Virus record (IMG/VR): IMGVR_UViG_3300047548_001281
Span: 1-56,286 of that record
Source of the DNA: a virus
Direction: 5' to 3' (one strand)
Length of the DNA: 56,286 bases
Shown here: positions 1 through 56,286 of the stretch, piece after piece
Layout: every line of letters starts with the position of its first letter
Position numbering within the stretch: the stretch's first letter is position 1
Made by a program: the position numbers and the translations under genes
The notes under the pieces: model-generated
Told to the model about the DNA's origin: nothing
Databases searched by the model: none
The model's input: the letters and a program-made list of their open reading frames with translations, nothing else

Positions 1-27
1 GTTCCTGTTCGTTCAGTGTATGAAGCT

Positions 28-56
28 ATTATATGCCCAAACCGATTTATTGTCAA
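28..56 (-). promoter_or_regulatory. sigma70 early promoter
   Basis: On the minus strand TTGACA (51-56) and TATAAT (28-33) are separated by 17 bp, a full consensus. It drives a gene lying left of the window. It belongs to a promoter family in this window in which TTGACA is followed by ATAAAT, and its leader CATACACTGA resembles the TATACGCTGA leader of other members. Confidence 0.9.
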
Positions 57-64
57 ATTTCGGG

Positions 65-265
65 TTATTCTACGCCATCTTCCCACTTGCCCACGGCAAA
101 ATCAATTTTATCATGGACGATTTCCCTATCTTTATCGTATTGCGTATAAGCCCAAAAAGCTATACCTTCAGAATACCCACGGTCATCCTCTTTTACCGAC
201 ATTTCCACATTGTACTCGCGGAGAAGGGCGAAGAGTTTTTGCTTGAATTCCTGTTCGCGGGTCAT
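65..265 (-). CDS. small hypothetical protein, 66 aa
   Basis: The protein begins MTREQEFKQKLFALL and ends KWEDGVE. It is charged, with an amphipathic N-terminal helix (residues 1-20), and I recognise no function. An in-frame ATG at 289 lies immediately next to the -10 element (290-295) and upstream of the expected transcript start near 283, so it cannot be the start. The ATG at 265, behind an AAGGAA ribosome site, is chosen instead. It is the first gene of a leftward early transcript. Confidence 0.75.
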   Translation of the reverse strand: MTREQEFKQKLFALLREYNVEMSVKEDDRGYSEGIAFWAYTQYDKDREIVHDKIDFAVGKWEDGVE

Positions 266-289
266 GAATTTTTCCTTCACAATACCCAT

Positions 290-318
290 ATTGTATTACA
301 AATGGGATTTATTGTCAA
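290..318 (-). promoter_or_regulatory. sigma70 early promoter
   Basis: Minus strand: TTGACA (313-318), 17-bp spacer, TACAAT (290-295). It has the shared TTGACAATAAAT signature and drives the small gene at 65-265. Confidence 0.85.
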
Positions 319-325
319 ATTTTGG

Positions 326-523
326 TTATCCCCAGGTTAGCATACAAAGTAGGTAATCTTTCTCATCACCGAAATAAAAGCGGTAATGCCAGCAATTCAA
401 ATCAGGACTATTTTTTTCTACATCATTTGTAATGTAAGATGGGCACCGCTTCTTTGCCCAAACTAATAATTTCTCAGTATCCCTAAAGTTTTTGGATACG
501 GGCCAATAAAAGATATAGATCAT
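326..523 (-). CDS. LRW-array small protein, 65 aa
   Basis: This is the last member of a run of tandem small genes whose C termini share the pattern F-x-n-E-K-D-x3-m-L-x-W; here the end is FGDEKDYLLCMLTWG. The start ATG at 523 overlaps the upstream TGA (ATGA). An upstream in-frame start at 550 would lie within the preceding gene and is less likely. It is rich in aromatic residues (YIFYW near the N terminus). Function unknown; the shared C-terminal motif is the only family signature. Confidence 0.75.
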   Translation of the reverse strand: MIYIFYWPVSKNFRDTEKLLVWAKKRCPSYITNDVEKNSPDLNCWHYRFYFGDEKDYLLCMLTWG

Positions 524-705
524 ACTTCTGCCCAACGCAACATATACCAAATATAGATTTCGTCATTCATAACCAGTGTCACTAAATCAAAGTCATATTC
601 TTTGTACCAAGTTTGTTTGGTAGGCTTGCCATATCTATCTTCAAGCCATTTTACAACTTCAAATGCTTTTCCAAGAGGCCATCTTTCAATAGCAATACCG
701 TTCAA
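520..705 (-). CDS. LRW-array small protein, 61 aa
   Basis: The C terminus is NDEIYIWYMLRWAEV. By analogy with its neighbours, whose starts overlap the previous stop as ATGA or GTGA, the start is taken as TTG at 705 (TTGA overlap), preceded by the ribosome site GAGGTGG supplied by the previous gene's LRW codons. A GTG at 711 is the alternative. Function unknown. Confidence 0.65.
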   Translation of the reverse strand: MNGIAIERWPLGKAFEVVKWLEDRYGKPTKQTWYKEYDFDLVTLVMNDEIYIWYMLRWAEV

Positions 706-959
706 GACCACCTCAATACGAACATGGTAGCATCCCGTTCATTTTCAAAACCAAACTCATCATAGTATGGTGCCACGCCCAAAGCATTTCTGATTACGCC
801 TATCTCTTTAGTTTTTACTATTGTCGCACCTTGTGTAGCCAACCATTTATGATATTCTTGTTCCCAAACTTTGTCATCGTTGGGTAGGTCGTCTATGAAA
901 TGCTTTCTAAAGTAGACCTGTGTGCTGTAATACAACTCGTAGGTAGGTAAAAGGATCAC
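702..959 (-). CDS. LRW-array small protein, 85 aa
   Basis: A GTG start at 959 overlaps the upstream TGA as GTGA, with GAGGTGG just upstream. An ATG at 980 lies inside the preceding gene and is disfavoured. The C terminus is FENERDATMFVLRWS, the clearest form of the array motif. The N-terminal half is unlike its neighbours, so the paralogues share mainly the tail. Function unknown. Confidence 0.75.
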   Translation of the reverse strand: MILLPTYELYYSTQVYFRKHFIDDLPNDDKVWEQEYHKWLATQGATIVKTKEIGVIRNALGVAPYYDEFGFENERDATMFVLRWS

Positions 960-1177
960 GACCACCTCAACAAAAACCAAACTTGATCTTTACTCTTGCG
1001 AAAACGAAATATGGGATTATATGCGTAGGTCCAAACTACATTGTTTTTTGGATTTTTAATATTTTCGTTTATCCATAATACCATCTGATAGTACTTTTCT
1101 ATGCTGCCATTGATTTCTAATTCATCTTGCCAACCATAAAAATCAAAATCATTGACCCAATGTTCACTATGAATCAT
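956..1177 (-). CDS. LRW-array small protein, 73 aa
   Basis: It starts with ATG at 1177 inside the TCATGA that ends the neighbouring remnant gene, and its C terminus is RFRKSKDQVWFLLRWS. The last codons plus stop (TTG AGG TGG TCG TGA) provide both the LRWS tail and the ribosome site and start of the next gene. Rich in W, Y and N. Function unknown. Confidence 0.75.
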   Translation of the reverse strand: MIHSEHWVNDFDFYGWQDELEINGSIEKYYQMVLWINENIKNPKNNVVWTYAYNPIFRFRKSKDQVWFLLRWS

Positions 1178-1278
1178 GACCACCTCAACCCAGCCAATGT
1201 AGCCCAATGTTCCTTACCTTTACGGAATTTGATGGTAACACATAAATAATTTTTTAACAAGAAATATTGGAAAAACAT
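1174..1278 (-). pseudogene. truncated LRW-array gene (C-terminal remnant)
   Basis: The reading frame ends VTIKFRKGKEHWATLAGLRWS, which aligns with [21 protein letters not shown] at the end of the array gene at 1926-2264. Similarity stops near 1250, where the upstream region of the GIY-YIG endonuclease begins. The frame stays open to an ATG at 1278 (34 aa) and further into the endonuclease antisense, but only the last ~24 residues look like the family. It is best read as the 3' stump of an array gene disrupted by the endonuclease insertion. Confidence 0.65.
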
Positions 1279-1283
1279 AAATA
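1276..1283 (+). promoter_or_regulatory. candidate late promoter (CATAAATA)
   Basis: CATAAATA matches the T4 late -10 consensus TATAAATA at seven of eight bases and lies 60 bp upstream of the GIY-YIG start. The leader can fold: GCGGGT pairs with ATCCGC around an inner GACA/TGTC stem. Late promoters in front of homing endonucleases are known in T4 (I-TevI). Both rightward homing genes in this window have one. Confidence 0.5.
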
Positions 1284-1343
1284 AAAATGCGGGTCGCGAC
1301 ACGCCAATGTCCATCCGCTCTATAACTGAATAGGAGTTACAGC

Positions 1344-1952
1344 ATGTATATTTATCCCCAATCAAGATACCCTTTTGGATATTATGTTTACGCTTACATA
1401 AGATCAAAAGATTCAACCACAGCAAAAGCAGGGACACCGTATTATATAGGTAAAGGTAAATCAAAGCGAGCCTATCAAAAACACGATAATGTTCCAGTTC
1501 CACGAAATAAATCACATATTATTATAGTTGAAGAAAATTTAACCGAAATTGGAGCATTTGCGTTAGAACGCCGATTAATAGCATGGCATGGACGAAAAGA
1601 TTTAGGTACTGGTATATTGATGAACCGACAACAGGGTGGCGAGGGGTCCTCAGGAAGAAAAATGTCCGACGAAACAAAATCAAAAAAATCCAATTCTATG
1701 AAAGGATATAAGTTTGGGCCGCCGAGTGAGGAGTCAAACATAAAACGCCGATTAGCCATGAAGGGTAGAGTCCCGTCCAATAAAGGAAAAGCAAGATCAC
1801 CGAATGCCATAGAAAAAGCAAGAAAATCATTAACAGGATACAGGTACGAAAAGGTGGAATGTCCATACTGCTCTTTATTAGGAGCAGCCCATGCCATGAA
1901 GCGTTATCATTTTAATAATTGTAAGTTATCCCCATTTAAGAGCAAAGTATGA
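1344..1952 (+). CDS. GIY-YIG homing endonuclease, 202 aa
   Basis: The GIY-YIG nuclease domain occupies the N terminus: YVYAY at 14-18 and YYIGKG at 33-38, followed by the conserved R and a glutamate-containing helix. NUMOD3-like DNA-binding repeats follow ([14 protein letters not shown] near 107; repeated NKGK/SxxAxEKARKS), then a C-terminal CxxC...H...C zinc-finger-like segment (CPYC ... HFNNC). The start ATG follows TAGGAG at good spacing. It runs against the surrounding leftward genes, and its last 27 bp overlap the 3' end of the array gene at 1926-2264. Free-standing homing endonuclease, inferred to have inserted into the array. Confidence 0.92.
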
Positions 1953-2264
1953 TGCCAAATGTTCTTTGCCGCGCCGAAATTTAATAGTCAATTTATTTGT
2001 ACTGATATCGTCGTCCATTAGGGTCCAATCCCAATTTAGTCCTTGTTTTCCTACCAAGTTTTCAAGTTCAGGCCTATAGTGGTCATTTGGGTCCGCACTT
2101 TCTATTTGAATTGTTCCTCCCCCTCCTGCTTCAACAGAATCAGTCCATCCTACAGGCCATTTTACCTTGATTTTGGTACCGGGCATAAACATCCACCAAA
2201 GTTTGTTCATCAAACTCAGCGACACCTTTAATCTATGATTAGACCAATAATAGGGACTGAACAT
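1926..2264 (-). CDS. LRW-array protein, 112 aa
   Basis: It starts at ATG 2264 directly after the upstream stop (TAAATG), with GAGGTGG six bases before. It is longer than the other members, with a Trp-rich, glycine-containing middle ([17 protein letters not shown]), and ends [18 protein letters not shown]. Its tail is the closest relative of the truncated remnant at 1174-1278. Its 3' end overlaps the 3' end of the endonuclease gene on the other strand by 27 bp. Function unknown. Confidence 0.75.
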
Positions 2265-2444
2265 TTATGACCACCTCAACATAGCAAAAATTCTATCTTT
2301 CTCATTGTCAATATACCAAGTATCATATGCCTTTGCAGCAAATTGGGGTCCAATCTTTTCTGTACCCTGATATTCGCAAGTGATATTATTCTTTTCGCAC
2401 CATTCCCAAAACATGTCACGATACCAAACTGGCACCCTAAACAT
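2265..2444 (-). CDS. LRW-array small protein, 59 aa
   Basis: The start ATG at 2444 overlaps the preceding TAA as TAATG, with AGGTGG from the preceding LRW codons as ribosome site. It begins MFRVPVWYRDMFWEW and ends YIDNEKDRIFAMLRWS, a canonical array tail. An in-frame start at 2519 would lie inside the neighbour. Function unknown. Confidence 0.75.
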   Translation of the reverse strand: MFRVPVWYRDMFWEWCEKNNITCEYQGTEKIGPQFAAKAYDTWYIDNEKDRIFAMLRWS

Positions 2445-2641
2445 TATAACCACCTCAACAAAAACATAGTGTATTCTTTTTCGTTGCGGAAGTAAAATGT
2501 ATTGCCATCTACCCACCAATCGGGTTCATAATGCCCGCCATGATACAAATGGTCTTGGCACCACAATGCCATTTGGTTGCGGTCATGTACCGTAAGTAGG
2601 TCGAATCTTTTTAGGTAAACTCTGCTATGAGTTAGCTCCAT
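2444..2641 (-). CDS. LRW-array small protein, 65 aa
   Basis: It begins MELTHSRVYLKRFD and ends FYFRNEKEYTMFLLRWL. The start ATG at 2641 lies inside the last codons of the upstream gene (10-bp overlap); a TTG at 2656 is possible but less likely. It shares FYFxNEKxxxxxxLxW with the gene at 2632-2892. Function unknown. Confidence 0.7.
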   Translation of the reverse strand: MELTHSRVYLKRFDLLTVHDRNQMALWCQDHLYHGGHYEPDWWVDGNTFYFRNEKEYTMFLLRWL

Positions 2642-2892
2642 TTTAGTTTTGCCCAAACTAAATCTTTTTCATTTTTGAAATAAAATGTTACCACTTCTCT
2701 CCAATGACTACTGGGTTCAAAATTTAGATATTGTATGTTACTTTCTTTAAGCCATGTTCTAAACTCAACAACGCGGTTATATAGCATATGATTTTTAAAT
2801 CTATAAAATTCATGATCATAAGGTAAGACACATTTGTAGGGCCACTCTGCGTCAAATTTTCTTTTAGATATCCTACGCTGTTTGCTATTCAT
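2632..2892 (-). CDS. LRW-array small protein, 86 aa
   Basis: This is the first gene of the array in transcription order. ATG at 2892 overlaps the preceding TGA (ATGA). The N terminus is basic (NSKQRRISKRKF) and the C terminus is TFYFKNEKDLVWAKLKWS, a clear array tail. Function unknown. Confidence 0.75.
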   Translation of the reverse strand: MNSKQRRISKRKFDAEWPYKCVLPYDHEFYRFKNHMLYNRVVEFRTWLKESNIQYLNFEPSSHWREVVTFYFKNEKDLVWAKLKWS

Positions 2893-3203
2893 TTCTGTTT
2901 TGCTTTGTTGATGACCTTATTTGCTTCTTGCGAGTCATTTACAATAGAGTGAATATCAATTAGGGCATTAGTCAAATCAAATAGCAACTCTTGTATAAGT
3001 TTACTAATTTTGGCTAATCTTTGTTCAGGTGTAAGACCTACAAATTGTTCTTGTAATTTCTTTTCGTATTCTATGACTTGCTGTCTTTTATCTTCAGGTA
3101 ATGACTGAATGAATTCTTCTAATAGGCGCTGTTTTTCCTCATACAATCCCTGATCACCTGATCCAAGGTAAATCTTTCGTAGCCTATCAAAATCTAAATT
3201 CAT
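2889..3203 (-). CDS. helical coiled-coil hypothetical protein, 104 aa
   Basis: The start at ATG 3203 follows AAGGTGTAGG two bases after the upstream stop; an earlier in-frame ATG at 3227 lies inside the upstream gene. The sequence is rich in E, K, Q and L with heptad-like spacing (residues ~20-75), so an elongated helical protein is likely. No family recognised. Confidence 0.7.
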   Translation of the reverse strand: MNLDFDRLRKIYLGSGDQGLYEEKQRLLEEFIQSLPEDKRQQVIEYEKKLQEQFVGLTPEQRLAKISKLIQELLFDLTNALIDIHSIVNDSQEANKVINKAKQK

Positions 3204-3204
3204 C

Positions 3205-3618
3205 CTACACCTTTTCGTACCTACCATGTGCTTTGCTTACATCGGCCATTCTACGATTGTTCAAATCGTCAAAGAATTCTTCTGTAGGTTTTTTGATCCT
3301 ATAAGCAAATCTACTACCAAAGTAAACACAGAATCCCGCACCTTGTTCACTTTCTAATACCACTACATAAGCACTTGTAATAGCCTGTCCACCAATACCA
3401 CCAAAGCCTAATGCCGTAGAACCCCAAGTTTGTGTAAACATGGCAAATACCGTGATATCATAAGGATTATGTTTTCTGCTTTTAGTGATTCGCTTATCTT
3501 CTCGGGTTTTATGATAATGTTCCCAATCACGGTCTTCGTATGTGATTTCAGGGAATCCTTCATATTGGGCGTGGGCAAGGGCATGGTGTAGGGAATTGAT
3601 TGGATCATTTGTAAACAT
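3205..3618 (-). CDS. conserved phage hypothetical protein, 137 aa
   Basis: It starts with TAATG at 3618, overlapping the previous stop. A conserved-looking core contains ITYEDRDWEHYHKTRED, a glycine-rich stretch ALGFGGIGGQAITSAY (about residues 70-85) and VYFGSRFAYRIKKP. I believe similar proteins recur in large myoviruses, but no function is known to me. Ends in TAG. Confidence 0.75.
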   Translation of the reverse strand: MFTNDPINSLHHALAHAQYEGFPEITYEDRDWEHYHKTREDKRITKSRKHNPYDITVFAMFTQTWGSTALGFGGIGGQAITSAYVVVLESEQGAGFCVYFGSRFAYRIKKPTEEFFDDLNNRRMADVSKAHGRYEKV

Positions 3619-3860
3619 TATTCAACCCCAAAATGTTTTTCAATCTTCTCACTTGTTTCAGACAATGCTCGGTTCCATTCTGGATTCTGGTCACCGCCCT
3701 TATTACAATCTATTACATATATACATTCTTCAACGATCAACTCAGCGAACTTGCCTGCCACAATGGCTTGAAAGTAGGGCTTGTCGCTATCTTCCTTACC
3801 CACATTTTCATAGGCAAATTCTAGGGCGTATTGGTAAAGTGCTAGGGCTTGTCCATTCAT
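3618..3860 (-). CDS. HFGVE-type small protein, 80 aa
   Basis: It begins MNGQALALYQYALEF and ends KIEKHFGVE, with a central FAELIVEECIYVI. The F-A-E-L-[IM]-V-x-E core plus HFGVE tail is shared with the gene at 4033-4248 and more loosely with 5242-5448, a small paralogous family common in T4-type phages and of unknown function. ATG at 3860 overlaps the upstream TGA. Confidence 0.75.
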   Translation of the reverse strand: MNGQALALYQYALEFAYENVGKEDSDKPYFQAIVAGKFAELIVEECIYVIDCNKGGDQNPEWNRALSETSEKIEKHFGVE

Positions 3861-4033
3861 TTTCTTTCTCCAATCCATCTAACAAAACCAACAACGGCAG
3901 CAATACACAAAGCCGGTAACATTAGTGGATAGTCATACCATTTGTCTTTTCTAAATTTATAACCCATAATAGAAAAGAAATAGCAAACACTAACAATCGT
4001 CCAAATAACAAGAAACAAGAAAAAATATCCCAT
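3857..4033 (-). CDS. small membrane protein, 58 aa
   Basis: Two hydrophobic segments (about residues 3-23 and 38-52) flank a basic loop (YKFRKDKW), predicting a two-span inner-membrane protein. Starts TAATG at 4033 and ends ATGA at 3857, overlapping both neighbours. No function assignable. Confidence 0.75.
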   Translation of the reverse strand: MGYFFLFLVIWTIVSVCYFFSIMGYKFRKDKWYDYPLMLPALCIAAVVGFVRWIGERK

Positions 4034-4248
4034 TATTCAACTCCGAAATGATGTTTAATCTTATCTACGAGCCCTGACCTGTTTACATCCAATTCAAATT
4101 CATCAGCCAATGTAATAAACTCTGTAACCATCAACTCGGCGAATTTTTCAATGTCAACCATCCTACCTTCAGCAATCGTTCCATCGTTTGAAGTATATGT
4201 TTCAACCAATGTAGATTGGTGGCGTAATTCTTTAATTCGTTTGTTCAT
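4033..4248 (-). CDS. HFGVE-type small protein, 71 aa
   Basis: It begins MNKRIKELRHQ and carries KFAELMVTEFI and the tail KIKHHFGVE, the same architecture as the 3618-3860 gene. ATGA overlap with the upstream stop fixes the start. Paralogous family of unknown role. Confidence 0.8.
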   Translation of the reverse strand: MNKRIKELRHQSTLVETYTSNDGTIAEGRMVDIEKFAELMVTEFITLADEFELDVNRSGLVDKIKHHFGVE

Positions 4249-4457
4249 TTCTTTAACATCCTAATTAGGTCAGCCATCAATTTTGAATCTATCATTTTAG
4301 CCTCTTTGGCTATTTCAACATCAGTTGATAACTTACATTGGTCTATGAAAGCAATTAATTCTTCATATTTTGAATAATCAAATATAAATGACAGGTATAG
4401 CGCCTGTAGCTTTTTAATCGTTTTTCTTGTGCCAGGTGCTATCTCTATAATTTTCAT
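4245..4457 (-). CDS. hypothetical helical protein, 70 aa
   Basis: Lys/Ile/Leu-rich and probably all helical, ending LIRMLKK. ATGA overlap upstream at 4457-4454 and downstream at 4248-4245 shows translational coupling. No family recognised. Confidence 0.7.
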   Translation of the reverse strand: MKIIEIAPGTRKTIKKLQALYLSFIFDYSKYEELIAFIDQCKLSTDVEIAKEAKMIDSKLMADLIRMLKK

Positions 4458-4639
4458 TTAATATTGTGCCTAATTTCATATTCTTTAATAGCATTCTCCA
4501 GTTGGGTCGTGTCCCTTGTTTTTTTCAAGTTGGGAAGGGTTTCCTTAATACGAAGATACCAATCATATCTTTCATCATCTGTCAATGAATCAATTTTTTC
4601 GTTATTTGAAATATCTTTATATTCGGTTATTTTTTTCAT
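4454..4639 (-). CDS. hypothetical protein, 61 aa
   Basis: Charged small protein (DDERYDWYLRIKETLPNLKK in the middle), coupled to the upstream gene by a TAATG overlap at 4639. No recognised domain. Confidence 0.7.
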   Translation of the reverse strand: MKKITEYKDISNNEKIDSLTDDERYDWYLRIKETLPNLKKTRDTTQLENAIKEYEIRHNIK

Positions 4640-4791
4640 TATTGTTCCTGAGGAATCTCACCATTGAGGTCTTCTTCAATCTCCAGAACCCACTCGACAG
4701 GGATAGCAAGTCGTTTAGCAACAATGTAGGGAGAATTTCCCATTTCCAGTTGTTCTTGTACCGAAGTGTATAGTTCAGACATACGCGACAT
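4639..4791 (-). CDS. small helix-turn-helix-like protein, 50 aa
   Basis: Translation from ATG 4791 gives MSRMSELYTSVQEQLEMGNSP... ending GEIPQEQ. The segment from about residue 12 to 38 (QLEMGNSPYIVAKRLAIP then VEWVLEIEED) has the spacing of a helix-turn-helix such as those in sigma-like or transposase-like regulators. It is preceded by AGGAG. Stop overlaps the next start as TAATG. A regulatory role is inference. Confidence 0.65.
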   Translation of the reverse strand: MSRMSELYTSVQEQLEMGNSPYIVAKRLAIPVEWVLEIEEDLNGEIPQEQ

Positions 4792-4800
4792 AATAAACTC

Positions 4801-5094
4801 CTATTTAAGGTAACCTTTGATAACACTCTTTAGTTTAGGACCACGACCTTGATTCCACAGCGGCTGTTGTTTAGTTTGATTGGGATAACATCCTTTTGCC
4901 CATTTGTAATGCTCATCAAACAACTTACCGCATTCCATCATTATCTTATCTTTTTGAGTTTTTGTCAACTTTTGTTCAGCGATAAATTTGACCAGATTTT
5001 CCTTATTGATTTTGTGTTGGTTGGGATCCCTAGAACCAAATTGGTTGAAATGGTCAAAGTAATAGATACGCTGGACTAACTCTTTGAATTCCAT
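4801..5094 (-). CDS. hypothetical protein, 97 aa
   Basis: It starts at ATG 5094 by TAATG overlap and begins MEFKELVQRIYYFDHFNQFG. Basic overall (several QK-rich helices; tail LKSVIKGYLK). The basic charge would fit nucleic-acid contact but no motif is recognised. Confidence 0.7.
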   Translation of the reverse strand: MEFKELVQRIYYFDHFNQFGSRDPNQHKINKENLVKFIAEQKLTKTQKDKIMMECGKLFDEHYKWAKGCYPNQTKQQPLWNQGRGPKLKSVIKGYLK

Positions 5095-5240
5095 TATTTG
5101 TAGTCTGCCCTTTTTAGGAATTTGATGGGTACATCTACATAAATTCCACCAATTAGTACACGATGGCAAAGGAACCAGCCAGAATGGCTAAGTGTCATTC
5201 CGCCAGGTACATAGCAAACTTTGAATTGATCCATGTCCAT
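5094..5240 (-). CDS. hypothetical protein, 48 aa
   Basis: It begins MDMDQFKVCYVPGGM, continues through GWFLCHRVLIGG, and ends KRADYK with TAATG coupling to the next gene. It is preceded by GGAGTTTAAA. The pattern of short beta strands suggests a small beta protein. No function known. Confidence 0.65.
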   Translation of the reverse strand: MDMDQFKVCYVPGGMTLSHSGWFLCHRVLIGGIYVDVPIKFLKRADYK

Positions 5241-5241
5241 T

Positions 5242-5448
5242 TTAAACTCCGCGGTATGGATTTACACCATACCTATCACGGATGATATAGTACATATGGA
5301 CACCGTCTTTATCACGGATACTATCATTAGGCAACATATCAGTCACATCCTTGATGATAAGTGTGGCAAACTTTTCAATTGCCGTAGATGGGGTCAGTAC
5401 ATCATCAATACCAGCCTGTTCAGCAAGTTTTTTGATTCGCTCGTTCAC
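5242..5448 (-). CDS. NERIKKL-type small protein, 68 aa
   Basis: A GTG start at 5448 overlaps the upstream TGA (GTGA). It begins (M)NERIKKLAEQAG and contains EKFATLIIKDV, matching the FAELIV core of the 3618 and 4033 genes. The C terminus differs (RYGVNPYRGV). Part of a small phage family of unknown function. Confidence 0.7.
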   Translation of the reverse strand: MNERIKKLAEQAGIDDVLTPSTAIEKFATLIIKDVTDMLPNDSIRDKDGVHMYYIIRDRYGVNPYRGV

Positions 5449-5621
5449 AATCCCATCCTTTGGATGCTTGCTTGGTCTTGAATCCAATCACGGGTAGATT
5501 TTTCTTGATTCAATCTTGATACCAGTCGTTGGATTTCACGATCCTTCATTTCCAACATAACTTTGGCCATTTCTAATCGTTCTTCGACTGAATAAGATTG
5601 GTCGTCTAAAATATTATTCAT
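5445..5621 (-). CDS. coiled-coil small protein, 58 aa
   Basis: Translation from ATG 5621 (TGATG overlap) gives MNNILDDQSYSVEERLEMAK... ending IQRMGL. Residues 14-45 have strong heptad character (EERLEMAKVMLEMKDREIQ). Unknown role. Confidence 0.7.
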   Translation of the reverse strand: MNNILDDQSYSVEERLEMAKVMLEMKDREIQRLVSRLNQEKSTRDWIQDQASIQRMGL

Positions 5622-5803
5622 CATTCTACCTCATACGGATCAAAATCAGCGTAGGCGATGTGTACCATCTTATTCAGCTTATTGACCATTTCTCGGGCTT
5701 TTTCGGCACTATCGTAGACACCTTCAATTCTACGTTGCTCGGCGCCTCGCTCACCAAAGCCACGATACATTTCATCGTAATACACCACATAAACTTCCAT
5801 CAT
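5621..5803 (-). CDS. hypothetical protein, 60 aa
   Basis: The sequence (MMEVYVVYYDEMYRGFG ... ADFDPYEVE) alternates beta strand and an amphipathic helix (SAEKAREMVNKLNKM), a small alpha/beta fold seen in many phage early proteins. Start overlaps the upstream stop (ATGA). Function unknown. Confidence 0.7.
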   Translation of the reverse strand: MMEVYVVYYDEMYRGFGERGAEQRRIEGVYDSAEKAREMVNKLNKMVHIAYADFDPYEVE

Positions 5804-6048
5804 TCAACATCCAAAAAGATTTTATCGCCCACGGCAGCAATGCGAACAACCTTACGGCCTTCGATCAGATAACCACGCGAAATAAAAGGTCCACCACTGG
5901 GATCGACAAACCCCAGATTGCCATAGTTGATGGCATCCTCACCCTCATTGCCACCAAATCGCCAGTATTTGAGGTCACCCACGATGGTATAGGTATTGTC
6001 GTCTACCTTTTCAAAGTGATAGTTATCACCGTGTCGATTACGCATCAT
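5800..6048 (-). CDS. conserved hypothetical protein, 82 aa
   Basis: It begins MMRNRHGDNYHFEKVDDNTY and contains GDLKYWRFGG and a PSGGPFIS motif near the middle. All-beta appearance. I have the impression that similar proteins occur in other large phages, but function is unknown. ATGA overlap at both ends. Confidence 0.75.
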   Translation of the reverse strand: MMRNRHGDNYHFEKVDDNTYTIVGDLKYWRFGGNEGEDAINYGNLGFVDPSGGPFISRGYLIEGRKVVRIAAVGDKIFLDVE

Positions 6049-6323
6049 TCAACTCCTTCAGATTTGAACCATTCATCAATGGTCATGATTTCAGGGGCAT
6101 AGTACTCGCCCTCTTGAATGAAGTCAGTGTAATCAAATTTTTGCCCACCAAGCTCAAACTCAAAAGTACTGGTCCTCCAGTCATGACTGGCAAATTTAGC
6201 CTTCACAATTTCTTCAAAGTCAACCAAAAACGCTTCGGCAGATTCGTAGACAACAGGTACTGTGTTTTGGGCGTGCCAAGTATAACCGTCACCTGTCGTG
6301 TATTGGATAACCAGTCGCATCAT
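6045..6323 (-). CDS. hypothetical protein, 92 aa
   Basis: Starts at ATG 6323 (TGATG overlap with the previous gene) and begins MMRLVIQYTTGDGYTWH. Acidic, with a mixed alpha/beta pattern and the tail DEWFKSEGVE. No family recognised. Confidence 0.7.
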   Translation of the reverse strand: MMRLVIQYTTGDGYTWHAQNTVPVVYESAEAFLVDFEEIVKAKFASHDWRTSTFEFELGGQKFDYTDFIQEGEYYAPEIMTIDEWFKSEGVE

Positions 6324-6535
6324 CAACCCCGCAGTTTGTCAAACACCTGACGATTCAGGATGTCCATGTCCTCATTGGACACATAGAAGTCAGTCTTGGG
6401 ATCCCAGTACTGACCTTCGCGGCTATCGTAGTAGAGAATCTGACCGTTAGCATACACGAAGGGACCTTCAAGGCCCTTACGCGGCCCGTAGCCCTTGAAA
6501 ACATCTTCAGTCTTACCCAGAACACGATATCCCAC
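6323..6535 (-). CDS. hypothetical protein, 70 aa; first gene of early operon
   Basis: A GTG start at 6535 is preceded by TTAGGAG at good spacing and lies about 25 bp downstream of a consensus promoter. The sequence (GYRVLGKTEDVFKGYGPRKG ... FDKLRG) is basic and tyrosine-rich. It heads a run of overlapping genes extending leftward to the array. Function unknown. Confidence 0.75.
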   Translation of the reverse strand: MGYRVLGKTEDVFKGYGPRKGLEGPFVYANGQILYYDSREGQYWDPKTDFYVSNEDMDILNRQVFDKLRG

Positions 6536-6566
6536 AACAAACTCCTAAATTTCAGCGTATAAGCGT

Positions 6567-6595
6567 ATTATACACTAAATGGGATTTATTGTCAA
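6567..6595 (-). promoter_or_regulatory. consensus sigma70 early promoter with conserved leader
   Basis: Minus strand TTGACA (6590-6595), 17 bp, TATAAT (6567-6572), followed by ACGCTTATACGCTGAAAT and AGGAG. Both hexamers are perfect. The leader sequence recurs after the promoters at 7388, 7614 and 31917. Confidence 0.95.
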
Positions 6596-6647
6596 ATCCT
6601 ACCAAGTCATCCTGACAAATAAAGTAGCCAGAATTTTTTTCATCTTA

Positions 6648-6827
6648 TTATTTGAATTTATCAGGACCGATTTGTTTGACTTCCTGTTTCAGTTCAGCCA
6701 CAAGCCTTTTGATAAGGTCTTCTGGATGCTTTTGCTCTACGCTTACAATCACCTGCATCGCCTTGCGGTACAGGCTATGTTCGTAATGCTTACTACCATC
6801 GAAGGTTAGGGTGAGAGATTTATTCAT
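6648..6827 (-). CDS. hypothetical protein, 59 aa
   Basis: It begins MNKSLTLTFDGSKHYEH and ends KQIGPDKFK, with a central helix (EDLIKRLVAELKQEVKQ). It starts 7 bp after the previous stop with only a weak ribosome site, suggesting coupling. An open frame extends further upstream but overlaps the neighbour completely. Unknown function. Confidence 0.65.
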   Translation of the reverse strand: MNKSLTLTFDGSKHYEHSLYRKAMQVIVSVEQKHPEDLIKRLVAELKQEVKQIGPDKFK

Positions 6828-6834
6828 TTTCGTA

Positions 6835-7107
6835 TCAGTGAAGGTCGACTTGAACCTGACGGAAGCCTTGTGCGGCAACGCCAAGCCCAGTGGGAAGGGG
6901 CTCACCTTTAGCCTTAGCGGCGATACGATCCATAGCCAGTTTAGCCATAGCCGAATAAACTGCCACGCGAGCATCGGTAGTAGCAAACTGATCCGACATT
7001 TGCTGAACCGTCATAGTCATTCCGAAATCTTCACCGCTATTTGCCGTCAGGATGAAGCGGAACTTTTGGGTGTTGTTGAAGCCAGGGATGATTTGTTTGG
7101 TACGCAT
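6835..7107 (-). CDS. hypothetical protein, 90 aa
   Basis: It begins MRTKQIIPGFNNTQKFRF after AAGGAAAAATC. The middle (MTVQQMSDQFATTDARVAVYSAMAK) is helical and alanine-rich, and the tail is glycine-rich (GEPLPTGLGVAAQG). Codon use is more GC-rich than the flanking early genes. No family recognised. Confidence 0.7.
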   Translation of the reverse strand: MRTKQIIPGFNNTQKFRFILTANSGEDFGMTMTVQQMSDQFATTDARVAVYSAMAKLAMDRIAAKAKGEPLPTGLGVAAQGFRQVQVDLH

Positions 7108-7133
7108 GATTTTTCCTTGAAAATTACAATTGA

Positions 7134-7355
7134 TTATTCGTAGAGATTGGCAAAGACCTTGCGCTCCACGAAGCTGCAGGTCAGGTCGTGCGCGCGGCTG
7201 TCGCAGGCGCGGGTGCCTTCTCCGTCGAAGAGGGCCCGCTCCACGATGGGCCACTGCGCCTCGCAGAAGGCGTTCAGTCGGCTGAAGGTCATGTGTTCCA
7301 GGCTTTTGCCGCAGAAGACCAAAAATTCGTTAAAGATTGCGGTTCGGGCAGTCAT
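7134..7355 (-). CDS. GC-rich hypothetical protein, 73 aa
   Basis: It begins MTARTAIFNEFLVFCGK and ends ERKVFANLYE, preceded by CAGGAAC. Its third positions are mostly G or C (7180-7260 is visibly GC-rich), unlike the AT-rich neighbours, which could mean recent acquisition. It lies behind its own consensus promoter. Unknown function. Confidence 0.7.
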   Translation of the reverse strand: MTARTAIFNEFLVFCGKSLEHMTFSRLNAFCEAQWPIVERALFDGEGTRACDSRAHDLTCSFVERKVFANLYE

Positions 7356-7387
7356 TTAATGTTCCTGTTTTGTCAGCGTATAAGAGT

Positions 7388-7416
7388 ATTATACAACCAA
7401 ACCAATTTATTGTCAA
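7388..7416 (-). promoter_or_regulatory. consensus sigma70 early promoter
   Basis: Minus strand TTGACA (7411-7416), 17 bp, TATAAT (7388-7393), then the TATACGCTGA leader and CAGGAAC. The -35 hexamer contains the TGA stop codon of the upstream gene at 7413-7583. Confidence 0.95.
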
Positions 7417-7583
7417 GCCTGGAGATAGACCTGCATAAACTTCGCAAGCCCCATATGCGTCAGGATGTAGGAGTCAAAGTATTCGGTATCGACCCCTTCC
7501 TTCGCGAGGACATAGCTTTTCAGGCTGCGGTCGTACCACATTTCGTAACCTCGGGCTTTCGCCGCCATCTTGAAAAGCTTCAT
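7413..7583 (-). CDS. hypothetical protein, 56 aa
   Basis: Translation from ATG 7583, after CAAGGAA, gives MKLFKMAAKARGYEMWYD ... AKFMQVYLQA. It is small and alpha-helical at its ends. The TGA stop lies inside the TTGACA of the next promoter. Unknown function. Confidence 0.7.
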   Translation of the reverse strand: MKLFKMAAKARGYEMWYDRSLKSYVLAKEGVDTEYFDSYILTHMGLAKFMQVYLQA

Positions 7584-7613
7584 TTCCTTGCCTATATTTC
7601 AGCGTATAAGCGT

Positions 7614-7642
7614 ATTATAACAGGAATGGAATTTATTGTCTA
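7614..7642 (-). promoter_or_regulatory. sigma70 early promoter
   Basis: Minus strand TAGACA (7637-7642), 17 bp, TATAAT (7614-7619), then ACGCTTATACGCTGAAAT. The -35 has one mismatch. It overlaps the last codons of the gene at 7633-8352, whose TAA lies in the ATAAAT signature. Confidence 0.85.
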
Positions 7643-8352
7643 CCAAATTCAATGCTGTCGGCAGGGTACCAATCATTTACGATTTGGTCAAGGCTGCGTT
7701 TATCGTTCGTAAGGATCTTGAATGTTTTTGCCTTTTCGTATTCAGCAGCCATTGCGGGCCAATCACTGGTGAATAGCCTTACACTATAGCCAAAATGTTG
7801 CTTGAATAGAGTTTTTTCATCTTTGTGTCCACCGCCTCCACCAGTACCAGTGTGAATGCGAGTATTCTTCCACAATTCACTACTGCCAGGATAACAATGT
7901 AGTTGGTTTTTGTGTGATTGAACATCGTAGTCGAACCTACCCTGCCATCCTGGATATCCACGCGGTGCATCTTTATTTTGACCGCCCCAGTTAGTGACGC
8001 CATCATGTGGGCAGTCATGGGTATTACTTACACTATCATTATACCTTAGGTCAAAACAGGTAAACTCAATGATAGGTGTAGGCAGAAGTTTTGGCTTAGC
8101 CCAATAGTTTTTTACACCATTAGCAGCAAAAACATCACGGTGATGAAGGATAGCAGCCTTAAGTTGTTCAAGGCTTTTTACACGATTCCAAAAGTTATCC
8201 ATCCACCACTGCTTTTCAGTTTTGTATGCGGCGTCAATTTTTCGTTGGATACGCCGTTCTGCCGCAACTTTACGGATATGCTTTTGATACTTGGCTTTAT
8301 CCTCGAAAAGCTTACCCGTGGTATCGCATTTGTATGCGGTAATAACGCTCAT
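7633..8352 (-). CDS. hypothetical protein with C2H2-like N terminus, 239 aa
   Basis: The first ~30 residues (YKCDTTGKLFEDKAKYQKHIRKVAAERR) look like a degenerate C2H2-type finger with only one cysteine visible. Then come a helical region with two Trp (QWWMDNFW) and a Cys/His-rich middle (TCFDLRYNDSVSNTHDCPHDG), followed by a glycine run and the tail DSIEFGRQ. The start overlaps the preceding TAA (TAATG). No function assignable. Confidence 0.75.
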   Translation of the reverse strand: MSVITAYKCDTTGKLFEDKAKYQKHIRKVAAERRIQRKIDAAYKTEKQWWMDNFWNRVKSLEQLKAAILHHRDVFAANGVKNYWAKPKLLPTPIIEFTCFDLRYNDSVSNTHDCPHDGVTNWGGQNKDAPRGYPGWQGRFDYDVQSHKNQLHCYPGSSELWKNTRIHTGTGGGGGHKDEKTLFKQHFGYSVRLFTSDWPAMAAEYEKAKTFKILTNDKRSLDQIVNDWYPADSIEFGRQ

Positions 8353-8612
8353 TATGAGACCTCATATCCTAGAAGTTCAAGCATACTGTCGCACCATTTC
8401 CTAGAAATATCGTCGTTGGGGCCATCTCCTTTAAAACCCTCTGCCCAATTTAAGAAGTCGGGGCAACTACTGCTATAGACATTCCTCCTGATACGTACCC
8501 GAGGGGTCTTTTCGATGAAGGCAACACGATCCAAAACATTGTCGGGATTGCCGCCTTCAATGACGCGAGCGACACAATATTCATCGACAACTTGCCATGG
8601 ACTAACTTTCAT
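8352..8612 (-). CDS. hypothetical protein, 86 aa
   Basis: It begins MKVSPWQVVDEYCVARVIEGG and ends MLELLGYEVS. No motif recognised. Translationally coupled to the downstream gene (TAATG at 8352). Confidence 0.7.
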   Translation of the reverse strand: MKVSPWQVVDEYCVARVIEGGNPDNVLDRVAFIEKTPRVRIRRNVYSSSCPDFLNWAEGFKGDGPNDDISRKWCDSMLELLGYEVS

Positions 8613-8624
8613 TTTATTCCCCGA

Positions 8625-8888
8625 TTAAGGGCGGTAGGGTTCGTATGAACGAATTGGGCTGCGAAGATCAGTATGCTTCCCGACCAGTTCGACTTTCATG
8701 CCGCGCCGCTTTAGTTCATCCACTAGAAGACTGGCATCGCAATCTTCTTCAAGATAAACGGTCTTGCCTTTTTGATAAGAATAGTGGCTGATCGTAAACT
8801 TTAGGCCAAGATCCTCGACCCATTTACGCTTAACTGCAACCCAGCCGTGACCTGGATCTTGATAATGCTTTAGCTTGACTTCTGCCAT
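8625..8888 (-). CDS. conserved phage protein, 87 aa
   Basis: It begins MAEVKLKHYQDPGHGWVAVKR, contains SYQKGKTVYLEEDCDASLL and ends IRSYEPYRP. I recognise this pattern (KHYQDPGHGW ... YLEEDCD) as a small protein that recurs in diverse phages and is of unknown function. The start immediately follows the upstream TAA. Confidence 0.8.
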   Translation of the reverse strand: MAEVKLKHYQDPGHGWVAVKRKWVEDLGLKFTISHYSYQKGKTVYLEEDCDASLLVDELKRRGMKVELVGKHTDLRSPIRSYEPYRP

Positions 8889-8987
8889 TTATTCACCCAT
8901 ACCAAACTTGATAGCTTTACCCAGGATTAGGGCGCAGGGAACGCTTACTACGAACCAAACTGCCAAAACGACTAGAAAAGTATACAT
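8889..8987 (-). CDS. single-span membrane microprotein, 32 aa
   Basis: Translation from ATG 8987 gives MYTFLVVLAVWFVVSVPCAL then ILGKAIKFGMGE: one hydrophobic helix (residues 3-23) with a basic end. The ribosome site is TTGGAG, and it is the first gene after the promoter at 9017-9045. The size resembles phage membrane microproteins. Function unknown. Confidence 0.65.
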   Translation of the reverse strand: MYTFLVVLAVWFVVSVPCALILGKAIKFGMGE

Positions 8988-9016
8988 TTTCTAACTCCAA
9001 TTTCTAATGTTTCAAC

Positions 9017-9045
9017 ACTATACAGGAAGTCTTATTTATTGTCAA
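9017..9045 (-). promoter_or_regulatory. sigma70 early promoter
   Basis: Minus strand TTGACA (9040-9045), 17 bp, TATAGT (9017-9022), with the shared TTGACAATAAAT signature. It lies just after the stop of the gene at 9047-9808. Confidence 0.85.
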
Positions 9046-9046
9046 G

Positions 9047-9808
9047 TTATGGAACTATACTAAAATAAACCAAATCGTCTCGGATTCTTCGTTGTTTTTT
9101 ACCCAAAAGCTTAATAACGCCTGTGGAATTATTATGTACCTGAGTATCCCAAAAGCCCAATAGATTATTGTGTGTGTCGATTGAAACGCAGCCTAATGCT
9201 TTGTTAGAATCTACAAACCAATAATCATGTTTTTTCATTTTTCGGTTAATTCTAACCATATTACCTAAGAACTTGTATTCATCCTTACCTAAAACAAAAT
9301 CTTGTTTGCTTTCAGTAATAAATTTATCTAACTGGATGTCGTAATCGTAAAATTCAGGCAACCTGAATACTAATGGAACAAACTCTTCCCTAAATATGGT
9401 GCCATCACTGTTTACAAAAGTTGATAGATCCTTTTTGAATTGAGTGAAAGGTCGTTCAGATTTTAATGACAACATCATCAATTTTTTAGAATAGTAATCT
9501 CTTATGCTATTTGCCAGTTCAATATCCGTATCGGATACCTGGGGTAATAAACCGATGTCCAACAGGCTAGTTATATAGGGTTTAGGATCAGAACTAGTGT
9601 CATTCCTTAATCGTCTCCAACATACAGACAGAGCCAATAAATCTACCGTAGATTCATACATAACAAATGATTTCATATGAGTTGAAACGGATGCTTCGAC
9701 TAAAGAGGGTGTGTCTAAGGATAAATTGCGCGCAATTTTACTTTGCTGACCCTGTAAAAGGCTTCCAAGGGAAGCAATACCTGTAATAACGCTTTTATGA
9801 TTGTTCAT
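9047..9808 (-). CDS. hypothetical protein downstream of uvsY, 253 aa
   Basis: It begins MNNHKSVITGIASLGSLL and ends DDLVYFSIVP. No motif recognised. It is predicted mostly helical in the first half, with a short beta-rich C terminus (DTQVHNNSTGVIKLLGKKQRR) that is basic. It lies 8 bp after uvsY in the recombination operon, so a recombination or replication role is possible but unsupported by sequence. Confidence 0.75.
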   Translation of the reverse strand: MNNHKSVITGIASLGSLLQGQQSKIARNLSLDTPSLVEASVSTHMKSFVMYESTVDLLALSVCWRRLRNDTSSDPKPYITSLLDIGLLPQVSDTDIELANSIRDYYSKKLMMLSLKSERPFTQFKKDLSTFVNSDGTIFREEFVPLVFRLPEFYDYDIQLDKFITESKQDFVLGKDEYKFLGNMVRINRKMKKHDYWFVDSNKALGCVSIDTHNNLLGFWDTQVHNNSTGVIKLLGKKQRRIRDDLVYFSIVP

Positions 9809-9816
9809 TTTTCACC

Positions 9817-10272
9817 TTAAATTGTAAAGTCTTCCATACCTGCGGTTTTAAGCTTTGTCAAGTGACCTAGCATAAAGTTTTTGCTTTCTAAGCCTTTAAG
9901 TAGGCCAAGATATTGATTACGCAAAAATGCTACAGAGTTTATGATACATTCAAAGTCAACAACTTCCTGTTCACCATCTACATATTTCTCAGCAGTCCTA
10001 TCACTTAGGGCTCTGTTGTAATTTTCTAAATATTTTTGAAAGTGCTTACGACGGATTTTCTTTAGTTGAATGTTGAGATAATTCAGAACAGCTTCAATCT
10101 CTTGTAGTTGATTGAACCTTGTTTCAGTAATTCCAGGGAGCGCGGCCAGATTCTTTTCTACGCTGCCCTTTATACTTACTTCCCATTTTGCCTGATTGTA
10201 CTCAGATTCAAAATGGGAAATAAAGTCAGGGATAGTACTAATATCACTTGATATTGTAGTTAACCAATTCAC
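9817..10272 (-). CDS. uvsY: UvsY-like recombination mediator
   Basis: The C-terminal half carries the UvsY signature: a helix with NRALSDRTAEKYVDGEQEVVDFE (positions approximate), then AFLRNQYLGLLKGLESKNFMLGHLTKL and a GMEDFTI tail. At 151 aa it is close to T4 UvsY (137 aa). UvsY loads UvsX recombinase onto gp32-covered single-stranded DNA. The gene shares an operon with uvsX and gene 32, which supports the call. It starts at ATG 10272, 9 bp after the upstream gene. Confidence 0.88.
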   Translation of the reverse strand: MNWLTTISSDISTIPDFISHFESEYNQAKWEVSIKGSVEKNLAALPGITETRFNQLQEIEAVLNYLNIQLKKIRRKHFQKYLENYNRALSDRTAEKYVDGEQEVVDFECIINSVAFLRNQYLGLLKGLESKNFMLGHLTKLKTAGMEDFTI

Positions 10273-10281
10273 AGAAGATCC

Positions 10282-10527
10282 TTACCAATCTCGGTCTTCC
10301 TCGTCATCTTCATCCTCATAGTCATCGTCGTCATATTCTTGGTCGTCATATGCTTCCAATGCTCTGATGATGTCTCTTTCTCCAGCAAAGGCTGCTTTGA
10401 TTTCATCCGCATCATAATTGTTGTCTACTAAAAAATCAACTAACGTAGTCGCGGCGGCTGATCGATCATTGCTATCAACATAGTAATTTAGTAAATCCCA
10501 AATTTCAGCAATAAAACTTAGATTCAT
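10282..10527 (-). CDS. acidic-tailed hypothetical protein between uvsX and uvsY, 81 aa
   Basis: The N-terminal 55 residues are helical (FIAEIWDLLNYYVDSND ... YDADEIKAAFAG), followed by an almost purely Asp/Glu tail (about residues 60-81). Such tails mimic DNA or bind basic partners. ATGA overlap with the end of uvsX implies coupled expression. Function unknown; its position suggests a recombination accessory. Confidence 0.75.
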   Translation of the reverse strand: MNLSFIAEIWDLLNYYVDSNDRSAAATTLVDFLVDNNYDADEIKAAFAGERDIIRALEAYDDQEYDDDDYEDEDDEEDRDW

Positions 10528-11582
10528 TCTTCAATTTCCTCTACAAATGTTTTTTTACTTATGCGCTGATGATACTCGCTCATAACTTTATCCAAACATC
10601 CTTCTTCATTTGATTCCCAACCTTTGCGGAAATATTTGATTACTTCACCATCAAGTGTAGTGTAAACCAAACGATTGCCTTCCTTAGTTAGGAAACCAAT
10701 ACCTTCAAACAAGTCAGTAAGACCACTGTAGGGATTCATACCTGTTTCATAAGGAATCTTGACTTGTACGCTTTCAAAGGGTTTTGCGTAACGAGTTTTC
10801 ATTACTTTACAAGCACTACGAATACCACGAACTTCAGTAGTCTTGTTGCCATCTTCATCTTCTTTTAGCTTTAGCTTACGCATAGCTACAACAATACTTG
10901 AAGCATAGATAAAGCCTTGACCGCCTGAAATCTTGTCATCAGGGTCGAACATATCCTGACTTGCGTATGTATGATTAGTAGCAACTAATCCAACATTATG
11001 ATTACCAAACATGTTAACGCAGTTGCGAACAAGTGATGTAAGTGCTTTAGGCTTGCGACCCATGTCACCTTTCATATCGCCCGATTCAAACTGATTTACG
11101 TCAGTAGGCGTCAATAGCATACCTAGTGAATCAATAATGAATAGAACTTTAGGCTTGTTCTCGCCTTCAGGTAGTTCTTTATAGCTTTTCATGAATTCGG
11201 ATATAGTTTTGGCTACATCATCAATCATGGCCATGTTTAGCTTTAATAGCTTATCTTCGCTTGTATCTACACCCAAATTGTGTAGCCAAGTTTCATCAAG
11301 TGCGTTTTCGCTATCAATTAGAATAACAAAAATGCCTTGTTGCTGTGCGTGACGAACTAAGTTGCCTGAGCAAATATAGCTCTTACCTGAACCAGATTCT
11401 CCAGCAAAAACAGTTACCTTACCTAGAGGTACGCCTTTGTTGAAGTCATTTGAAATTCTTAGATTTAGCGCATAGTTTCCAGTACTAACCCAATCAGTAG
11501 GGTCATTGAATCCAATACTAAGACCGTCAATAGCCTTAGTTAAATCTTTACGAAACTTTGATAGGTCAAAAGGTTTTCCCAA
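10524..11582 (-). CDS. uvsX: UvsX RecA-like recombinase
   Basis: A RecA/UvsX-type ATPase of 352 aa (T4 UvsX is about 390). Walker A GESGSGKS at 61-68, Walker B VLFIID at 146-151, and a SGGQGFIYASSIVVAM segment. It catalyses strand exchange in phage recombination-dependent replication. It uses a TTG start at 11582 preceded by TTGAGGAG at correct spacing; no ATG is available at the N terminus. Operon order is gene 32, BPSL0761-like, uvsX, acidic protein, uvsY. Confidence 0.95.
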   Translation of the reverse strand: MGKPFDLSKFRKDLTKAIDGLSIGFNDPTDWVSTGNYALNLRISNDFNKGVPLGKVTVFAGESGSGKSYICSGNLVRHAQQQGIFVILIDSENALDETWLHNLGVDTSEDKLLKLNMAMIDDVAKTISEFMKSYKELPEGENKPKVLFIIDSLGMLLTPTDVNQFESGDMKGDMGRKPKALTSLVRNCVNMFGNHNVGLVATNHTYASQDMFDPDDKISGGQGFIYASSIVVAMRKLKLKEDEDGNKTTEVRGIRSACKVMKTRYAKPFESVQVKIPYETGMNPYSGLTDLFEGIGFLTKEGNRLVYTTLDGEVIKYFRKGWESNEEGCLDKVMSEYHQRISKKTFVEEIEE

Positions 11583-11592
11583 TTATTTCTCC

Positions 11593-11820
11593 TCAAATCT
11601 TGTTAGTATTATAAACCCTGAATGGCTCTTTATCAAGGTAGTCCGGGCAACTGCGCGCCATATTTTCTAAATCCCAATCAGTGGGATAATGACGTAGAAT
11701 TCCTCGGGCGCGATCCCTAATAATTCCAGGAACTCTGGGAGTACGGCCTGGATCGCATAGTTCTTCTAATAGTTTCCTGGATTGAACCAGGGTACGGTAT
11801 CTTTCATCAGGTGTGGTCAT
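11593..11820 (-). CDS. BPSL0761-like small protein, 75 aa
   Basis: It begins MTTPDERYRTLVQSRKLLEEL and contains IIRDRARGILRHYPTDWDLENMAR. The TxPDERxRxL ... ARxxLRHYP pattern matches the BPSL0761 family of short proteins found in beta- and gammaproteobacteria and their phages. Function unknown. Its presence in the recombination operon is unusual and may reflect acquisition from the host. Confidence 0.7.
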   Translation of the reverse strand: MTTPDERYRTLVQSRKLLEELCDPGRTPRVPGIIRDRARGILRHYPTDWDLENMARSCPDYLDKEPFRVYNTNKI

Positions 11821-11837
11821 GATTATTCCTTTAGTTG

Positions 11838-11859
11838 AGTGGGATCATAAGATCCCACT
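11838..11859. terminator. hairpin downstream of gene 32
   Basis: AGTGGGATC pairs with GATCCCACT around a four-base loop (9 bp perfect). There is no T-run on the minus strand, so it may be a processing or attenuation site, or an mRNA 3' stabiliser for the abundant gene 32 message, rather than a full terminator. Confidence 0.6.
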
Positions 11860-11875
11860 TTGTCACCTTAACTTA

Positions 11876-12880
11876 TCAGCCCTTGTTTTGTCTTGCGCGA
11901 ATCATCGCTAAGATATCAGCGGCGTTTGTAGAACCACCTGCTGCAGGAACCTTTACAGGTTGTGCGGCTGCTGCAGGAGCTTCTTCTACTTCAGGTTCAT
12001 CGCTATGATCCTGTACAGGCTGTGCTTGAGGTTTAGCTTGTGCTTTTGGTGCGCTATCGCGTGAGTCATTGCGTTCAGCACCTTCAGGCACGTCCAAACC
12101 ATAAGGCTTGAAATAGTTACCCCAACGCTCGGCGTCGTATGCTTGTCCATCCACAGATGCCTCAAACATTTCTTTCATAATGTTTAGCTCTGCTTCAGTA
12201 GGACGCTTTGGCAACCAATCTGAAATGTTGAATAGTCCATGTGCTTCAATAACAGCTTGTTCCATTTCTGTCAGAGGTGTTACTTTACGTGACCAGTTTG
12301 ATGTGCTGTAATCTGAATACTTGCCTTTGGCTGTCTTTTTGATATTGAAATCCAAGCCATTTACATAATCAGTAGGTAGCTCTTCCATTTCTGGATCCAT
12401 CAATGAGCTTTTGATGATAGTGAAAATTTGAGGTGAAATAATAAATTTGCGAATAGGATTCGCAGGAGTTTTGTCATCACCAATAGGATTTTGACGAACA
12501 AATCCCTGAAATAGATAGCTACGCTTTTTCCAGTATTTGTTAGCCATTTCTTTTAGAGTTTCATCTTTGTACCAAGGACGAACCTCAGCAAGAATTGGGC
12601 AGCTATCTCCCCACATTTCTACGCAAGGAACGGTTACTACAACCATTTTCTTGTTTGTTTCACCTTTGATACCGTTGAATGGTAGTTTGATTTGCTGACG
12701 CTCAACCCAAAAGAATGTGTTTTTGTTGTCGCCATCAGGTAAAAACCTGACTGTTGCGGTCGCGCCTTCACTCATATTCCAATGAGAATAAAGTACATTG
12801 TCTGCGGGGGTTCTTGCTTCGTTATTTTGTTTGTTTTCTGCCGCTGCGATGCGGGCGCGGATGTCTGCTAGTGATGCCAT
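11876..12880 (-). CDS. 32: single-stranded DNA-binding protein, gp32-like
   Basis: 334 aa (T4 gp32 is 301). A basic N terminus (residues 1-20) for cooperativity; an OB-fold core beginning near VLYSHWNMSEG with RFLPDGDNKNTFFWVE; cysteines at 86 and 94 (PCVEMWGDSC), part of a possible metal site although the full T4 His-Cys3 set is not evident; KFIISPQIFTIIKSS; then an acidic, alanine/proline-rich C-terminal tail (about 275-320). It coats single-stranded DNA for replication and recombination. Starts at ATG after AAGGAGAAAT. It has its own sigma70 and possible late promoters upstream. Confidence 0.9.
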   Translation of the reverse strand: MASLADIRARIAAAENKQNNEARTPADNVLYSHWNMSEGATATVRFLPDGDNKNTFFWVERQQIKLPFNGIKGETNKKMVVVTVPCVEMWGDSCPILAEVRPWYKDETLKEMANKYWKKRSYLFQGFVRQNPIGDDKTPANPIRKFIISPQIFTIIKSSLMDPEMEELPTDYVNGLDFNIKKTAKGKYSDYSTSNWSRKVTPLTEMEQAVIEAHGLFNISDWLPKRPTEAELNIMKEMFEASVDGQAYDAERWGNYFKPYGLDVPEGAERNDSRDSAPKAQAKPQAQPVQDHSDEPEVEEAPAAAAQPVKVPAAGGSTNAADILAMIRARQNKG

Positions 12881-12962
12881 AATAATTTCTCCTTAATAGT
12901 CCTTGAGATGGTCTCTGTTAAATATAATGTCGCTGCCAACCTAGGCAACTAACACAGATACT

Positions 12963-12990
12963 ATTATAGCAGAAATAGCATCTGTGTCAA
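12963..12990 (-). promoter_or_regulatory. sigma70 promoter for gene 32
   Basis: Minus strand TTGACA (12985-12990), 16-bp spacer, TATAAT (12963-12968). The ~75-nt leader contains a short TTGCC/GGCAG hairpin and could be a site for gp32 autoregulation, as known in T4; that role is inference. Confidence 0.85.
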
Positions 12991-12993
12991 AGA

Positions 12994-13001
12994 TATTTAT
13001 C
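12994..13001 (-). promoter_or_regulatory. candidate late promoter (GATAAATA) upstream of gene 32
   Basis: GATAAATA on the minus strand matches seven of eight bases of the T4 late consensus and sits just upstream of the sigma70 promoter. It would allow gene 32 expression both early and late. Confidence 0.45.
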
Positions 13002-13045
13002 CCTTTTTAGGGAAAACTTATTTTTTTATCGTGTTTTTGGGTATT

Positions 13046-15937
13046 TTAGTTTCCAACCAATTTGCCTACAGCACCCTTTTTACCAACCTTTTCTGTGGGT
13101 CCTAATTGTCCCGCACGCTTTTGGTTAGCATCCAAATCTTCTGTCACATCAGGATCTTTGCCAGGCCAGCGTTTGACTTCGTGATTACATTTAGTATTGG
13201 AACAATGTAATACTCCATCCCAGTCATCATGGATACTCGTTTCTTTGTATTTTCCTTTTTTACATTTTGTACAAGTAGTACCCATTCGGTCCTTTCCAAG
13301 TAGTTTTGCTTTTCCTTTTTCTTCTGAAACGCCCTCTTCTTCTATATTTTGTTTTTTCATTTGGTGTGCAATGCCTTGGCGCAGAGCTTCCTTGAATCTA
13401 CCTAAATCCACATAATTTCCACTTTTACGCATACGCTTATCAAGTATATTCAGTACGCCTTCAATAGCAGATTCTACACTTGCACCTGGTTTAGAAAAAT
13501 GATGTTTCACGCCTTGACGAATTGCTTCTAATGAACTATAGTCACCTATTTGGTTTTTATGAAATAATCTCTCGACAGTATCAATTATATTTTTTTGAAT
13601 TGGATTATCTTCCAATCCTTCTTCAATATCTTGATTTTGTGTTTTTAGCCAATCCCTATAAGCCTTAGTTTTTATTACAGGATGTCCATCTTGACCTATA
13701 CGAATACCTTCTTTATTAAACTCACCTGGTTTCCCTGTAAATTCAGATGTGCGGCCGCTTCTACGTTGACTAGCATGTCCTTTTCTCACACGACTCATGT
13801 AGTTATAGCCAGCACCTTCATCTAAATCTTCGGAAACGCTTTCTTCTTTTACATCAACGATTTTAGCCATTGAATGATGTTTCATAAACTTTTCTTTGGC
13901 TACACGCTCGCTTTGGGCTTTTACGCGGAACTTTTTGGTTCCACCTTCTGCCAATTCTGCGGTAATGATAAATGACTTGTTTAGATGACTTGCTGCTATT
14001 AAGCCTGAGATATCACTGCCTTCCTCCACACCTTGTTCTTCAGGTAACATACCTTTGGGACCAGTTAAGCCGCCCATTCTTTTGGTATGCTTAATATGAT
14101 GTTTTAAACCAGATTGAAAGCCCAACTCTGCTTTTGTTGGTACACCTTTTTTAGTCATGCGTTTAGCCATATCAGCGGCACCACGCCATGAACCGGGGCG
14201 CGCCCTCAATTCGTCACCTGAATCATCTACATCTTTACCACTACGGTCAATGGCTATTTTTCCCGGGGACATGTCACCATCGTCCCAGTCTGCGTTACGC
14301 CATGTCTTATCTTCTAAATCATCGCTACGCCATTTTGCTGCTTCCGCTACATCTTGGTCAGCGGAAGTTTTTAACTTACCACGCAACTCATCAGCCATCT
14401 TCATATAATGTTGCTTTTTGATATCATTCTTGGTTGCTTTTGCTCGTTGTTCGTAATCACTAATCATTTGCCATAAACGACTTTGTTTATGCTTTTCAGA
14501 GCCTTCCGCCACACCATCTTCATCTAACTTACTATTTTGGTCATGGTAAGCTTTTAGCTTATCGGCCATTTGTTTGCCATATTTTTTAGCTACTTGAGCA
14601 TATGCCATTTGTTTGGCACCTTTTGCTGCCCCTGCAGTTTTAGCAAATTTAGCGTATGTTTGAGTATAAAGGGATCTTACGGCTTGGGGTATTTCAGCTT
14701 CAGTCATTATTTCTTCAGCTAAACCTTTTGTTGCAGCCTCTTTATCCAACTGCGCTTTTCTCTTCATGGTTTCTTTTTTAAGAAGAGGATCTTTTGCGGT
14801 GTCTGGATCTATTAAAATGTCTTGTATAGCTTTTAACCTTGCTTTGTAGTCTTCCTTATCTCTGATAGGGATATTTTCTTCATTGATGTCTAATGCCTCA
14901 CTCATTATAGAGTCTGTCCATTTTACTAACTCCAATGTTTCCACAACTTCAGGAGCTTTCTTATGTAATTTACTTAATATAGGTATAACGCTTTCAATTC
15001 TGGGATCGAGGGTTTCTTGTACGAATAGTTCGTTAAGATCAGTTTGTTCTTCTCCATCCTCAATAAGAGTTGGTGTCCAACTTTCAAAGTAAGCTGTGTA
15101 GCCGCGGCGACCACACATCTTATGTAGCGTTTCGCGTAGAGATTGATAGTGCTTCACGCCTTCAGTAATTAATTCTTGTGCTGATTCATTGAATTGCTTA
15201 TTTTTTGTGGCACGAACGAATCCTGCCATCTTTTGATATTCTTCTACTAATCCAGTAATATGCTTGCCACGCTCATCGTAAGGTGTACCACCTTCTGATA
15301 TATGTCTAGCATACACACGCGCGATACCAGGCTTTGTTGTAGGTATTAAGAATCTTTCACCATTCATATTCTCAACAAAGATTTTAGCGATATTACGATA
15401 ACGTTGCTCGCCTTCTTCAATCTTTCTTGTATGTTGAAGTATAATTTTTGTTGTAGGGATAGCATCACTATAACTGGCGTGCTTGCCCATAGCATAATAA
15501 CCTTCATTTACCTGAGTTGAGGTTAACTTATTGTTCATATTTTCACCTAATTTTTCAGTATGCTTTCTGCGTGCCATGTCTGATACCAAACGATTTTCAT
15601 TGCGTAGTTCAAAACCTAGTTGGCGGCGCTGTGCCCAATTTTTAAGATGCTTTACAAATCCTGTCCAAGTATCATCATATTCTAAATCTGACGTTGCATC
15701 ACTGGGGCTATCTGAAACACTATCTCCATAATAAATTTGCAGTGTTTTAGCACCATCAATTGATATCCAAACCTTACCATAATTTTCGCCATCTTTGATG
15801 AAGTCGAACTTAATTACGGCTGCTTCTTCTGGAACAGGTGTGACTTTACCTTCTACATCTAGAGGTTTAGGGTCAAATCCCCTAGTGCTTAATAGGTCGA
15901 ATAATTTGCGATTGATAGATTCTGAGTTTACTGGCAT
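13046..15937 (-). CDS. large modular protein with candidate protease-cleavage linkers, 963 aa
   Basis: The N-terminal ~115 residues look globular (MPVNSESINRKLFDLLSTRGF ... VKHLKNWAQRR). After that, short modules are separated by acidic linkers such as KIEEGEQ, GVAEGSE, DVAEAAK, GVEEGSD, VSEDLDEGAG, DIEEGLED and EEGVSEEK. Several fit the T4 prohead-protease rule [IL]-x-E followed by G or A (IEE-G, LDE-G). A four-cysteine zinc ribbon (CTKC ... CSNTKC) lies near 895-925, and the tail is NQKRAGQLGPTEKVGKK. It lies between terminase and gene 32. A packaged, processed head protein is my inference; no enzymatic motif is seen. Confidence 0.75.
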   Translation of the reverse strand: MPVNSESINRKLFDLLSTRGFDPKPLDVEGKVTPVPEEAAVIKFDFIKDGENYGKVWISIDGAKTLQIYYGDSVSDSPSDATSDLEYDDTWTGFVKHLKNWAQRRQLGFELRNENRLVSDMARRKHTEKLGENMNNKLTSTQVNEGYYAMGKHASYSDAIPTTKIILQHTRKIEEGEQRYRNIAKIFVENMNGERFLIPTTKPGIARVYARHISEGGTPYDERGKHITGLVEEYQKMAGFVRATKNKQFNESAQELITEGVKHYQSLRETLHKMCGRRGYTAYFESWTPTLIEDGEEQTDLNELFVQETLDPRIESVIPILSKLHKKAPEVVETLELVKWTDSIMSEALDINEENIPIRDKEDYKARLKAIQDILIDPDTAKDPLLKKETMKRKAQLDKEAATKGLAEEIMTEAEIPQAVRSLYTQTYAKFAKTAGAAKGAKQMAYAQVAKKYGKQMADKLKAYHDQNSKLDEDGVAEGSEKHKQSRLWQMISDYEQRAKATKNDIKKQHYMKMADELRGKLKTSADQDVAEAAKWRSDDLEDKTWRNADWDDGDMSPGKIAIDRSGKDVDDSGDELRARPGSWRGAADMAKRMTKKGVPTKAELGFQSGLKHHIKHTKRMGGLTGPKGMLPEEQGVEEGSDISGLIAASHLNKSFIITAELAEGGTKKFRVKAQSERVAKEKFMKHHSMAKIVDVKEESVSEDLDEGAGYNYMSRVRKGHASQRRSGRTSEFTGKPGEFNKEGIRIGQDGHPVIKTKAYRDWLKTQNQDIEEGLEDNPIQKNIIDTVERLFHKNQIGDYSSLEAIRQGVKHHFSKPGASVESAIEGVLNILDKRMRKSGNYVDLGRFKEALRQGIAHQMKKQNIEEEGVSEEKGKAKLLGKDRMGTTCTKCKKGKYKETSIHDDWDGVLHCSNTKCNHEVKRWPGKDPDVTEDLDANQKRAGQLGPTEKVGKKGAVGKLVGN

Positions 15938-15943
15938 AATGAG

Positions 15944-15951
15944 TATTTATC
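15944..15951 (-). promoter_or_regulatory. candidate late promoter (GATAAATA)
   Basis: Minus-strand AAAGATAAATAC, the same 12 bases as upstream of 19628. It ends only six bases before the ATG at 15937, so initiation would be almost leaderless, or the motif is coincidental. Confidence 0.35.
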
Positions 15952-15963
15952 TTTGGAACAATT

Positions 15964-17517
15964 TTAACTTATAATAGCAAAGAAGGGTAAAGGAGCTACA
16001 AATTCATCGTGATCGCGAATTTGTTCCTCTAAGTTTACATGGTAATCACTTAGATGCTGTAGCATTCTAATTACTAACAATGATGCCATTATCAAATCGT
16101 CTGTGTCACCTATTTTAGCAGCATAGCTACCACCTGAGGCAACGAATGCTTTTAACTCACTTATCAACGGTTTGCTGTACAAGGTCATTTTCTTGCTTTC
16201 TAACAATGTTTTAAATTTGGCACATGCCGTCAATTTAACTTTTTGAGTAGTATTGAAGCCTTTGCGTTTCTTTCCTGCTTCGCTTAAGAATATTCCAGGT
16301 ATATTGCTTTCGCCATATTCGTTTAGTGAGATTAAAGCAGCTTCACCTATACTATTATTTTCTATAGAATAATAAAGATTGTTAGGTTCATTTGTGATAT
16401 CAACTATATGCTTGTTGATTTGAGCTAATAATTTGATCTGATTGGGTATATCTGTTTTATTGTGGCGCCATTCACCTACTTGCGTAGTAGTATTTGCTTC
16501 AAATATTTGTATGGCTGCCGGATCTCCCCCAGTACCAAGGCTAGGATCTAATCCTACTACATAAATATTACCCGCTTCAGGTTTTTTATACCATCTAATT
16601 TGACCTATTTTTTCTACAGGATCAATACCTTCTAATTGAATAAGGGTATTTGGATTGATAAGAGTTTCATCAGCAATTAAAAACTTACATTCCATTTCCC
16701 TGGCAAAACGATCTGGACCCAATTGAGCTAACATCTGATCTGCCCATTTTTGATCGCGTTCGGGGTGTTCATGCCAATATGATTGATATGCCTTGAAACC
16801 ATTGACTCCTACATCAGTTTGATTACCATATTCATCTAAACATTTGTTAGCCCCTTTCCAAATTAGTGCGAACTGATCCTCGTCACTATTTGGTGTTGAA
16901 GTAATGATAGCTTTACCACCGGTCGCTAACGTGGGAGTAATAGAGGTCCAGAAAAGTTCTGCTATTGAAGGCCTAACGAAAGCAAACTCGTCTAGATATA
17001 AGAGTGAAATAGACATACCACGACCTGTATTTTCAGTAGTAGTCGCACTAACTATTCGTGAACCGTTTTCAAAGTCCAAGCTACCCTTGTTGTATGTCGT
17101 AACACCAGCTTTTATCCATTTTGGACAGTTTTCATAAGCATATCTAATACGCTGCATGATTTCTTGTGCACCAGTATATTTGTGGGCAGCTATAAGAATA
17201 GTACTATCGGGCACGAACATAGCATACCATAATAGGTATCCCGCGGCGCTGGTTGATTTGCCTGTTTGACGAGGCATCAATGAAATTGAATATCTATAAT
17301 TATGATATGTATGTATTAATCTTTTTTGATAGTCCCAGGGATGATAATGTACAGCACCTTTTGTGGGGTGCTGTATCATAAAAAAGTTATCCATGAAATA
17401 CAGATAACCATTAAAGGGGTCGCAGCATTTTATGAAATCATCTAATGCTTTTTGATCCGGAAAATGTGTTTTTACATATGGATCTTTTATAAAAGAATCT
17501 GTTTTACTCATACCCAT
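15964..17517 (-). CDS. 17: terminase large subunit (gp17-like)
   Basis: 517 aa (T4 gp17 is 610). ATPase domain with Walker A MPRQTGKS at 81-88 and Walker B LLYLDE at 172-177 followed by FAF; coupling motif ITSTPN near 205-210; RNase H-like nuclease domain with VVGLDPSLG (Asp 324) and DTDDLIMASL near the C terminus. It packages DNA into proheads and cuts concatemers. The start is ATG 17517 or the second Met (17511). A hairpin terminator separates it from the upstream methyltransferase. Confidence 0.96.
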   Translation of the reverse strand: MGMSKTDSFIKDPYVKTHFPDQKALDDFIKCCDPFNGYLYFMDNFFMIQHPTKGAVHYHPWDYQKRLIHTYHNYRYSISLMPRQTGKSTSAAGYLLWYAMFVPDSTILIAAHKYTGAQEIMQRIRYAYENCPKWIKAGVTTYNKGSLDFENGSRIVSATTTENTGRGMSISLLYLDEFAFVRPSIAELFWTSITPTLATGGKAIITSTPNSDEDQFALIWKGANKCLDEYGNQTDVGVNGFKAYQSYWHEHPERDQKWADQMLAQLGPDRFAREMECKFLIADETLINPNTLIQLEGIDPVEKIGQIRWYKKPEAGNIYVVGLDPSLGTGGDPAAIQIFEANTTTQVGEWRHNKTDIPNQIKLLAQINKHIVDITNEPNNLYYSIENNSIGEAALISLNEYGESNIPGIFLSEAGKKRKGFNTTQKVKLTACAKFKTLLESKKMTLYSKPLISELKAFVASGGSYAAKIGDTDDLIMASLLVIRMLQHLSDYHVNLEEQIRDHDEFVAPLPFFAIIS

Positions 17518-17545
17518 ATTTATTGTAATAGGTATGGTTTATAGT

Positions 17546-17568
17546 AAAAGGGGCATAAGCCCCCTTTA
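17546..17568 (-). terminator. rho-independent-like terminator
   Basis: Minus strand AAAGGGGGC-TTAT-GCCCCTTTTAC: a GC-rich stem with one bulge followed by a short T-run. It lies between the methyltransferase stop and the terminase start. Confidence 0.65.
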
Positions 17569-17575
17569 ATTTTGA

Positions 17576-18262
17576 TTATTTGATATCTAAAGGTTTTTCT
17601 TTAGTCACTACTAGAGAATAGTGTTTTTCCCTGTAACGGTTTGTTACCTCGCCTTCTTTGATATCAACATCATATTCAACTAATTTAATATAATCTAATT
17701 TAAATCCTGTCCTTACTAAAAGTGCTGTAAGTTGTTCTGAACCTAAAACACTATAATGATTAGCGTTCCATTCATGCTTGCGCTCGCAGTCTGGTGCAGG
17801 AACTTCAATATACATCTTACCATATTGTTTTAGTAATCTGTTATATTCTATCAATGAAAATATTGGATAAGGACTATGCTCTAGTGCATGACGCAAGAAT
17901 ATAAAATCCACACTTTCGTCGGCGTATCCTTTATGTTGAGGTAAAAAGCTTAGGTCGTACATTTCAACATGATGGCCATTTTTCTTACAAACATCAATAT
18001 CTGCTTGACTCAATGTAATACCAGTCATGTTAGTGTATCCCCGACCTTTCATTAAATCCATAAAATATCCTGGCCCGCAACCTAAATCTAGTATCCTAGC
18101 GTCTTTGGGTAAACTTAGGGGTTCAACGTGTGTTTTAACTGCCTCTAAAGTCAATGATTTATGTAAGTTACTATCACCCTCATCATAAAGATGATTGGCA
18201 TATAGCCATTCTTGGTAAAATCTAATTTTGATGGGGTCAAATACTTTGGTAATATCTATCAT
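17576..18262 (-). CDS. class I SAM-dependent methyltransferase, 228 aa
   Basis: The Rossmann SAM-binding motif I is ILDLGCGPGYF (about residues 56-66), followed by an acidic turn and FIFLRHALEHSPYP (motif IV region), typical of the Methyltransf_11/25 clan. The substrate cannot be told. The ATG at 18262 is preceded by AGGATTG; an upstream TTG at 18268 is less likely. A TATAAAATA late-like element lies upstream. Confidence 0.88.
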   Translation of the reverse strand: MIDITKVFDPIKIRFYQEWLYANHLYDEGDSNLHKSLTLEAVKTHVEPLSLPKDARILDLGCGPGYFMDLMKGRGYTNMTGITLSQADIDVCKKNGHHVEMYDLSFLPQHKGYADESVDFIFLRHALEHSPYPIFSLIEYNRLLKQYGKMYIEVPAPDCERKHEWNANHYSVLGSEQLTALLVRTGFKLDYIKLVEYDVDIKEGEVTNRYREKHYSLVVTKEKPLDIK

Positions 18263-18313
18263 ATGCAATCCTATATTTTATAAGATTACTTATTACATGT
18301 ACTAGGGTAGAAA

Positions 18314-18685
18314 TTATTTTTTATAGCCCTTGAAAGGCTTTACAGGACTTTGTATATTGGTATCAGATAGCTCTTCGCTTTCCATGTTGCCTTTATTTAG
18401 GTCTTCTATTTTAGGAATTCCCACGGTTTCATATGCCATATTAAGCATGTCTTGTTCTGCTTTAGTATAGGGATGAGCAGAGTTGTATTTGCCTATCCAA
18501 CTTTCTGCAGGTGATTGAGCATAAGTTTTACCATCGGTTGATGCTACCGCCATCATGACTCGGTTTAGCATATAAACTCTGTCAAAGGTGCTATCAGTAA
18601 ATTTATTTAATCCTCTAGTGGCTACCTGCTGATGGTCCGAAAGTTTTCCTTTTTTAGCTTCGTTAATAAATTCTTTAGCTCTCAT
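18314..18685 (-). CDS. putative internal head protein with capsid-targeting N terminus, 123 aa
   Basis: The N terminus MRAKEFINEAKKGK resembles the capsid-targeting sequence of T4 internal proteins (M-K-T-Y-Q-E-F-I-A-E-A), which ends in an [IL]-x-E prohead-protease site; here I-N-E precedes A. The C-terminal PVKPFKGYKK matches the tail of the neighbour at 18682. Basic, helical middle. If the analogy holds, it is packaged in the head and ejected with DNA. ATGA overlap with the neighbour. Confidence 0.65.
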   Translation of the reverse strand: MRAKEFINEAKKGKLSDHQQVATRGLNKFTDSTFDRVYMLNRVMMAVASTDGKTYAQSPAESWIGKYNSAHPYTKAEQDMLNMAYETVGIPKIEDLNKGNMESEELSDTNIQSPVKPFKGYKK

Positions 18686-19083
18686 CGCTTGTATCCTTTA
18701 AAGGGTTTCAATGGTGAGGTTTTAGTTGTATCAGGAACTTCACTACTATTGTTAGAAGCTATTTGAATTTTTCCTTTTTTATTGACCTTTTTTAATGCAG
18801 CGTCGATTACTTTTTCTAAATTAGTATCGTAGCTAACAACAATTTGATTTTCTCCCCAAGAACTTTCAGGTCGAAAGTCAGGCTTGAATCCATTACTAAT
18901 ATGGTCATCACCTGAAGTTCCTCGCACATCGGCAATAGCAACACCAAATCTATACAAGTCATAAAAATCATTGTTTTTTAATTCAGGTATAACAAATGCT
19001 TGAGGTAAGGATGCGCTGACGAGGTCCAAATAATCATGGGCGTCTTGTAATTTGCTTTCGCTGATAAATTCACGGGCTCTCAT
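18682..19083 (-). CDS. putative internal head protein, paralogue, 133 aa
   Basis: The N terminus MRAREFISESKLQ and C terminus PLKPFKGYKR match the neighbouring gene at both ends while the middles differ (here a compact alpha/beta-like domain with DLYRFGVAIADVRGTSG). I-S-E is a candidate prohead-protease site. Shared ends with divergent centres is the pattern of T4 internal proteins carrying different cargo. Confidence 0.65.
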   Translation of the reverse strand: MRAREFISESKLQDAHDYLDLVSASLPQAFVIPELKNNDFYDLYRFGVAIADVRGTSGDDHISNGFKPDFRPESSWGENQIVVSYDTNLEKVIDAALKKVNKKGKIQIASNNSSEVPDTTKTSPLKPFKGYKR

Positions 19084-19085
19084 TA

Positions 19086-19628
19086 TTACTCAGTAGATAA
19101 GTTTAAACCATTTTCGGTTGTCAATGTGCTACCCGTAGTATAGCCATCAGGTTGAATAGCTAGTCCAAGAGTTTGATCTCCTGCATAGTATGTAACCTGC
19201 GCTGATACAAAATGTAGTAATGTAGTGTTAAGAAGGGGATTTGCCATCAATCTTACATTTCCTTCGGATACATCCATTTCATATCTAGTACAAGGTGCAC
19301 CGTTGAACAAAGTGCTGTGCCCTGTCCATCGTACATTACTATAATTGTTCATTATTGCTGCATTTATTGTAATGTTCTGCGTGTCTTGACTATTGAGATT
19401 GCTTGTGTCGATCTGTAATGTTGCTTGTGTAAACTGATTTACAGGACATTCCCAAATTACCTGATTAGGTGTTAATCCTACCGAATAAGCTTCACTAGTA
19501 GAGAAATCAGTTGCAAATAATTTAGCAAAATTATTGTTAATCTTTCCAAAGGCAACACGAAGTGGGTCACCTTGTCCATCATTGGGTAACGCACCAATAT
19601 TAATAATTTCTTGCTGTTGTTGTGCCAT
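19086..19628 (-). CDS. predicted virion structural protein, 180 aa
   Basis: The N terminus has INIGALPNDGQGDPLRVAFG followed by KINNNFAKLF, a motif that recurs in T4-type phage fibre and baseplate-associated proteins. The rest is beta-rich (repeated short strands with N, T, S), fitting a tail or fibre component. It starts at ATG 19628 about 22 bp after a GATAAATAC late motif. Confidence 0.7.
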   Translation of the reverse strand: MAQQQQEIINIGALPNDGQGDPLRVAFGKINNNFAKLFATDFSTSEAYSVGLTPNQVIWECPVNQFTQATLQIDTSNLNSQDTQNITINAAIMNNYSNVRWTGHSTLFNGAPCTRYEMDVSEGNVRLMANPLLNTTLLHFVSAQVTYYAGDQTLGLAIQPDGYTTGSTLTTENGLNLSTE

Positions 19629-19650
19629 AGAAGGTATCCCAGTAGTATTG

Positions 19651-19658
19651 TATTTATC
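19651..19658 (-). promoter_or_regulatory. candidate late promoter (GATAAATA)
   Basis: Minus-strand CAAAGATAAATAC, 22 bp upstream of the structural gene start at 19628, a suitable leader length. Confidence 0.5.
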
Positions 19659-19680
19659 TTTGGGATAATGATTTATAACT

Positions 19681-19953
19681 TCACTTATTTAAGTTGTCGT
19701 ATATTGATTTTTGTTCTTTATACCAGTTCTGCCATTCTGATACTAAATCAGCACAATTATGGTATTTTTCGTAATTACTGCGTACAGTCTGCATGAATTC
19801 GGACAATAAAACCGTGTCTTTGTCTATAGTTTTCAAAGGTCCACAAGCTTCCATTAATACATCAGGTGGGGTCGGAAATTTAGGACTTATAGGTACATGT
19901 GTTTGACAACCTACTAATAAAACTATAGATAATGTTGCGATTACTAATTTCAT
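19681..19953 (-). CDS. outer-membrane lipoprotein spanin (o-spanin) candidate, 90 aa
   Basis: Lipoprotein signal peptide with lipobox LVGC (Cys 16), then a proline-containing linker (HVPISPKFPTPPD) and a helical C terminus. Size and layout match Rz1-type outer spanins, which link to an inner spanin to disrupt the outer membrane during lysis. ATGA overlap with the upstream membrane protein supports a spanin pair. Confidence 0.72.
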   Translation of the reverse strand: MKLVIATLSIVLLVGCQTHVPISPKFPTPPDVLMEACGPLKTIDKDTVLLSEFMQTVRSNYEKYHNCADLVSEWQNWYKEQKSIYDNLNK

Positions 19954-20453
19954 TTCTTTGCTGACCTTGTAGCTAAACTATTATGTTCTTTTGTGTCGAT
20001 AGCAGTATTAGGAGTTAATACCTCATCAATTGATTTATTTTGTGCAGCGGCATTGTGCGATATAATTACTTCTTTAGGTATTTCACATTTATCGTTGTAC
20101 TTAACTACTTCACGGTCTATGTACTCTACAACTGCCTTGCCCTTTTCTTTAACTACTTCTCTTTTAGTTACTACTCGGGTAACTACTTCAGTATTAATTT
20201 TTTCACTTTGAGTTTCGGCGTTAGCTAATTTAACTTTTAAATCTGCCACTTCTTTTTCTAAATCAGCTTTCACTGATAGACCACCTTGCAAGTAAACACC
20301 TAATGTCAATACTAAAACGCTTATAACTTGTATAGGAAAAGAGTATTGTTTAATAAAAGGTATGAAATTTAGAACGAACCCCGCTAAGGTACCTATTATA
20401 CCTATACCAAGTATAATATGATATACGAAATCTGGAAATTCTAATAGCCACAT
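19950..20453 (-). CDS. inner-membrane spanin-like / lysis protein, 167 aa
   Basis: Hydrophobic N-terminal half with two or three spans (about 8-30, 34-60), then a periplasmic-type coiled coil (VKADLEKEVADLKVKLANAETQ) and a charged region (VVTRVVTKREVVKEKGK). It is coupled to the o-spanin by ATGA. More transmembrane spans than classical Rz; a combined holin/i-spanin is possible. A GATAAATA motif (20459-20466) lies just before the ATG. Confidence 0.65.
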   Translation of the reverse strand: MWLLEFPDFVYHIILGIGIIGTLAGFVLNFIPFIKQYSFPIQVISVLVLTLGVYLQGGLSVKADLEKEVADLKVKLANAETQSEKINTEVVTRVVTKREVVKEKGKAVVEYIDREVVKYNDKCEIPKEVIISHNAAAQNKSIDEVLTPNTAIDTKEHNSLATRSAKK

Positions 20454-20461
20454 GATAATAT

Positions 20462-21424
20462 TTATCTCACTTTAGTGGCCATCATATCCAATCCTGGACA
20501 CGTACATGAACTTTTTGTGCATATTGTAGGATCTTTTTGAAATATCATTTCAGCAGAATCTAAATCAGTAATAGGTCCATCTACCTCACATACTCCCTTA
20601 AATATAGTTTTATGATCTATTCTCAAAATATTCACGCCTATATCACATTTCCATCCCTTATATATATTTTCCCCATTTTTGATAATGGTTTGAGGATTGA
20701 TAATACGCTGAGTTAAATCGTCATAGGTTATTTTCAATGCAGTGTTTATACCAGGTCTTTTACCTTGAACTTTTGTTATTATTTTTTTGCTCAATTTAGA
20801 ATCGAATTCTTTGAGTTTCAATAGCTGTTCTTCCGTACAAGTTGAATCGACATCATAAAACGCATCCCTCATGTCATTGATGCTTACATACGCACCTGTA
20901 TTTTCTAATATTTCACTGGCTGCATCAATTGCTGCATCTATTGTGTTTTCTGAATGAGTAACTAAACATGATGTAATTACAGGAACATTATGAAATAAAT
21001 TAAGTATTTCAATTATATGTCTATAATCAGAAGTCATATCAGGGTGATAGGAAATAGTTAGAAAATCCACTGTATTGCTTGCTTGCAATTCCTTCCACCA
21101 TCTCAATGTCCGGGACCCGTTTGATACTAAACTAATATAAGCACCTCGCTTTTTAAAATAATCCATCAATTCTATTAAATTAGGAAATAATGTTGGTTCC
21201 CCACCGGTAAACTGGATCCATAGTGGTTCACCACTACATGAGTTTATAATCTTATCGGCGTATATTTTATATGTTTCTAAATCAAACCATCTATCAGATC
21301 CATCTTTGTGCTTGGATCCGCAAAAACGACAATTATAGTTACAAACATTATGTATTTTCCATTCCACAAATTTATATTTTTGTGTAAATACCTTTTCTAC
21401 TTTGATAGGAAATATTTTTTTCAT
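20462..21424 (-). CDS. radical SAM enzyme, 320 aa
   Basis: The CxxxCxxC [4Fe-4S]-SAM motif is at residues 28, 32 and 35 (CNYNCRFC), followed by a TGGEPTLFP motif (GGE for SAM binding). The C terminus is cysteine-rich (KCDIG ... CEVDG ... CTKSSCTCPG), suggesting an auxiliary Fe-S cluster as in SPASM/Twitch enzymes. Substrate unknown. It follows a PLP aminotransferase and an epimerase, so a modified sugar or small-molecule pathway is likely. An upstream TTG at 21442 is the alternative start. Confidence 0.87.
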   Translation of the reverse strand: MKKIFPIKVEKVFTQKYKFVEWKIHNVCNYNCRFCGSKHKDGSDRWFDLETYKIYADKIINSCSGEPLWIQFTGGEPTLFPNLIELMDYFKKRGAYISLVSNGSRTLRWWKELQASNTVDFLTISYHPDMTSDYRHIIEILNLFHNVPVITSCLVTHSENTIDAAIDAASEILENTGAYVSINDMRDAFYDVDSTCTEEQLLKLKEFDSKLSKKIITKVQGKRPGINTALKITYDDLTQRIINPQTIIKNGENIYKGWKCDIGVNILRIDHKTIFKGVCEVDGPITDLDSAEMIFQKDPTICTKSSCTCPGLDMMATKVR

Positions 21425-21428
21425 AGAA

Positions 21429-22523
21429 TTATTTAGCTGCAAATTTACTTACATAGTCAGCAATTGTTTCTACTTCACTATCAGATAATTCAGAATAAAT
21501 GGGTAGGCTAATAACACCCTGCAATAACATTACACTTACACTCATCAAGTCGGGTTTGATTAGATCCCTTGATATAGGTAAATTGCTCAAAGCATGTTTA
21601 TAATGAATTTTAGCCTCTACTCCTTTGGTTTTTAGATAAGAATTCAGTTCATTTCTTTTTTCTGTATATAGGACAAATTTTTGATCCGAATGCTTTTCTA
21701 TATTGGCTGATAAACATTTTATAGGCAAATTTTTGAATCTTTCTAAGTAATATTTTCTTATTTGTTGCCTACGTTCTTGCCAACGATCTATATAATTTGT
21801 TCTTACTAAGATTTGAGCGCAGTCTTGTTCGCTCATTTTGCTATTAGTTCCAACAATTTCGTGACTGCCTCTAGCATTGTCACGATATAATCTTGCATAA
21901 TCATATAGTGCTTGGTTATTTGTCACAATAGCTCCACCATTACCACTGCTAGGTAAATTTTTAGTAGGATCGAATGAGATAGCCATACCTAATCCCACAT
22001 CACCCTCAGCCACTAACCAATGTTGAGCACCATCTACTATAACATGATTATAGCTTACTTCTTTATCAAAATGGGGCTTTGCCCCATAAATACCTACCAA
22101 ACAAATTATATACTCATTATTTCCTGCCGCACTACCATAATTTATAATGCCTCGGTTATCGGTATCACATAATTCTACTGTCCATCCTGCCATCAAAAAT
22201 GAATTCAAAGTGGCAGGATATGTTATATTGGGTATCAGAGCAACTTCTTTTTTTTTAGCGTTAGGCCTAATTTTATCGTACTGATGGGCTCTAAATCTAG
22301 CTATAATTTCCAATGCTTGAGAACCACTATGAACTGTTAGAGCAAATTTAGTTTTTGTTTTTTGTGTTAGCCAAGCCTCAAGTGTACTTGTATAATGGCC
22401 AGCCACTAAAATACCATCGCGGAGTGCAGAATCGGTAGCACTCAATAATTCGTCTTTTAGATTAGCGTATTGTCTTGCTAACCCGAAATGGGGAATTTTG
22501 TAACCACTGGTAATATTTTTCAA
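21429..22523 (-). CDS. DegT/DnrJ/EryC1-family PLP aminotransferase, 364 aa
   Basis: Fold type I sugar aminotransferase: SGSQALEI near 66-73, a GAQHW segment for PLP, and the Schiff-base lysine in SFDPTKNLPSSGNGG (Lys 188). These enzymes usually aminate nucleotide keto-sugars. Only a TTG start (22523, after GAGGAAGGA) gives the expected N terminus, overlapping the epimerase end by 62 bp. It sits between an epimerase and a radical SAM gene. Confidence 0.87.
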   Translation of the reverse strand: MKNITSGYKIPHFGLARQYANLKDELLSATDSALRDGILVAGHYTSTLEAWLTQKTKTKFALTVHSGSQALEIIARFRAHQYDKIRPNAKKKEVALIPNITYPATLNSFLMAGWTVELCDTDNRGIINYGSAAGNNEYIICLVGIYGAKPHFDKEVSYNHVIVDGAQHWLVAEGDVGLGMAISFDPTKNLPSSGNGGAIVTNNQALYDYARLYRDNARGSHEIVGTNSKMSEQDCAQILVRTNYIDRWQERRQQIRKYYLERFKNLPIKCLSANIEKHSDQKFVLYTEKRNELNSYLKTKGVEAKIHYKHALSNLPISRDLIKPDLMSVSVMLLQGVISLPIYSELSDSEVETIADYVSKFAAK

Positions 22524-23442
22524 ATCCTTCCTCTACATCAACTTTAGGATTAAATCCAAAATCTCGTTTAGCAGCATCAATATTTAGCGCACCCCGGCTT
22601 GGGAAGTCTAAATCTTTGTCTCTAACTTCTATCGTACCCTTACCTACTATTTTTATTGCTAATTTAGCAGCGTCAAGTAGTGTGTGACTATGACTTTTTG
22701 TGATGTTGTATATTTTGTTATGGGTATTATTAGATAATGTTGCAGCTACTATACCATCGGCGGCGTCATCAACATAAGTAAAGTCAAGTGCCTCGCTCGC
22801 ACCATTGACTTTTAAAACTTGTCCACGCATTGCTTGTAGTATGAATTTAGCAACTACTCTATCTTCAACGTCTAAGGGACCGTATACGGCACTAGGTCTT
22901 ATAATTGTATAATTAAAATCACTTGTTCTTTGATAATCTTTGACTAACATTTCTCCTGCTAGTTTCATTATACCGTATTGACCTTGAGGGCTGCAAATAG
23001 CATCTTCTTTTATATCATCCTTGAAATCTCCATAGACCATTGACGATGAAATATAAACAAGTTTTTTTACTTTGCGTTTTTTACAAACTTCTAAAATATT
23101 GATAAGACCCTCAATCATTACCCTACTAGCTGTAATAGGATCATTGTTAACTAATTTTTGCCTGGGGTAGCTCGCCAGATGAATAATAGTGTCAATGCTA
23201 TGTTTCTGTACTACCCAATCTATCCAATTTATATCACCTTTTGGCACTATATCAAATGTGTAAATATTACTGGCTTTAATTTTTTGCTTCCTTGATGTCA
23301 TCAAGTATTCTAAATCGGCAGCAGGAGTATGATTATAATTAGTTTTATTATCTAGTAAAACAGGATCGTACCCTATTTGTTCCAATTTAGATGCAACATT
23401 ATACCCAATTAACCCTAACCCACCTGTGACTAGTATTTTCAT
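22462..23442 (-). CDS. NAD(P)-dependent nucleotide-sugar epimerase/dehydratase (extended SDR), 326 aa
   Basis: Rossmann motif TGGLGLIG (Gly 7, 10, 13); ISSSMVYG with catalytic Ser; YGIMK (Tyr 156, Lys 160); IRPSAVYGP; all typical of GalE/RmlB-type extended SDRs. It probably supplies the keto-sugar for the following aminotransferase. Start ATG overlaps the preceding broken gene as ATGA. Confidence 0.88.
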   Translation of the reverse strand: MKILVTGGLGLIGYNVASKLEQIGYDPVLLDNKTNYNHTPAADLEYLMTSRKQKIKASNIYTFDIVPKGDINWIDWVVQKHSIDTIIHLASYPRQKLVNNDPITASRVMIEGLINILEVCKKRKVKKLVYISSSMVYGDFKDDIKEDAICSPQGQYGIMKLAGEMLVKDYQRTSDFNYTIIRPSAVYGPLDVEDRVVAKFILQAMRGQVLKVNGASEALDFTYVDDAADGIVAATLSNNTHNKIYNITKSHSHTLLDAAKLAIKIVGKGTIEVRDKDLDFPSRGALNIDAAKRDFGFNPKVDVEEGFEKYYQWLQNSPFRVSKTIR

Positions 23443-23692
23443 TTAAACTTCAAACTCCAGTAAACAAAGTCTTTTTCCATTAATTGAGCAACTATTTTAA
23501 ATTCATAACCATAAGTATTCACATCCGTGTTTTTTGCCCAATAAATGTCAACAGCATTTTCCATTACCCACTTACCCACTTACCCACTTCAGTTTGTTGC
23601 CAGTTGTAAATTGGTTCTGCGGCGTATAAGTCCACATCATCTACATCAGATAGTTTAAATGTATGCACTATGCAAGATTTTAGATTGCTCAT
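23439..23692 (-). pseudogene. frameshifted small gene (8-bp repeat expansion)
   Basis: From ATG 23692 the frame reads MSNLKSCIVHTFKLSDVDD ... QQTEVGKWVSG and stops. In the sequence GGGTAAGT repeated in tandem, removing one 8-bp unit restores one continuous 81-aa frame that continues VMENAVDIYWAKN ... DFVYWSLKFK and ends in ATGA with the epimerase start. ATGA overlap also joins it to thyA. So the gene is disrupted by one extra repeat unit, either a real phase-variable state, a fixed mutation or a sequencing error. Confidence 0.8.
23566..23589. repeat. three tandem copies of an 8-bp unit
   Basis: ACCCACTT occurs three times without interruption inside the gene at 23439-23692. Because 8 is not a multiple of 3, gain or loss of one unit shifts the frame. 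Confidence 0.95.
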
Positions 23693-24537
23693 ACTGCCAT
23701 TTTAGCCTTAATTGATCCATGTGATTCATAACCCACTAGTTCGATATCAGCCATTGTAAATTTGTCAATATCTTTAATGTCAGCATTAAGTTTGAGTTTA
23801 GGCATAGGGTATTCAGGTCTACGTAGTTGCTCTCTCACCTGTTCTACATGATCCTGATATATGTGAGTATCTCCCATTACTATCACAAGTTCGCCTACGC
23901 CGTAGTCACATACTTGAGCTAGCATATGTGTGAACAGTGCATAAGATGCTATGTTGAAAGGTAGACCCAAGAAAACATCTACGCTTCGTTGATACATTTG
24001 GCAAGAAAGTCTTTTATCGTTGCTTACAAAAAACTGCGCCATGACATGACAAGGGGGCAATGCCATTTGATCTAATTCACCTGGATTCCATGCTGTGATG
24101 ATATGTCTACGACCTGTAGGGTCTTTCTTTAAACCTTCAATTAACAATGACAATTGATCGACTTTAGGACCAATTCTAGGGCCCCACTCACGCCACTGAA
24201 CACCATAAATTCTACCTAAATCACCTTCAAATAATGCTTTAGGTTTCCAATAATCTGCTTCAGCGTTTGCTGTCCAAATTGTAGTTTTGTCGATGTTTCG
24301 GTCACCATGAAGAATTTCTCGTAATCTACGTTCATCACCTGATCCCTCAATGAACCAAAGCAGTTCGCTTACGACCGCTTTCCAAGCCAATTTTTTAGTT
24401 GTGACGGCAGGGAATCCTTCACGCAAATCAAAGCGAAGATTAGTGCCAAAAATACGATAGGTGCCAGTATTAGTTCTGTCATTACTCAATTCCCCTTCAG
24501 ATAAAATCTTCTTACATAAATCGTGATAAATTTTCAT
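23689..24537 (-). CDS. thyA: thymidylate synthase, 282 aa
   Basis: Classic ThyA: RTNTGTYRIFGTNLRFDL near the start, FIEGSGDERRLREILHG, catalytic Cys 163 in ALPPCHVMAQFF, RR at 143-144 with HIITAWNP, and MGDTHIYQDH. It converts dUMP to dTMP with methylene-tetrahydrofolate. The start ATG at 24537 overlaps the folA stop (ATGA), coupling it to the enzyme that recycles its cofactor. Confidence 0.97.
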   Translation of the reverse strand: MKIYHDLCKKILSEGELSNDRTNTGTYRIFGTNLRFDLREGFPAVTTKKLAWKAVVSELLWFIEGSGDERRLREILHGDRNIDKTTIWTANAEADYWKPKALFEGDLGRIYGVQWREWGPRIGPKVDQLSLLIEGLKKDPTGRRHIITAWNPGELDQMALPPCHVMAQFFVSNDKRLSCQMYQRSVDVFLGLPFNIASYALFTHMLAQVCDYGVGELVIVMGDTHIYQDHVEQVREQLRRPEYPMPKLKLNADIKDIDKFTMADIELVGYESHGSIKAKMAV

Positions 24538-24989
24538 GTTCTTTTCCAAACTTCGTAAGTGTGGTCTATAAATTCTTCAATACTATATAGCGTGAATTCT
24601 CGTTCTAATTTTATCAAATCTATAAAAGTATCGCAATCGTAATTGGTATAAGTTCTAGTTAAATGTATAGTATCGATCATGTCCCAACAACTTTCAATCA
24701 ATCTAGCACCGCCAATAACCCAAGCATTGTGGTAATGCCTAAAATGATTGATGTTAGAAGTTTTAATAGCACCATTAGGTAAGTCCAGTTGTCTATATGA
24801 TACAACGATGTTTAAACGATTAGGTAACGGTTTTTTAGGTAAGCTGTCCCAAGTATTTCTACCCATCACTATAACTTGGCCATCAGTTAGGTTTTTAAAT
24901 CTAGGTAAATCACCTTGAATGACGCTCCAAGGTAATTTACCTTCGAATCCTATACCTCCACTAGGGTCGCACGCAACAATAGCTTTCAT
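24534..24989 (-). CDS. folA: dihydrofolate reductase, 151 aa
   Basis: DHFR signature: VACDPSGGIGFEGKLPWSV near the N terminus, VIVMGRNTWDSLP, and WVIGGARLIESC. Slightly shorter than cellular DHFR (about 160). Produces tetrahydrofolate for the adjacent thymidylate synthase. ATGA overlap on both sides. Confidence 0.95.
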   Translation of the reverse strand: MKAIVACDPSGGIGFEGKLPWSVIQGDLPRFKNLTDGQVIVMGRNTWDSLPKKPLPNRLNIVVSYRQLDLPNGAIKTSNINHFRHYHNAWVIGGARLIESCWDMIDTIHLTRTYTNYDCDTFIDLIKLEREFTLYSIEEFIDHTYEVWKRT

Positions 24990-25285
24990 TTCAAACTAGC
25001 TAATAGTCTATCTGTTTCCGGCTGCACTTCTTGGGCTATTTTTTCTATGTTTAGAACAAATTCTAGTTGAGTTATTAATGTATCTAACTCATATAATTTA
25101 TTACTAATAGCCTCTTCGATAGTTAAGGGGTCTAAACCCTGTTCCAATAATTTTTCGACGTTTATTGTTTGCTGCCTTTTACCTTCAAGTTTCAAAATTA
25201 TTTTTTTGATAAACTCTACTGGTATTTTTTGCTTATCAACGTCATCTAATATGTGTTCCCACTTATCAATGAATTCAGGCGACAT
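24986..25285 (-). CDS. conserved T4-type hypothetical protein, 99 aa
   Basis: All-helical and charged: begins MSPEFIDKWEHILDDVDK, contains KKIILKLEGKRQQTINVEKLLEQGLDP. I associate this pattern (KLxGKRQxTIN) with small conserved proteins of marine T4-type phages, without known function. ATGA overlap with folA; overlaps the upstream gene by 11 bp. Confidence 0.7.
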   Translation of the reverse strand: MSPEFIDKWEHILDDVDKQKIPVEFIKKIILKLEGKRQQTINVEKLLEQGLDPLTIEEAISNKLYELDTLITQLEFVLNIEKIAQEVQPETDRLLASLK

Positions 25286-25943
25286 TTACTTTCTTGGCTC
25301 TTGGTTTGCGTGTTTTAGTTTCTGCTACTTCTACTACAGGTGCAGGCTCTAATGCGGCCGCTTCTTTTAATAATCTTTGCGCTTCAGCCATCAACCCGTT
25401 AGCTTCACGGCTCATACGTTCAGCTTGTTGACGCAAGTTTGCAGCAATGGCCTGATCACCTAGAGCATCACCTGAAGGTGCCTGTACAGGCGCTGTTGGA
25501 GGTGTACCTCGCATTCTGCGAGCTACGTCAGCAGGATCTTGTAATCCCAAGCTTTTATCCATTTCAGCTAACCTTTTTACTGCTGCCTCACCTTGCTCCA
25601 TTTCATTTAGGATCTTGTTCAATTCATCTAACTTGATTGTAGCGTTGGGTGCTGGGGTCATCACAACTTGTGATGTTTGTACTTTCTTTAGTTGATGTTC
25701 AGCATGTAAGACTTGTAGAATAATTCTACCGTCATTTGTATATGAACGATTTAGCGCGTCAGCAAGGCTATTGCTGTTTTGACCAATGTCGCTTTCAATA
25801 CACTTCATTAGTGGATCATGAATGTGCTGGTTCAATACTTCTGTATAAGTAACCAAGCACATATGTGGTTCACCAGGAATTTCACGGAAAATTACTGCTA
25901 CTTTCCTATCACCTATTTTGCCCACATGTCGTAAAAATGCCAT
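25275..25943 (-). CDS. conserved phage protein with helical C terminus, 222 aa
   Basis: N-terminal domain (RHVGKIGDRKVAVIFREIPGEPHMCLVTYTE ... HDPLMKCIESDIGQ) followed by a long alanine/glutamate-rich helical region and a basic tail (TKTRKPRAKKVNVA). I recall similar N termini in T4-type phages; function unknown. Starts at ATG after GAGGAGAG, with a TAAATA late-like element upstream. Confidence 0.72.
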   Translation of the reverse strand: MAFLRHVGKIGDRKVAVIFREIPGEPHMCLVTYTEVLNQHIHDPLMKCIESDIGQNSNSLADALNRSYTNDGRIILQVLHAEHQLKKVQTSQVVMTPAPNATIKLDELNKILNEMEQGEAAVKRLAEMDKSLGLQDPADVARRMRGTPPTAPVQAPSGDALGDQAIAANLRQQAERMSREANGLMAEAQRLLKEAAALEPAPVVEVAETKTRKPRAKKVNVA

Positions 25944-26005
25944 TATAGCTCTCCTCGTATATCGTACTTTTATTTACTGAGGATAACTATGTGATGAAAA
26001 TTATT

Positions 26006-26263
26006 TTATGCCCATTTCAGTTCATACACTAATGCTTCTTGAGGATTTTCAAAAGCTGGGCAGCCTGCTAAGGCAACTATTGAAAACAAATCGTGGTCGA
26101 CTTCATCGGGGTATACAACAGAAAACCTTCCCCTAAGATTGCTATAGATCCAGGCCCTTGACTCAGGAGTCAGTGGAGTTTTAGTAGCTACGAAATGAGG
26201 CGGCGTGAATTTTACTTCACGCTGCCCAAACCATGTTTGTGGGTCTATTTCATATTCATTCAT
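26006..26263 (-). CDS. small protein with ELKWA tail, 85 aa
   Basis: It begins MNEYEIDPQTWFGQREVKF and ends AFENPQEALVYELKWA. The tail resembles the array proteins at 326-2892 (FxNxKDxxxxxLRW), suggesting a dispersed member of that family. The start ATG overlaps the last codons of the upstream gene. Unknown function. Confidence 0.7.
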   Translation of the reverse strand: MNEYEIDPQTWFGQREVKFTPPHFVATKTPLTPESRAWIYSNLRGRFSVVYPDEVDHDLFSIVALAGCPAFENPQEALVYELKWA

Positions 26264-26672
26264 TGTTCGTAAGAAGATCCAATACTTTATATTTTTCGTA
26301 TGCTTCTACAACCGCAGGCGTAGTATTATTGAGTGTAGGCACAACTTCTAGCCAAATTTGTTTTCTAAATTTACCTGCCCAGGGACCCTCCCAAGTACGA
26401 GGGAAAGTATTTGGCTGGTGAATTCTGCCTGTGTCCCAAAGCCTTTGTGCTAAACTCTTATATTCATACTCATTGATATCGTTAACATCATAGGCGTCAG
26501 GATCTTTTACGTATCCATTACCTGAATGGTAATAAGTATCGATTACAGTCATAAAATCTTTATAGGTACGGGCAGATGTACCTGCAACAATAAACAAAAC
26601 GTGCGCCTCTGACACTTCGCCCGTGAGAATGCTTTTTAGGCATTTACCCAAACTTGTACCAATATACCACAT
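26256..26672 (-). CDS. conserved phage hypothetical protein, 138 aa
   Basis: It begins MWYIGTSLGKCLKSILTGEV and contains VLFIVAGTSARTYKDF and a C-terminal WLEVVPTL. I recall similarly arranged proteins (MWxxGxxLxxC ... IVAGT) in other large phages, with no function. TAATG overlap with the upstream gene. Confidence 0.75.
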   Translation of the reverse strand: MWYIGTSLGKCLKSILTGEVSEAHVLFIVAGTSARTYKDFMTVIDTYYHSGNGYVKDPDAYDVNDINEYEYKSLAQRLWDTGRIHQPNTFPRTWEGPWAGKFRKQIWLEVVPTLNNTTPAVVEAYEKYKVLDLLTNNE

Positions 26673-27022
26673 TATACGATTACCTGTTTATGATTTTGAG
26701 CGCGGTCGCTATAGATTTGTTCGCCCTTGCTTCTAATCAGATCCACAATAAATTGTGGATTATCTCGGAATTGACTTTCAATGTCCTCGCGCGACAAGTC
26801 AGTGCTTTGAAAGGAATAGATTTCATAGTGGCGCTGAGAGTTATACCTTGCTCTTAAAATAAGCATATTTAGGTTAGGATACCCAGTTAGCTGTTCTTCT
26901 TTGAGAATAGCAATTGTACGCTTATGTTCCCACTCGGTGACATTGATTAGACACTCCAGCCCAAACATGTCCCACATGGCTAACCAAGTGATAGTATTAC
27001 TTGTTTGATTTTGTGAGTTCAT
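26672..27022 (-). CDS. conserved phage hypothetical protein, 116 aa
   Basis: Contains ITWLAMWDMFGLECLINVTE and ILRARYNSQRHYEIYSF near the middle, patterns I associate with small conserved proteins in T4-type and other large phages. Overlaps the upstream gene by 26 bp. Function unknown. Confidence 0.75.
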   Translation of the reverse strand: MNSQNQTSNTITWLAMWDMFGLECLINVTEWEHKRTIAILKEEQLTGYPNLNMLILRARYNSQRHYEIYSFQSTDLSREDIESQFRDNPQFIVDLIRSKGEQIYSDRAQNHKQVIV

Positions 27023-27239
27023 AAATCATTTCCGCTTTAGAGATGGCATCTGATAAACTAGGGCAGTTTTCAGCAGCCGCCAAAATCTCTTTCCATTTAA
27101 ACCAGCGATTTTTTTCTAATACGCTGGGATCCACCTTGATTAATTCACGTTCACCTGATAGCGAGTCACGGGCATAAACCGTTTTCCCACCATCAGGCGA
27201 TTCGTATATCATTCTAAAATTATTTTTTGTGATCGTCAT
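26997..27239 (-). CDS. conserved phage hypothetical protein, 80 aa
   Basis: It begins MTITKNNFRMIYESPDGGKTV and ends KAEMIYELTKSNK, with RWFKWKEILAAAENCPSLSDAI in the middle. First gene of a short leftward operon (27239 to 26006). The promoter -10 lies only a few bases before this ATG, so the Met at residue 10 is an alternative start. Confidence 0.7.
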   Translation of the reverse strand: MTITKNNFRMIYESPDGGKTVYARDSLSGERELIKVDPSVLEKNRWFKWKEILAAAENCPSLSDAISKAEMIYELTKSNK

Positions 27240-27244
27240 AATAC

Positions 27245-27273
27245 ATTATCTAACATCTTTCTATAATAGTCAA
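27245..27273 (-). promoter_or_regulatory. probable sigma70 promoter
   Basis: Minus strand TTGACT (27268-27273), 17 bp, GATAAT (27245-27250). It drives the four-gene operon 27239-26006 with almost no leader. Confidence 0.6.
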
Positions 27274-27283
27274 GATAATTGGG

Positions 27284-27291
27284 TATAAATA
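27284..27291 (+). promoter_or_regulatory. late promoter (perfect TATAAATA)
   Basis: TATAAATA on the plus strand, 63 bp upstream of the HNH endonuclease start. The leader has a GGTA/TACC hairpin ahead of the AGGAG site and resembles the leader of the GIY-YIG gene at 1344 (shared CTCT..AAT/ACTGAAxAGGAG pattern). Confidence 0.7.
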
Positions 27292-27354
27292 GAATTGAGG
27301 ATCGCGGTACTGGTAATACCCACCCTCTCTAATGCTAAACAGGAGCACCAGCAA

Positions 27355-27954
27355 ATGTACTTATCATTGTGTGATAATGGATGTGGAAATACATCTATAC
27401 GTTTTACCAAAAAGGGTAAAGCAGTTTGTTCTATTAGGCCTGCGGGCTGCCCTGCTGTATTACAGAAAATGAAAGAAACAAGCTTACAGCGATACGGAGT
27501 GCCTAACGCAAGTTCATCTTCCATTTGTAAGGAACAGCGTAGGCAAAAGGTGTTACAAAAATACGGTGTTGATAACGTGTCCAAAGCACCAATCATTAAG
27601 CAGAGATTATCTAAACAAAAAGAAACATACTGGAATGCTGTTTACGATAATAAGAAATTTACTGTTGAGGGACTAACCCGAAACCAATACAGGCACAGGT
27701 GCCAACAGTATGCCAATACTCAATACGAACGCTATAAAAATTTATTAGACCCTGATAATCAGCGCGGCAAGCATTGGCATTTAGACCACATTTATAGTGT
27801 AACAGATGGCTTCTTAAACGATGTTCCGATAAACATTATTTCAGACATTTCCAATCTAAGGCTTATTAGCGATAAAGAAAATTATAAAAAACACAAAAAA
27901 TCAGAAAAAACCCTCGAAGAACTTTACGAGGGTTTCCTAAACAAAAATAGTTAG
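27355..27954 (+). CDS. HNH homing endonuclease, 199 aa
   Basis: It begins MYLSLCDNGCGNTSIRFTKKG with a Cys-containing N terminus, then repeats of the QRYGVPNASS / QKYGVDNVSK type (DNA-binding modules common in phage HNH homing enzymes), then the HNH core HWHLDHIYSVTDG with a later Asn and His (NLRLISDKENYKKHKK). The ATG at 27355 follows AGGAG; an open frame upstream lies in the leader. It opposes the flanking leftward genes and its stop overlaps the stop of the metallopeptidase gene by 4 bp. Confidence 0.88.
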   Translation: MYLSLCDNGCGNTSIRFTKKGKAVCSIRPAGCPAVLQKMKETSLQRYGVPNASSSSICKEQRRQKVLQKYGVDNVSKAPIIKQRLSKQKETYWNAVYDNKKFTVEGLTRNQYRHRCQQYANTQYERYKNLLDPDNQRGKHWHLDHIYSVTDGFLNDVPINIISDISNLRLISDKENYKKHKKSEKTLEELYEGFLNKNS

Positions 27955-29252
27955 TTTTTGTGGTCGTTATAAAGCGCGTATTGCCCAAAAGGAGGGTTCG
28001 GATTCGGATCACCATGAATGATCCAGGTTGTGTCACAAAAATCCGGATCACCCCAACTTCCTGCCGGGTAGCCGTCAGTGAAAACGATTAGACGTTTAGG
28101 AGCACGACCTTGTTCCTTAAGATGATCGAAGATCACCGTAAAGTCAGTACCCCCGCCACCTTTAGGTTCGTAGTTTTCAACCGTGTCCATATTCTCGCTA
28201 GTAAAGTCCTGAGGATTGTAGACCGCAGTATCGAAACAGAATACGTGGACTTTATAGCCGTCGAACGATTCCATCATGCCAGCAATCTCACCCAGGAATG
28301 CCTGAGCCTGTTTGTTGCTGATAGAACCCGACATGTCGATTGCCACATCAACGTCGATTTCCTCACCAGGAGTCATGCCAGGCATGATAGCATCCATGTG
28401 CCAACCGCGGCGCGAAGGACGCATCCAAGAGTAGTCAGTACGAATAGCCGAAGTCAGGTTAGTCTGAATCAGTTCGCGCCACGGCATGATCGGGCTAGTA
28501 ATCTGTTTAATCATGCGCTCGACACCTGCGGGGAGAGTACCTGCTTCCGCAGACTGGGCGGCGTTCAGAATAGCCTGCTTGACTTCCTGACGTACCCGCT
28601 CCTTCTCTTCATCAGACATTTTAGGACGCTTGCCGCGGCCCTTGCCTTCCTTGTCACCGCCGTCGCTATCGCCCTCACCGTCATCATCGCCATCCATGTG
28701 ATCGTCTAGCATTTGGTCTAGAAGATCATCAATGGAGATTTTTTGTACGTTTTTCATCAGGTCATCATAGATTTCCTCGGCAGACTTGCCCTCGTACTTT
28801 TTTTCGTAGAGACAAGGAACCGTAGTGATGAATTGACCTACCTGATGTTTTTTGAGGTCAGCGTTGACCGCATAGTCGTCGGCGATGTTCCAAATCTGAG
28901 GGTCGCGATTCTCGCGGCGGCCCATGTGATCGTAGACCACGTGAAGAACCTCGTGCCCTACTAGAAACTCAACCTCTTTAGGCTTGAGCATCATAATAAA
29001 GCGGCTGTTGTAATAGAATTTTAAACCGTCAGTAGCCGCAGTACCGCACCATTCATCAGCATTGACCAGTTGCAGGCGAGTCGCCAGATTGCCAAAGAAT
29101 GATTGACGTAGCAGTAGACCAATACGAGCCGTAATCAGCCGCTCGCGGGCCTGATGATCGACCTTGGGGTCAGTGGGGCCGACAAGCTTGTCGAATTTCT
29201 TGTTACGCTTACGCTTGCCATCGATTACTTCGGACATTTTGACTGCTCGCAT
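27951..29252 (-). CDS. DUF2201-type metallopeptidase/VWA-like protein, 433 aa
   Basis: The N-terminal zincin motif HEVLHVVYDH begins at residue 100 (HExxH 100-104); then comes a long acidic linker (DDHMDGDDDGEGDSDGGD near 183-200), and a C-terminal VWA-like domain with DMSGS at 305-309 and a later IVFTDGYP. This two-domain family normally pairs with a MoxR ATPase, and one is encoded nearby (30379-31476). Together they may form a chaperone or protein-remodelling system. Starts at ATG after AGGAG behind its own promoter. Confidence 0.88.
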   Translation of the reverse strand: MRAVKMSEVIDGKRKRNKKFDKLVGPTDPKVDHQARERLITARIGLLLRQSFFGNLATRLQLVNADEWCGTAATDGLKFYYNSRFIMMLKPKEVEFLVGHEVLHVVYDHMGRRENRDPQIWNIADDYAVNADLKKHQVGQFITTVPCLYEKKYEGKSAEEIYDDLMKNVQKISIDDLLDQMLDDHMDGDDDGEGDSDGGDKEGKGRGKRPKMSDEEKERVRQEVKQAILNAAQSAEAGTLPAGVERMIKQITSPIMPWRELIQTNLTSAIRTDYSWMRPSRRGWHMDAIMPGMTPGEEIDVDVAIDMSGSISNKQAQAFLGEIAGMMESFDGYKVHVFCFDTAVYNPQDFTSENMDTVENYEPKGGGGTDFTVIFDHLKEQGRAPKRLIVFTDGYPAGSWGDPDFCDTTWIIHGDPNPNPPFGQYALYNDHKN

Positions 29253-29278
29253 ATAGATACTCCTGTTAGAATACTGCT

Positions 29279-29307
29279 ATTTTAGCAAAAAGACTATTTA
29301 TTGTCAA
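29279..29307 (-). promoter_or_regulatory. sigma70 early promoter
   Basis: Minus strand TTGACA (29302-29307), 17 bp, TAAAAT (29279-29284). The -35 contains the TGA stop of nadE. Confidence 0.85.
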
Positions 29308-30074
29308 ATCTTAGGAAAGACACATACAGGAATTGGATTCATCTTATGGATATTTCGGGCACGGATTTCACGATATTTCTTGAGATTTGCCTTTTCTGTT
29401 TTATCCTTGGGAGTTTGCCCAGTTTCATCTAGCACCATTGCAACTTCTAATTCTGAGTAAGTCATCCCCAATTGAGTTTCATCGGTGCGTCCATCGTCCC
29501 ATAAACCATCGGTTGGAGGTGCATCAATAATACTTTGGGGTACTCCTAATTCACGACCCATATCCCAAACTTCAGTTTTCATGCAATCACCAATAGGCGA
29601 GATATCTACACCACCGTCTCCGTATTTGGTAAAGAATCCTACACCAAAATCTTCAACCTTGTTTCCTGTCCCTACTACGATACCTCCGACACTTTGAGCG
29701 ATTTGGTATAATGTAGTCATACGCAACCTGGCACGTGAATTGGCAAATGCCAACTTGCTATCATAGGCAATTCCCGCAGTTTTCTTTTCAAAGGCAGTAA
29801 ACACTGGTGTTAGGTCAATGTTCAGATGGACAACATTCTTAAAGTTTGTTGTTAGAAACTTTGCCTGCTCCAACGAAAGGTTGTGTAGTTTTTTATTCTG
29901 CCTAATTGGCATGGTTACTATGGTAACAGGTAAACCAGTTCTAGCACATAGTGTAGACACTACCGCTGAATCTATTCCACCCGACACTCCGACAACCAAT
30001 TCCTTAATTTTATTTTGCTTGGCGTAGTCTTTAATCCATTTTGTGATAAATTTTGCCCTATCTTTTGTTAACAT
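29304..30074 (-). CDS. nadE: NH3-dependent NAD synthetase, 256 aa
   Basis: The P-loop of N-type ATP pyrophosphatases, SGGIDSAV, starts at residue 31; GTGNKVEDFGVGFFTKYGDGG is the NaAD/ammonia-site signature, followed by the acceptor-site region DGLWDDGRTDE. It amidates nicotinic acid adenine dinucleotide to NAD+. A phage copy suggests NAD+ maintenance during infection, possibly against NAD-depleting defences. Starts after AGGAG. Confidence 0.95.
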   Translation of the reverse strand: MLTKDRAKFITKWIKDYAKQNKIKELVVGVSGGIDSAVVSTLCARTGLPVTIVTMPIRQNKKLHNLSLEQAKFLTTNFKNVVHLNIDLTPVFTAFEKKTAGIAYDSKLAFANSRARLRMTTLYQIAQSVGGIVVGTGNKVEDFGVGFFTKYGDGGVDISPIGDCMKTEVWDMGRELGVPQSIIDAPPTDGLWDDGRTDETQLGMTYSELEVAMVLDETGQTPKDKTEKANLKKYREIRARNIHKMNPIPVCVFPKI

Positions 30075-30133
30075 AATTTTCTCCTATGATAATAATTATG
30101 CCGACATCCTTATAAGGCAAAATTTGTTCTATT

Positions 30134-30295
30134 TTAGTGCAGGGTGTTTGGGAAAGTAGAATTAGATTCCTCAGCAGAAATGGATGTGTAATTTCCCTGT
30201 TTGATAGCTTCAACGATTTGCTTAGTAAGGTCGTCCAATTCTTCCTGGGTACCTGTAAATGATTCTAGAAATTCTTTAGAAAACACGATTTTCAT
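30134..30295 (-). CDS. hypothetical protein, 53 aa
   Basis: It begins MKIVFSKEFLESFTGTQEEL after AGGAAACTATAAAA; the middle is helical (DDLTKQIVEAIKQGNY). An earlier in-frame start at 30340 lies inside the terminator hairpin and is rejected. Unknown function. Confidence 0.65.
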   Translation of the reverse strand: MKIVFSKEFLESFTGTQEELDDLTKQIVEAIKQGNYTSISAEESNSTFPNTLH

Positions 30296-30312
30296 TTTTA
30301 TAGTTTCCTGAA

Positions 30313-30332
30313 TAAAAAGGGTGAGGTCACCC
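30313..30332 (-). terminator. rho-independent terminator
   Basis: Minus strand GGGTG-ACCT-CACCC followed by TTTTTATT. Located after the MoxR gene. Confidence 0.75.
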
Positions 30333-30340
30333 CCACCCAA

Positions 30341-30363
30341 AGAGTCAGCAAATTACTGACTCT
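30341..30363. terminator. hairpin upstream of the terminator
   Basis: AGAGTCAG pairs with CTGACTCT around a seven-base loop, immediately preceding the terminator at 30313-30332 in the transcription direction. Probably part of the same MoxR transcript 3' end. Confidence 0.55.
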
Positions 30364-30378
30364 AGAGTAAGCAACTTA

Positions 30379-31476
30379 TTAGTTGCCTGCTTCGACAATG
30401 TATTTGCCGAATTTCTTGTGGAACTCATCGAAGTTTTTAAGCTGCGAGGGCTCCATCGGCAGTTTGTAAGTCTTGAGTGCAATCTTAGCACCCATGACAA
30501 CAAGTTCCGTTTCAAAGTTGTCCATGATGTAGCGGAAGAAGTTGTCCGCCATAGCATGAAACTCCTTGCTATTGACCCGCTTGTTATCCAGTGCATCCTT
30601 CAGTTCGTAGCACATGGCAATCGTTAGTGCGTACATGGCTGAGATTTCCTTGACAGCCAGATCGCGGACCTTACCCGAGAGAATGTCCTGCGGCTCGGGC
30701 ATCTTGCCTGCGTGACGGCGATGCGCCGCAAACTTGACTGCCAGACCCTCACCCACAGAACCTGCGATCAGGTTGAACAGAGTGTCCGAGTCGGTGTTGT
30801 CCTCGTCCTTGAGCAGGTCGCTTACGAACACCCAGCTACGCGGGGTAGCGAAAGCACGGCTTGAGCCCTTGCTATCGAAGTCATACAGGTCCTGCTTTGC
30901 GAAGGACAGATAACCAACCACGTCCTTGTGAATGCCTTTGTTGACTGCCCAAGTCTGCCATGACGCGAAGTCAGGGCGCATTTCGAGGTGAACGAAACGA
31001 TTCGCCAGGGGCATCGGCATACGATACGTGACACCTTTGTCACTATCACGGTTACCTGCTGCTACGATTACCACATTGTCGGGAAGCGTATACTTGCCGA
31101 CGCGGCGATTGAGAACCAGCTGATAGCCGGCTGCCTGAACCGCGGGGGGCGCGGAATTCATTTCATCGAGGAACAGAACCACGACAGGATACTGCGAAGC
31201 CAGTTCCTCGTCAGGCAGATCAACTGGTGGCGCCCAGTCCATCTTGCCCAGATCCTTGTTGAAGAAGGGGATACCGCGAATGTCAGTAGGCTCCATCTGA
31301 GCCATACGAAGGTCGATCATAAGACCACCTAGTTCATCGGTAATCTCCTGAACGGTCTCGGACTTGCCGATACCCGGGGGACCCCAGATAAAGATGGGAC
31401 GACGGGCTTTGAATGCCGTCATAAGAGCCTTGCGGGCTTGTACAGAAGTTACGGTCAGATTGTCAGTAGCAGCCAT
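30379..31476 (-). CDS. MoxR-type AAA+ ATPase, 365 aa
   Basis: Walker A GPPGIGKS at 32-39, Walker B VLFLDE near 100-105 (LDEMNSAPPAVQ), sensor-1 AAGNRDSD, and an arginine in ANRFVHLEM. AAA_5/MoxR ATPases act with VWA proteins as chaperones; the DUF2201-type VWA protein at 27951-29252 is the likely partner, separated here by nadE. GC-richer than most neighbours. Starts at ATG after AAGGAGTAAGCA. Confidence 0.92.
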   Translation of the reverse strand: MAATDNLTVTSVQARKALMTAFKARRPIFIWGPPGIGKSETVQEITDELGGLMIDLRMAQMEPTDIRGIPFFNKDLGKMDWAPPVDLPDEELASQYPVVVLFLDEMNSAPPAVQAAGYQLVLNRRVGKYTLPDNVVIVAAGNRDSDKGVTYRMPMPLANRFVHLEMRPDFASWQTWAVNKGIHKDVVGYLSFAKQDLYDFDSKGSSRAFATPRSWVFVSDLLKDEDNTDSDTLFNLIAGSVGEGLAVKFAAHRRHAGKMPEPQDILSGKVRDLAVKEISAMYALTIAMCYELKDALDNKRVNSKEFHAMADNFFRYIMDNFETELVVMGAKIALKTYKLPMEPSQLKNFDEFHKKFGKYIVEAGN

Positions 31477-31507
31477 TGCTTACTCCTTGTTGTAAATGTG
31501 AAGTGAT

Positions 31508-31536
31508 ACTATACTATGGGGACGATTTATTGTCAA
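31508..31536 (-). promoter_or_regulatory. sigma70 early promoter
   Basis: Minus strand TTGACA (31531-31536), 17 bp, TATAGT (31508-31513), with the ATAAAT signature after the -35. Drives the MoxR gene. Confidence 0.88.
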
Positions 31537-31554
31537 TCTATCCTGTTGCCCAAA

Positions 31555-31884
31555 TCAGGCACCAGTCCAAGTAACGTTATAGTTGCCCGTGATGACGTTG
31601 CCACGCGCGAAGTTGCGAGCAGGTGCTGCCCACGATGCCGCTTTCAGGATGTCGCCATTTTTGAATTTGGCGTCAGCCTTGATGACCACGAAAGAGTGAA
31701 CCGATCCACGGCTGACCACTTTTAGGTATTTGGTACCCTCGACTACGTGGAGCTTGGCATCAAATTCGGCTTCCATGTCAGCCACAATTTTTTGCTGTTC
31801 CGGGGTCATGTTGCGACCCGAGTTCCACTTACGAAAGTCAGCCTTGATAGCTGCCAGATACCGATCCATTTCCTGCTTGAGCAT
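31555..31884 (-). CDS. conserved phage hypothetical protein, 109 aa
   Basis: Contains YLAAIKADFRKWNSGRNMTPEQQ, GTKYLKVVSRGSVHSFVV and a C-terminal GDILKAASWAAPARNFARGNV. I recognise the pattern (GTKYxKV ... VHSFxVxKADxKFxxGDILKAASWxAPAxNxARGN) as a widely distributed phage protein of unknown function. Starts after TAGGAG behind a consensus promoter. Confidence 0.8.
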   Translation of the reverse strand: MLKQEMDRYLAAIKADFRKWNSGRNMTPEQQKIVADMEAEFDAKLHVVEGTKYLKVVSRGSVHSFVVIKADAKFKNGDILKAASWAAPARNFARGNVITGNYNVTWTGA

Positions 31885-31916
31885 GAAAAACTCCTAAGAT
31901 TTCAGCGTATAACCGT

Positions 31917-31945
31917 ATTATACACGGAATGGTATTATTTGTCAA
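31917..31945 (-). promoter_or_regulatory. consensus sigma70 early promoter with conserved leader
   Basis: Minus strand TTGACA (31940-31945), 17 bp, TATAAT (31917-31922), then ACGGTTATACGCTGAAAT and TAGGAG, the same leader module as at 6567 and 7614. Confidence 0.93.
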
Positions 31946-31947
31946 AT

Positions 31948-33396
31948 TTATTGACCTAGAAGTTTTTTACCTTTAAATAGTATTGGTTTGTTATTATTTG
32001 ATACGCTCCAATACAACAAGTCACGAACCCCATCATTATCGAAATCTTCATACAAAGACGTAGTATTATTATACTGGGCTGCAGGAAAGATCGAAGAATC
32101 TAGTTTTACTAGCTTACCTTGTTTATTATTGAGGTAGACAATAATGCTCTCTGCCATATTTTGCCAAAGAGGATAAACTACAATATCATCGTAACCATCA
32201 GCATTGACATCAGAACAATTCATGTAGTTAAAATTAACTCGCGTCACCTCATTTTCAATGATAGACGGGAGGCGATTAGTGAGATTATCTAATTTATAAC
32301 TGTTTAAAGTAACTATGGTTTGATTGTAGGTGTCATTTTGAACAATTGTTGTCCCACTTACGTAGTTTGTAAGTACAGCAGCATTATATTTACCCACAAA
32401 AATAGTTTCATTCGGGTTGATTTTAAGAAAACAGGATTCATCGTAACCCGCAGCCACATGTAAATCAGTACCTACGTTGGTGGCAAATACGCTACCTAAG
32501 CTATTGTTCCATCCCAAATACGATACAAAAGTTCCTGTAACCAGTCGCTCACTTGTTTTAGACCACACACCGTTAATCAATTCATATTTAGCCAAACTTG
32601 CTGGATTTCCTGGATAAGTATTGTCTGTGTTAGTGATAATCGTTTTACCATCTGCCCTTGCCCTAAAAGTAGAGGCAGAAACATTAGGATACTGATCGCT
32701 CACTGCTACCCATGAACCGTCCATAAATCGGAATGCTTGCTTGGGTCCTGAAAAACCCGCAAAAATTACATCATTGCCTGTTATAGTTTTGACTGCTTCA
32801 ACACTGTGAAACCAATTTGGTGTACCTAAGGTATCTACCTTATATTTGCCATTTCCTTGAGAAAGCATAACTACCGATGTAGCAAATTGCGAAGAGGTAT
32901 CTGAATTGACTTCTCTACCATCTTCTCTATTAACAGCATACGCAAGATCAGGATAACCGTCGTTATTGAAGTCAGAAACAATAACTTTTCGGCTAGCAGC
33001 GTAAAATCTCACGTTTGCCGTCCCGAAAATCTGTTCGTTGGCGTATTTAAACGAACCATCAGGCCTCTGTAAGAAAACTGCAAGTGAGTCATCTGTAGGA
33101 TCAGATTTTGGCAGTCCCATAGCCTCACCTCCCACACCACACCACATGTGGACAACTAAATCTTTTTTACCATCATTATTTAAGTCAACAGCAGAAACCA
33201 TAGGTTGAGCACCTAGGCAACGTTTTTCTACTGGAAAAAAATAATCCTGAAAAGGGGGTAATAGTACGGGAACTGAACTAAAAGTAGCGTTTATTTCAGG
33301 AATAGGGTCAATGGGGCTTTCAGATGGACCACTATTGCCACCTCCACACCCATAAAGGGCAGCAATAATTGCTAAAGCAAGCATTTTAAGTTTCAT
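31948..33396 (-). CDS. surface lipoprotein with VCBS/FG-GAP repeats, 482 aa
   Basis: Signal peptide with lipobox LYGC (Cys 17) and a GGG linker. At least four calcium-binding DxDxDG-type loops: DLNNDGKKDLVV, DFNNDGYPDLAY, DVNADGYDDIVV and DFDNDGVRDLLY, characteristic of VCBS/FG-GAP beta-propellers, so a secreted, lipid-anchored propeller is predicted. The start ATG 33396 follows GGGGAG. An unusual gene for a lytic phage: possible roles are superinfection exclusion or changed cell-surface adhesion. Behind its own promoter at 33428. Confidence 0.85.
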   Translation of the reverse strand: MKLKMLALAIIAALYGCGGGNSGPSESPIDPIPEINATFSSVPVLLPPFQDYFFPVEKRCLGAQPMVSAVDLNNDGKKDLVVHMWCGVGGEAMGLPKSDPTDDSLAVFLQRPDGSFKYANEQIFGTANVRFYAASRKVIVSDFNNDGYPDLAYAVNREDGREVNSDTSSQFATSVVMLSQGNGKYKVDTLGTPNWFHSVEAVKTITGNDVIFAGFSGPKQAFRFMDGSWVAVSDQYPNVSASTFRARADGKTIITNTDNTYPGNPASLAKYELINGVWSKTSERLVTGTFVSYLGWNNSLGSVFATNVGTDLHVAAGYDESCFLKINPNETIFVGKYNAAVLTNYVSGTTIVQNDTYNQTIVTLNSYKLDNLTNRLPSIIENEVTRVNFNYMNCSDVNADGYDDIVVYPLWQNMAESIIVYLNNKQGKLVKLDSSIFPAAQYNNTTSLYEDFDNDGVRDLLYWSVSNNNKPILFKGKKLLGQ

Positions 33397-33427
33397 AGAA
33401 AATCTCCCCAATTATTTACAATAACTA

Positions 33428-33457
33428 ATTGTATTAGTATTTGGTATTTATTGTCAA
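33428..33457 (-). promoter_or_regulatory. sigma70 early promoter
   Basis: Minus strand TTGACA (33452-33457), 18-bp spacer, TACAAT (33428-33433), driving the lipoprotein gene. The -35 contains the stop codon of the upstream small membrane gene. Confidence 0.8.
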
Positions 33458-33624
33458 ATTCGGCAAACTTCTTTGATGTCCGCAGCGGGCCTACTTTGCT
33501 CAACCATTTTCATCCTACATTCATGTTGAAGTTTTTGTTCATTATGAAGGCCCCACCCCAACATACCAAAAAATAATACCATAAGTGCCATAAAGGCTAA
33601 AAGCATCCAATCAGGTTTACCCAT
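33454..33624 (-). CDS. single-span membrane protein, 56 aa
   Basis: Translation from ATG 33624 gives MGKPDWMLLAFMALMVLFF then GMLGWGLHNEQKL... ending EVCRI. One transmembrane helix (residues 6-24) with a short charged C-terminal domain. Its start overlaps the RNA ligase stop; its TGA lies in the next promoter's TTGACA. Unknown function. Confidence 0.7.
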   Translation of the reverse strand: MGKPDWMLLAFMALMVLFFGMLGWGLHNEQKLQHECRMKMVEQSRPAADIKEVCRI

Positions 33625-34513
33625 TTTTGTTCTCCAAAAAGTTACGAACCCATGTTAGGCGTTCTTGTTCAGACATTGCCGTATACTCTGTAATGTTAGC
33701 ACGGATAGCATCGATCAAAGGATAATATTCCTCATCAACCACTTCCTTGAAGGCGTTTGTCATCAACTTGTCAGTTTTGGGATTGCGAGCAACCCACTTC
33801 TTTACCAAGTAATAAGGCGACTTGATTTTGGCCGACACACCTTCGTTTGTATAGAATACAAAACCTTCATGGCGCGCGCCCTTAACTTGTTCCATCAGCC
33901 AACCAACTCTTGTACGATGGTGTTCAACAGGCAATGTACCAAAATCCATTGCCAACATACGAAGCAATTTAGGATTTGGATTAACCGGGCTGTCATCCCA
34001 AGATTTGGCACGATAACCGATCAGGTACATACCTTCCTTTTCAGGGATGATATGCGGATCATTATGATGCACGCATTCAAACATAAACGTGGTGTTGTAC
34101 CATTCACGGCATACTTTGCGATAGGATTCTACATCAATCAGTTCCCTAGCCATTTTTACATAGTCGGAATCTGTCGATCCCGTAGTAGACACAAGGATGT
34201 CATTATTGTGCCAAGTCACTGCAACCATAAAGCCATTAACTTTACGGTAGGCATCAACTTCAGTATAAAGATCCAACACAGGCGCCTTGTCCTCTACACC
34301 ATAGTTATAGATTTTGGTGAAGGGACGAGACACTACATTGAAGTCGGCATCAACAATGGTACCGCGACATTCTTCTAGTAACTTGTTCCATAGGTTTTCC
34401 CAAAATACTCGCTTGGAGTATTTCAGAACATAGATGCCCTCGCCAGCAGGCTTCATTGAAACCAGCTTGGGATTCGCCGCTACAAATTTACGCAAATCTT
34501 GTTTGTCCATCAT
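33617..34513 (-). CDS. RNA ligase, 298 aa
   Basis: Nucleotidyltransferase motif I KVNG (Lys 91, the adenylated lysine), a motif III-like FMFECVHHNDPH, motif IV HEGFVFY and motif V SAKIKSPYYLVKKW. These are the hallmarks of Rnl-type RNA ligases. In T4, RNA ligase repairs tRNAs cut by host anticodon nucleases. A P-loop kinase and a phosphoesterase encoded just upstream could supply end healing. Confidence 0.88.
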   Translation of the reverse strand: MMDKQDLRKFVAANPKLVSMKPAGEGIYVLKYSKRVFWENLWNKLLEECRGTIVDADFNVVSRPFTKIYNYGVEDKAPVLDLYTEVDAYRKVNGFMVAVTWHNNDILVSTTGSTDSDYVKMARELIDVESYRKVCREWYNTTFMFECVHHNDPHIIPEKEGMYLIGYRAKSWDDSPVNPNPKLLRMLAMDFGTLPVEHHRTRVGWLMEQVKGARHEGFVFYTNEGVSAKIKSPYYLVKKWVARNPKTDKLMTNAFKEVVDEEYYPLIDAIRANITEYTAMSEQERLTWVRNFLENKNG

Positions 34514-34743
34514 ACACCAAAGTATCTTAGAACACGCTCCATCGCCTTGATATCACTAACGTGATCCATGTAATCTCGCTTTTGATACTCAGCCAAATCT
34601 CCTTGCTCCATCAAGGATTCTAGTGCTTCTGCTTGTTCAGTAAGCCTGCTAAGACAATCTTTTAGATTTGCCACTGTAATACGATCGGCTGTTTCCCAAT
34701 CAATTGTCAAGCCAACTTCTAAATCTTTTTTATCTTCACTCAT
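34510..34743 (-). CDS. hypothetical protein, 77 aa
   Basis: Acidic helical protein (LKDCLSRLTEQAEALESLME) beginning MSEDKKDLEVGLTID. The start at 34743 overlaps the kinase 3' end; a longer frame to 34764 lies inside that gene. ATGA overlap with RNA ligase suggests a cofactor or coupled expression. Confidence 0.7.
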   Translation of the reverse strand: MSEDKKDLEVGLTIDWETADRITVANLKDCLSRLTEQAEALESLMEQGDLAEYQKRDYMDHVSDIKAMERVLRYFGV

Positions 34744-35143
34744 TAAAAAGCTCCTGAATGTCATACTGAAAACGATCCCTCATACGCTTAAGCGTTTCTT
34801 CGGGGACATTGTGTACGTTGGCGAACTGATTCTGAGCCACGATCATCGTGGGCACGATGCCGAATCGTTTAGCAATTTCGAAATAAGGGCGCAGTTCCTT
34901 GACGGTCGTAAAGGTGTTTGAAACAATCACGCTGTTCCCTCTAGCCAAAGCCTTGTCTGTCATGTTTTGACACCAAGTATGTGCTGCATGAAGTTTGGTA
35001 GCATCAAACTGATAAACACCCTCCTTCATGAAATACATGTCCGCTTCAATGTGAAGCGAATCGCTAAGGGCATCGGCGAGGAGGCGAGCAATCGTGCTTT
35101 TGCCTGAGCCTGGAATACCGCGAACTAGAATCAGTCGTGCCAT
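34736..35143 (-). CDS. P-loop nucleotide/polynucleotide kinase, 135 aa
   Basis: Walker A GIPGSGKS at 9-16 (RGIPGSGKSTIARLLAD), then HIEADMYFM, and VIVSNTFTT. This resembles the 5'-kinase domain of T4 Pnkp and related AAA_33 kinases. With the RNA ligase nearby it likely phosphorylates 5'-OH RNA ends. The 17-nt leader after the promoter at 35167 requires the ATG at 35143. Confidence 0.8.
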   Translation of the reverse strand: MARLILVRGIPGSGKSTIARLLADALSDSLHIEADMYFMKEGVYQFDATKLHAAHTWCQNMTDKALARGNSVIVSNTFTTVKELRPYFEIAKRFGIVPTMIVAQNQFANVHNVPEETLKRMRDRFQYDIQELFNE

Positions 35144-35166
35144 TTTAAATTTTAACAATTTTTAAT

Positions 35167-35195
35167 ATTGTAGTAAATTATGGATTTATTGTCAA
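35167..35195 (-). promoter_or_regulatory. sigma70 early promoter
   Basis: Minus strand TTGACA (35190-35195), 17 bp, TACAAT (35167-35172). It drives the kinase-ligase genes. The -35 contains the TGA stop of the phosphoesterase gene. Confidence 0.87.
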
Positions 35196-35749
35196 AGTAC
35201 AGGACCTGTGTGGTGCCCCTTGATTTCACCTTGTAGGGCGCTGGCGATCAAATCTTCCATTAGGGTAACCACATTGCCAGTTGCGTCGAATCCAGCATCA
35301 CGGGCACGAAACTTTTCCAACCCACTATGATTGCCATGAAGATGTCCATGGAAATGTAGTGACCCACGATGCATACGGTCCCATTCACAGATAGGATAGT
35401 GCATCATCACAATGTAGTTGCCATTGTAGTTCAGTTCCAAATAGTTGTGGATTTCCAGAAACTGAGCAGAGAATGATTCGTTTTTCAGATTTTTACGGTC
35501 ATGGTTACCCGCAACCAAAATCTTGTGCCCATTCAAACGTGCAACAGTTTCCGCAGCTACTTGAGGATTCTGAAACGAAACGTCGCCTAGAATATAAACC
35601 TTATCCCCAGCGGATACATTGGTATTCCATTGTGAGATCATGTCCTCATTCATTTGAGCAGTGCTTTTATAATGCCCGCGAGTTTTTGGGCAGAATTCGC
35701 GGATGCGTTCATGCCCAAAGTGCAAGTCTGATGTAATCCAAGTTTTCAT
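35192..35749 (-). CDS. calcineurin-like metallophosphoesterase, 185 aa
   Basis: All metal-binding motifs are present in order: SDLHFGH (Asp 8, His 10), GDVSF, GNHD, MHYP and GHLHG. Family members hydrolyse phosphomono- or diesters. Position next to kinase and RNA ligase suggests a role in RNA end healing (2',3'-cyclic or 3' phosphate removal), which is inference. Confidence 0.9.
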   Translation of the reverse strand: MKTWITSDLHFGHERIREFCPKTRGHYKSTAQMNEDMISQWNTNVSAGDKVYILGDVSFQNPQVAAETVARLNGHKILVAGNHDRKNLKNESFSAQFLEIHNYLELNYNGNYIVMMHYPICEWDRMHRGSLHFHGHLHGNHSGLEKFRARDAGFDATGNVVTLMEDLIASALQGEIKGHHTGPVL

Positions 35750-35752
35750 TTG

Positions 35753-36007
35753 TCATTTCATCAGTTTGGCCATGATTACTAGTTTTTCTAACCTATCAAT
35801 GGCATAGTTGATGGATTCCAGTTTTTCTCTATAGAGGACCGTGCTCCTAGTCCTGCGCGCCTCTACCTCAATTTTAGACAGTTCAGATACCATTTTATCA
35901 ATGTTACCCAACATTCTATACAGGTCAGCATTGTGGCCAACTGCATTCATTTCTAAACGCAGTTTCCTATATACTTCTTGCCAATCTGTAGAAATTTCAA
36001 TTTTCAT
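35753..36007 (-). CDS. coiled-coil hypothetical protein, 84 aa
   Basis: It begins MKIEISTDWQEVYRKLRLEM and is almost entirely helical with heptads (IDKMVSELSKIEVEARR). First gene after the promoter at 36014. No family recognised. Confidence 0.7.
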   Translation of the reverse strand: MKIEISTDWQEVYRKLRLEMNAVGHNADLYRMLGNIDKMVSELSKIEVEARRTRSTVLYREKLESINYAIDRLEKLVIMAKLMK

Positions 36008-36013
36008 GTCAAT

Positions 36014-36042
36014 ATTCTAACAGATCGTAGAATTATTGTCAA
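36014..36042 (-). promoter_or_regulatory. sigma70 early promoter
   Basis: Minus strand TTGACA (36037-36042), 17 bp, TAGAAT (36014-36019). Confidence 0.82.
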
Positions 36043-36046
36043 ATGA

Positions 36047-36337
36047 TTAAATTCCTTTGAAAAAAAGTTGACTATCTTTTCCCACACCTAGTACACATCC
36101 TAATTTATCATTGAATTGTATGAGCGCCCAAGATTTGTCCTTGTTTACCACTAACAAATATTTTGATTTGCCATCAGGTGCTGTACCTGCCCATTTAGGT
36201 TCGTCGCCTAGTTCCTTTATTTCTTTTAGTAATTGGTCAACGGGGAAACAAATAACAGGTTTAGGTACTTCCACTTGGGCGCCGGCTATAGAGCTTGTTA
36301 GGCAGAATAGGGGCGCCATTATAATTTTCTTAATCAT
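36047..36337 (-). CDS. small exported protein, 96 aa
   Basis: Sec signal peptide (MIKKIIMAPLFCLTSS then IAGA, cleavage before QVEVPKP). The mature part has two cysteines (VICFP, LGCVLG) and a KYLLVVNKDKSWALIQFNDKL core. The first 70 bp of the gene region, including the signal peptide, is an exact copy of a segment at 40001-40070, where a decayed paralogue lies. A GAATAAATA late motif precedes it. Periplasmic or secreted; role unknown. Confidence 0.78.
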   Translation of the reverse strand: MIKKIIMAPLFCLTSSIAGAQVEVPKPVICFPVDQLLKEIKELGDEPKWAGTAPDGKSKYLLVVNKDKSWALIQFNDKLGCVLGVGKDSQLFFKGI

Positions 36338-36353
36338 TTTGGCCCCTTTAAAA
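36284..36353. repeat. perfect 70-bp direct repeat, copy 1
   Basis: Identical to 40001-40070. It covers the ribosome site and signal peptide of the exported protein gene. The two copies flank the autotransporter gene, so recombination between them would delete it. Confidence 0.95.
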
Positions 36354-36356
36354 GTG

Positions 36357-36365
36357 TATTTATTC
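36357..36365 (-). promoter_or_regulatory. candidate late promoter (GAATAAATA)
   Basis: Minus-strand TGAATAAATAC, 19 bp upstream of the exported protein start at 36337. It is similar to the motif in front of prkA. Confidence 0.45.
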
Positions 36366-36376
36366 AGATACCGTGC

Positions 36377-36399
36377 GGAAAGCCCTTTAAGGGCTTTCC
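36377..36399. terminator. strong hairpin downstream of the autotransporter gene
   Basis: GGAAAGCCC pairs with GGGCTTTCC around TTTAA (9 bp, extendable). It lacks a T-run, but its position after the autotransporter stop suggests a transcription end or mRNA stabiliser. Confidence 0.6.
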
Positions 36400-36474
36400 A
36401 CATTCCCAAACATCCAAATTTTAAAAGTATATTGTAACCTAAAATGTTACTACATAACTCCTTTGATAGACTGA

Positions 36475-39400
36475 TTAGAAGCCTATAGTGTAACTTACAC
36501 CTGCGGATGAAATTCTGACGTTATTAAGGTCACGTTGTACCCAACCTACATTAAAACCAATAGATTGATTTGCAGCGATTGAATAATTCATGCCTAATCC
36601 AACTGCGGCTGATGTATGATTACTACCGATCAAAGGTGAGCTAAAATTACCCATGTCGCTAGATACATTTACACTACCCGCATTGCTTCTCACATTATGT
36701 ATTATACCCAAACTTGTTGAAGCTGACAGTTTATCCAAAAACTTACGTGAAACAGTTACACCTGCTAGTAGGTCTGTTGAAGTTTGTGTAACCGAATCGT
36801 ATGTAAGAGGAAATATCGGTCCTTCTTCAGTAAAGCCATTTACCTTAAAGCGTGAATAACGTACTCCAAAGTATGGGCTGACATTTGTATTCAAACCAAT
36901 TGATTCAGTATACGAAACTCTTGCTTGTACTGCGTCGCCACGAACACCGGTTTTATCAGTACCAATTGTATAATCGCCTGAACCTGTGATAGCAGACAAG
37001 GATGCTCCGAAACCACGGCCATTTTTATTCTGTCTCCAACCAATCACAGCACCCATTGCAGGAGTGTCAGTTGAAAACTTGACAGTGCCAACTGTTGGTT
37101 CTCCCAACAATTTATTACCAAATACACCTACACGCCAATTATCATTGATAGATTTAGCTAGGGTAATACCGGATGAGCCTAGATCACCTGATGAGATTCG
37201 ACTTACACCATAGTTTATACTGGCACAATATCCCATTTTACCGAACATTGTACAATCGCTACCTACCATACCAGTGATACTACCGCTAGCCAAACCATTC
37301 ATGGCATTCATACTAGTTGCTACACCATCAACTTTAGCTTGAACAACTGTGCCATCGGGCATTACCCATAGCTGTACCGAATCAGCAGTATATACTAAAC
37401 GACCACCTGATCCAATCAAACTATCAAATCTACCCACTACACTTCCTGCTGTTAGATAAGTATATTTACCTATAGAAGTTGGAGCATCCAAGATTGTAAT
37501 GTTACCTGCTAATGTAGCTACTCCTGGAATATAAAACTGCTGATTACCATAGATAACAGTAGTACCGTTGGTAGTTTGTGTATAGTTTGAACCCAATGAA
37601 GCAGAATTACTCATAGAAGTCAGATCCAGTGTGCCGCTATTAGTAATACTACTAATAGTACCCGATACAAAGTGTAACGTGCCGTTATTTGTAACACTAC
37701 CCATTGTACCTTCATTTACCGCTACACCACTATTAGTGATGTCACCTGTAACACCAGCAGAACCATTCACAAAAAGACCTTGGTTATCAACTGTTCCTAC
37801 AGTATTATTATTAGTGAAAGTATTTAGATTAGTGCCATTACCCATTGTACCTGAGTTAGTTACTACACCAGTATTAACCCAATCACCAGTTGTACCTGCA
37901 TTGGTAAATTCACCTGAATTAGATACAGCACCAGTTGTACCTGAGTTGTTGAAAGTACCTGAGTTGGTTATGCTATCAGTGATGCCAGTTACATCGTTGA
38001 TAAATGTACCAGTATTATTTACTGTACCAACTACTCCACCATTAGTAAACGTACCATTATTAGTACCATTACCCATAGTACCACTGTTATTTACATTACC
38101 ATCGTTGATCCAGTCACCAGTTGTACCTGCATTAGTAAATGTACCATTATTAGCTACTACACCAGTTGTACCTGAGTTGTTGAAAGTACCTGAGTTAGTT
38201 ACATCACCAGTAGTACCTGTTGCGTTATTAGTAAATGTACCTGTGTTATTCACAGTACCAGTTGTACCTGAGTTGTTGAATGTGTCGTTGTTAGTGCCAT
38301 TACCCATTGTACCTGAGTTATTAACAGTACCATCATTAACCCAATCACCAGTTGTACCACTATTAGTTAGTGTACCAGAATTTGTCACTGATCCCGTAAT
38401 TGTACCGCTGTTGGTAGCAGTACCATTGTTAACTAAACTAGAAATAGTACCAGTTTGGCTATTAGTAAATGAGTTATTATTAGTTACATCACTCGCCGCG
38501 CCATTATTAACAAATGTACCATTATTAGTCACACCACTTGAGCTAGCAATGCTGCCATTATTAGTCAAAGTGGCACCTTGATTAATAGTAGTAGAACCAG
38601 TATAAGTATTAACTTCCGTAAATGTAACACTTCCGCCATTACCACTATTAGCAATAATAACATTACCTGAACCACTGATTACACCGCCAATAGTTGCTGA
38701 ATTACTATTTTGATCGATAGTCATTCCACCTGGTTGTACGTCAAACAATTGAGTCAATGTAGCACCGTCCAACATAAGTTGAATAACACCATTGTTAACT
38801 GTGATATTACCTGAATCCAATACATCAGTGCCTGTTGTAGTGTTTGTTACATTGCTGATTAGTGTTGGTCCGCTATTGTTTGGAGCAAGTGTTCCAGGAT
38901 TAGGGGCTATTGGACCAAATGGTTGTCCATTCTGTAGAGTCGTTCCAATAATTTCATCAACAAAAAGTACAGGATTTAGCATCATATCATCAAGGTTGAA
39001 TACACCAAAACCTAGTATATAGTCACCATCAGATGGTGCAGTAAATGTAGCAGTTTGCCAACCAGTAGCACCATAGGAACCCGTTGAGTAATCTCCTGTT
39101 CCTGGATTAGTAAATCCCAATAAAGCATATTGACTATTATAGTTGTTCAACGTAGCAGTTGTGCTTGGATCACCTACTTTAACTAAAGTAGCGATGGAAC
39201 CATCATTAAATGGAACATAGTCCGTGCTAATATACTGCCAGGCTAAAGTAAATGTTTGACCTGCTGTCAACGTAACAACTCTTGTTGTCCAAGCTGCTGT
39301 AGTTGGCTTGCCTTGACCATTACCAGTAGTTTGTGCTTGATTGACTAACATAGATTGAATCCCACTAATACTATCTTGTGTTAGATTCAAACCATTGACC

Positions 39401-39648
39401 ATTTCACTGAATGTCCCAGTAGTAATAGATAGTTTACCCATATAAGTGCCATATGGGTTGACAGTCCAATTATTGGGGCCAGCCTGTAATGTTTGCGATC
39501 CTACAGCACTGATTCCTTGACCAGTCCAGCCTGTAGTTGTGCTATCTTCGAACCCTAAATTTTGAGCAAATGCTCCACTAGAGGCTAGTGTCATTATTGC
39601 TAATGCGATGGGTTTTAGTGTAGGCAAGAACGTTACGGTTTTTTTCAT
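36475..39648 (-). CDS. autotransporter (type V secreted) with 77-aa tandem repeats, 1057 aa
   Basis: Signal peptide residues 1-28 (ending SSGAFA). Residues ~30-235 resemble a jelly-roll-like N-terminal domain (NLGFEDSTTTGWTGQG ... VLFVDEI). A passenger-associated repeat VNTYTGSTTINQGATL lies at ~346-361. Three tandem 77-aa repeats occupy 431-661 (each starting GTTGDW), made of N-[NS]-G-T-[FM] short beta turns. The C-terminal ~270 residues form an outer-membrane barrel (alternating strands, terminal VSYTIGF). It would display the repeat passenger on the host surface. Starts at ATG after TAGGAG. Uncommon in phages. Confidence 0.9.
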   Translation of the reverse strand: MKKTVTFLPTLKPIALAIMTLASSGAFAQNLGFEDSTTTGWTGQGISAVGSQTLQAGPNNWTVNPYGTYMGKLSITTGTFSEMVNGLNLTQDSISGIQSMLVNQAQTTGNGQGKPTTAAWTTRVVTLTAGQTFTLAWQYISTDYVPFNDGSIATLVKVGDPSTTATLNNYNSQYALLGFTNPGTGDYSTGSYGATGWQTATFTAPSDGDYILGFGVFNLDDMMLNPVLFVDEIIGTTLQNGQPFGPIAPNPGTLAPNNSGPTLISNVTNTTTGTDVLDSGNITVNNGVIQLMLDGATLTQLFDVQPGGMTIDQNSNSATIGGVISGSGNVIIANSGNGGSVTFTEVNTYTGSTTINQGATLTNNGSIASSSGVTNNGTFVNNGAASDVTNNNSFTNSQTGTISSLVNNGTATNSGTITGSVTNSGTLTNSGTTGDWVNDGTVNNSGTMGNGTNNDTFNNSGTTGTVNNTGTFTNNATGTTGDVTNSGTFNNSGTTGVVANNGTFTNAGTTGDWINDGNVNNSGTMGNGTNNGTFTNGGVVGTVNNTGTFINDVTGITDSITNSGTFNNSGTTGAVSNSGEFTNAGTTGDWVNTGVVTNSGTMGNGTNLNTFTNNNTVGTVDNQGLFVNGSAGVTGDITNSGVAVNEGTMGSVTNNGTLHFVSGTISSITNSGTLDLTSMSNSASLGSNYTQTTNGTTVIYGNQQFYIPGVATLAGNITILDAPTSIGKYTYLTAGSVVGRFDSLIGSGGRLVYTADSVQLWVMPDGTVVQAKVDGVATSMNAMNGLASGSITGMVGSDCTMFGKMGYCASINYGVSRISSGDLGSSGITLAKSINDNWRVGVFGNKLLGEPTVGTVKFSTDTPAMGAVIGWRQNKNGRGFGASLSAITGSGDYTIGTDKTGVRGDAVQARVSYTESIGLNTNVSPYFGVRYSRFKVNGFTEEGPIFPLTYDSVTQTSTDLLAGVTVSRKFLDKLSASTSLGIIHNVRSNAGSVNVSSDMGNFSSPLIGSNHTSAAVGLGMNYSIAANQSIGFNVGWVQRDLNNVRISSAGVSYTIGF
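37666..38358. repeat. three tandem 231-bp repeats in the autotransporter passenger
   Basis: These correspond to residues 431-507, 508-584 and 585-661. The first two protein copies are nearly identical over long stretches; the third is more diverged. Copy-number variation by recombination is possible without loss of frame (231 = 3 x 77). Confidence 0.85.
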
Positions 39649-39753
39649 TAATTTCTCCTATTTTAAAAAAAGTATCGATACCTTTATAAGGTGCCAATAC
39701 TATAGCATAGTAAATAGGAAAAATAAAACTAATTGGGTATATAAAGTTGTCTA

Positions 39754-40054
39754 TTAAATACCTTTAATTACCATCTTTCCTTCTACACCCACACCGACAA
39801 CACACATTATTTTTTGGTCAAATTGAACGAAGGTAAATGTTTTGGTTTTTTCATTAAAAAAACACCATATAGCCAGATTCCGTAGACGCTTATTTACCCG
39901 TAAATACAGGAACTTCTTTATCCTCAGTTAATTCTTTAATTACAGCCTGAATTGGACCACACACTACAGGTTTGGTAGTTTCAATGATATTATTGGCGTT
40001 GGCTATAGAGCTTGTTAGGCAGAATAGGGGCGCCATTATAATTTTCTTAATCAT
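39754..40054 (-). pseudogene. decayed paralogue of the small exported protein
   Basis: From ATG 40054 the frame starts with the same signal peptide as 36047-36337 (IANA instead of IAGA at the end), then continues NNIIETTKPVVCGPIQAVIKEL and hits a TAA. After a T7 run a one-base shift reopens homologous sequence (FVQFDQKIMCVVGVGVEG ... VIKGI, matching LIQFNDKLGCVLGVG ... FFKGI). So it has a premature stop plus a frameshift. A CATAAATA late motif (40074-40081) precedes it. Confidence 0.82.
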
Positions 40055-40070
40055 TTTGGCCCCTTTAAAA
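40001..40070. repeat. perfect 70-bp direct repeat, copy 2
   Basis: Identical to 36284-36353; it covers the ribosome site and signal peptide of the decayed paralogue. Confidence 0.95.
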
Positions 40071-40084
40071 CCTTATTTATGCAT

Positions 40085-40600
40085 TTAGTCATCATCCTCA
40101 TCGTCAAGATCAGGGTCATAATCAGCGTCTATGTCTTTTTTGGCTATCTCTTCCCAAAGTTTAGGATCGTCGTATGCTTTGTAGTAATCTTCATTGGCTT
40201 GTAAAATTCTAAACCAAATTTTTGTATCATATTTAAGCATTAGCCAACTTAATTGTTTTTGATCCAACAAATCACAAATAGTATACTTACTACCACAACC
40301 ACCATATATTGTTTTGAATGGGGTATGTTTTATATTTTCTTCTTTAAGAATTTTTTCAAAATTACCATAGAATATAATACGTGTAATGCCTTTTTCTTGA
40401 TTTTTCAATCTCACTCTATCGTGCAAATGCAATACAGAGGCTGTGGCATTATTTTCTGCATCAATAGTAAGTAAACATTCTTTGATTTTGATTGCGCCTT
40501 TTGTATGACTGTTGTCAGGCGTTTCTTTGGTTGAGAAAGGTATTTCACTTGTGAAATGATTTACGTAATACGTTTTACCCTTTGTGGCAATTTTCCACAT
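40085..40600 (-). CDS. conserved phage protein with in-frame TAG upstream, at least 171 aa
   Basis: From ATG 40600: MWKIATKGKTYYVNHFTSEI, then STKETPDNSHTKGAIKIK, and an acidic tail (DADYDPDLDDEDDD). The same frame continues upstream without other stops through KIEIACKDLVFSFNKKFLEDPIIP, sequence that looks conserved because a second copy exists at 41500-41613, to an ATG at 40696 with a GGAG site. The only block is a TAG at codon 4. Either translation starts at an internal Met, or the TAG is read through. Function unknown. Confidence 0.72.
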   Translation of the reverse strand: MWKIATKGKTYYVNHFTSEIPFSTKETPDNSHTKGAIKIKECLLTIDAENNATASVLHLHDRVRLKNQEKGITRIIFYGNFEKILKEENIKHTPFKTIYGGCGSKYTICDLLDQKQLSWLMLKYDTKIWFRILQANEDYYKAYDDPKLWEEIAKKDIDADYDPDLDDEDDD

Positions 40601-40699
40601 AGGGATAATCGGGTCCTCTAAAAATTTCTTATTAAAAGAAAATACAAGATCCTTGCAAGCAATTTCTATTTTGTTGTTATTAATCTATAGCGACATAAT

Positions 40700-41479
40700 T
40701 TACTCCTTTATTTTGATAAGTCTGCCTTTTTTCCAGCCATCTGGAAGTTCTTTTACCATTTTATTATTAATTCCATCGTTTGCCCAAAATTTACCTTTTT
40801 GTGAGGGTGGGAGATTATTATTGGATCTTCCGTATTCCCAGCCATTCGGTAAGATGGAATCTTCCGAAATTAAAGTATTGTTGACACCATCGGTAATCCA
40901 TTTTTCTTTAATACGTGACCGTCTTTTTTCTTGAGCAAGTTTCATATTTTGTTTTGCGAGGTCCGTTTTTGGTTTACGCATTTTTTCGATTGATTCTTTT
41001 TTATGATTCTTGCCCATTTTAGATCGAGACATTTTTTCAATAGTTTCATAACTAAGTTTTTTTCCAGTATTAATTTTACTTAGGTGATCTTTTTGTTGTT
41101 TTGTTTTGGGTATTGATTTTTGGTGCTTATGCTTGCCTTTAGTATTATCACTAATTTTTTTCTTTGTTTCAGCAGAATGAGTCCTTCCTAAGTTAGTGCC
41201 CTTAATGGACCCACCATCTCCTTCTTCAGGTTTTAAATTCGCCCAATCATCATTTTCAACTATATTCCACAGCGTTGAATAGTATTGTCCCCAATATTTT
41301 AATTCTTCTTTGGTTGAACACTCCTTCAAAATTTCTGTGGTAACGTTATATCCATATTTAGCAATGTGAAGTTTCCAATACTTACCGGACCCTTTATAAG
41401 TGCGGGGGTCTTTATTTTTAGTTTGACCTAAGTATTTTTTACCTGTGATATTATGTGTTTTTATATAAAGATAAATCAT
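40700..41479 (-). CDS. GIY-YIG homing endonuclease, 259 aa
   Basis: GIY-YIG core at the N terminus (IYLYIKTHNITGKKYLGQT, then Y-K-G-S-G-K-Y), followed by NUMOD3-like modules (NLGRTHSAETKKKISDNTKG, GKKLSYETIEKMSRSKMG, KKESIEKMRK) and two C-terminal WITDGVNN..LPNGWEYGR / WANDGINN..LPDGWKKGR repeats. Same layout as T4 Seg enzymes. It sits between two copies of the 5' end of one gene, pointing to homing-associated duplication. GATAAATA (41497-41504) precedes it. Confidence 0.93.
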   Translation of the reverse strand: MIYLYIKTHNITGKKYLGQTKNKDPRTYKGSGKYWKLHIAKYGYNVTTEILKECSTKEELKYWGQYYSTLWNIVENDDWANLKPEEGDGGSIKGTNLGRTHSAETKKKISDNTKGKHKHQKSIPKTKQQKDHLSKINTGKKLSYETIEKMSRSKMGKNHKKESIEKMRKPKTDLAKQNMKLAQEKRRSRIKEKWITDGVNNTLISEDSILPNGWEYGRSNNNLPPSQKGKFWANDGINNKMVKELPDGWKKGRLIKIKE

Positions 41480-41496
41480 TAGCTTCTCCGACTATT

Positions 41497-41504
41497 TATT
41501 TATC
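41497..41504 (-). promoter_or_regulatory. candidate late promoter (GATAAATA) for the GIY-YIG gene
   Basis: Minus-strand AAAGATAAATAAATAG, followed by CGGAGAAGCTA and the ATG at 41479. A near copy (AAGATAAATAAAT) lies upstream of the duplicated 5' gene fragment at 41632-41639. Confidence 0.45.
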
Positions 41505-41613
41505 TTTTACCTTTTGCTTTGATGGCCTACATGGGTATAGTAGAATCTTCTAAATGTTTCTTGTTGAAATGGAATACCATTTCTTTACATGCTAGTTCGA
41601 TCTATGAGTTCAT
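41500..41613 (-). pseudogene. duplicated 5' fragment of the 40085 gene, with two in-frame TAGs
   Basis: From ATG 41613 (GGAG site upstream) the frame reads MNS-TAG-IELACKEMVFHFNKKHLEDSTIPM-TAG-AIKAKGKR-TAA. This aligns with the upstream extension of the 40085 gene: MSL-TAG-INNNKIEIACKDLVFSF ... PIIPMWKIATKGK. The first TAG is at the same codon (4) in both copies, and the second replaces the Trp of PMW. The fragment ends at the endonuclease's upstream region. Confidence 0.8.
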
Positions 41614-41631
41614 TTTTATCTCCTAAAAATT

Positions 41632-41639
41632 TATTTATC
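41632..41639 (-). promoter_or_regulatory. candidate late promoter (GATAAATA)
   Basis: Minus-strand AAGATAAATAAAT, about 19 bp upstream of the ATG of the duplicated gene fragment. Confidence 0.45.
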
Positions 41640-41686
41640 TTAACAAATTTTACACACAAAGTAAAGATTACAAACACCCAAATACT

Positions 41687-41715
41687 TTGGCTAGACAAAG
41701 TATGTCGTGTATAAT
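41687..41715 (+). promoter_or_regulatory. sigma70-like promoter for the rightward block
   Basis: Plus strand TTGGCT (41687-41692), 17 bp, perfect TATAAT (41710-41715). About 120 bp upstream of the LuxR-type regulator; the only sigma70-like promoter I see for the rightward genes. Confidence 0.65.
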
Positions 41716-41771
41716 CTGTGTCTGTTCTATGAATAGCTATTTTATAAGTTATCTAAATGATTAAGTCTGAA

Positions 41772-41800
41772 GTACATACTATACCCTAGCAGTTATGTAC
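41772..41800. promoter_or_regulatory. inverted repeat in the LuxR gene leader
   Basis: GTACATA and TATGTAC (7 bp each, perfect) are separated by 15 bases between the promoter and the LuxR-type gene. It could be an autoregulatory operator or an mRNA hairpin. Confidence 0.45.
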
Positions 41801-41838
41801 ACCAGATGTATCATAGTAAGTAGTATTAATAGTAACAA

Positions 41839-42567
41839 ATGGGGTTGAAGGTGAAAGACAAAAAAATTATTTCATATGTATGTTTCAATAGAAACTTATG
41901 CGATGTTAAGCCATTAGCATCTAAATTAGAAAGTGAGTTGTCTATTATAACACATCCCATAAAAGAGTTGAATGACTTATTTCCCTTATTGGCTGATCCC
42001 ACGTTTCACACAGATTATATCACAATTTATATTGAAGATTTTTTTACAATAAATGGAGTAGATAGTTTTGAAATAATACAAACACTAGATACATTGATAA
42101 AATGTACTGTGTACAGACCTGATAATTTTTCTAAGCCTATAAAGCGCAATACAAAATTAGTAGCAGTGGTATCAAATGACGTACCTGTAGAAACTATAAA
42201 AGAAATACTAGAGTTTGATGCTATCGCATATTTAACCCCTAGTGGAACATTTTCATATGATGAAATAAAAGATAGTGTTCGCAACTTTATTGAAGATGGT
42301 GATCGTGTGCCCGATCCTATCAAGAAACTGTTAAAAGCTAAAAAGATTTCTACAAAGCAGAATAAAGGCATTCAGTTAACCCCCAGACAAAAGCAAATCT
42401 TTGAACTTGTATCTAAACGTGGTGCAAGTAATAAAGTCATAGCTAAAACACTGAACATAAGTGAAAGCACTGTAAAATTGCATATGGGTGCTATATTGAA
42501 GAAATACAATGTTCGTAACAGGACACAATTGGCGGTCTTTAGTAAAAAATCACTTACTGAAGTATAG
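41839..42567 (+). CDS. LuxR/NarL-type transcription regulator, 242 aa
   Basis: The C-terminal HTH (about residues 179-236) has the LuxR signature: LTPRQKQIFELVSKRGASNK, then VIAKTLNISESTVKLHMGAI and LKKYNVRNRTQL. The N-terminal ~150 residues look receiver-like (alternating strands and helices), but I see no clear phosphoacceptor pattern. The start is ATG 41839 or a GTG at 41851 (better ribosome site). It heads the only rightward gene block, so it may control it. Ends in TAG. Confidence 0.85.
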   Translation: MGLKVKDKKIISYVCFNRNLCDVKPLASKLESELSIITHPIKELNDLFPLLADPTFHTDYITIYIEDFFTINGVDSFEIIQTLDTLIKCTVYRPDNFSKPIKRNTKLVAVVSNDVPVETIKEILEFDAIAYLTPSGTFSYDEIKDSVRNFIEDGDRVPDPIKKLLKAKKISTKQNKGIQLTPRQKQIFELVSKRGASNKVIAKTLNISESTVKLHMGAILKKYNVRNRTQLAVFSKKSLTEV

Positions 42568-42684
42568 CATATACTAAGTACTACAATGCCGTTTTAGTTT
42601 TCCCAGTAAGTATTATTGAAAGATGTGAAATTTAGCGAGGTCGCTGAATTATATGTCTCTTTCATATTTTACTAGGAAAATATT

Positions 42685-43467
42685 ATGGCAGATATTATTA
42701 CAGGTACAACAACAGGTGTTGTTGATACATCTACACTACAAGGCGAACATGCCGACATCCGTCGTGAAGCAGCAGAGCATCGTGCAAGCGTTCTATTAGA
42801 GACAACTAAGGGTTTTGACCGTGTTAACGCTGACGTTCTACGTGGCACAAACGAGACAGTTAAAGAAGGTCTAAAAGAAGCTTTCAACATTCGCGGTGAC
42901 GTTAAAGACGCACGTTATGATGTTTCCGATCGTATCGGTAATTCCGCTGATCGTATCGTTGACAGATTAACAGAACATGACGCAAAAGTTGCTGATCGTT
43001 TCTTTGCAGTAGGTCGTGATACACAAGACATACGTGCTCAAATTGTTGCTCAACAACAGCAAATGGTTGCAGGTTTCCTAGGTGTTTCTAAGGACACAGA
43101 AATTGCTGCACTCAAGACACAAATGGAAATCGCCAAGCAGACAACTTATCTAAGTGATAAGATTGACAATCAGGCAGAAAAAACTCGCGAACTACTTAAC
43201 GATCTAAAGTATCACGATCTAAATCGTGGTCTAGTAGAGCGTAACACAGAGCTAGTAAATTGCGAGCAAGATCGTCGTCGTCATTATGACCGTTGGTTAG
43301 ATGGTCGTTTCGACATGAATCAAGCTCAATTTGCTGGTCAGTGGGCACAACTACAAAGTCAGATTCAAGCTTTCCAAAGCCAACTACAAGAAACTCGTCA
43401 AGGAATGGTTAACTTCGGCACAATGGCTGGGGTTGGTCAGTCAAGCACAAGTAACAATGTAAGATAA
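42685..43467 (+). CDS. coiled-coil virion-type protein with NNVR tail, 260 aa
   Basis: Long helical protein (EHADIRREAAEHRASVLLETT, DRIGNSADRIVDRLTEHDAK) without enzymatic motifs. Its C terminus QGMVNFGTMAGVGQSSTSNNVR matches the tail of the small protein at 44798 (QSIVNFGYQQNVNQTSNNYNIR). The gene uses noticeably optimised codons (CGT for Arg, many GCA/GAC), suggesting high expression as for a structural protein. It starts a few bases after AGGAAAATATT. Confidence 0.78.
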   Translation: MADIITGTTTGVVDTSTLQGEHADIRREAAEHRASVLLETTKGFDRVNADVLRGTNETVKEGLKEAFNIRGDVKDARYDVSDRIGNSADRIVDRLTEHDAKVADRFFAVGRDTQDIRAQIVAQQQQMVAGFLGVSKDTEIAALKTQMEIAKQTTYLSDKIDNQAEKTRELLNDLKYHDLNRGLVERNTELVNCEQDRRRHYDRWLDGRFDMNQAQFAGQWAQLQSQIQAFQSQLQETRQGMVNFGTMAGVGQSSTSNNVR

Positions 43468-43497
43468 TTTGTAGTTATTAAGTTGTTGTAGTAATGT

Positions 43498-43526
43498 AGA
43501 ATGGGCTCTCACAAGGGGCCCATTCT
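43498..43526 (+). terminator. hairpin after the NNVR-tail gene
   Basis: AGAATGGGC pairs with GCCCATTCT (9 bp) around an 11-base loop. Without a T-run it may be a partial terminator or 3' mRNA stabiliser of an abundant message. Confidence 0.6.
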
Positions 43527-43547
43527 TAAACATATAGGAAAAGTGCC

Positions 43548-44099
43548 ATGGATAGAAAAATTAGTGCTATACATAAAAAAGTAGCTGCATGGAATAGCAG
43601 CAAAACTAACTCAAGAAAACTATGGTCAGAACATGTATTCTATACTCGAAATGTATTGATTAGTATCATTTCTAACCTAGCCGATGTTTCCAGTATTACT
43701 ACTAGATTAATGAAAAATCAAGAAGATATTGGCGAATTTATTCGTCCTTATTATTACGATGAGGATGTAGATCAATTAATTACTTTATTAAAAGAACATA
43801 TTACTCTTGCTGCAACTTTTATAAGTGGTGTGGGTAGCAGTATAGTAGTAGAGGATCAATGGCGAGATAATGCGGCGGCTATAACAGCATTAATGGAAGA
43901 AATGAACCCATATGATTGGGCTGCTATGGATATGCAACCTTTATGGACTATGCATATAGATCATATTATAGCTCAAAATACTGCCAGAAGAAGTTCTAAT
44001 TGGGCCGCAGATATCGTTGCTGTGGACGAAAATTACAATACTGCATTAGAAATCGCTGATAAGTTTGCAGCAGGTGCAAACTATTACTATTGTTATTAA
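43548..44099 (+). CDS. helical-bundle hypothetical protein, 183 aa
   Basis: Contains [57 protein letters not shown] and [19 protein letters not shown], then WTMHIDHI. I recognise the framework (LWxxHVxxTRxxI ... RLxxNxxDIxxxxxPYY ... LLxxHI ... W..NA..I...L..MNP) as a family common in Firmicutes, probably a four-helix bundle of unknown function. Unexpected next to virion-type genes. Start after ATAGGAAAAGTGCC. Confidence 0.75.
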
Positions 44100-44110
44100 A
44101 GGATTCTAAA

Positions 44111-44788
44111 ATGGATAGTTTAGAGCGAAGATTAGTAGAGTTAAACGCAGCACTGTTAAAATTAAATGCGGGTGAAAAGGTAGACCCTAAATATTTTGAA
44201 CAGGCTAGACAAGTATTGGCTGGTGGATCTTTCCCCATTGATACGGGTCCAGGTAATGACACAGTAATAATAAATCAAGGAGCAAAAAATGACTGCGAAT
44301 GCCCCCCAGGACCGCCCGGTCCGCAAGGAGAGCCTGGTCCGCCAGGTCCTCAAGGTGAGCCTGGACCTCCAGGACCGCCTGGAGAAACTGGAGAAGCAGG
44401 TCCGCCAGGACCACCAGGTCCGCCTGGACCGATTGGAGAACAAGGCCCTCAAGGAGAACCAGGCCCTCCAGGACCTCCTGGTCCGCCTGGAGAGTGTACT
44501 TGTAAATGCAAAGCAATTCTGGTATCACAAGACTACATTGTTACGATGGATGATCGTTATGTTGGTGTTAATAGTACTGGACCGGTTTATATCACACTCC
44601 CCGGAGATTGTAAAGATTGTGACCAGCTTATTATAAAGGCTGAAATGGGTCCACCTTTAGGTAACCGTAAAGTAATTATTTTAGCGGCTGAAGGTCAAAC
44701 TATTGACGATGAAGAAGAGTATGTTATGGAAGTCCCTTATCAATCTGTTCATTTGATATGTAGGGGCGGTAATTGGCACATAATTTAA
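44111..44788 (+). CDS. collagen-like fibre protein, 225 aa
   Basis: Helical N terminus ([21 protein letters not shown]), then a Cys pair (CECP), about 21 uninterrupted G-X-Y triplets (residues ~72-135, mostly GPP, GEP, GPQ), a second Cys cluster (CTCKCK), and a globular C-terminal domain ending [18 protein letters not shown]. The C-terminal domain is homologous to that of the protein at 44991 (IPYQSVSIVFRSTGWWII). A trimeric collagen-like virion fibre, possibly disulphide-stapled at both ends. The ATG at 44111 follows AAAGGATTC. Confidence 0.9.
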
Positions 44789-44797
44789 GGATAAATC

Positions 44798-44980
44798 ATG
44801 TTTTCAAAATACTATAACAATAGGTGGTACTATCCCCAATTTGATTATTATCATAGAAACTATTATGACTATAGGCAGCAAATAATTAATAGTCAAATTA
44901 ATAATACTCAACAAAGCATAGTAAATTTTGGTTACCAACAAAATGTTAATCAAACATCTAACAATTATAACATAAGATAA
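44798..44980 (+). CDS. Tyr/Asn-rich small protein with NNYNIR tail, 60 aa
   Basis: Low complexity (MFSKYYNNRWYYPQFDYYHRN) followed by Q/N-rich repeats and the tail QSIVNFGYQQNVNQTSNNYNIR, matching the tail of the 42685 protein. It lies between two fibre-like genes with short spacers, so it is probably a virion minor component or docking peptide. Confidence 0.72.
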   Translation: MFSKYYNNRWYYPQFDYYHRNYYDYRQQIINSQINNTQQSIVNFGYQQNVNQTSNNYNIR

Positions 44981-44990
44981 AGGAGTAAGT

Positions 44991-45620
44991 ATGTCATATT
45001 TAAGTAATCCAGCTTCGTCAGTTGAATTTGGTGTCGTCACAGTAGGCGCAAATATCAATGTGTTAGACGGCTTAATATCTATTGAGCAAAGTGTATCACC
45101 TAATGCCAATATAACTTTTGGCAATGCCAATATCACTGGCAATTTACTAGCTGGTGGAAATTTAGTAATAACTAGTGTAGTTCCCAGTGTGGGTTTAGGT
45201 TTAGCTTTAAGTAATGTTAATACTGGTGGAACAACTGCGTCTTTCAGTATTACTAATACTGGTGTCTTACAAGTACTAGCTGGACCCGGTATAAGTATTA
45301 GTAATGGCACAGGTAATGTAACTATATCTGCTACAGGCGCAGACTTGATAGCAGTATATGGTACAACCACAAACTACACAGCTACTGCCAACGATGAGTA
45401 CATTGGCGTCAGTAGCGCGAGTGCTATCACTATAACATTACCTACAGGTATACCAGGTCGTGTTTATACTATTAAAGATGAGTTTGGTCAGAGTAGTGGT
45501 AAGATAACTATACAACCTCAGATTGGTGAGTTAGTTGATGGTAAGGCTAACTACGTCATCAGCATACCTTATCAAAGTGTCAGCATAGTGTTCAGGAGCA
45601 CAGGATGGTGGATCATCTAA
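44991..45620 (+). CDS. fibre-like protein with shared C-terminal head domain, 209 aa
   Basis: N-terminal ~115 residues are beta-repeat-like (NANITFGNANITGNLLAGGN; VLQVLAGPGISISNGTGNV), typical of phage fibre shafts. Residues ~120-209 (YTATANDEYIGVSSAS ... YQSVSIVFRSTGWWII) are homologous to the C-terminal domain of the collagen-like protein. Starts at ATG after AAAGGAGTAAGT. Confidence 0.78.
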   Translation: MSYLSNPASSVEFGVVTVGANINVLDGLISIEQSVSPNANITFGNANITGNLLAGGNLVITSVVPSVGLGLALSNVNTGGTTASFSITNTGVLQVLAGPGISISNGTGNVTISATGADLIAVYGTTTNYTATANDEYIGVSSASAITITLPTGIPGRVYTIKDEFGQSSGKITIQPQIGELVDGKANYVISIPYQSVSIVFRSTGWWII

Positions 45621-46405
45621 AATTTCGTGGCGTAATCAATATGGTTAAGCCCAGCAAACCTGACTCAAGGGACTATAGATATCAGATAAAAAAGATATCA
45701 TTAAGACCTGAAGTTAATTTGCGAGAATTCGATAGTTTAGTAGAAGATCAAGGGGAATTAGGTAGTTGCGTGGGTAACGCAATTACCAATTCCTATGAGT
45801 TATTAGTCAAGCAATCATATCCTGATTACTTTGTAGAATTAAGCAGATTGTTTGTTTATTACAATGCCCGTATGATAGAAGGCACTGTCAATGAAGATTC
45901 TGGTGTTTATGAGATAAGAAACGCGCTAAAAGGCGTCAAAGAATATGGTATCTGTAAGGAAGAATTATGGCCTTATGATCCCGCAAAAGTAAATGTCAAA
46001 CCTCCCGATGAATGCTATGTTGAAGGTAGGCCAAGGACTATATCAAGCTATACTTCGCTATCTACTATAGGAGAAATGTTGGAAGTATTGAACTTAGGTA
46101 AGCCCGTAGTCATTGGCATGGATGTTTATTTGAGCTTTATGTATGTAAATAAAAGTAATCCTGTAGTTTCAATGCCCAACAGCGGGGACGCTTATGTAGG
46201 TGGACATAGTGTAAATCTTATGGGATATAATATAGAAAAATCTTGGTTTATTGCAAAGAATAGTTTTGGATCTGATTGGGGCGAAAATGGATATTGTTAT
46301 ATTCCATTTGCTTACGTTGAACAGTATGTTTTTGAAAAGTGGATATTTGATATCGTAGATCCCAAAACTACCATGTTAGTAGATGGTGCGCCTGGTGGGG
46401 ATTGA
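45605..46405 (+). CDS. papain-like (C1) cysteine protease, 266 aa
   Basis: The full C1A catalytic set is visible: oxyanion Gln 49 and Cys 55 in EDQGELGSCVGNAI, His 201 in YVGGHSVNLMGYN, and Asn 219 in AKNSFGSDWGENGYC. No signal peptide or propeptide is obvious; the N terminus SKPDSRDYRYQ is common in phage/bacterial members. ATG 45605 overlaps the previous gene by 16 bp and has a strong AGGAG site. Its 3' end overlaps the tRNA on the opposite strand. A virion-associated or host-targeting protease is inference. Confidence 0.92.
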   Translation: MVDHLKFRGVINMVKPSKPDSRDYRYQIKKISLRPEVNLREFDSLVEDQGELGSCVGNAITNSYELLVKQSYPDYFVELSRLFVYYNARMIEGTVNEDSGVYEIRNALKGVKEYGICKEELWPYDPAKVNVKPPDECYVEGRPRTISSYTSLSTIGEMLEVLNLGKPVVIGMDVYLSFMYVNKSNPVVSMPNSGDAYVGGHSVNLMGYNIEKSWFIAKNSFGSDWGENGYCYIPFAYVEQYVFEKWIFDIVDPKTTMLVDGAPGGD

Positions 46406-46458
46406 ACCCACTAATCAGAGGTTTAGAAGCTCCTGCCTATCCATTTAGCTTCAGGCGC
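46384..46458 (-). tRNA. tRNA, best-fitting anticodon CUA (amber suppressor); Arg-UCU alternative
   Basis: 75 nt with encoded CCA. Acceptor GCGCCTG/CAGGCGC (7 bp), discriminator A, T arm GTGGG-TTCAATC-CCCAC perfect, five-base variable loop GATTA. With a seven-base loop TTCTAAA the anticodon stem GGAGC/CCTCT has four pairs (one G-U) and one C-C mismatch, giving anticodon CUA. Reading UCU (Arg) needs an almost unpaired stem and a six-base variable loop. The D stem is weak and position 8 is A, not U. It could instead be a degenerate Arg tRNA. Confidence 0.8.
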
Positions 46459-46539
46459 AGTATTAATAATACTACATTATAATCTACAGTTTGTCTAATT
46501 CTTTGGTAATATGCATTTATATATTTTAACTATATTTTA

Positions 46540-46547
46540 TATAAATA
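46540..46547 (+). promoter_or_regulatory. late promoter (perfect TATAAATA)
   Basis: Plus strand TATAAATA 31 bp upstream of the adhesin-like gene at 46579, with AAAGG as ribosome site. Confidence 0.72.
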
Positions 46548-46578
46548 AATTTAGTAATAATTCTTAAAGGAAAAAAAA

Positions 46579-47394
46579 ATGCCAGGAGTATCTTTAATTG
46601 GAGGGATGACTTTAACCTCAGGTGTGACTTTAACCTCAGGCGGTTCTGCACCACCTAGCGGTGCTATGGAGATTGTTTGGACTGTTCATCCAGATAGAAA
46701 AACTATAACTTTACCATTTAACAACGGCGGAGGTGCGATAAACCTCAATGTTGATTGGGGCGATGGCAGTTCTATAGAAAATGTATTACTTGAAAATCCC
46801 ACTCATACCTACGCTTCTGCAGGAGATTACACAATTTCAGTAACTGGTACTATGTCTCCTTTACCTAATGGAGCTAACTTTGGTTTGTTTGATCCATTTA
46901 ATCAGTTTCAGGCTGGAGTTAAGAGAATTAACTCGTGGGGCACTATACCTCTCACTAGCGCAGCATATGCTTTTTATAGAGGTGCTACAGTAGAGTATGT
47001 GGCGCAACCCACATTTACGAATTGGGCAGCGATGTTTGAAAGAGCAGCAGAATGGGGTTCATTTACAGCAGATATTTCTGGCTGGAATTCAAGTCAAGTT
47101 ACAAATATGACCCAAATGTTTAAGGAAGCATATAATTTTAACGGCAATATCAGTAGTTGGAATGTGGGAAATGTAACTAATATGGATAGTATGTTTGAGT
47201 CGGCTTATGTGTTTAATCAAAACATTAGTTCTTGGAATGTAGGGAATGTAACAGATATGGATGATATGTTTTTAAGTGCCCAAGCATTCAATCAAGATTT
47301 ATCAGGATGGAATGTCAGCAATGTTACTACATATAATAACTTTGATGCGGGAGCTACTGTTTGGACATTACCTAAACCTAATTTCCCAGCATAA
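46579..47394 (+). CDS. BspA/DUF285-type repeat protein with PKD-like domain, 271 aa
   Basis: The N terminus is glycine/threonine-rich (GMTLTSGVTLTSGG), then a PKD-like beta-sandwich (NLNVDWGDGSS ... THTYASAGDYTISVTG), then three to four DUF285 (lipoprotein BspA) repeats of ~25 aa: SWNVGNVTNMDSMF, SWNVGNVTDMDDMF, GWNVSNVTTYNNF. Such proteins are surface adhesins or fibre tips in large phages. It has no signal peptide, so a virion component is more likely than a secreted protein. Confidence 0.85.
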   Translation: MPGVSLIGGMTLTSGVTLTSGGSAPPSGAMEIVWTVHPDRKTITLPFNNGGGAINLNVDWGDGSSIENVLLENPTHTYASAGDYTISVTGTMSPLPNGANFGLFDPFNQFQAGVKRINSWGTIPLTSAAYAFYRGATVEYVAQPTFTNWAAMFERAAEWGSFTADISGWNSSQVTNMTQMFKEAYNFNGNISSWNVGNVTNMDSMFESAYVFNQNISSWNVGNVTDMDDMFLSAQAFNQDLSGWNVSNVTTYNNFDAGATVWTLPKPNFPA

Positions 47395-47410
47395 CACATA
47401 CGCTGAAATT

Positions 47411-47437
47411 AAAAGCCCACTATAGTGGGCTTTTTTT
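47411..47437. terminator. rho-independent terminator between converging genes
   Basis: AAAGCCCAC-TATA-GTGGGCTTT followed by a T-run on the plus strand and preceded by an A-run, so it works best for the rightward block and may also act for the leftward spoVR transcript. Confidence 0.92.
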
Positions 47438-47438
47438 G

Positions 47439-48926
47439 TTATACACTAAATGTTATTAGCAATTGCGAATTGCCCCGCTCATCTTCCATTCTTACCGGAT
47501 ATCCCCAAAGATATTCAATATGCTTCAATACTTTATCTGTGTCTTTGTTTAGACGCTCACTATTATGTGAAGTGTATCTTAGTTTTAGTTCGCGATTGCC
47601 TTTTAGATTAGCATCTACTACTTGTATATCAGGTTGATATCTGCTAATACTGTAATTTTTAGCAAGTGATTGGCGAATTTGATTGTACCCTGTACGGTTT
47701 TGTATATTGGATACAATAACATGATCTTCTTTTTCTATGTTTGTGATTTCAAACAAACCCCATTTACGCATAACAGTGGGGCTTAGAAATTGTAGAATAA
47801 AGCTTTCGTCACGATAATTTCTAACAGCATCTAAGCATGTCTCTAACCAATCACTACCTATCATGTGTGGAAAGTATTCACGATCCTCATCAGTGGGGTT
47901 AGTACATATTCTTCTTATATCAGTGAATATATCGAATCCTAATGCATAAGGATTATAACCGTTATAGTATTTGTGATCGTAGGGTAGTTGAGTAAGCACA
48001 CTACTATGACTATGAATGAACTCCATGTAGTGTCCATCATTGATAAGCTTTTTCTCCCACAATCTATTCATTATGTAATAGTGTGTGAAGCTTGCCCAGC
48101 CCTCATTCATTACTTTCGTTTGACGCTGAGGGTAAAAGTATTGTGCTATCTTGCGAACGATACGAACTATTTCACGCTGCCAAGATTCTAACTTGGGACT
48201 GTGTTTCTCAATAAAATACATTATGTTTTCTTGGGGCTCTTTGGGGAAGGTTTCTGGCTTTTTGTTCTCTTCTTTTTTAGCTTTTGTGGGTAATGTATTC
48301 CAAAGTTCGTTCGCTTGCTGTTGTACGTATTCTTCTCGTAGCTTTTGCTGTTCTAGTTCCTGCTTCTTATTAGGCTTTTGTGGGCGCTTGTACTTATCAA
48401 CACCATAATCCATAATAGCATGACAAGCATCTAAAGTTTCTTCTACTAATTTCGTACCATACTTTTCTTCGCACTCAGCAATATACTTTTTAGCAAAGAG
48501 CATATAATCAACTATACCTTCAGCATCAGTCCATTGCTTGAACAAATAATTGTTTTTGAAGAAATGATTATGACCATATGCTGCGTGTGCTATGACCAGT
48601 GTTTGCATGGTCATACTATTTTCTTCCATCAAATAAGATATACAAGGGCTAGAATTGATTACAATCTCATAAGCTAATCCCTGATATCCCTTGCGATAGT
48701 TATGCTCTTGCTGCAAGAAATGCTTACCAAAGCTCCAATGATTATACATTATAGGTAAACCATGACTAGCATAAGCATCAAGCATTTGATCGCTGCCTAT
48801 GATTTCTATTTGATTTGGGTATATGTCTAACTTTAATTCGTCAAAGGCAATTTTGGCGATGGCAGTTTCTACGTCTTTTAATCGCTTAAAATTCCAATGA
48901 TTATCTGTATAAAGAAGTTTAGCCAT
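47439..48926 (-). CDS. spoVR: SpoVR/YcgB family protein, 495 aa
   Basis: Begins MAKLLYTDNHWNFKRLKD and has family hallmarks: LPIMYNHWSFGKHF, QGLAYEIVINSSPCISYLMEEN, VIAHAAYGHNHFFKNN, YFYPQRQTKVMNEGWASF with HYY, and NPYALGFDIFTDI. Close to the ~500 aa of cellular members. ATG 48926 overlaps the yeaH stop by 8 bp. In enterobacteria ycgB, yeaH and yeaG are co-regulated in stationary phase. In this phage the three genes form one operon. Confidence 0.95.
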   Translation of the reverse strand: MAKLLYTDNHWNFKRLKDVETAIAKIAFDELKLDIYPNQIEIIGSDQMLDAYASHGLPIMYNHWSFGKHFLQQEHNYRKGYQGLAYEIVINSSPCISYLMEENSMTMQTLVIAHAAYGHNHFFKNNYLFKQWTDAEGIVDYMLFAKKYIAECEEKYGTKLVEETLDACHAIMDYGVDKYKRPQKPNKKQELEQQKLREEYVQQQANELWNTLPTKAKKEENKKPETFPKEPQENIMYFIEKHSPKLESWQREIVRIVRKIAQYFYPQRQTKVMNEGWASFTHYYIMNRLWEKKLINDGHYMEFIHSHSSVLTQLPYDHKYYNGYNPYALGFDIFTDIRRICTNPTDEDREYFPHMIGSDWLETCLDAVRNYRDESFILQFLSPTVMRKWGLFEITNIEKEDHVIVSNIQNRTGYNQIRQSLAKNYSISRYQPDIQVVDANLKGNRELKLRYTSHNSERLNKDTDKVLKHIEYLWGYPVRMEDERGNSQLLITFSV

Positions 48927-50205
48927 TTTTGACCTCAGACTTTGCAAATAGCTTTTTGAACACTGGCCAAATATCACTAACATCAGCAACGTGCTTTACT
49001 TTAAGTTGAGCAAATTCTTTTTCTAACTCTTCGTAAATATCCCACACATCGCTGTTGCCGCCTTGATGCATCATCTTGTACATGTTAAAAATTTCAACAT
49101 AAGCAAAGTATTGTACTTTAGGTAACAAATCTTTCATGGCTTTAGCTAATTCAGAGTTATCACTGGAATAATTGTCGCCGTCACTTACTTGTGCTACATA
49201 GATATTCCAATCATTTATGTTATATCTATCGTCAATGATTTTATCTGTTAATTTAATAGCCGTAGATACTACGGTACCACCACTTTCTCTGCTGCTGAAA
49301 AATGTTTCTTCATCAACTTCGCTGGCGCTTTCATGATGGCGAATAAAAACCACATCAAGTTTATTATATTTTCTTTTCAAGAATAAATGTAGCAAAAAGA
49401 AAAATCGTTTTGCTAAATCTTTTTCTCGTTGTCCCATAGAACCTGATACGTCCATCACACAAAACATTACCGCTTGTGTCATTGGTTGCGGTGTGGGGGT
49501 GAAGTTACGATAGCGTACATCAAAGGGATCTAGCCAAGGTACTGCTGTTTGTTTTTGTTTAAATAATTTAATTTTTTCTTGTAATTTCTGGATTAGAACA
49601 TCATCACCTACACGTTCGGCTTCTTTTAATTCTTTTTCAAGTTCTAATATTTCTTCGTCTTTGGGTCTACCTAAACCTAATCTACGACCTAAACTATTCT
49701 TCAATGAACGCACTACATCTAATTGACTAGGGTTGCCCACATTTGTAAAGCCAGCACGCTTTGGTTTTACTTTAGTCATATCTTTAAGTTGTTTTTTGAT
49801 TAAATGAGGTAGTTCTAAATCTTCAAAGATAAAATCTAAGAATTCATCTTGGTTGAGGACGAATTCAAAGTCATCTTCTCCCTCACCCAATCCACCTTTA
49901 GTTCCACCTTTTCCTTCACCATCTTTAGGTTTAGGTGATTTGTCTCCTACCACATGATCTTTGTTCCCAGGCAGAACATACTTTTTGTCGCCAGTTTTAT
50001 GGTCTATACCAAAGGTAGGTTCACCAATTCCTTTTACTTTGATTTTAGTTTTCTTGCCGTCGGTTTCGATATCGGTAATTTTACCGTTATCTATAGCTTC
50101 CTTTACCGCTTCTTTTATTTGTTCTTTACTGCGTTGAATAAATTTTTGTCGGTTTCGTAAAGCTTTATCTTTAGGGTTTAACCTACGGTCAATTATAGTA
50201 GTCAT
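48919..50205 (-). CDS. yeaH: YeaH / UPF0229 (DUF444) VWA protein, 428 aa
   Basis: N terminus IIDRRLNPKDKALRNRQKF is the DUF444 signature; a glycine/lysine-rich linker (~85-110); then a C-terminal VWA domain with MIDAS DVSGSM beginning at residue 252, FFSSRESGGTVVSTA and VAQVSDGDN. In bacteria it works with PrkA (YeaG) and SpoVR (YcgB). ATG is two bases after the prkA stop. Length matches cellular proteins (~425). Confidence 0.95.
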   Translation of the reverse strand: MTTIIDRRLNPKDKALRNRQKFIQRSKEQIKEAVKEAIDNGKITDIETDGKKTKIKVKGIGEPTFGIDHKTGDKKYVLPGNKDHVVGDKSPKPKDGEGKGGTKGGLGEGEDDFEFVLNQDEFLDFIFEDLELPHLIKKQLKDMTKVKPKRAGFTNVGNPSQLDVVRSLKNSLGRRLGLGRPKDEEILELEKELKEAERVGDDVLIQKLQEKIKLFKQKQTAVPWLDPFDVRYRNFTPTPQPMTQAVMFCVMDVSGSMGQREKDLAKRFFFLLHLFLKRKYNKLDVVFIRHHESASEVDEETFFSSRESGGTVVSTAIKLTDKIIDDRYNINDWNIYVAQVSDGDNYSSDNSELAKAMKDLLPKVQYFAYVEIFNMYKMMHQGGNSDVWDIYEELEKEFAQLKVKHVADVSDIWPVFKKLFAKSEVKNG

Positions 50206-50207
50206 CT

Positions 50208-52151
50208 TTAGTTAGATTTCCTGACTCTCATATACCAATCTGTAAGTCTACGGATCTGTCTTGATGTATATCCTTTCTCCTGCATTCTGGCTACGAAGTC
50301 ATTGTGCTTCTTTTCTAACTCTTTATCTTTCTTACTTTCAAAGCTGATAACTGGCAATAAATCTTCAACCTGACTAAACATCTTCTTTTCTAGTACATCA
50401 CGTAGAACAGCATAGCTTGTCCAACTTGGATTCTTACCTTTGTTCTCAGGCTTTGCTCTTGCACGCAAACAGAAGTTTACGATTTCATTACGGAAATCTT
50501 TAGGGTTAGCAATACCCGCAGGCTTTTCAATCTTTTCAAGTTCAGCGTTTAATAATGCGCGATCCATCAATAAACCATTATCGGGATCTTTGAATTCAAT
50601 ATCTTGTATCCAAGCATCAGCATATTCTACATAACGGTCAAATAGATTTTGCCCATATTCGCTGTAACTTTCTAGATATGCTTTTTGAATTTCATTACCT
50701 AAGAATTCAGCATAACGGGTAGCTAGTTCAGTTTTGATGAAGTCAAGATATTCTTGCTCTTTTTCCTCGCCAAACTGTTCACGCTTGATAGCGTTTTCTA
50801 ATACTAACATTAGATGAACAGGATCAGCGGCAATTTCATCAGGGGTGTGATTAAAAGTTTGTGAAAGTATCTTGTACGCAAATCGTGTACTGATACCATC
50901 CATGCCCTCATCTACACCCGCTACATCGCGATATTCCTGAATGCTCTTGGCTTTAGGATCGCTTTCTCTTATGTTTTCACCATCGTATACTCGCATTTTG
51001 CTGTACAGATTTGAATTTTCGTGTTCGCGGAGACGAGTTAATACGCTGAACTGAGCTAACATTTCCAATGTCTGGGGAGCGCAGGGAGCATTTCCTAACC
51101 CAGAGTGCTTAATCATTTTTTCATAGATTTTTTGTTCTTCTGATACACGTAGGCAATATGGCACTTTGATTACACAAATACGATCCAAGAATGCTTCATT
51201 ATTCTTGTTATTGCGGAATGTTTGCCATTCGCTTTCATTACTGTGTGCTAGTACGATACCTTGAAATGGTATTGCGCTAATAGCTTCAGTGCCTACATAG
51301 TTACCTTCTTGTGTAGCTGTTAGTAATGGATGTAGCACTTTAATAGGTGCTTTAAACATTTCTACGAATTCTAACAAGCCTTGATTAGAGCGGCACAATC
51401 CACCACTATAGCTATAAGCGTCTGTATCGTTTTGACTAAATTTTTCTAATTTTCTAATATCTACTTTACCTACTAGTGTAGAAATATCTTGATTGTTTTC
51501 GTCACCTGGCTCAGTTTTCATAACACCAATTTGCTCTAGTTTGCTTGGCATCAACTTGACCACACGGAATTTTTCTAAGTCTCCTCCAAACTCCTTCAAG
51601 CGTTTAACTGCCCAGGGACTGGGAATGCTTTGTAGATATCTACTATCTATACCATATTCTTCTTGTAATATTTTTTGGTATTCTTTGCTTGTGAATAATC
51701 CTAAAGGGCTTTCAAATACAGGACTAATTTCGCCTGTATGTGTAGCCAACACATATATAGGGTTTAATTCCATCAATTCTTTTAGCTTTTCAGCCAACGA
51801 TGATTTGCCGCCGCCTACTGGACCCAAAAGATAAAGCACTTGTTTTCGTTCTTCTAGTCCTTGTGCTGCGTATCTAAAATATCCTACGATACGTTCTATG
51901 GCATCTTCCATACCATAGAAATCTTTGAACGCTGGATAAATTCTTACTGTTCTGTTTGAAAATATACGGCTTAGTCTGGCGTCTTTACTTGTATCTACTA
52001 GTTCGGGTTCACCAATTGCTGCTACCATACGCTCGGCTGCGGTGGCATAAGCCATTTTATCTGTTTTGCACAATTCAAAATACTCATCAATAGTAATAGA
52101 ATTGACAGTATTTTTTTCAAAATTGCTTTTGAATAGCTTTGATATAGACAC
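50208..52151 (-). CDS. prkA: PrkA/YeaG serine protein kinase, 647 aa
   Basis: N-terminal AAA+-like domain with Walker A GPVGGGKS at 110-117; KLMPSKLEQIGV and DISTLVGKVDIRKLEKFSQND; GLLEFVEMFKAPIKVLHPLLTATQEG; C-terminal PrkA domain with RSPLPVISFESKKDKE-like segment and SRQIRRLTDWYMRV. Matches cellular length (~640). GTG start with AGGGAG. The first gene of the operon, 20 bp behind a GAATAAATA late promoter, so expressed late if that motif is active. Confidence 0.95.
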   Translation of the reverse strand: MSISKLFKSNFEKNTVNSITIDEYFELCKTDKMAYATAAERMVAAIGEPELVDTSKDARLSRIFSNRTVRIYPAFKDFYGMEDAIERIVGYFRYAAQGLEERKQVLYLLGPVGGGKSSLAEKLKELMELNPIYVLATHTGEISPVFESPLGLFTSKEYQKILQEEYGIDSRYLQSIPSPWAVKRLKEFGGDLEKFRVVKLMPSKLEQIGVMKTEPGDENNQDISTLVGKVDIRKLEKFSQNDTDAYSYSGGLCRSNQGLLEFVEMFKAPIKVLHPLLTATQEGNYVGTEAISAIPFQGIVLAHSNESEWQTFRNNKNNEAFLDRICVIKVPYCLRVSEEQKIYEKMIKHSGLGNAPCAPQTLEMLAQFSVLTRLREHENSNLYSKMRVYDGENIRESDPKAKSIQEYRDVAGVDEGMDGISTRFAYKILSQTFNHTPDEIAADPVHLMLVLENAIKREQFGEEKEQEYLDFIKTELATRYAEFLGNEIQKAYLESYSEYGQNLFDRYVEYADAWIQDIEFKDPDNGLLMDRALLNAELEKIEKPAGIANPKDFRNEIVNFCLRARAKPENKGKNPSWTSYAVLRDVLEKKMFSQVEDLLPVISFESKKDKELEKKHNDFVARMQEKGYTSRQIRRLTDWYMRVRKSN

Positions 52152-52178
52152 TATTTGCTCCCTTTAGATATCTATGGG

Positions 52179-52187
52179 TATTTATTC
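52179..52187 (-). promoter_or_regulatory. candidate late promoter (GAATAAATA) for the prkA operon
   Basis: Minus-strand CAGAATAAATACCC about 28 bp upstream of the prkA GTG start; no sigma70 promoter is apparent. Confidence 0.5.
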
Positions 52188-52198
52188 TGTTATTTTAT

Positions 52199-52996
52199 TT
52201 ATTCTGGTATAACGCCTAAATCTAGTACTAAACACTTAGCTGCGCCGCCAGCTTTCAAGAATTCGCTTAAGTCAAATTCTTGTACATTGTATCCTAATGT
52301 TTTTAGTCCATCTGATACATCACGATTTTTAGGCATAAAAATATTATTACCCACACATACTGTATTGCAAGCAAAGGCTAATGCGTCTTGTTCAGAAATT
52401 GAAATCAAATGTGCGAAAGACTGACGCACAGTTTTTTGACTTTTTTCTGAAAAAGCCATGGGGTACCATAGTAGCTCACCATTAGGCAATGGACAGAAAC
52501 ATGTGTCTAAATGATACCATCTAGGGTCTATTAATTCAAGTGTGTTAATATGCACTTTGAATAAATCTCCTAGTTCTAGGGAAGCTTGAGTAGTTGAACG
52601 AAAGCCTGTTCCAATCCAATGGCGACCCCACTTGTCAACTAAATGGTCACCTTCACCTTCATATGAGTTCTTAAGTTTTGTTGTTATATAATTATTGTCA
52701 CAAAACCATTTCTCAAAATGTTCCTCTTCAGGCTGTCTTTGTTGTTTGTAAAACAATGATACAACTGCCACATTATTTTTGACTATACCTGCATTTGCCG
52801 TAAAGACTAAATCAGGTAAATCAGGAAGCCCTGGCATTACAACTACGTCAGCTACACGCTTAAGAGCATCATGTAAAACTGTCCATTGAGTTTGTGCTTT
52901 ATCGCGATCTACCAACCCAATATTACTAGACATCCAAGGGTTGATATCATATGTGACACCAAAATATTCAGGAGAACACATAAGAAGTTTTTTCAC
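52199..52996 (-). CDS. DDAH/arginine deiminase-family amidinohydrolase, 265 aa
   Basis: Pentein-fold hydrolase: VFTANAGIV (Asn/Asp substrate-binding loop), YEGEGDHLV (acid), WYHLDTCFCPL (catalytic His 162) and GGAAKCLVLDL (catalytic Cys 255). Resembles dimethylarginine dimethylaminohydrolase and amidinotransferases. Substrate uncertain. GTG start at 52996 after AAAGG; AATAAATA (53021-53028) upstream. It precedes the prkA operon on the same strand and may be co-expressed late. Confidence 0.88.
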   Translation of the reverse strand: MKKLLMCSPEYFGVTYDINPWMSSNIGLVDRDKAQTQWTVLHDALKRVADVVVMPGLPDLPDLVFTANAGIVKNNVAVVSLFYKQQRQPEEEHFEKWFCDNNYITTKLKNSYEGEGDHLVDKWGRHWIGTGFRSTTQASLELGDLFKVHINTLELIDPRWYHLDTCFCPLPNGELLWYPMAFSEKSQKTVRQSFAHLISISEQDALAFACNTVCVGNNIFMPKNRDVSDGLKTLGYNVQEFDLSEFLKAGGAAKCLVLDLGVIPE

Positions 52997-53069
52997 AGTA
53001 GACCTTTCATAAATTCAGTATATTTATTATACTCTTAACCTACTGAAAAGTAATTTGTATGTGCCCAAA

Positions 53070-53095
53070 CAAATAGGAGCTTGCGCTCCTATTTG
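53070..53095 (-). terminator. hairpin at the 3' end of the tmRNA gene
   Basis: CAAATAGGAGC pairs with GCTCCTATTTG around a GNRA-like four-base loop (11 bp). It lies just after the coding piece of the tmRNA and probably ends or protects the transcript. Confidence 0.75.
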
Positions 53096-53389
53096 GGTTA
53101 TTGGGTTACAAGGTTACCAACCCCGTGAAGATCACGCTGCTAGGCGTGTTTCTCCAAAATATGCATCATTTGCTGCATTTATTTTGTTTTGCTCCTACGA
53201 CCAGGTTACCCCAATCCTAACGACTTCTGCTTTGCCGATTCTAATTTCTGCCCTTCTAACCCCGTCGAATCCTTTCATCCCCATCAAAAGAATTACTAGC
53301 ACAACTCTTTTGATGTGAATGGTGGAGATGACGACATACGATAGTCGTGTCCGCAATTAGTACTTCAGAAACTTTCAAGGATATGAATC
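53096..53389 (-). ncRNA. ssrA: circularly permuted (two-piece) tmRNA
   Basis: The 5' part of the transcript is the acceptor piece: GCGGAC, a T arm ACGAC/GTCGT with an eight-base loop, then CATCTCC-ACCA (CCA at 53322-53320). A 37-nt intervening segment (53283-53319) with a 9-bp hairpin follows, then GGGGATG (53282-53276), which pairs with CATCTCC including the G3-U70 alanine identity pair. Next comes the hallmark GGATTCGACGGGG (53260-53272) and a tag frame from GCA 53173 to TGA 53132: ANDAYFGETRLAA. The order acceptor - spacer - coding is the permuted form. It rescues stalled ribosomes and tags nascent peptides. Confidence 0.93.
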
Positions 53390-54052
53390 CTAACGAACAT
53401 TAGTATTTATACTATGTCTACCTATTACCAATAAATCATTATTGTAAATTTCCCGTCTTACTTTATTATTTTTACCTTCATCTAAATTTACCAAATATCC
53501 CCTATCTACTATGAGTCCAAATATATCTATCAATTTAGATTCTATTGCGAGGGCCTGAACTTCTGTTAAATCTTCTTTTATAATTTGTACAACTACATCT
53601 TTATTGGACTTTTGAATTTTTTGCCTATATTTTCTATGTGAGTCATTTCTATCTAATTCATAAGCCCTATTATTTTGCCCTTTACCTATATAAAATGGGC
53701 GGTATGTTAAACCCAATGTGGCCGCAAAAGTGGTTATACCGTGTTTGCCAATGGCAACTTTATGGTTGGGATCACAATGGGCATAAACATAATATTTTTG
53801 ATTTAGGTCTCCTGCTTCGTATAAATGTGTTATATCAGTATTATAAATTCTGTTACAAGCATCAAATACATCTTTGGAATGGGCATTCTTTGAATAGAAT
53901 CCCTCTTTTGATCTTAAATTACCCAACATATTCTTAGACCAAGATAAAAGTTTTTTTAACTGCTCCTCTGATTTAGCGTCTACTTGGATATCATACAATG
54001 AACTTTTGGTCAGTTGTCCATTAATATTCACCTTTTTTCTTTCAATCAACAT
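53390..54052 (-). CDS. GIY-Y(I)G-type nuclease, 220 aa
   Basis: The GIY-YIG-like core is C-terminal: YYVYAHCDPN (about 87-96), RPFYIGKGQNNRAYELDRND, then KYRQKIQKSNKDVVVQIIKEDLTEVQALAIESKLIDIFG with the conserved Glu. The N-terminal ~85 residues (EEQLKKLLSWSKNMLGNLRSK) may bind DNA. Its TAG stop abuts the tmRNA 5' end, and the tmRNA late promoter lies inside its last codons. It is coupled to the upstream gene by an 11-bp overlap. Possibly a homing enzyme associated with the tmRNA locus. Confidence 0.82.
   Translation of the reverse strand: MLIERKKVNINGQLTKSSLYDIQVDAKSEEQLKKLLSWSKNMLGNLRSKEGFYSKNAHSKDVFDACNRIYNTDITHLYEAGDLNQKYYVYAHCDPNHKVAIGKHGITTFAATLGLTYRPFYIGKGQNNRAYELDRNDSHRKYRQKIQKSNKDVVVQIIKEDLTEVQALAIESKLIDIFGLIVDRGYLVNLDEGKNNKVRREIYNNDLLVIGRHSINTNVR
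53404..53411 (-). promoter_or_regulatory. late promoter (perfect TATAAATA) for the tmRNA
   Basis: Minus-strand GTATAAATAC within the last codons of the GIY-YIG gene. Transcription would start near 53397, a few bases before the acceptor piece. Confidence 0.65.
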
Positions 54053-54287
54053 TGGATTTCTTTATCTTAAGTTTGGTATTGATGTTTTTACTCCAATCTA
54101 TACCCCTGACTCGCCAATACAATTGATGAGCCTTTCTTGGAATCTTATACCATTTTTCAAAACGATTTGGTTGTCCACGATCAGTAGGATCAATCAAACA
54201 ACCCACGTTGGGAACGCTATGACTCCACTTAATTTTTTCGTGTGGACTCATACAATGAGCCCTGCTTTGTAGATATTTAAAACTCAT
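54042..54287 (-). CDS. hypothetical basic protein, 81 aa
   Basis: Begins MSFKYLQSRAHCMSPHEKIKW, contains CLIDPTDRGQPNRFEKWYKIPRKAHQLYWRVRGIDWS and ends KIKKSNVD. Basic, Trp/Tyr-rich, possibly RNA or DNA binding. First gene after the promoter at 54321. No family recognised. Confidence 0.7.
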   Translation of the reverse strand: MSFKYLQSRAHCMSPHEKIKWSHSVPNVGCLIDPTDRGQPNRFEKWYKIPRKAHQLYWRVRGIDWSKNINTKLKIKKSNVD

Positions 54288-54320
54288 TATTAATGTGGTA
54301 TACCTCTATTTTAACACAAT

Positions 54321-54349
54321 ATTTTACTGTATAAACTATATAATGTCAA
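54321..54349 (-). promoter_or_regulatory. sigma70 promoter
   Basis: Minus strand TTGACA (54344-54349), 17 bp, TAAAAT (54321-54326). It lacks the ATAAAT signature of the other early promoters. It drives 54042-54287, the GIY-YIG gene and perhaps the tmRNA. Confidence 0.78.
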
Positions 54350-54407
54350 GTAGAGTGGGTAAACACCAAGTTATGTCTACTTGAAGGTAAAACCTTTATA
54401 AATAAAG

Positions 54408-55622
54408 TCAATCTAATAAGAAATTAGTTTTATTTCTTAATACTTCTCTATTGTGGATTGCAATAGGCATTACATTTTTTAACCAATTTACTTTTTCATC
54501 ATTAGTAAGATTGTGTATTCTATTTACCTCTTCTACTATGGCTAATAATCTATCACCATTATTTTCAATATCATCATAATGCTCGTTTATATAGGGACTG
54601 AATGTTTGATATCCTAATTTTTTGAGGTAGTAAAGAGATTTGGGCCTTGCAACTAAAATAAAAGGGTGGCCCATTATAATAGGTTTGAAAGTTTTCTCTG
54701 AAAAATATACGCCCTTTCCCTCTTCAAAATTATACTTACCCATAAAATTATTAATTTTATTTTCAAAAAAGAAGGTTTCGGTTACTAAAGAAAATAGGCT
54801 ATTTTGAAAATAATTATAATCTGATTTATCTACATAATTCTTATTATGATCTTTATTAATGTTTAGTACTAAAGGCATTAAATGCTCGTTTTGACTGTAG
54901 ATATCTTTCAGTTCCGCAAGCACTTCTTTTTTCAATGAAGTAGAAGCGGTTTGAAATATAAAATCGATAGGGGGCGAGCCTTCAAAAACTGCTTCAGGAA
55001 AGTAAGAATAAAACCCTGCATCCAATAATCCTTTCTTGAGTATAAGAGAAAGTAAAATTAATCTGTGGGGTCTAACCATTCTATTGAAACACAAATATGT
55101 TTTCTTTTTTTCAATATCAGTGAATTCTATATCTATAGGTGATAAACCTTGCATGTTCAATTGATATTTGGGTTCAATTATATTGAGACCATAGACATTT
55201 ATCTTATCTATGATATTATTTGACTTACAAAATTCTTCATAAATTTCTGTATTATTACATAATGCATTAATCAATATAAACTTGTTACAGTGAATATTAG
55301 TAAGGTTTGCTAATTCATGTAAACGAGCATACAAAATTCCTGCACCACCTTCCTTAGTGTGGTCAAAGATTATATTACCCCCTAATTTATAGTGAGCAGT
55401 AATGTATTGAGAAAGTGCAGTAATATCGCAGTTGAATATATTTATACCTTTTGAACCTCGGTGATATCCAGCATAGATATCGATATTATCACCTTCGAGC
55501 CAAGGCATATATTTATAGTATGAAGCTATAAAACGAGGAATTTTAGGGAATGATTTGAAATCTAATGGATCAAAATTGGGCTCCATAGTGCCTTCTATAT
55601 GAATACTAAAATTTTTTGACAA
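54408..55622 (-). CDS. glycosyltransferase-like protein, 404 aa
   Basis: The C-terminal part has FSEKTFKPIIMGHPFILVARP followed by SLYYLKKLGYQTFSPYINEHYD, a pattern (S/T-E-K-T-x-K-P-I ... P-F-I ... L..LGF.TF) that I associate with GT-B-like glycosyltransferases of large phages. The N-terminal half is weakly alpha/beta. The start is a TTG at 55622 behind TAGGATAAAAG. Substrate unknown; may modify phage or host glycans together with the neighbour. Confidence 0.7.
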   Translation of the reverse strand: MSKNFSIHIEGTMEPNFDPLDFKSFPKIPRFIASYYKYMPWLEGDNIDIYAGYHRGSKGINIFNCDITALSQYITAHYKLGGNIIFDHTKEGGAGILYARLHELANLTNIHCNKFILINALCNNTEIYEEFCKSNNIIDKINVYGLNIIEPKYQLNMQGLSPIDIEFTDIEKKKTYLCFNRMVRPHRLILLSLILKKGLLDAGFYSYFPEAVFEGSPPIDFIFQTASTSLKKEVLAELKDIYSQNEHLMPLVLNINKDHNKNYVDKSDYNYFQNSLFSLVTETFFFENKINNFMGKYNFEEGKGVYFSEKTFKPIIMGHPFILVARPKSLYYLKKLGYQTFSPYINEHYDDIENNGDRLLAIVEEVNRIHNLTNDEKVNWLKNVMPIAIHNREVLRNKTNFLLD

Positions 55623-55630
55623 CTTTTATC

Positions 55631-56286
55631 CTAGTTTTTTGATGATTCTTCAACTGATTGTTGCATAGCTTTTTTTATGTTTTCGTTACCTATTACTACT
55701 TGTTTATTAGTATCGTTCATGGCAAGTTTTGCAAATGGAGTTTTATTTTCTCCTGAAATGATACTATCCCACCAACTGGTATCTACACCTATATGTTTCA
55801 TATATTGAGCTAGACGATTAATATCAAGTAGTCGTTTTTTGTAGAATTTTACGTTATGGAAATCTTCAGGATTTTTGGGATTACCCTCAAAATATTCTCT
55901 TTCTGTGTATGTAGAGTCCTTGTTGTTACCTGTCAAGTCTGCCCTATCGTGTGTGACATATACAGGGATACGCTGAAATATATCTAATAAATAAGCCATC
56001 TGACTTATTTCAGCGTCATTTAGTTGGTGCCTGCTAAATCTGCCTAATATCTGTACCCAAGCTTTTGGTACTATAGGAAAAATACTGTAGGGATGTTCGT
56101 TATGTGCGATTACTGATAGCACTTTGAATTGTCCATTATATTTTGTTATTTGTTTATCCCATCCTTCTGTTTCCATTATAGCATCATCAGTCCAAAAGAA
56201 TAACCAATCAGCCTGAGCCATATTACCCATTATATTATAATAACGATTTAACCTTTGATATCCAAATCGTTCTGTGATTAGAACTG
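55631..56286 (-). CDS. glycosyltransferase-like protein, 5' end cut by the window edge
   Basis: The frame is open to the window edge (V-L-I-T-E-R-F-G-Y-Q-R-L-N-R-Y-Y-N before MGNMAQADW), so the start lies outside. AQADWLFFWTDDAIMETEGWD is a GT-A (family 2-like) motif with a DD pair for metal/nucleotide-sugar binding, followed by AWVQILGRFS and a C-terminal helical region. At least 218 aa. Ends TAG two codons before the next gene. Confidence 0.72.
   Translation of the reverse strand, partial: VLITERFGYQRLNRYYNIMGNMAQADWLFFWTDDAIMETEGWDKQITKYNGQFKVLSVIAHNEHPYSIFPIVPKAWVQILGRFSRHQLNDAEISQMAYLLDIFQRIPVYVTHDRADLTGNNKDSTYTEREYFEGNPKNPEDFHNVKFYKKRLLDINRLAQYMKHIGVDTSWWDSIISGENKTPFAKLAMNDTNKQVVIGNENIKKAMQQSVEESSKN

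Follow-up and report, generated by a model that had tools for sequence, protein, structure and literature searches.

Circularly permuted, two-piece tmRNAs are already known from phages: among 402 tmRNA-bearing phages surveyed with ARAGORN, 53 carried a two-piece form, 50 of them marine or aquatic, and the gene of phage Melnitz was described (PMC9004378, 2022). For genes of this type, Rfam holds RF04321 (tmRNA_permuted), in which the alpha, beta and cyano models are merged (PMC11915505). Both tmRNA, detected by ARAGORN, and SmpB have been reported in huge phages (PMC7162821), and a DS6A-like molecule has been noted to inhibit tmRNA, possibly because it titrates SmpB (PMC4131195). The original prediction for the locus studied here held that a permuted phage copy would be notable in itself, a claim that the 2022 count of two-piece phage genes had already overtaken. 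Phage-borne permuted tmRNA is not new as a kind, and what the locus provides is a new, divergent example.

The window, by which we mean the whole stretch of DNA analyzed, is viral and linear, a fragment 56,286 bases long (IMG/VR record). A permuted tmRNA had been predicted on its minus strand at 53096-53389, and all of the parts named are present, in the order acceptor piece, intervening segment (IVS) and coding piece. RF04321 matched the minus strand at 53382-53132 with 61.4 bits (E 1.6e-9, cut-off 47), and this match covered the full length of the model (positions 1-213, all 213). The separate alpha, beta and cyano tmRNA models, which had been suggested as a check, each remained below their own cut-offs within the window. 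ARAGORN did not detect a permuted tmRNA in the window. Since RF04321 also reaches 45-65 bits in many proteobacteria, where the form of the gene was not established, the bit score alone is not decisive, and these scores are what would speak for a chance or spurious match, for instance to neighboring tRNA-like sequences. We regard that explanation as refuted by the independent complementarity of the two pieces, by covariation in the acceptor stem and by homology of the coding piece to high-scoring relatives. When aligned with relative L098, the coding piece showed 75.6% identity over 193 nt with a score of 210, while shuffles scored 102 at most; it is this homology that settles the identity of the window tmRNA, which the bit score alone would not. 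As a DNA query against annotated phages the window tmRNA gave no match, nor did an exact pattern taken from its own acceptor region when searched among viral contigs. Taken together, the covariance model, at least 120 viral homologues and compensatory changes in the acceptor stem support the predicted identity of the window gene as a phage-encoded, circularly permuted, alanine-type tmRNA.

On the minus strand, the acceptor piece opens with a hairpin found by sequence inspection, AGGAT-TCAT-ATCCT (53378-53391), whose counterpart in relatives is TTGC-TGTATGAA-GCAA. The 3′ strands of P2 (53353-53373), located by two-piece cofolding, are AGTTTCTG at 53373-53366 and CTAATTGC at 53360-53353. These are followed in the sequence by a T arm (53331-53348) with the stem ACGAC/GTCGT and an 8-nt loop, TATCGTAT, and then by the 3′ end of the acceptor piece (53320-53330), which consists of the acceptor 3′ strand CATCTCC (53330-53324) and an encoded ACCA (53323-53320). 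The spacer had been described as 37 nt with a 9-bp hairpin; a 37-nt IVS is present at 53319-53283, and RNAfold predicts a hairpin of 13 bp (-11.2 kcal/mol) that ends in TGAT, with no nested ORF. Downstream of it, as predicted, the acceptor 5′ strand GGGGATG (53276-53282; sequence and covariation) pairs with CATCTCC, including the G3-U70 wobble, to form a 7-bp acceptor stem that bridges the two pieces. The conserved TTCGAC found 3′ of this strand is present in the window (GGATTCGACGGGG), and cofolding placed the P2 5′ strands at 53243-53263 (GGGGTTAG at 53263-53256 and CAGAAATT at 53250-53243). Beyond the tag frame, sequence comparison yielded a candidate pseudoknot, GGGGTTGGTAACC-TTGT-AACCC-AA-TAACC (53096-53124), the second stem of which has an A-A mismatch in the window, where relatives have GACTA/TAGTC. 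RNAfold also gave a terminator-like hairpin with a weak T run, AAATAGGAGC-GCAA-GCTCCTATTT (53064-53094), which a consensus scan did not recover. The gene is slightly longer than the bounds originally given, with its 5′ hairpin extending to 53391 and the terminator-like hairpin lying at about 53094-53064.

A lack of compensatory acceptor changes in related phages had been named as grounds for rejecting the prediction. To follow the acceptor stem across the clade, we parsed 117 permuted tmRNA genes, window included, and used 109 distinct relatives for covariation, in which the pieces were located by a fixed offset and a motif, with no pairing requirement. All seven positions of the acceptor stem are paired in 108 of these 109, whereas reshuffled partners reach this in 30 on average and 44 at most, a shuffle that ignores kinship. 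When only distinct strand combinations are counted, 13 of 14 are completely paired, against 2.9 on average and at most 10 after shuffling. Both G3-U70 and the T stem occur in every relative (109/109), and pairs 4, 5 and 6 covary, having changed type repeatedly; the compensatory changes in question are therefore present. We also observed that in L101, L113, L154, L162, L191, L200, L225 and L125 the acceptor piece ends in ACCT, not ACCA, and AGGT replaces TGAT before the coding piece, as a result of which the CCA region is perfectly paired in the precursor. In these genes, the last A of CCA would need to be added later.

For the tag, 13 codons ending in LAA and TGA had been predicted. The LAA ending and the stop TGA at 53132 are as described, and the frame (53132-53176, from sequence and relatives) is of the AND...LAA type, but the tag probably has 14 codons, AANDAYFGETRLAA, or 13 should translation resume at the second GCA. 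Because the resume codon in relatives sits directly 3′ of an A/T-rich run, the first GCA is the likelier start. The subgroup closest to the window in the post-tag region has the tags ANDNYYTEELRLAA and ANDDTFIGDLKLAA/ANDDTFIGALKLAA, while ANDSQFALAA and ANDEQFALAA are commoner in the clade, and AND...AA tags are intact in the relatives. The departure of window-type tags (AANDAYFGETRLAA, ANDNYYTEELRLAA and ANDDTFIGDLKLAA) from the two commoner ones is what would be expected of a phage-specific tag, unlike that of the host, which redirects or spares particular proteins. We consider such a role unlikely, however, given that all of these tags keep the AND start and AA end of ordinary degradation tags.

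The 8-nt T loop, which had been flagged as odd, is real in the window sequence. It lacks TTCRA, its 5-bp stem is present, and the insertion is tolerated by RF04321. A 5-bp T stem with a 7-nt loop at the fixed offset fits 109/109 relatives, leaving the 8-nt loop unique to the window; T-loop sequences vary among the relatives and include the non-canonical GGCAGTG, with a length that always fits 7 nt. The window also scores lower (61 bits) than the relatives over cut-off (77-150 bits), and its acceptor piece is without the clade motif, though it retains a 5′ hairpin and two strands of P2 that can pair with the coding piece. Judged by its sequence, the window gene is a divergent member of the clade with a unique T loop and a distinct acceptor piece, deviations that a sequencing error in this one contig may have produced. 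The unusual loop, the low RF04321 score of 61.4 bits and the missing motif could also be read as decay of a formerly functional phage tmRNA, with damage already done to its T loop and D/T interaction. Against decay, no break is seen in the acceptor stem, G3-U70, P2, the tag frame, its stop or the first post-tag stem, and non-canonical T loops such as GGCAGTG occur in relatives too; we find it quite improbable. It is, by our assessment, highly probable that the window, from an uncultured jumbo phage, carries a functional gene for a two-piece alanine tmRNA in circularly permuted order.

The assignment to a phage lineage draws on a T4-type large terminase encoded in the window at 15964-17517, with phage proteins in the same contig. 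Viral contigs whose terminases are 80-87% identical to this one reach 524 kb, and the window is therefore a piece of an uncultured jumbo phage. The nearest terminases of annotated phages, at about 50%, belong to Sinorhizobium phage Phosso and the Pseudomonas PA5oct group. A permuted tmRNA over cut-off was found in 9/21 terminase-related viral contigs (24 records tested in all). A further 20 records, mostly picked because they contain the clade acceptor motif, gave 15 more, that of the cultured phage Phosso among them. This clade-specific motif of the acceptor piece occurs in at least 120 viral stretches, and a scan of 84,980 prokaryote genomes found it in just 3 contigs; its near-absence from the latter points to a phage lineage rather than host contamination. 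The Phosso gene (PV764938.1, 349596-350198, minus strand; L257; 113 bits) lies in an unannotated gap and has a long IVS of ∼0.4 kb.

Several features of the neighborhood deserve mention in their own right. An ORF on the minus strand at 53390-54052 ends just 5′ of the tmRNA and has a weak LEM-3-like GIY-YIG match (24 bits, under the Pfam cut-off), so it perhaps encodes a homing-type endonuclease. Downstream of the tmRNA, on the minus strand at 47439-52151, lies a PrkA-DUF444 (YeaH)-SpoVR trio, the PrkA of which shares 60-68% identity with its counterparts in Enterobacter phage LAU1 and the ∼640-kb phages. A tRNA-like gene with a CTA (amber) anticodon and an imperfect anticodon stem is found at 46384-46458 (minus strand). 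We rejected TAG recoding by such a tRNA, since TAG still stops 4 of 54 main ORFs and there is no general extension under code 15. On the plus strand, at 45605-46405 and 46579-47394, are an adjoining papain-like cysteine protease and DUF285/PKD-domain protein.

The gene order, pairing partners, family covariation, tag frame and homologues are observed, and with them in hand we infer how the window tmRNA would be transcribed, processed, charged, used with SmpB and put to tagging, and how the phage would benefit. On the model of known two-piece tmRNAs, one precursor would be transcribed, with the IVS looped out as a hairpin, and host tRNA-processing enzymes would release the coding piece at G1 and the acceptor piece at its CCA. 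Still joined by the acceptor stem and P2, the two pieces would be charged by AlaRS through G3-U70. Neither Phosso, whose genome is complete, nor the related contigs tested yielded an SmpB, which suggests that the SmpB of the host is probably used. With it, the charged tmRNA would rescue stalled ribosomes during infection and add a tag with an LAA end, which host proteases, ClpXP for example, would recognize. The likeliest benefit to the phage would be that ribosome turnover is kept up during infection. The lack of an SmpB gene in the relatives tested, together with the inhibition reported for the DS6A-like molecule (PMC4131195), would also suit a molecule that serves mainly to inhibit host trans-translation, or as its decoy, through competition for SmpB, as proposed for mycobacteriophage DS6A. 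A pure decoy would have no need of a tag frame, resume region and stop, yet these are kept in the window and its relatives, and we consider this role very unlikely. Ribosome turnover is better supported than either a decoy or a phage-specific tag.

IVS length varies among the relatives, between 20 and about 530 nt. Its helix starts right after CCA and closes four bases 5′ of the coding piece, with 94% of cells paired compared with at most 67% in shuffles, and in 84/109 relatives the IVS ends in TGAT. In 27 of the 117 IVS, a loose rule finds an ORF whose Shine-Dalgarno-like start lies immediately 3′ of CCA, though at least that of L118 looks spurious; when the IVS is 170 nt or longer, an ORF spans it in 12 of 13 cases. 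Many of these nested ORFs stop at the TGA of the conserved TGAT that precedes the coding piece, and according to folds or helix register the ribosome-binding site of ORF-bearing precursors is predicted to fall within the IVS helix. Nested ORFs were noted in the related jumbo phages L102, L103, L105/L302, L107, L149, L197, L205, L213, L216 and L228. Non-synonymous and synonymous changes per site amount to 0.13 versus 0.63 for L149/L213 and to 0.04 versus 0.15 for L105/L107, rates by which the nested ORFs are judged to be under purifying selection. Among the products are a DUF2061 membrane protein, a CxxCxxCC protein, short peptides that by visual inspection seem to be transmembrane, and a 122-residue protein. 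To the eye the last resembled a GNAT protein, but it has no Pfam match. We also rejected a nested ORF in Phosso, where the ∼0.4-kb IVS has only a short, unconvincing one.

Nearly all of the close homologues found for such products lie inside tmRNA genes. All 13 of the full-length close homologues found for the 122-residue protein sit exactly between the two tmRNA pieces, as do 10/10 homologues of the Cys protein with enough downstream sequence; an eleventh is consistent up to the end of its contig, and one is cut short. The single distant homologue, L315 (67%), is located elsewhere. The tmRNA pieces that flank homologous nested ORFs vary. We found no report of ORFs in the IVS of a permuted tmRNA in the open literature, where older tmRNA papers were thinly covered, and nested small genes inside the tmRNA gene of this clade appear to be new. 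We think it rather probable that the clade's IVS is a site for exchangeable small-protein genes, with the ribosome-binding site right after CCA in the 5′ strand of the helix and the stop usually the TGA of TGAT. The transcript would then be both tmRNA precursor and mRNA, processing and translation may control each other, and the window, with its short IVS of 37 nt, would represent the ORF-less state. If this is confirmed, one transcript would link ribosome rescue and RNA processing to the production of small phage proteins, often of membrane type, and the relatives make a tmRNA precursor that doubles as an mRNA testable.

Among known systems, the window tmRNA resembles those of Melnitz and other aquatic phages (PMC9004378) in being phage-encoded and circularly permuted. 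The genome of Melnitz, a relative of the pelagimyophages, measures 141 kb and has a glutamine riboswitch next to ssrA (PMC9004378), whereas the window gene, missed by ARAGORN, belongs to another, jumbo-phage clade, a distinction made by description. In contrast to DS6A-type molecules, which have the tRNA-like domain only, it has a tag reading frame. The ∼640-kb huge phages LR756502.1, LR745206.1 and LR756504.1 (L110-L112) have SmpB and no match to the permuted tmRNA model, the reverse of what is found in the clade of the window. With RF04321 the window gene shares gene order and tRNA-like domain, differing by its 8-nt T loop and divergent acceptor piece. Like the alphaproteobacterial-type permuted tmRNAs of Pseudomonadota, the window and its clade have G3-U70 and an IVS hairpin, and tags such as ANDNYAEARLAA end in RLAA as the window tag does. 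The hairpin cannot be counted as a phage peculiarity, since bacterial permuted tmRNAs show similar ones, which in Pseudomonadota often open immediately 3′ of CCA and close a few nt 5′ of the coding piece. However, the bacterial IVS is without an ORF and measures 22-55 nt in 26 of 27 parsed genes (the remaining one, 379 nt, looks mis-parsed), whereas that of the phage clade reaches about 0.5 kb, and the genes nested there are the part worth following.
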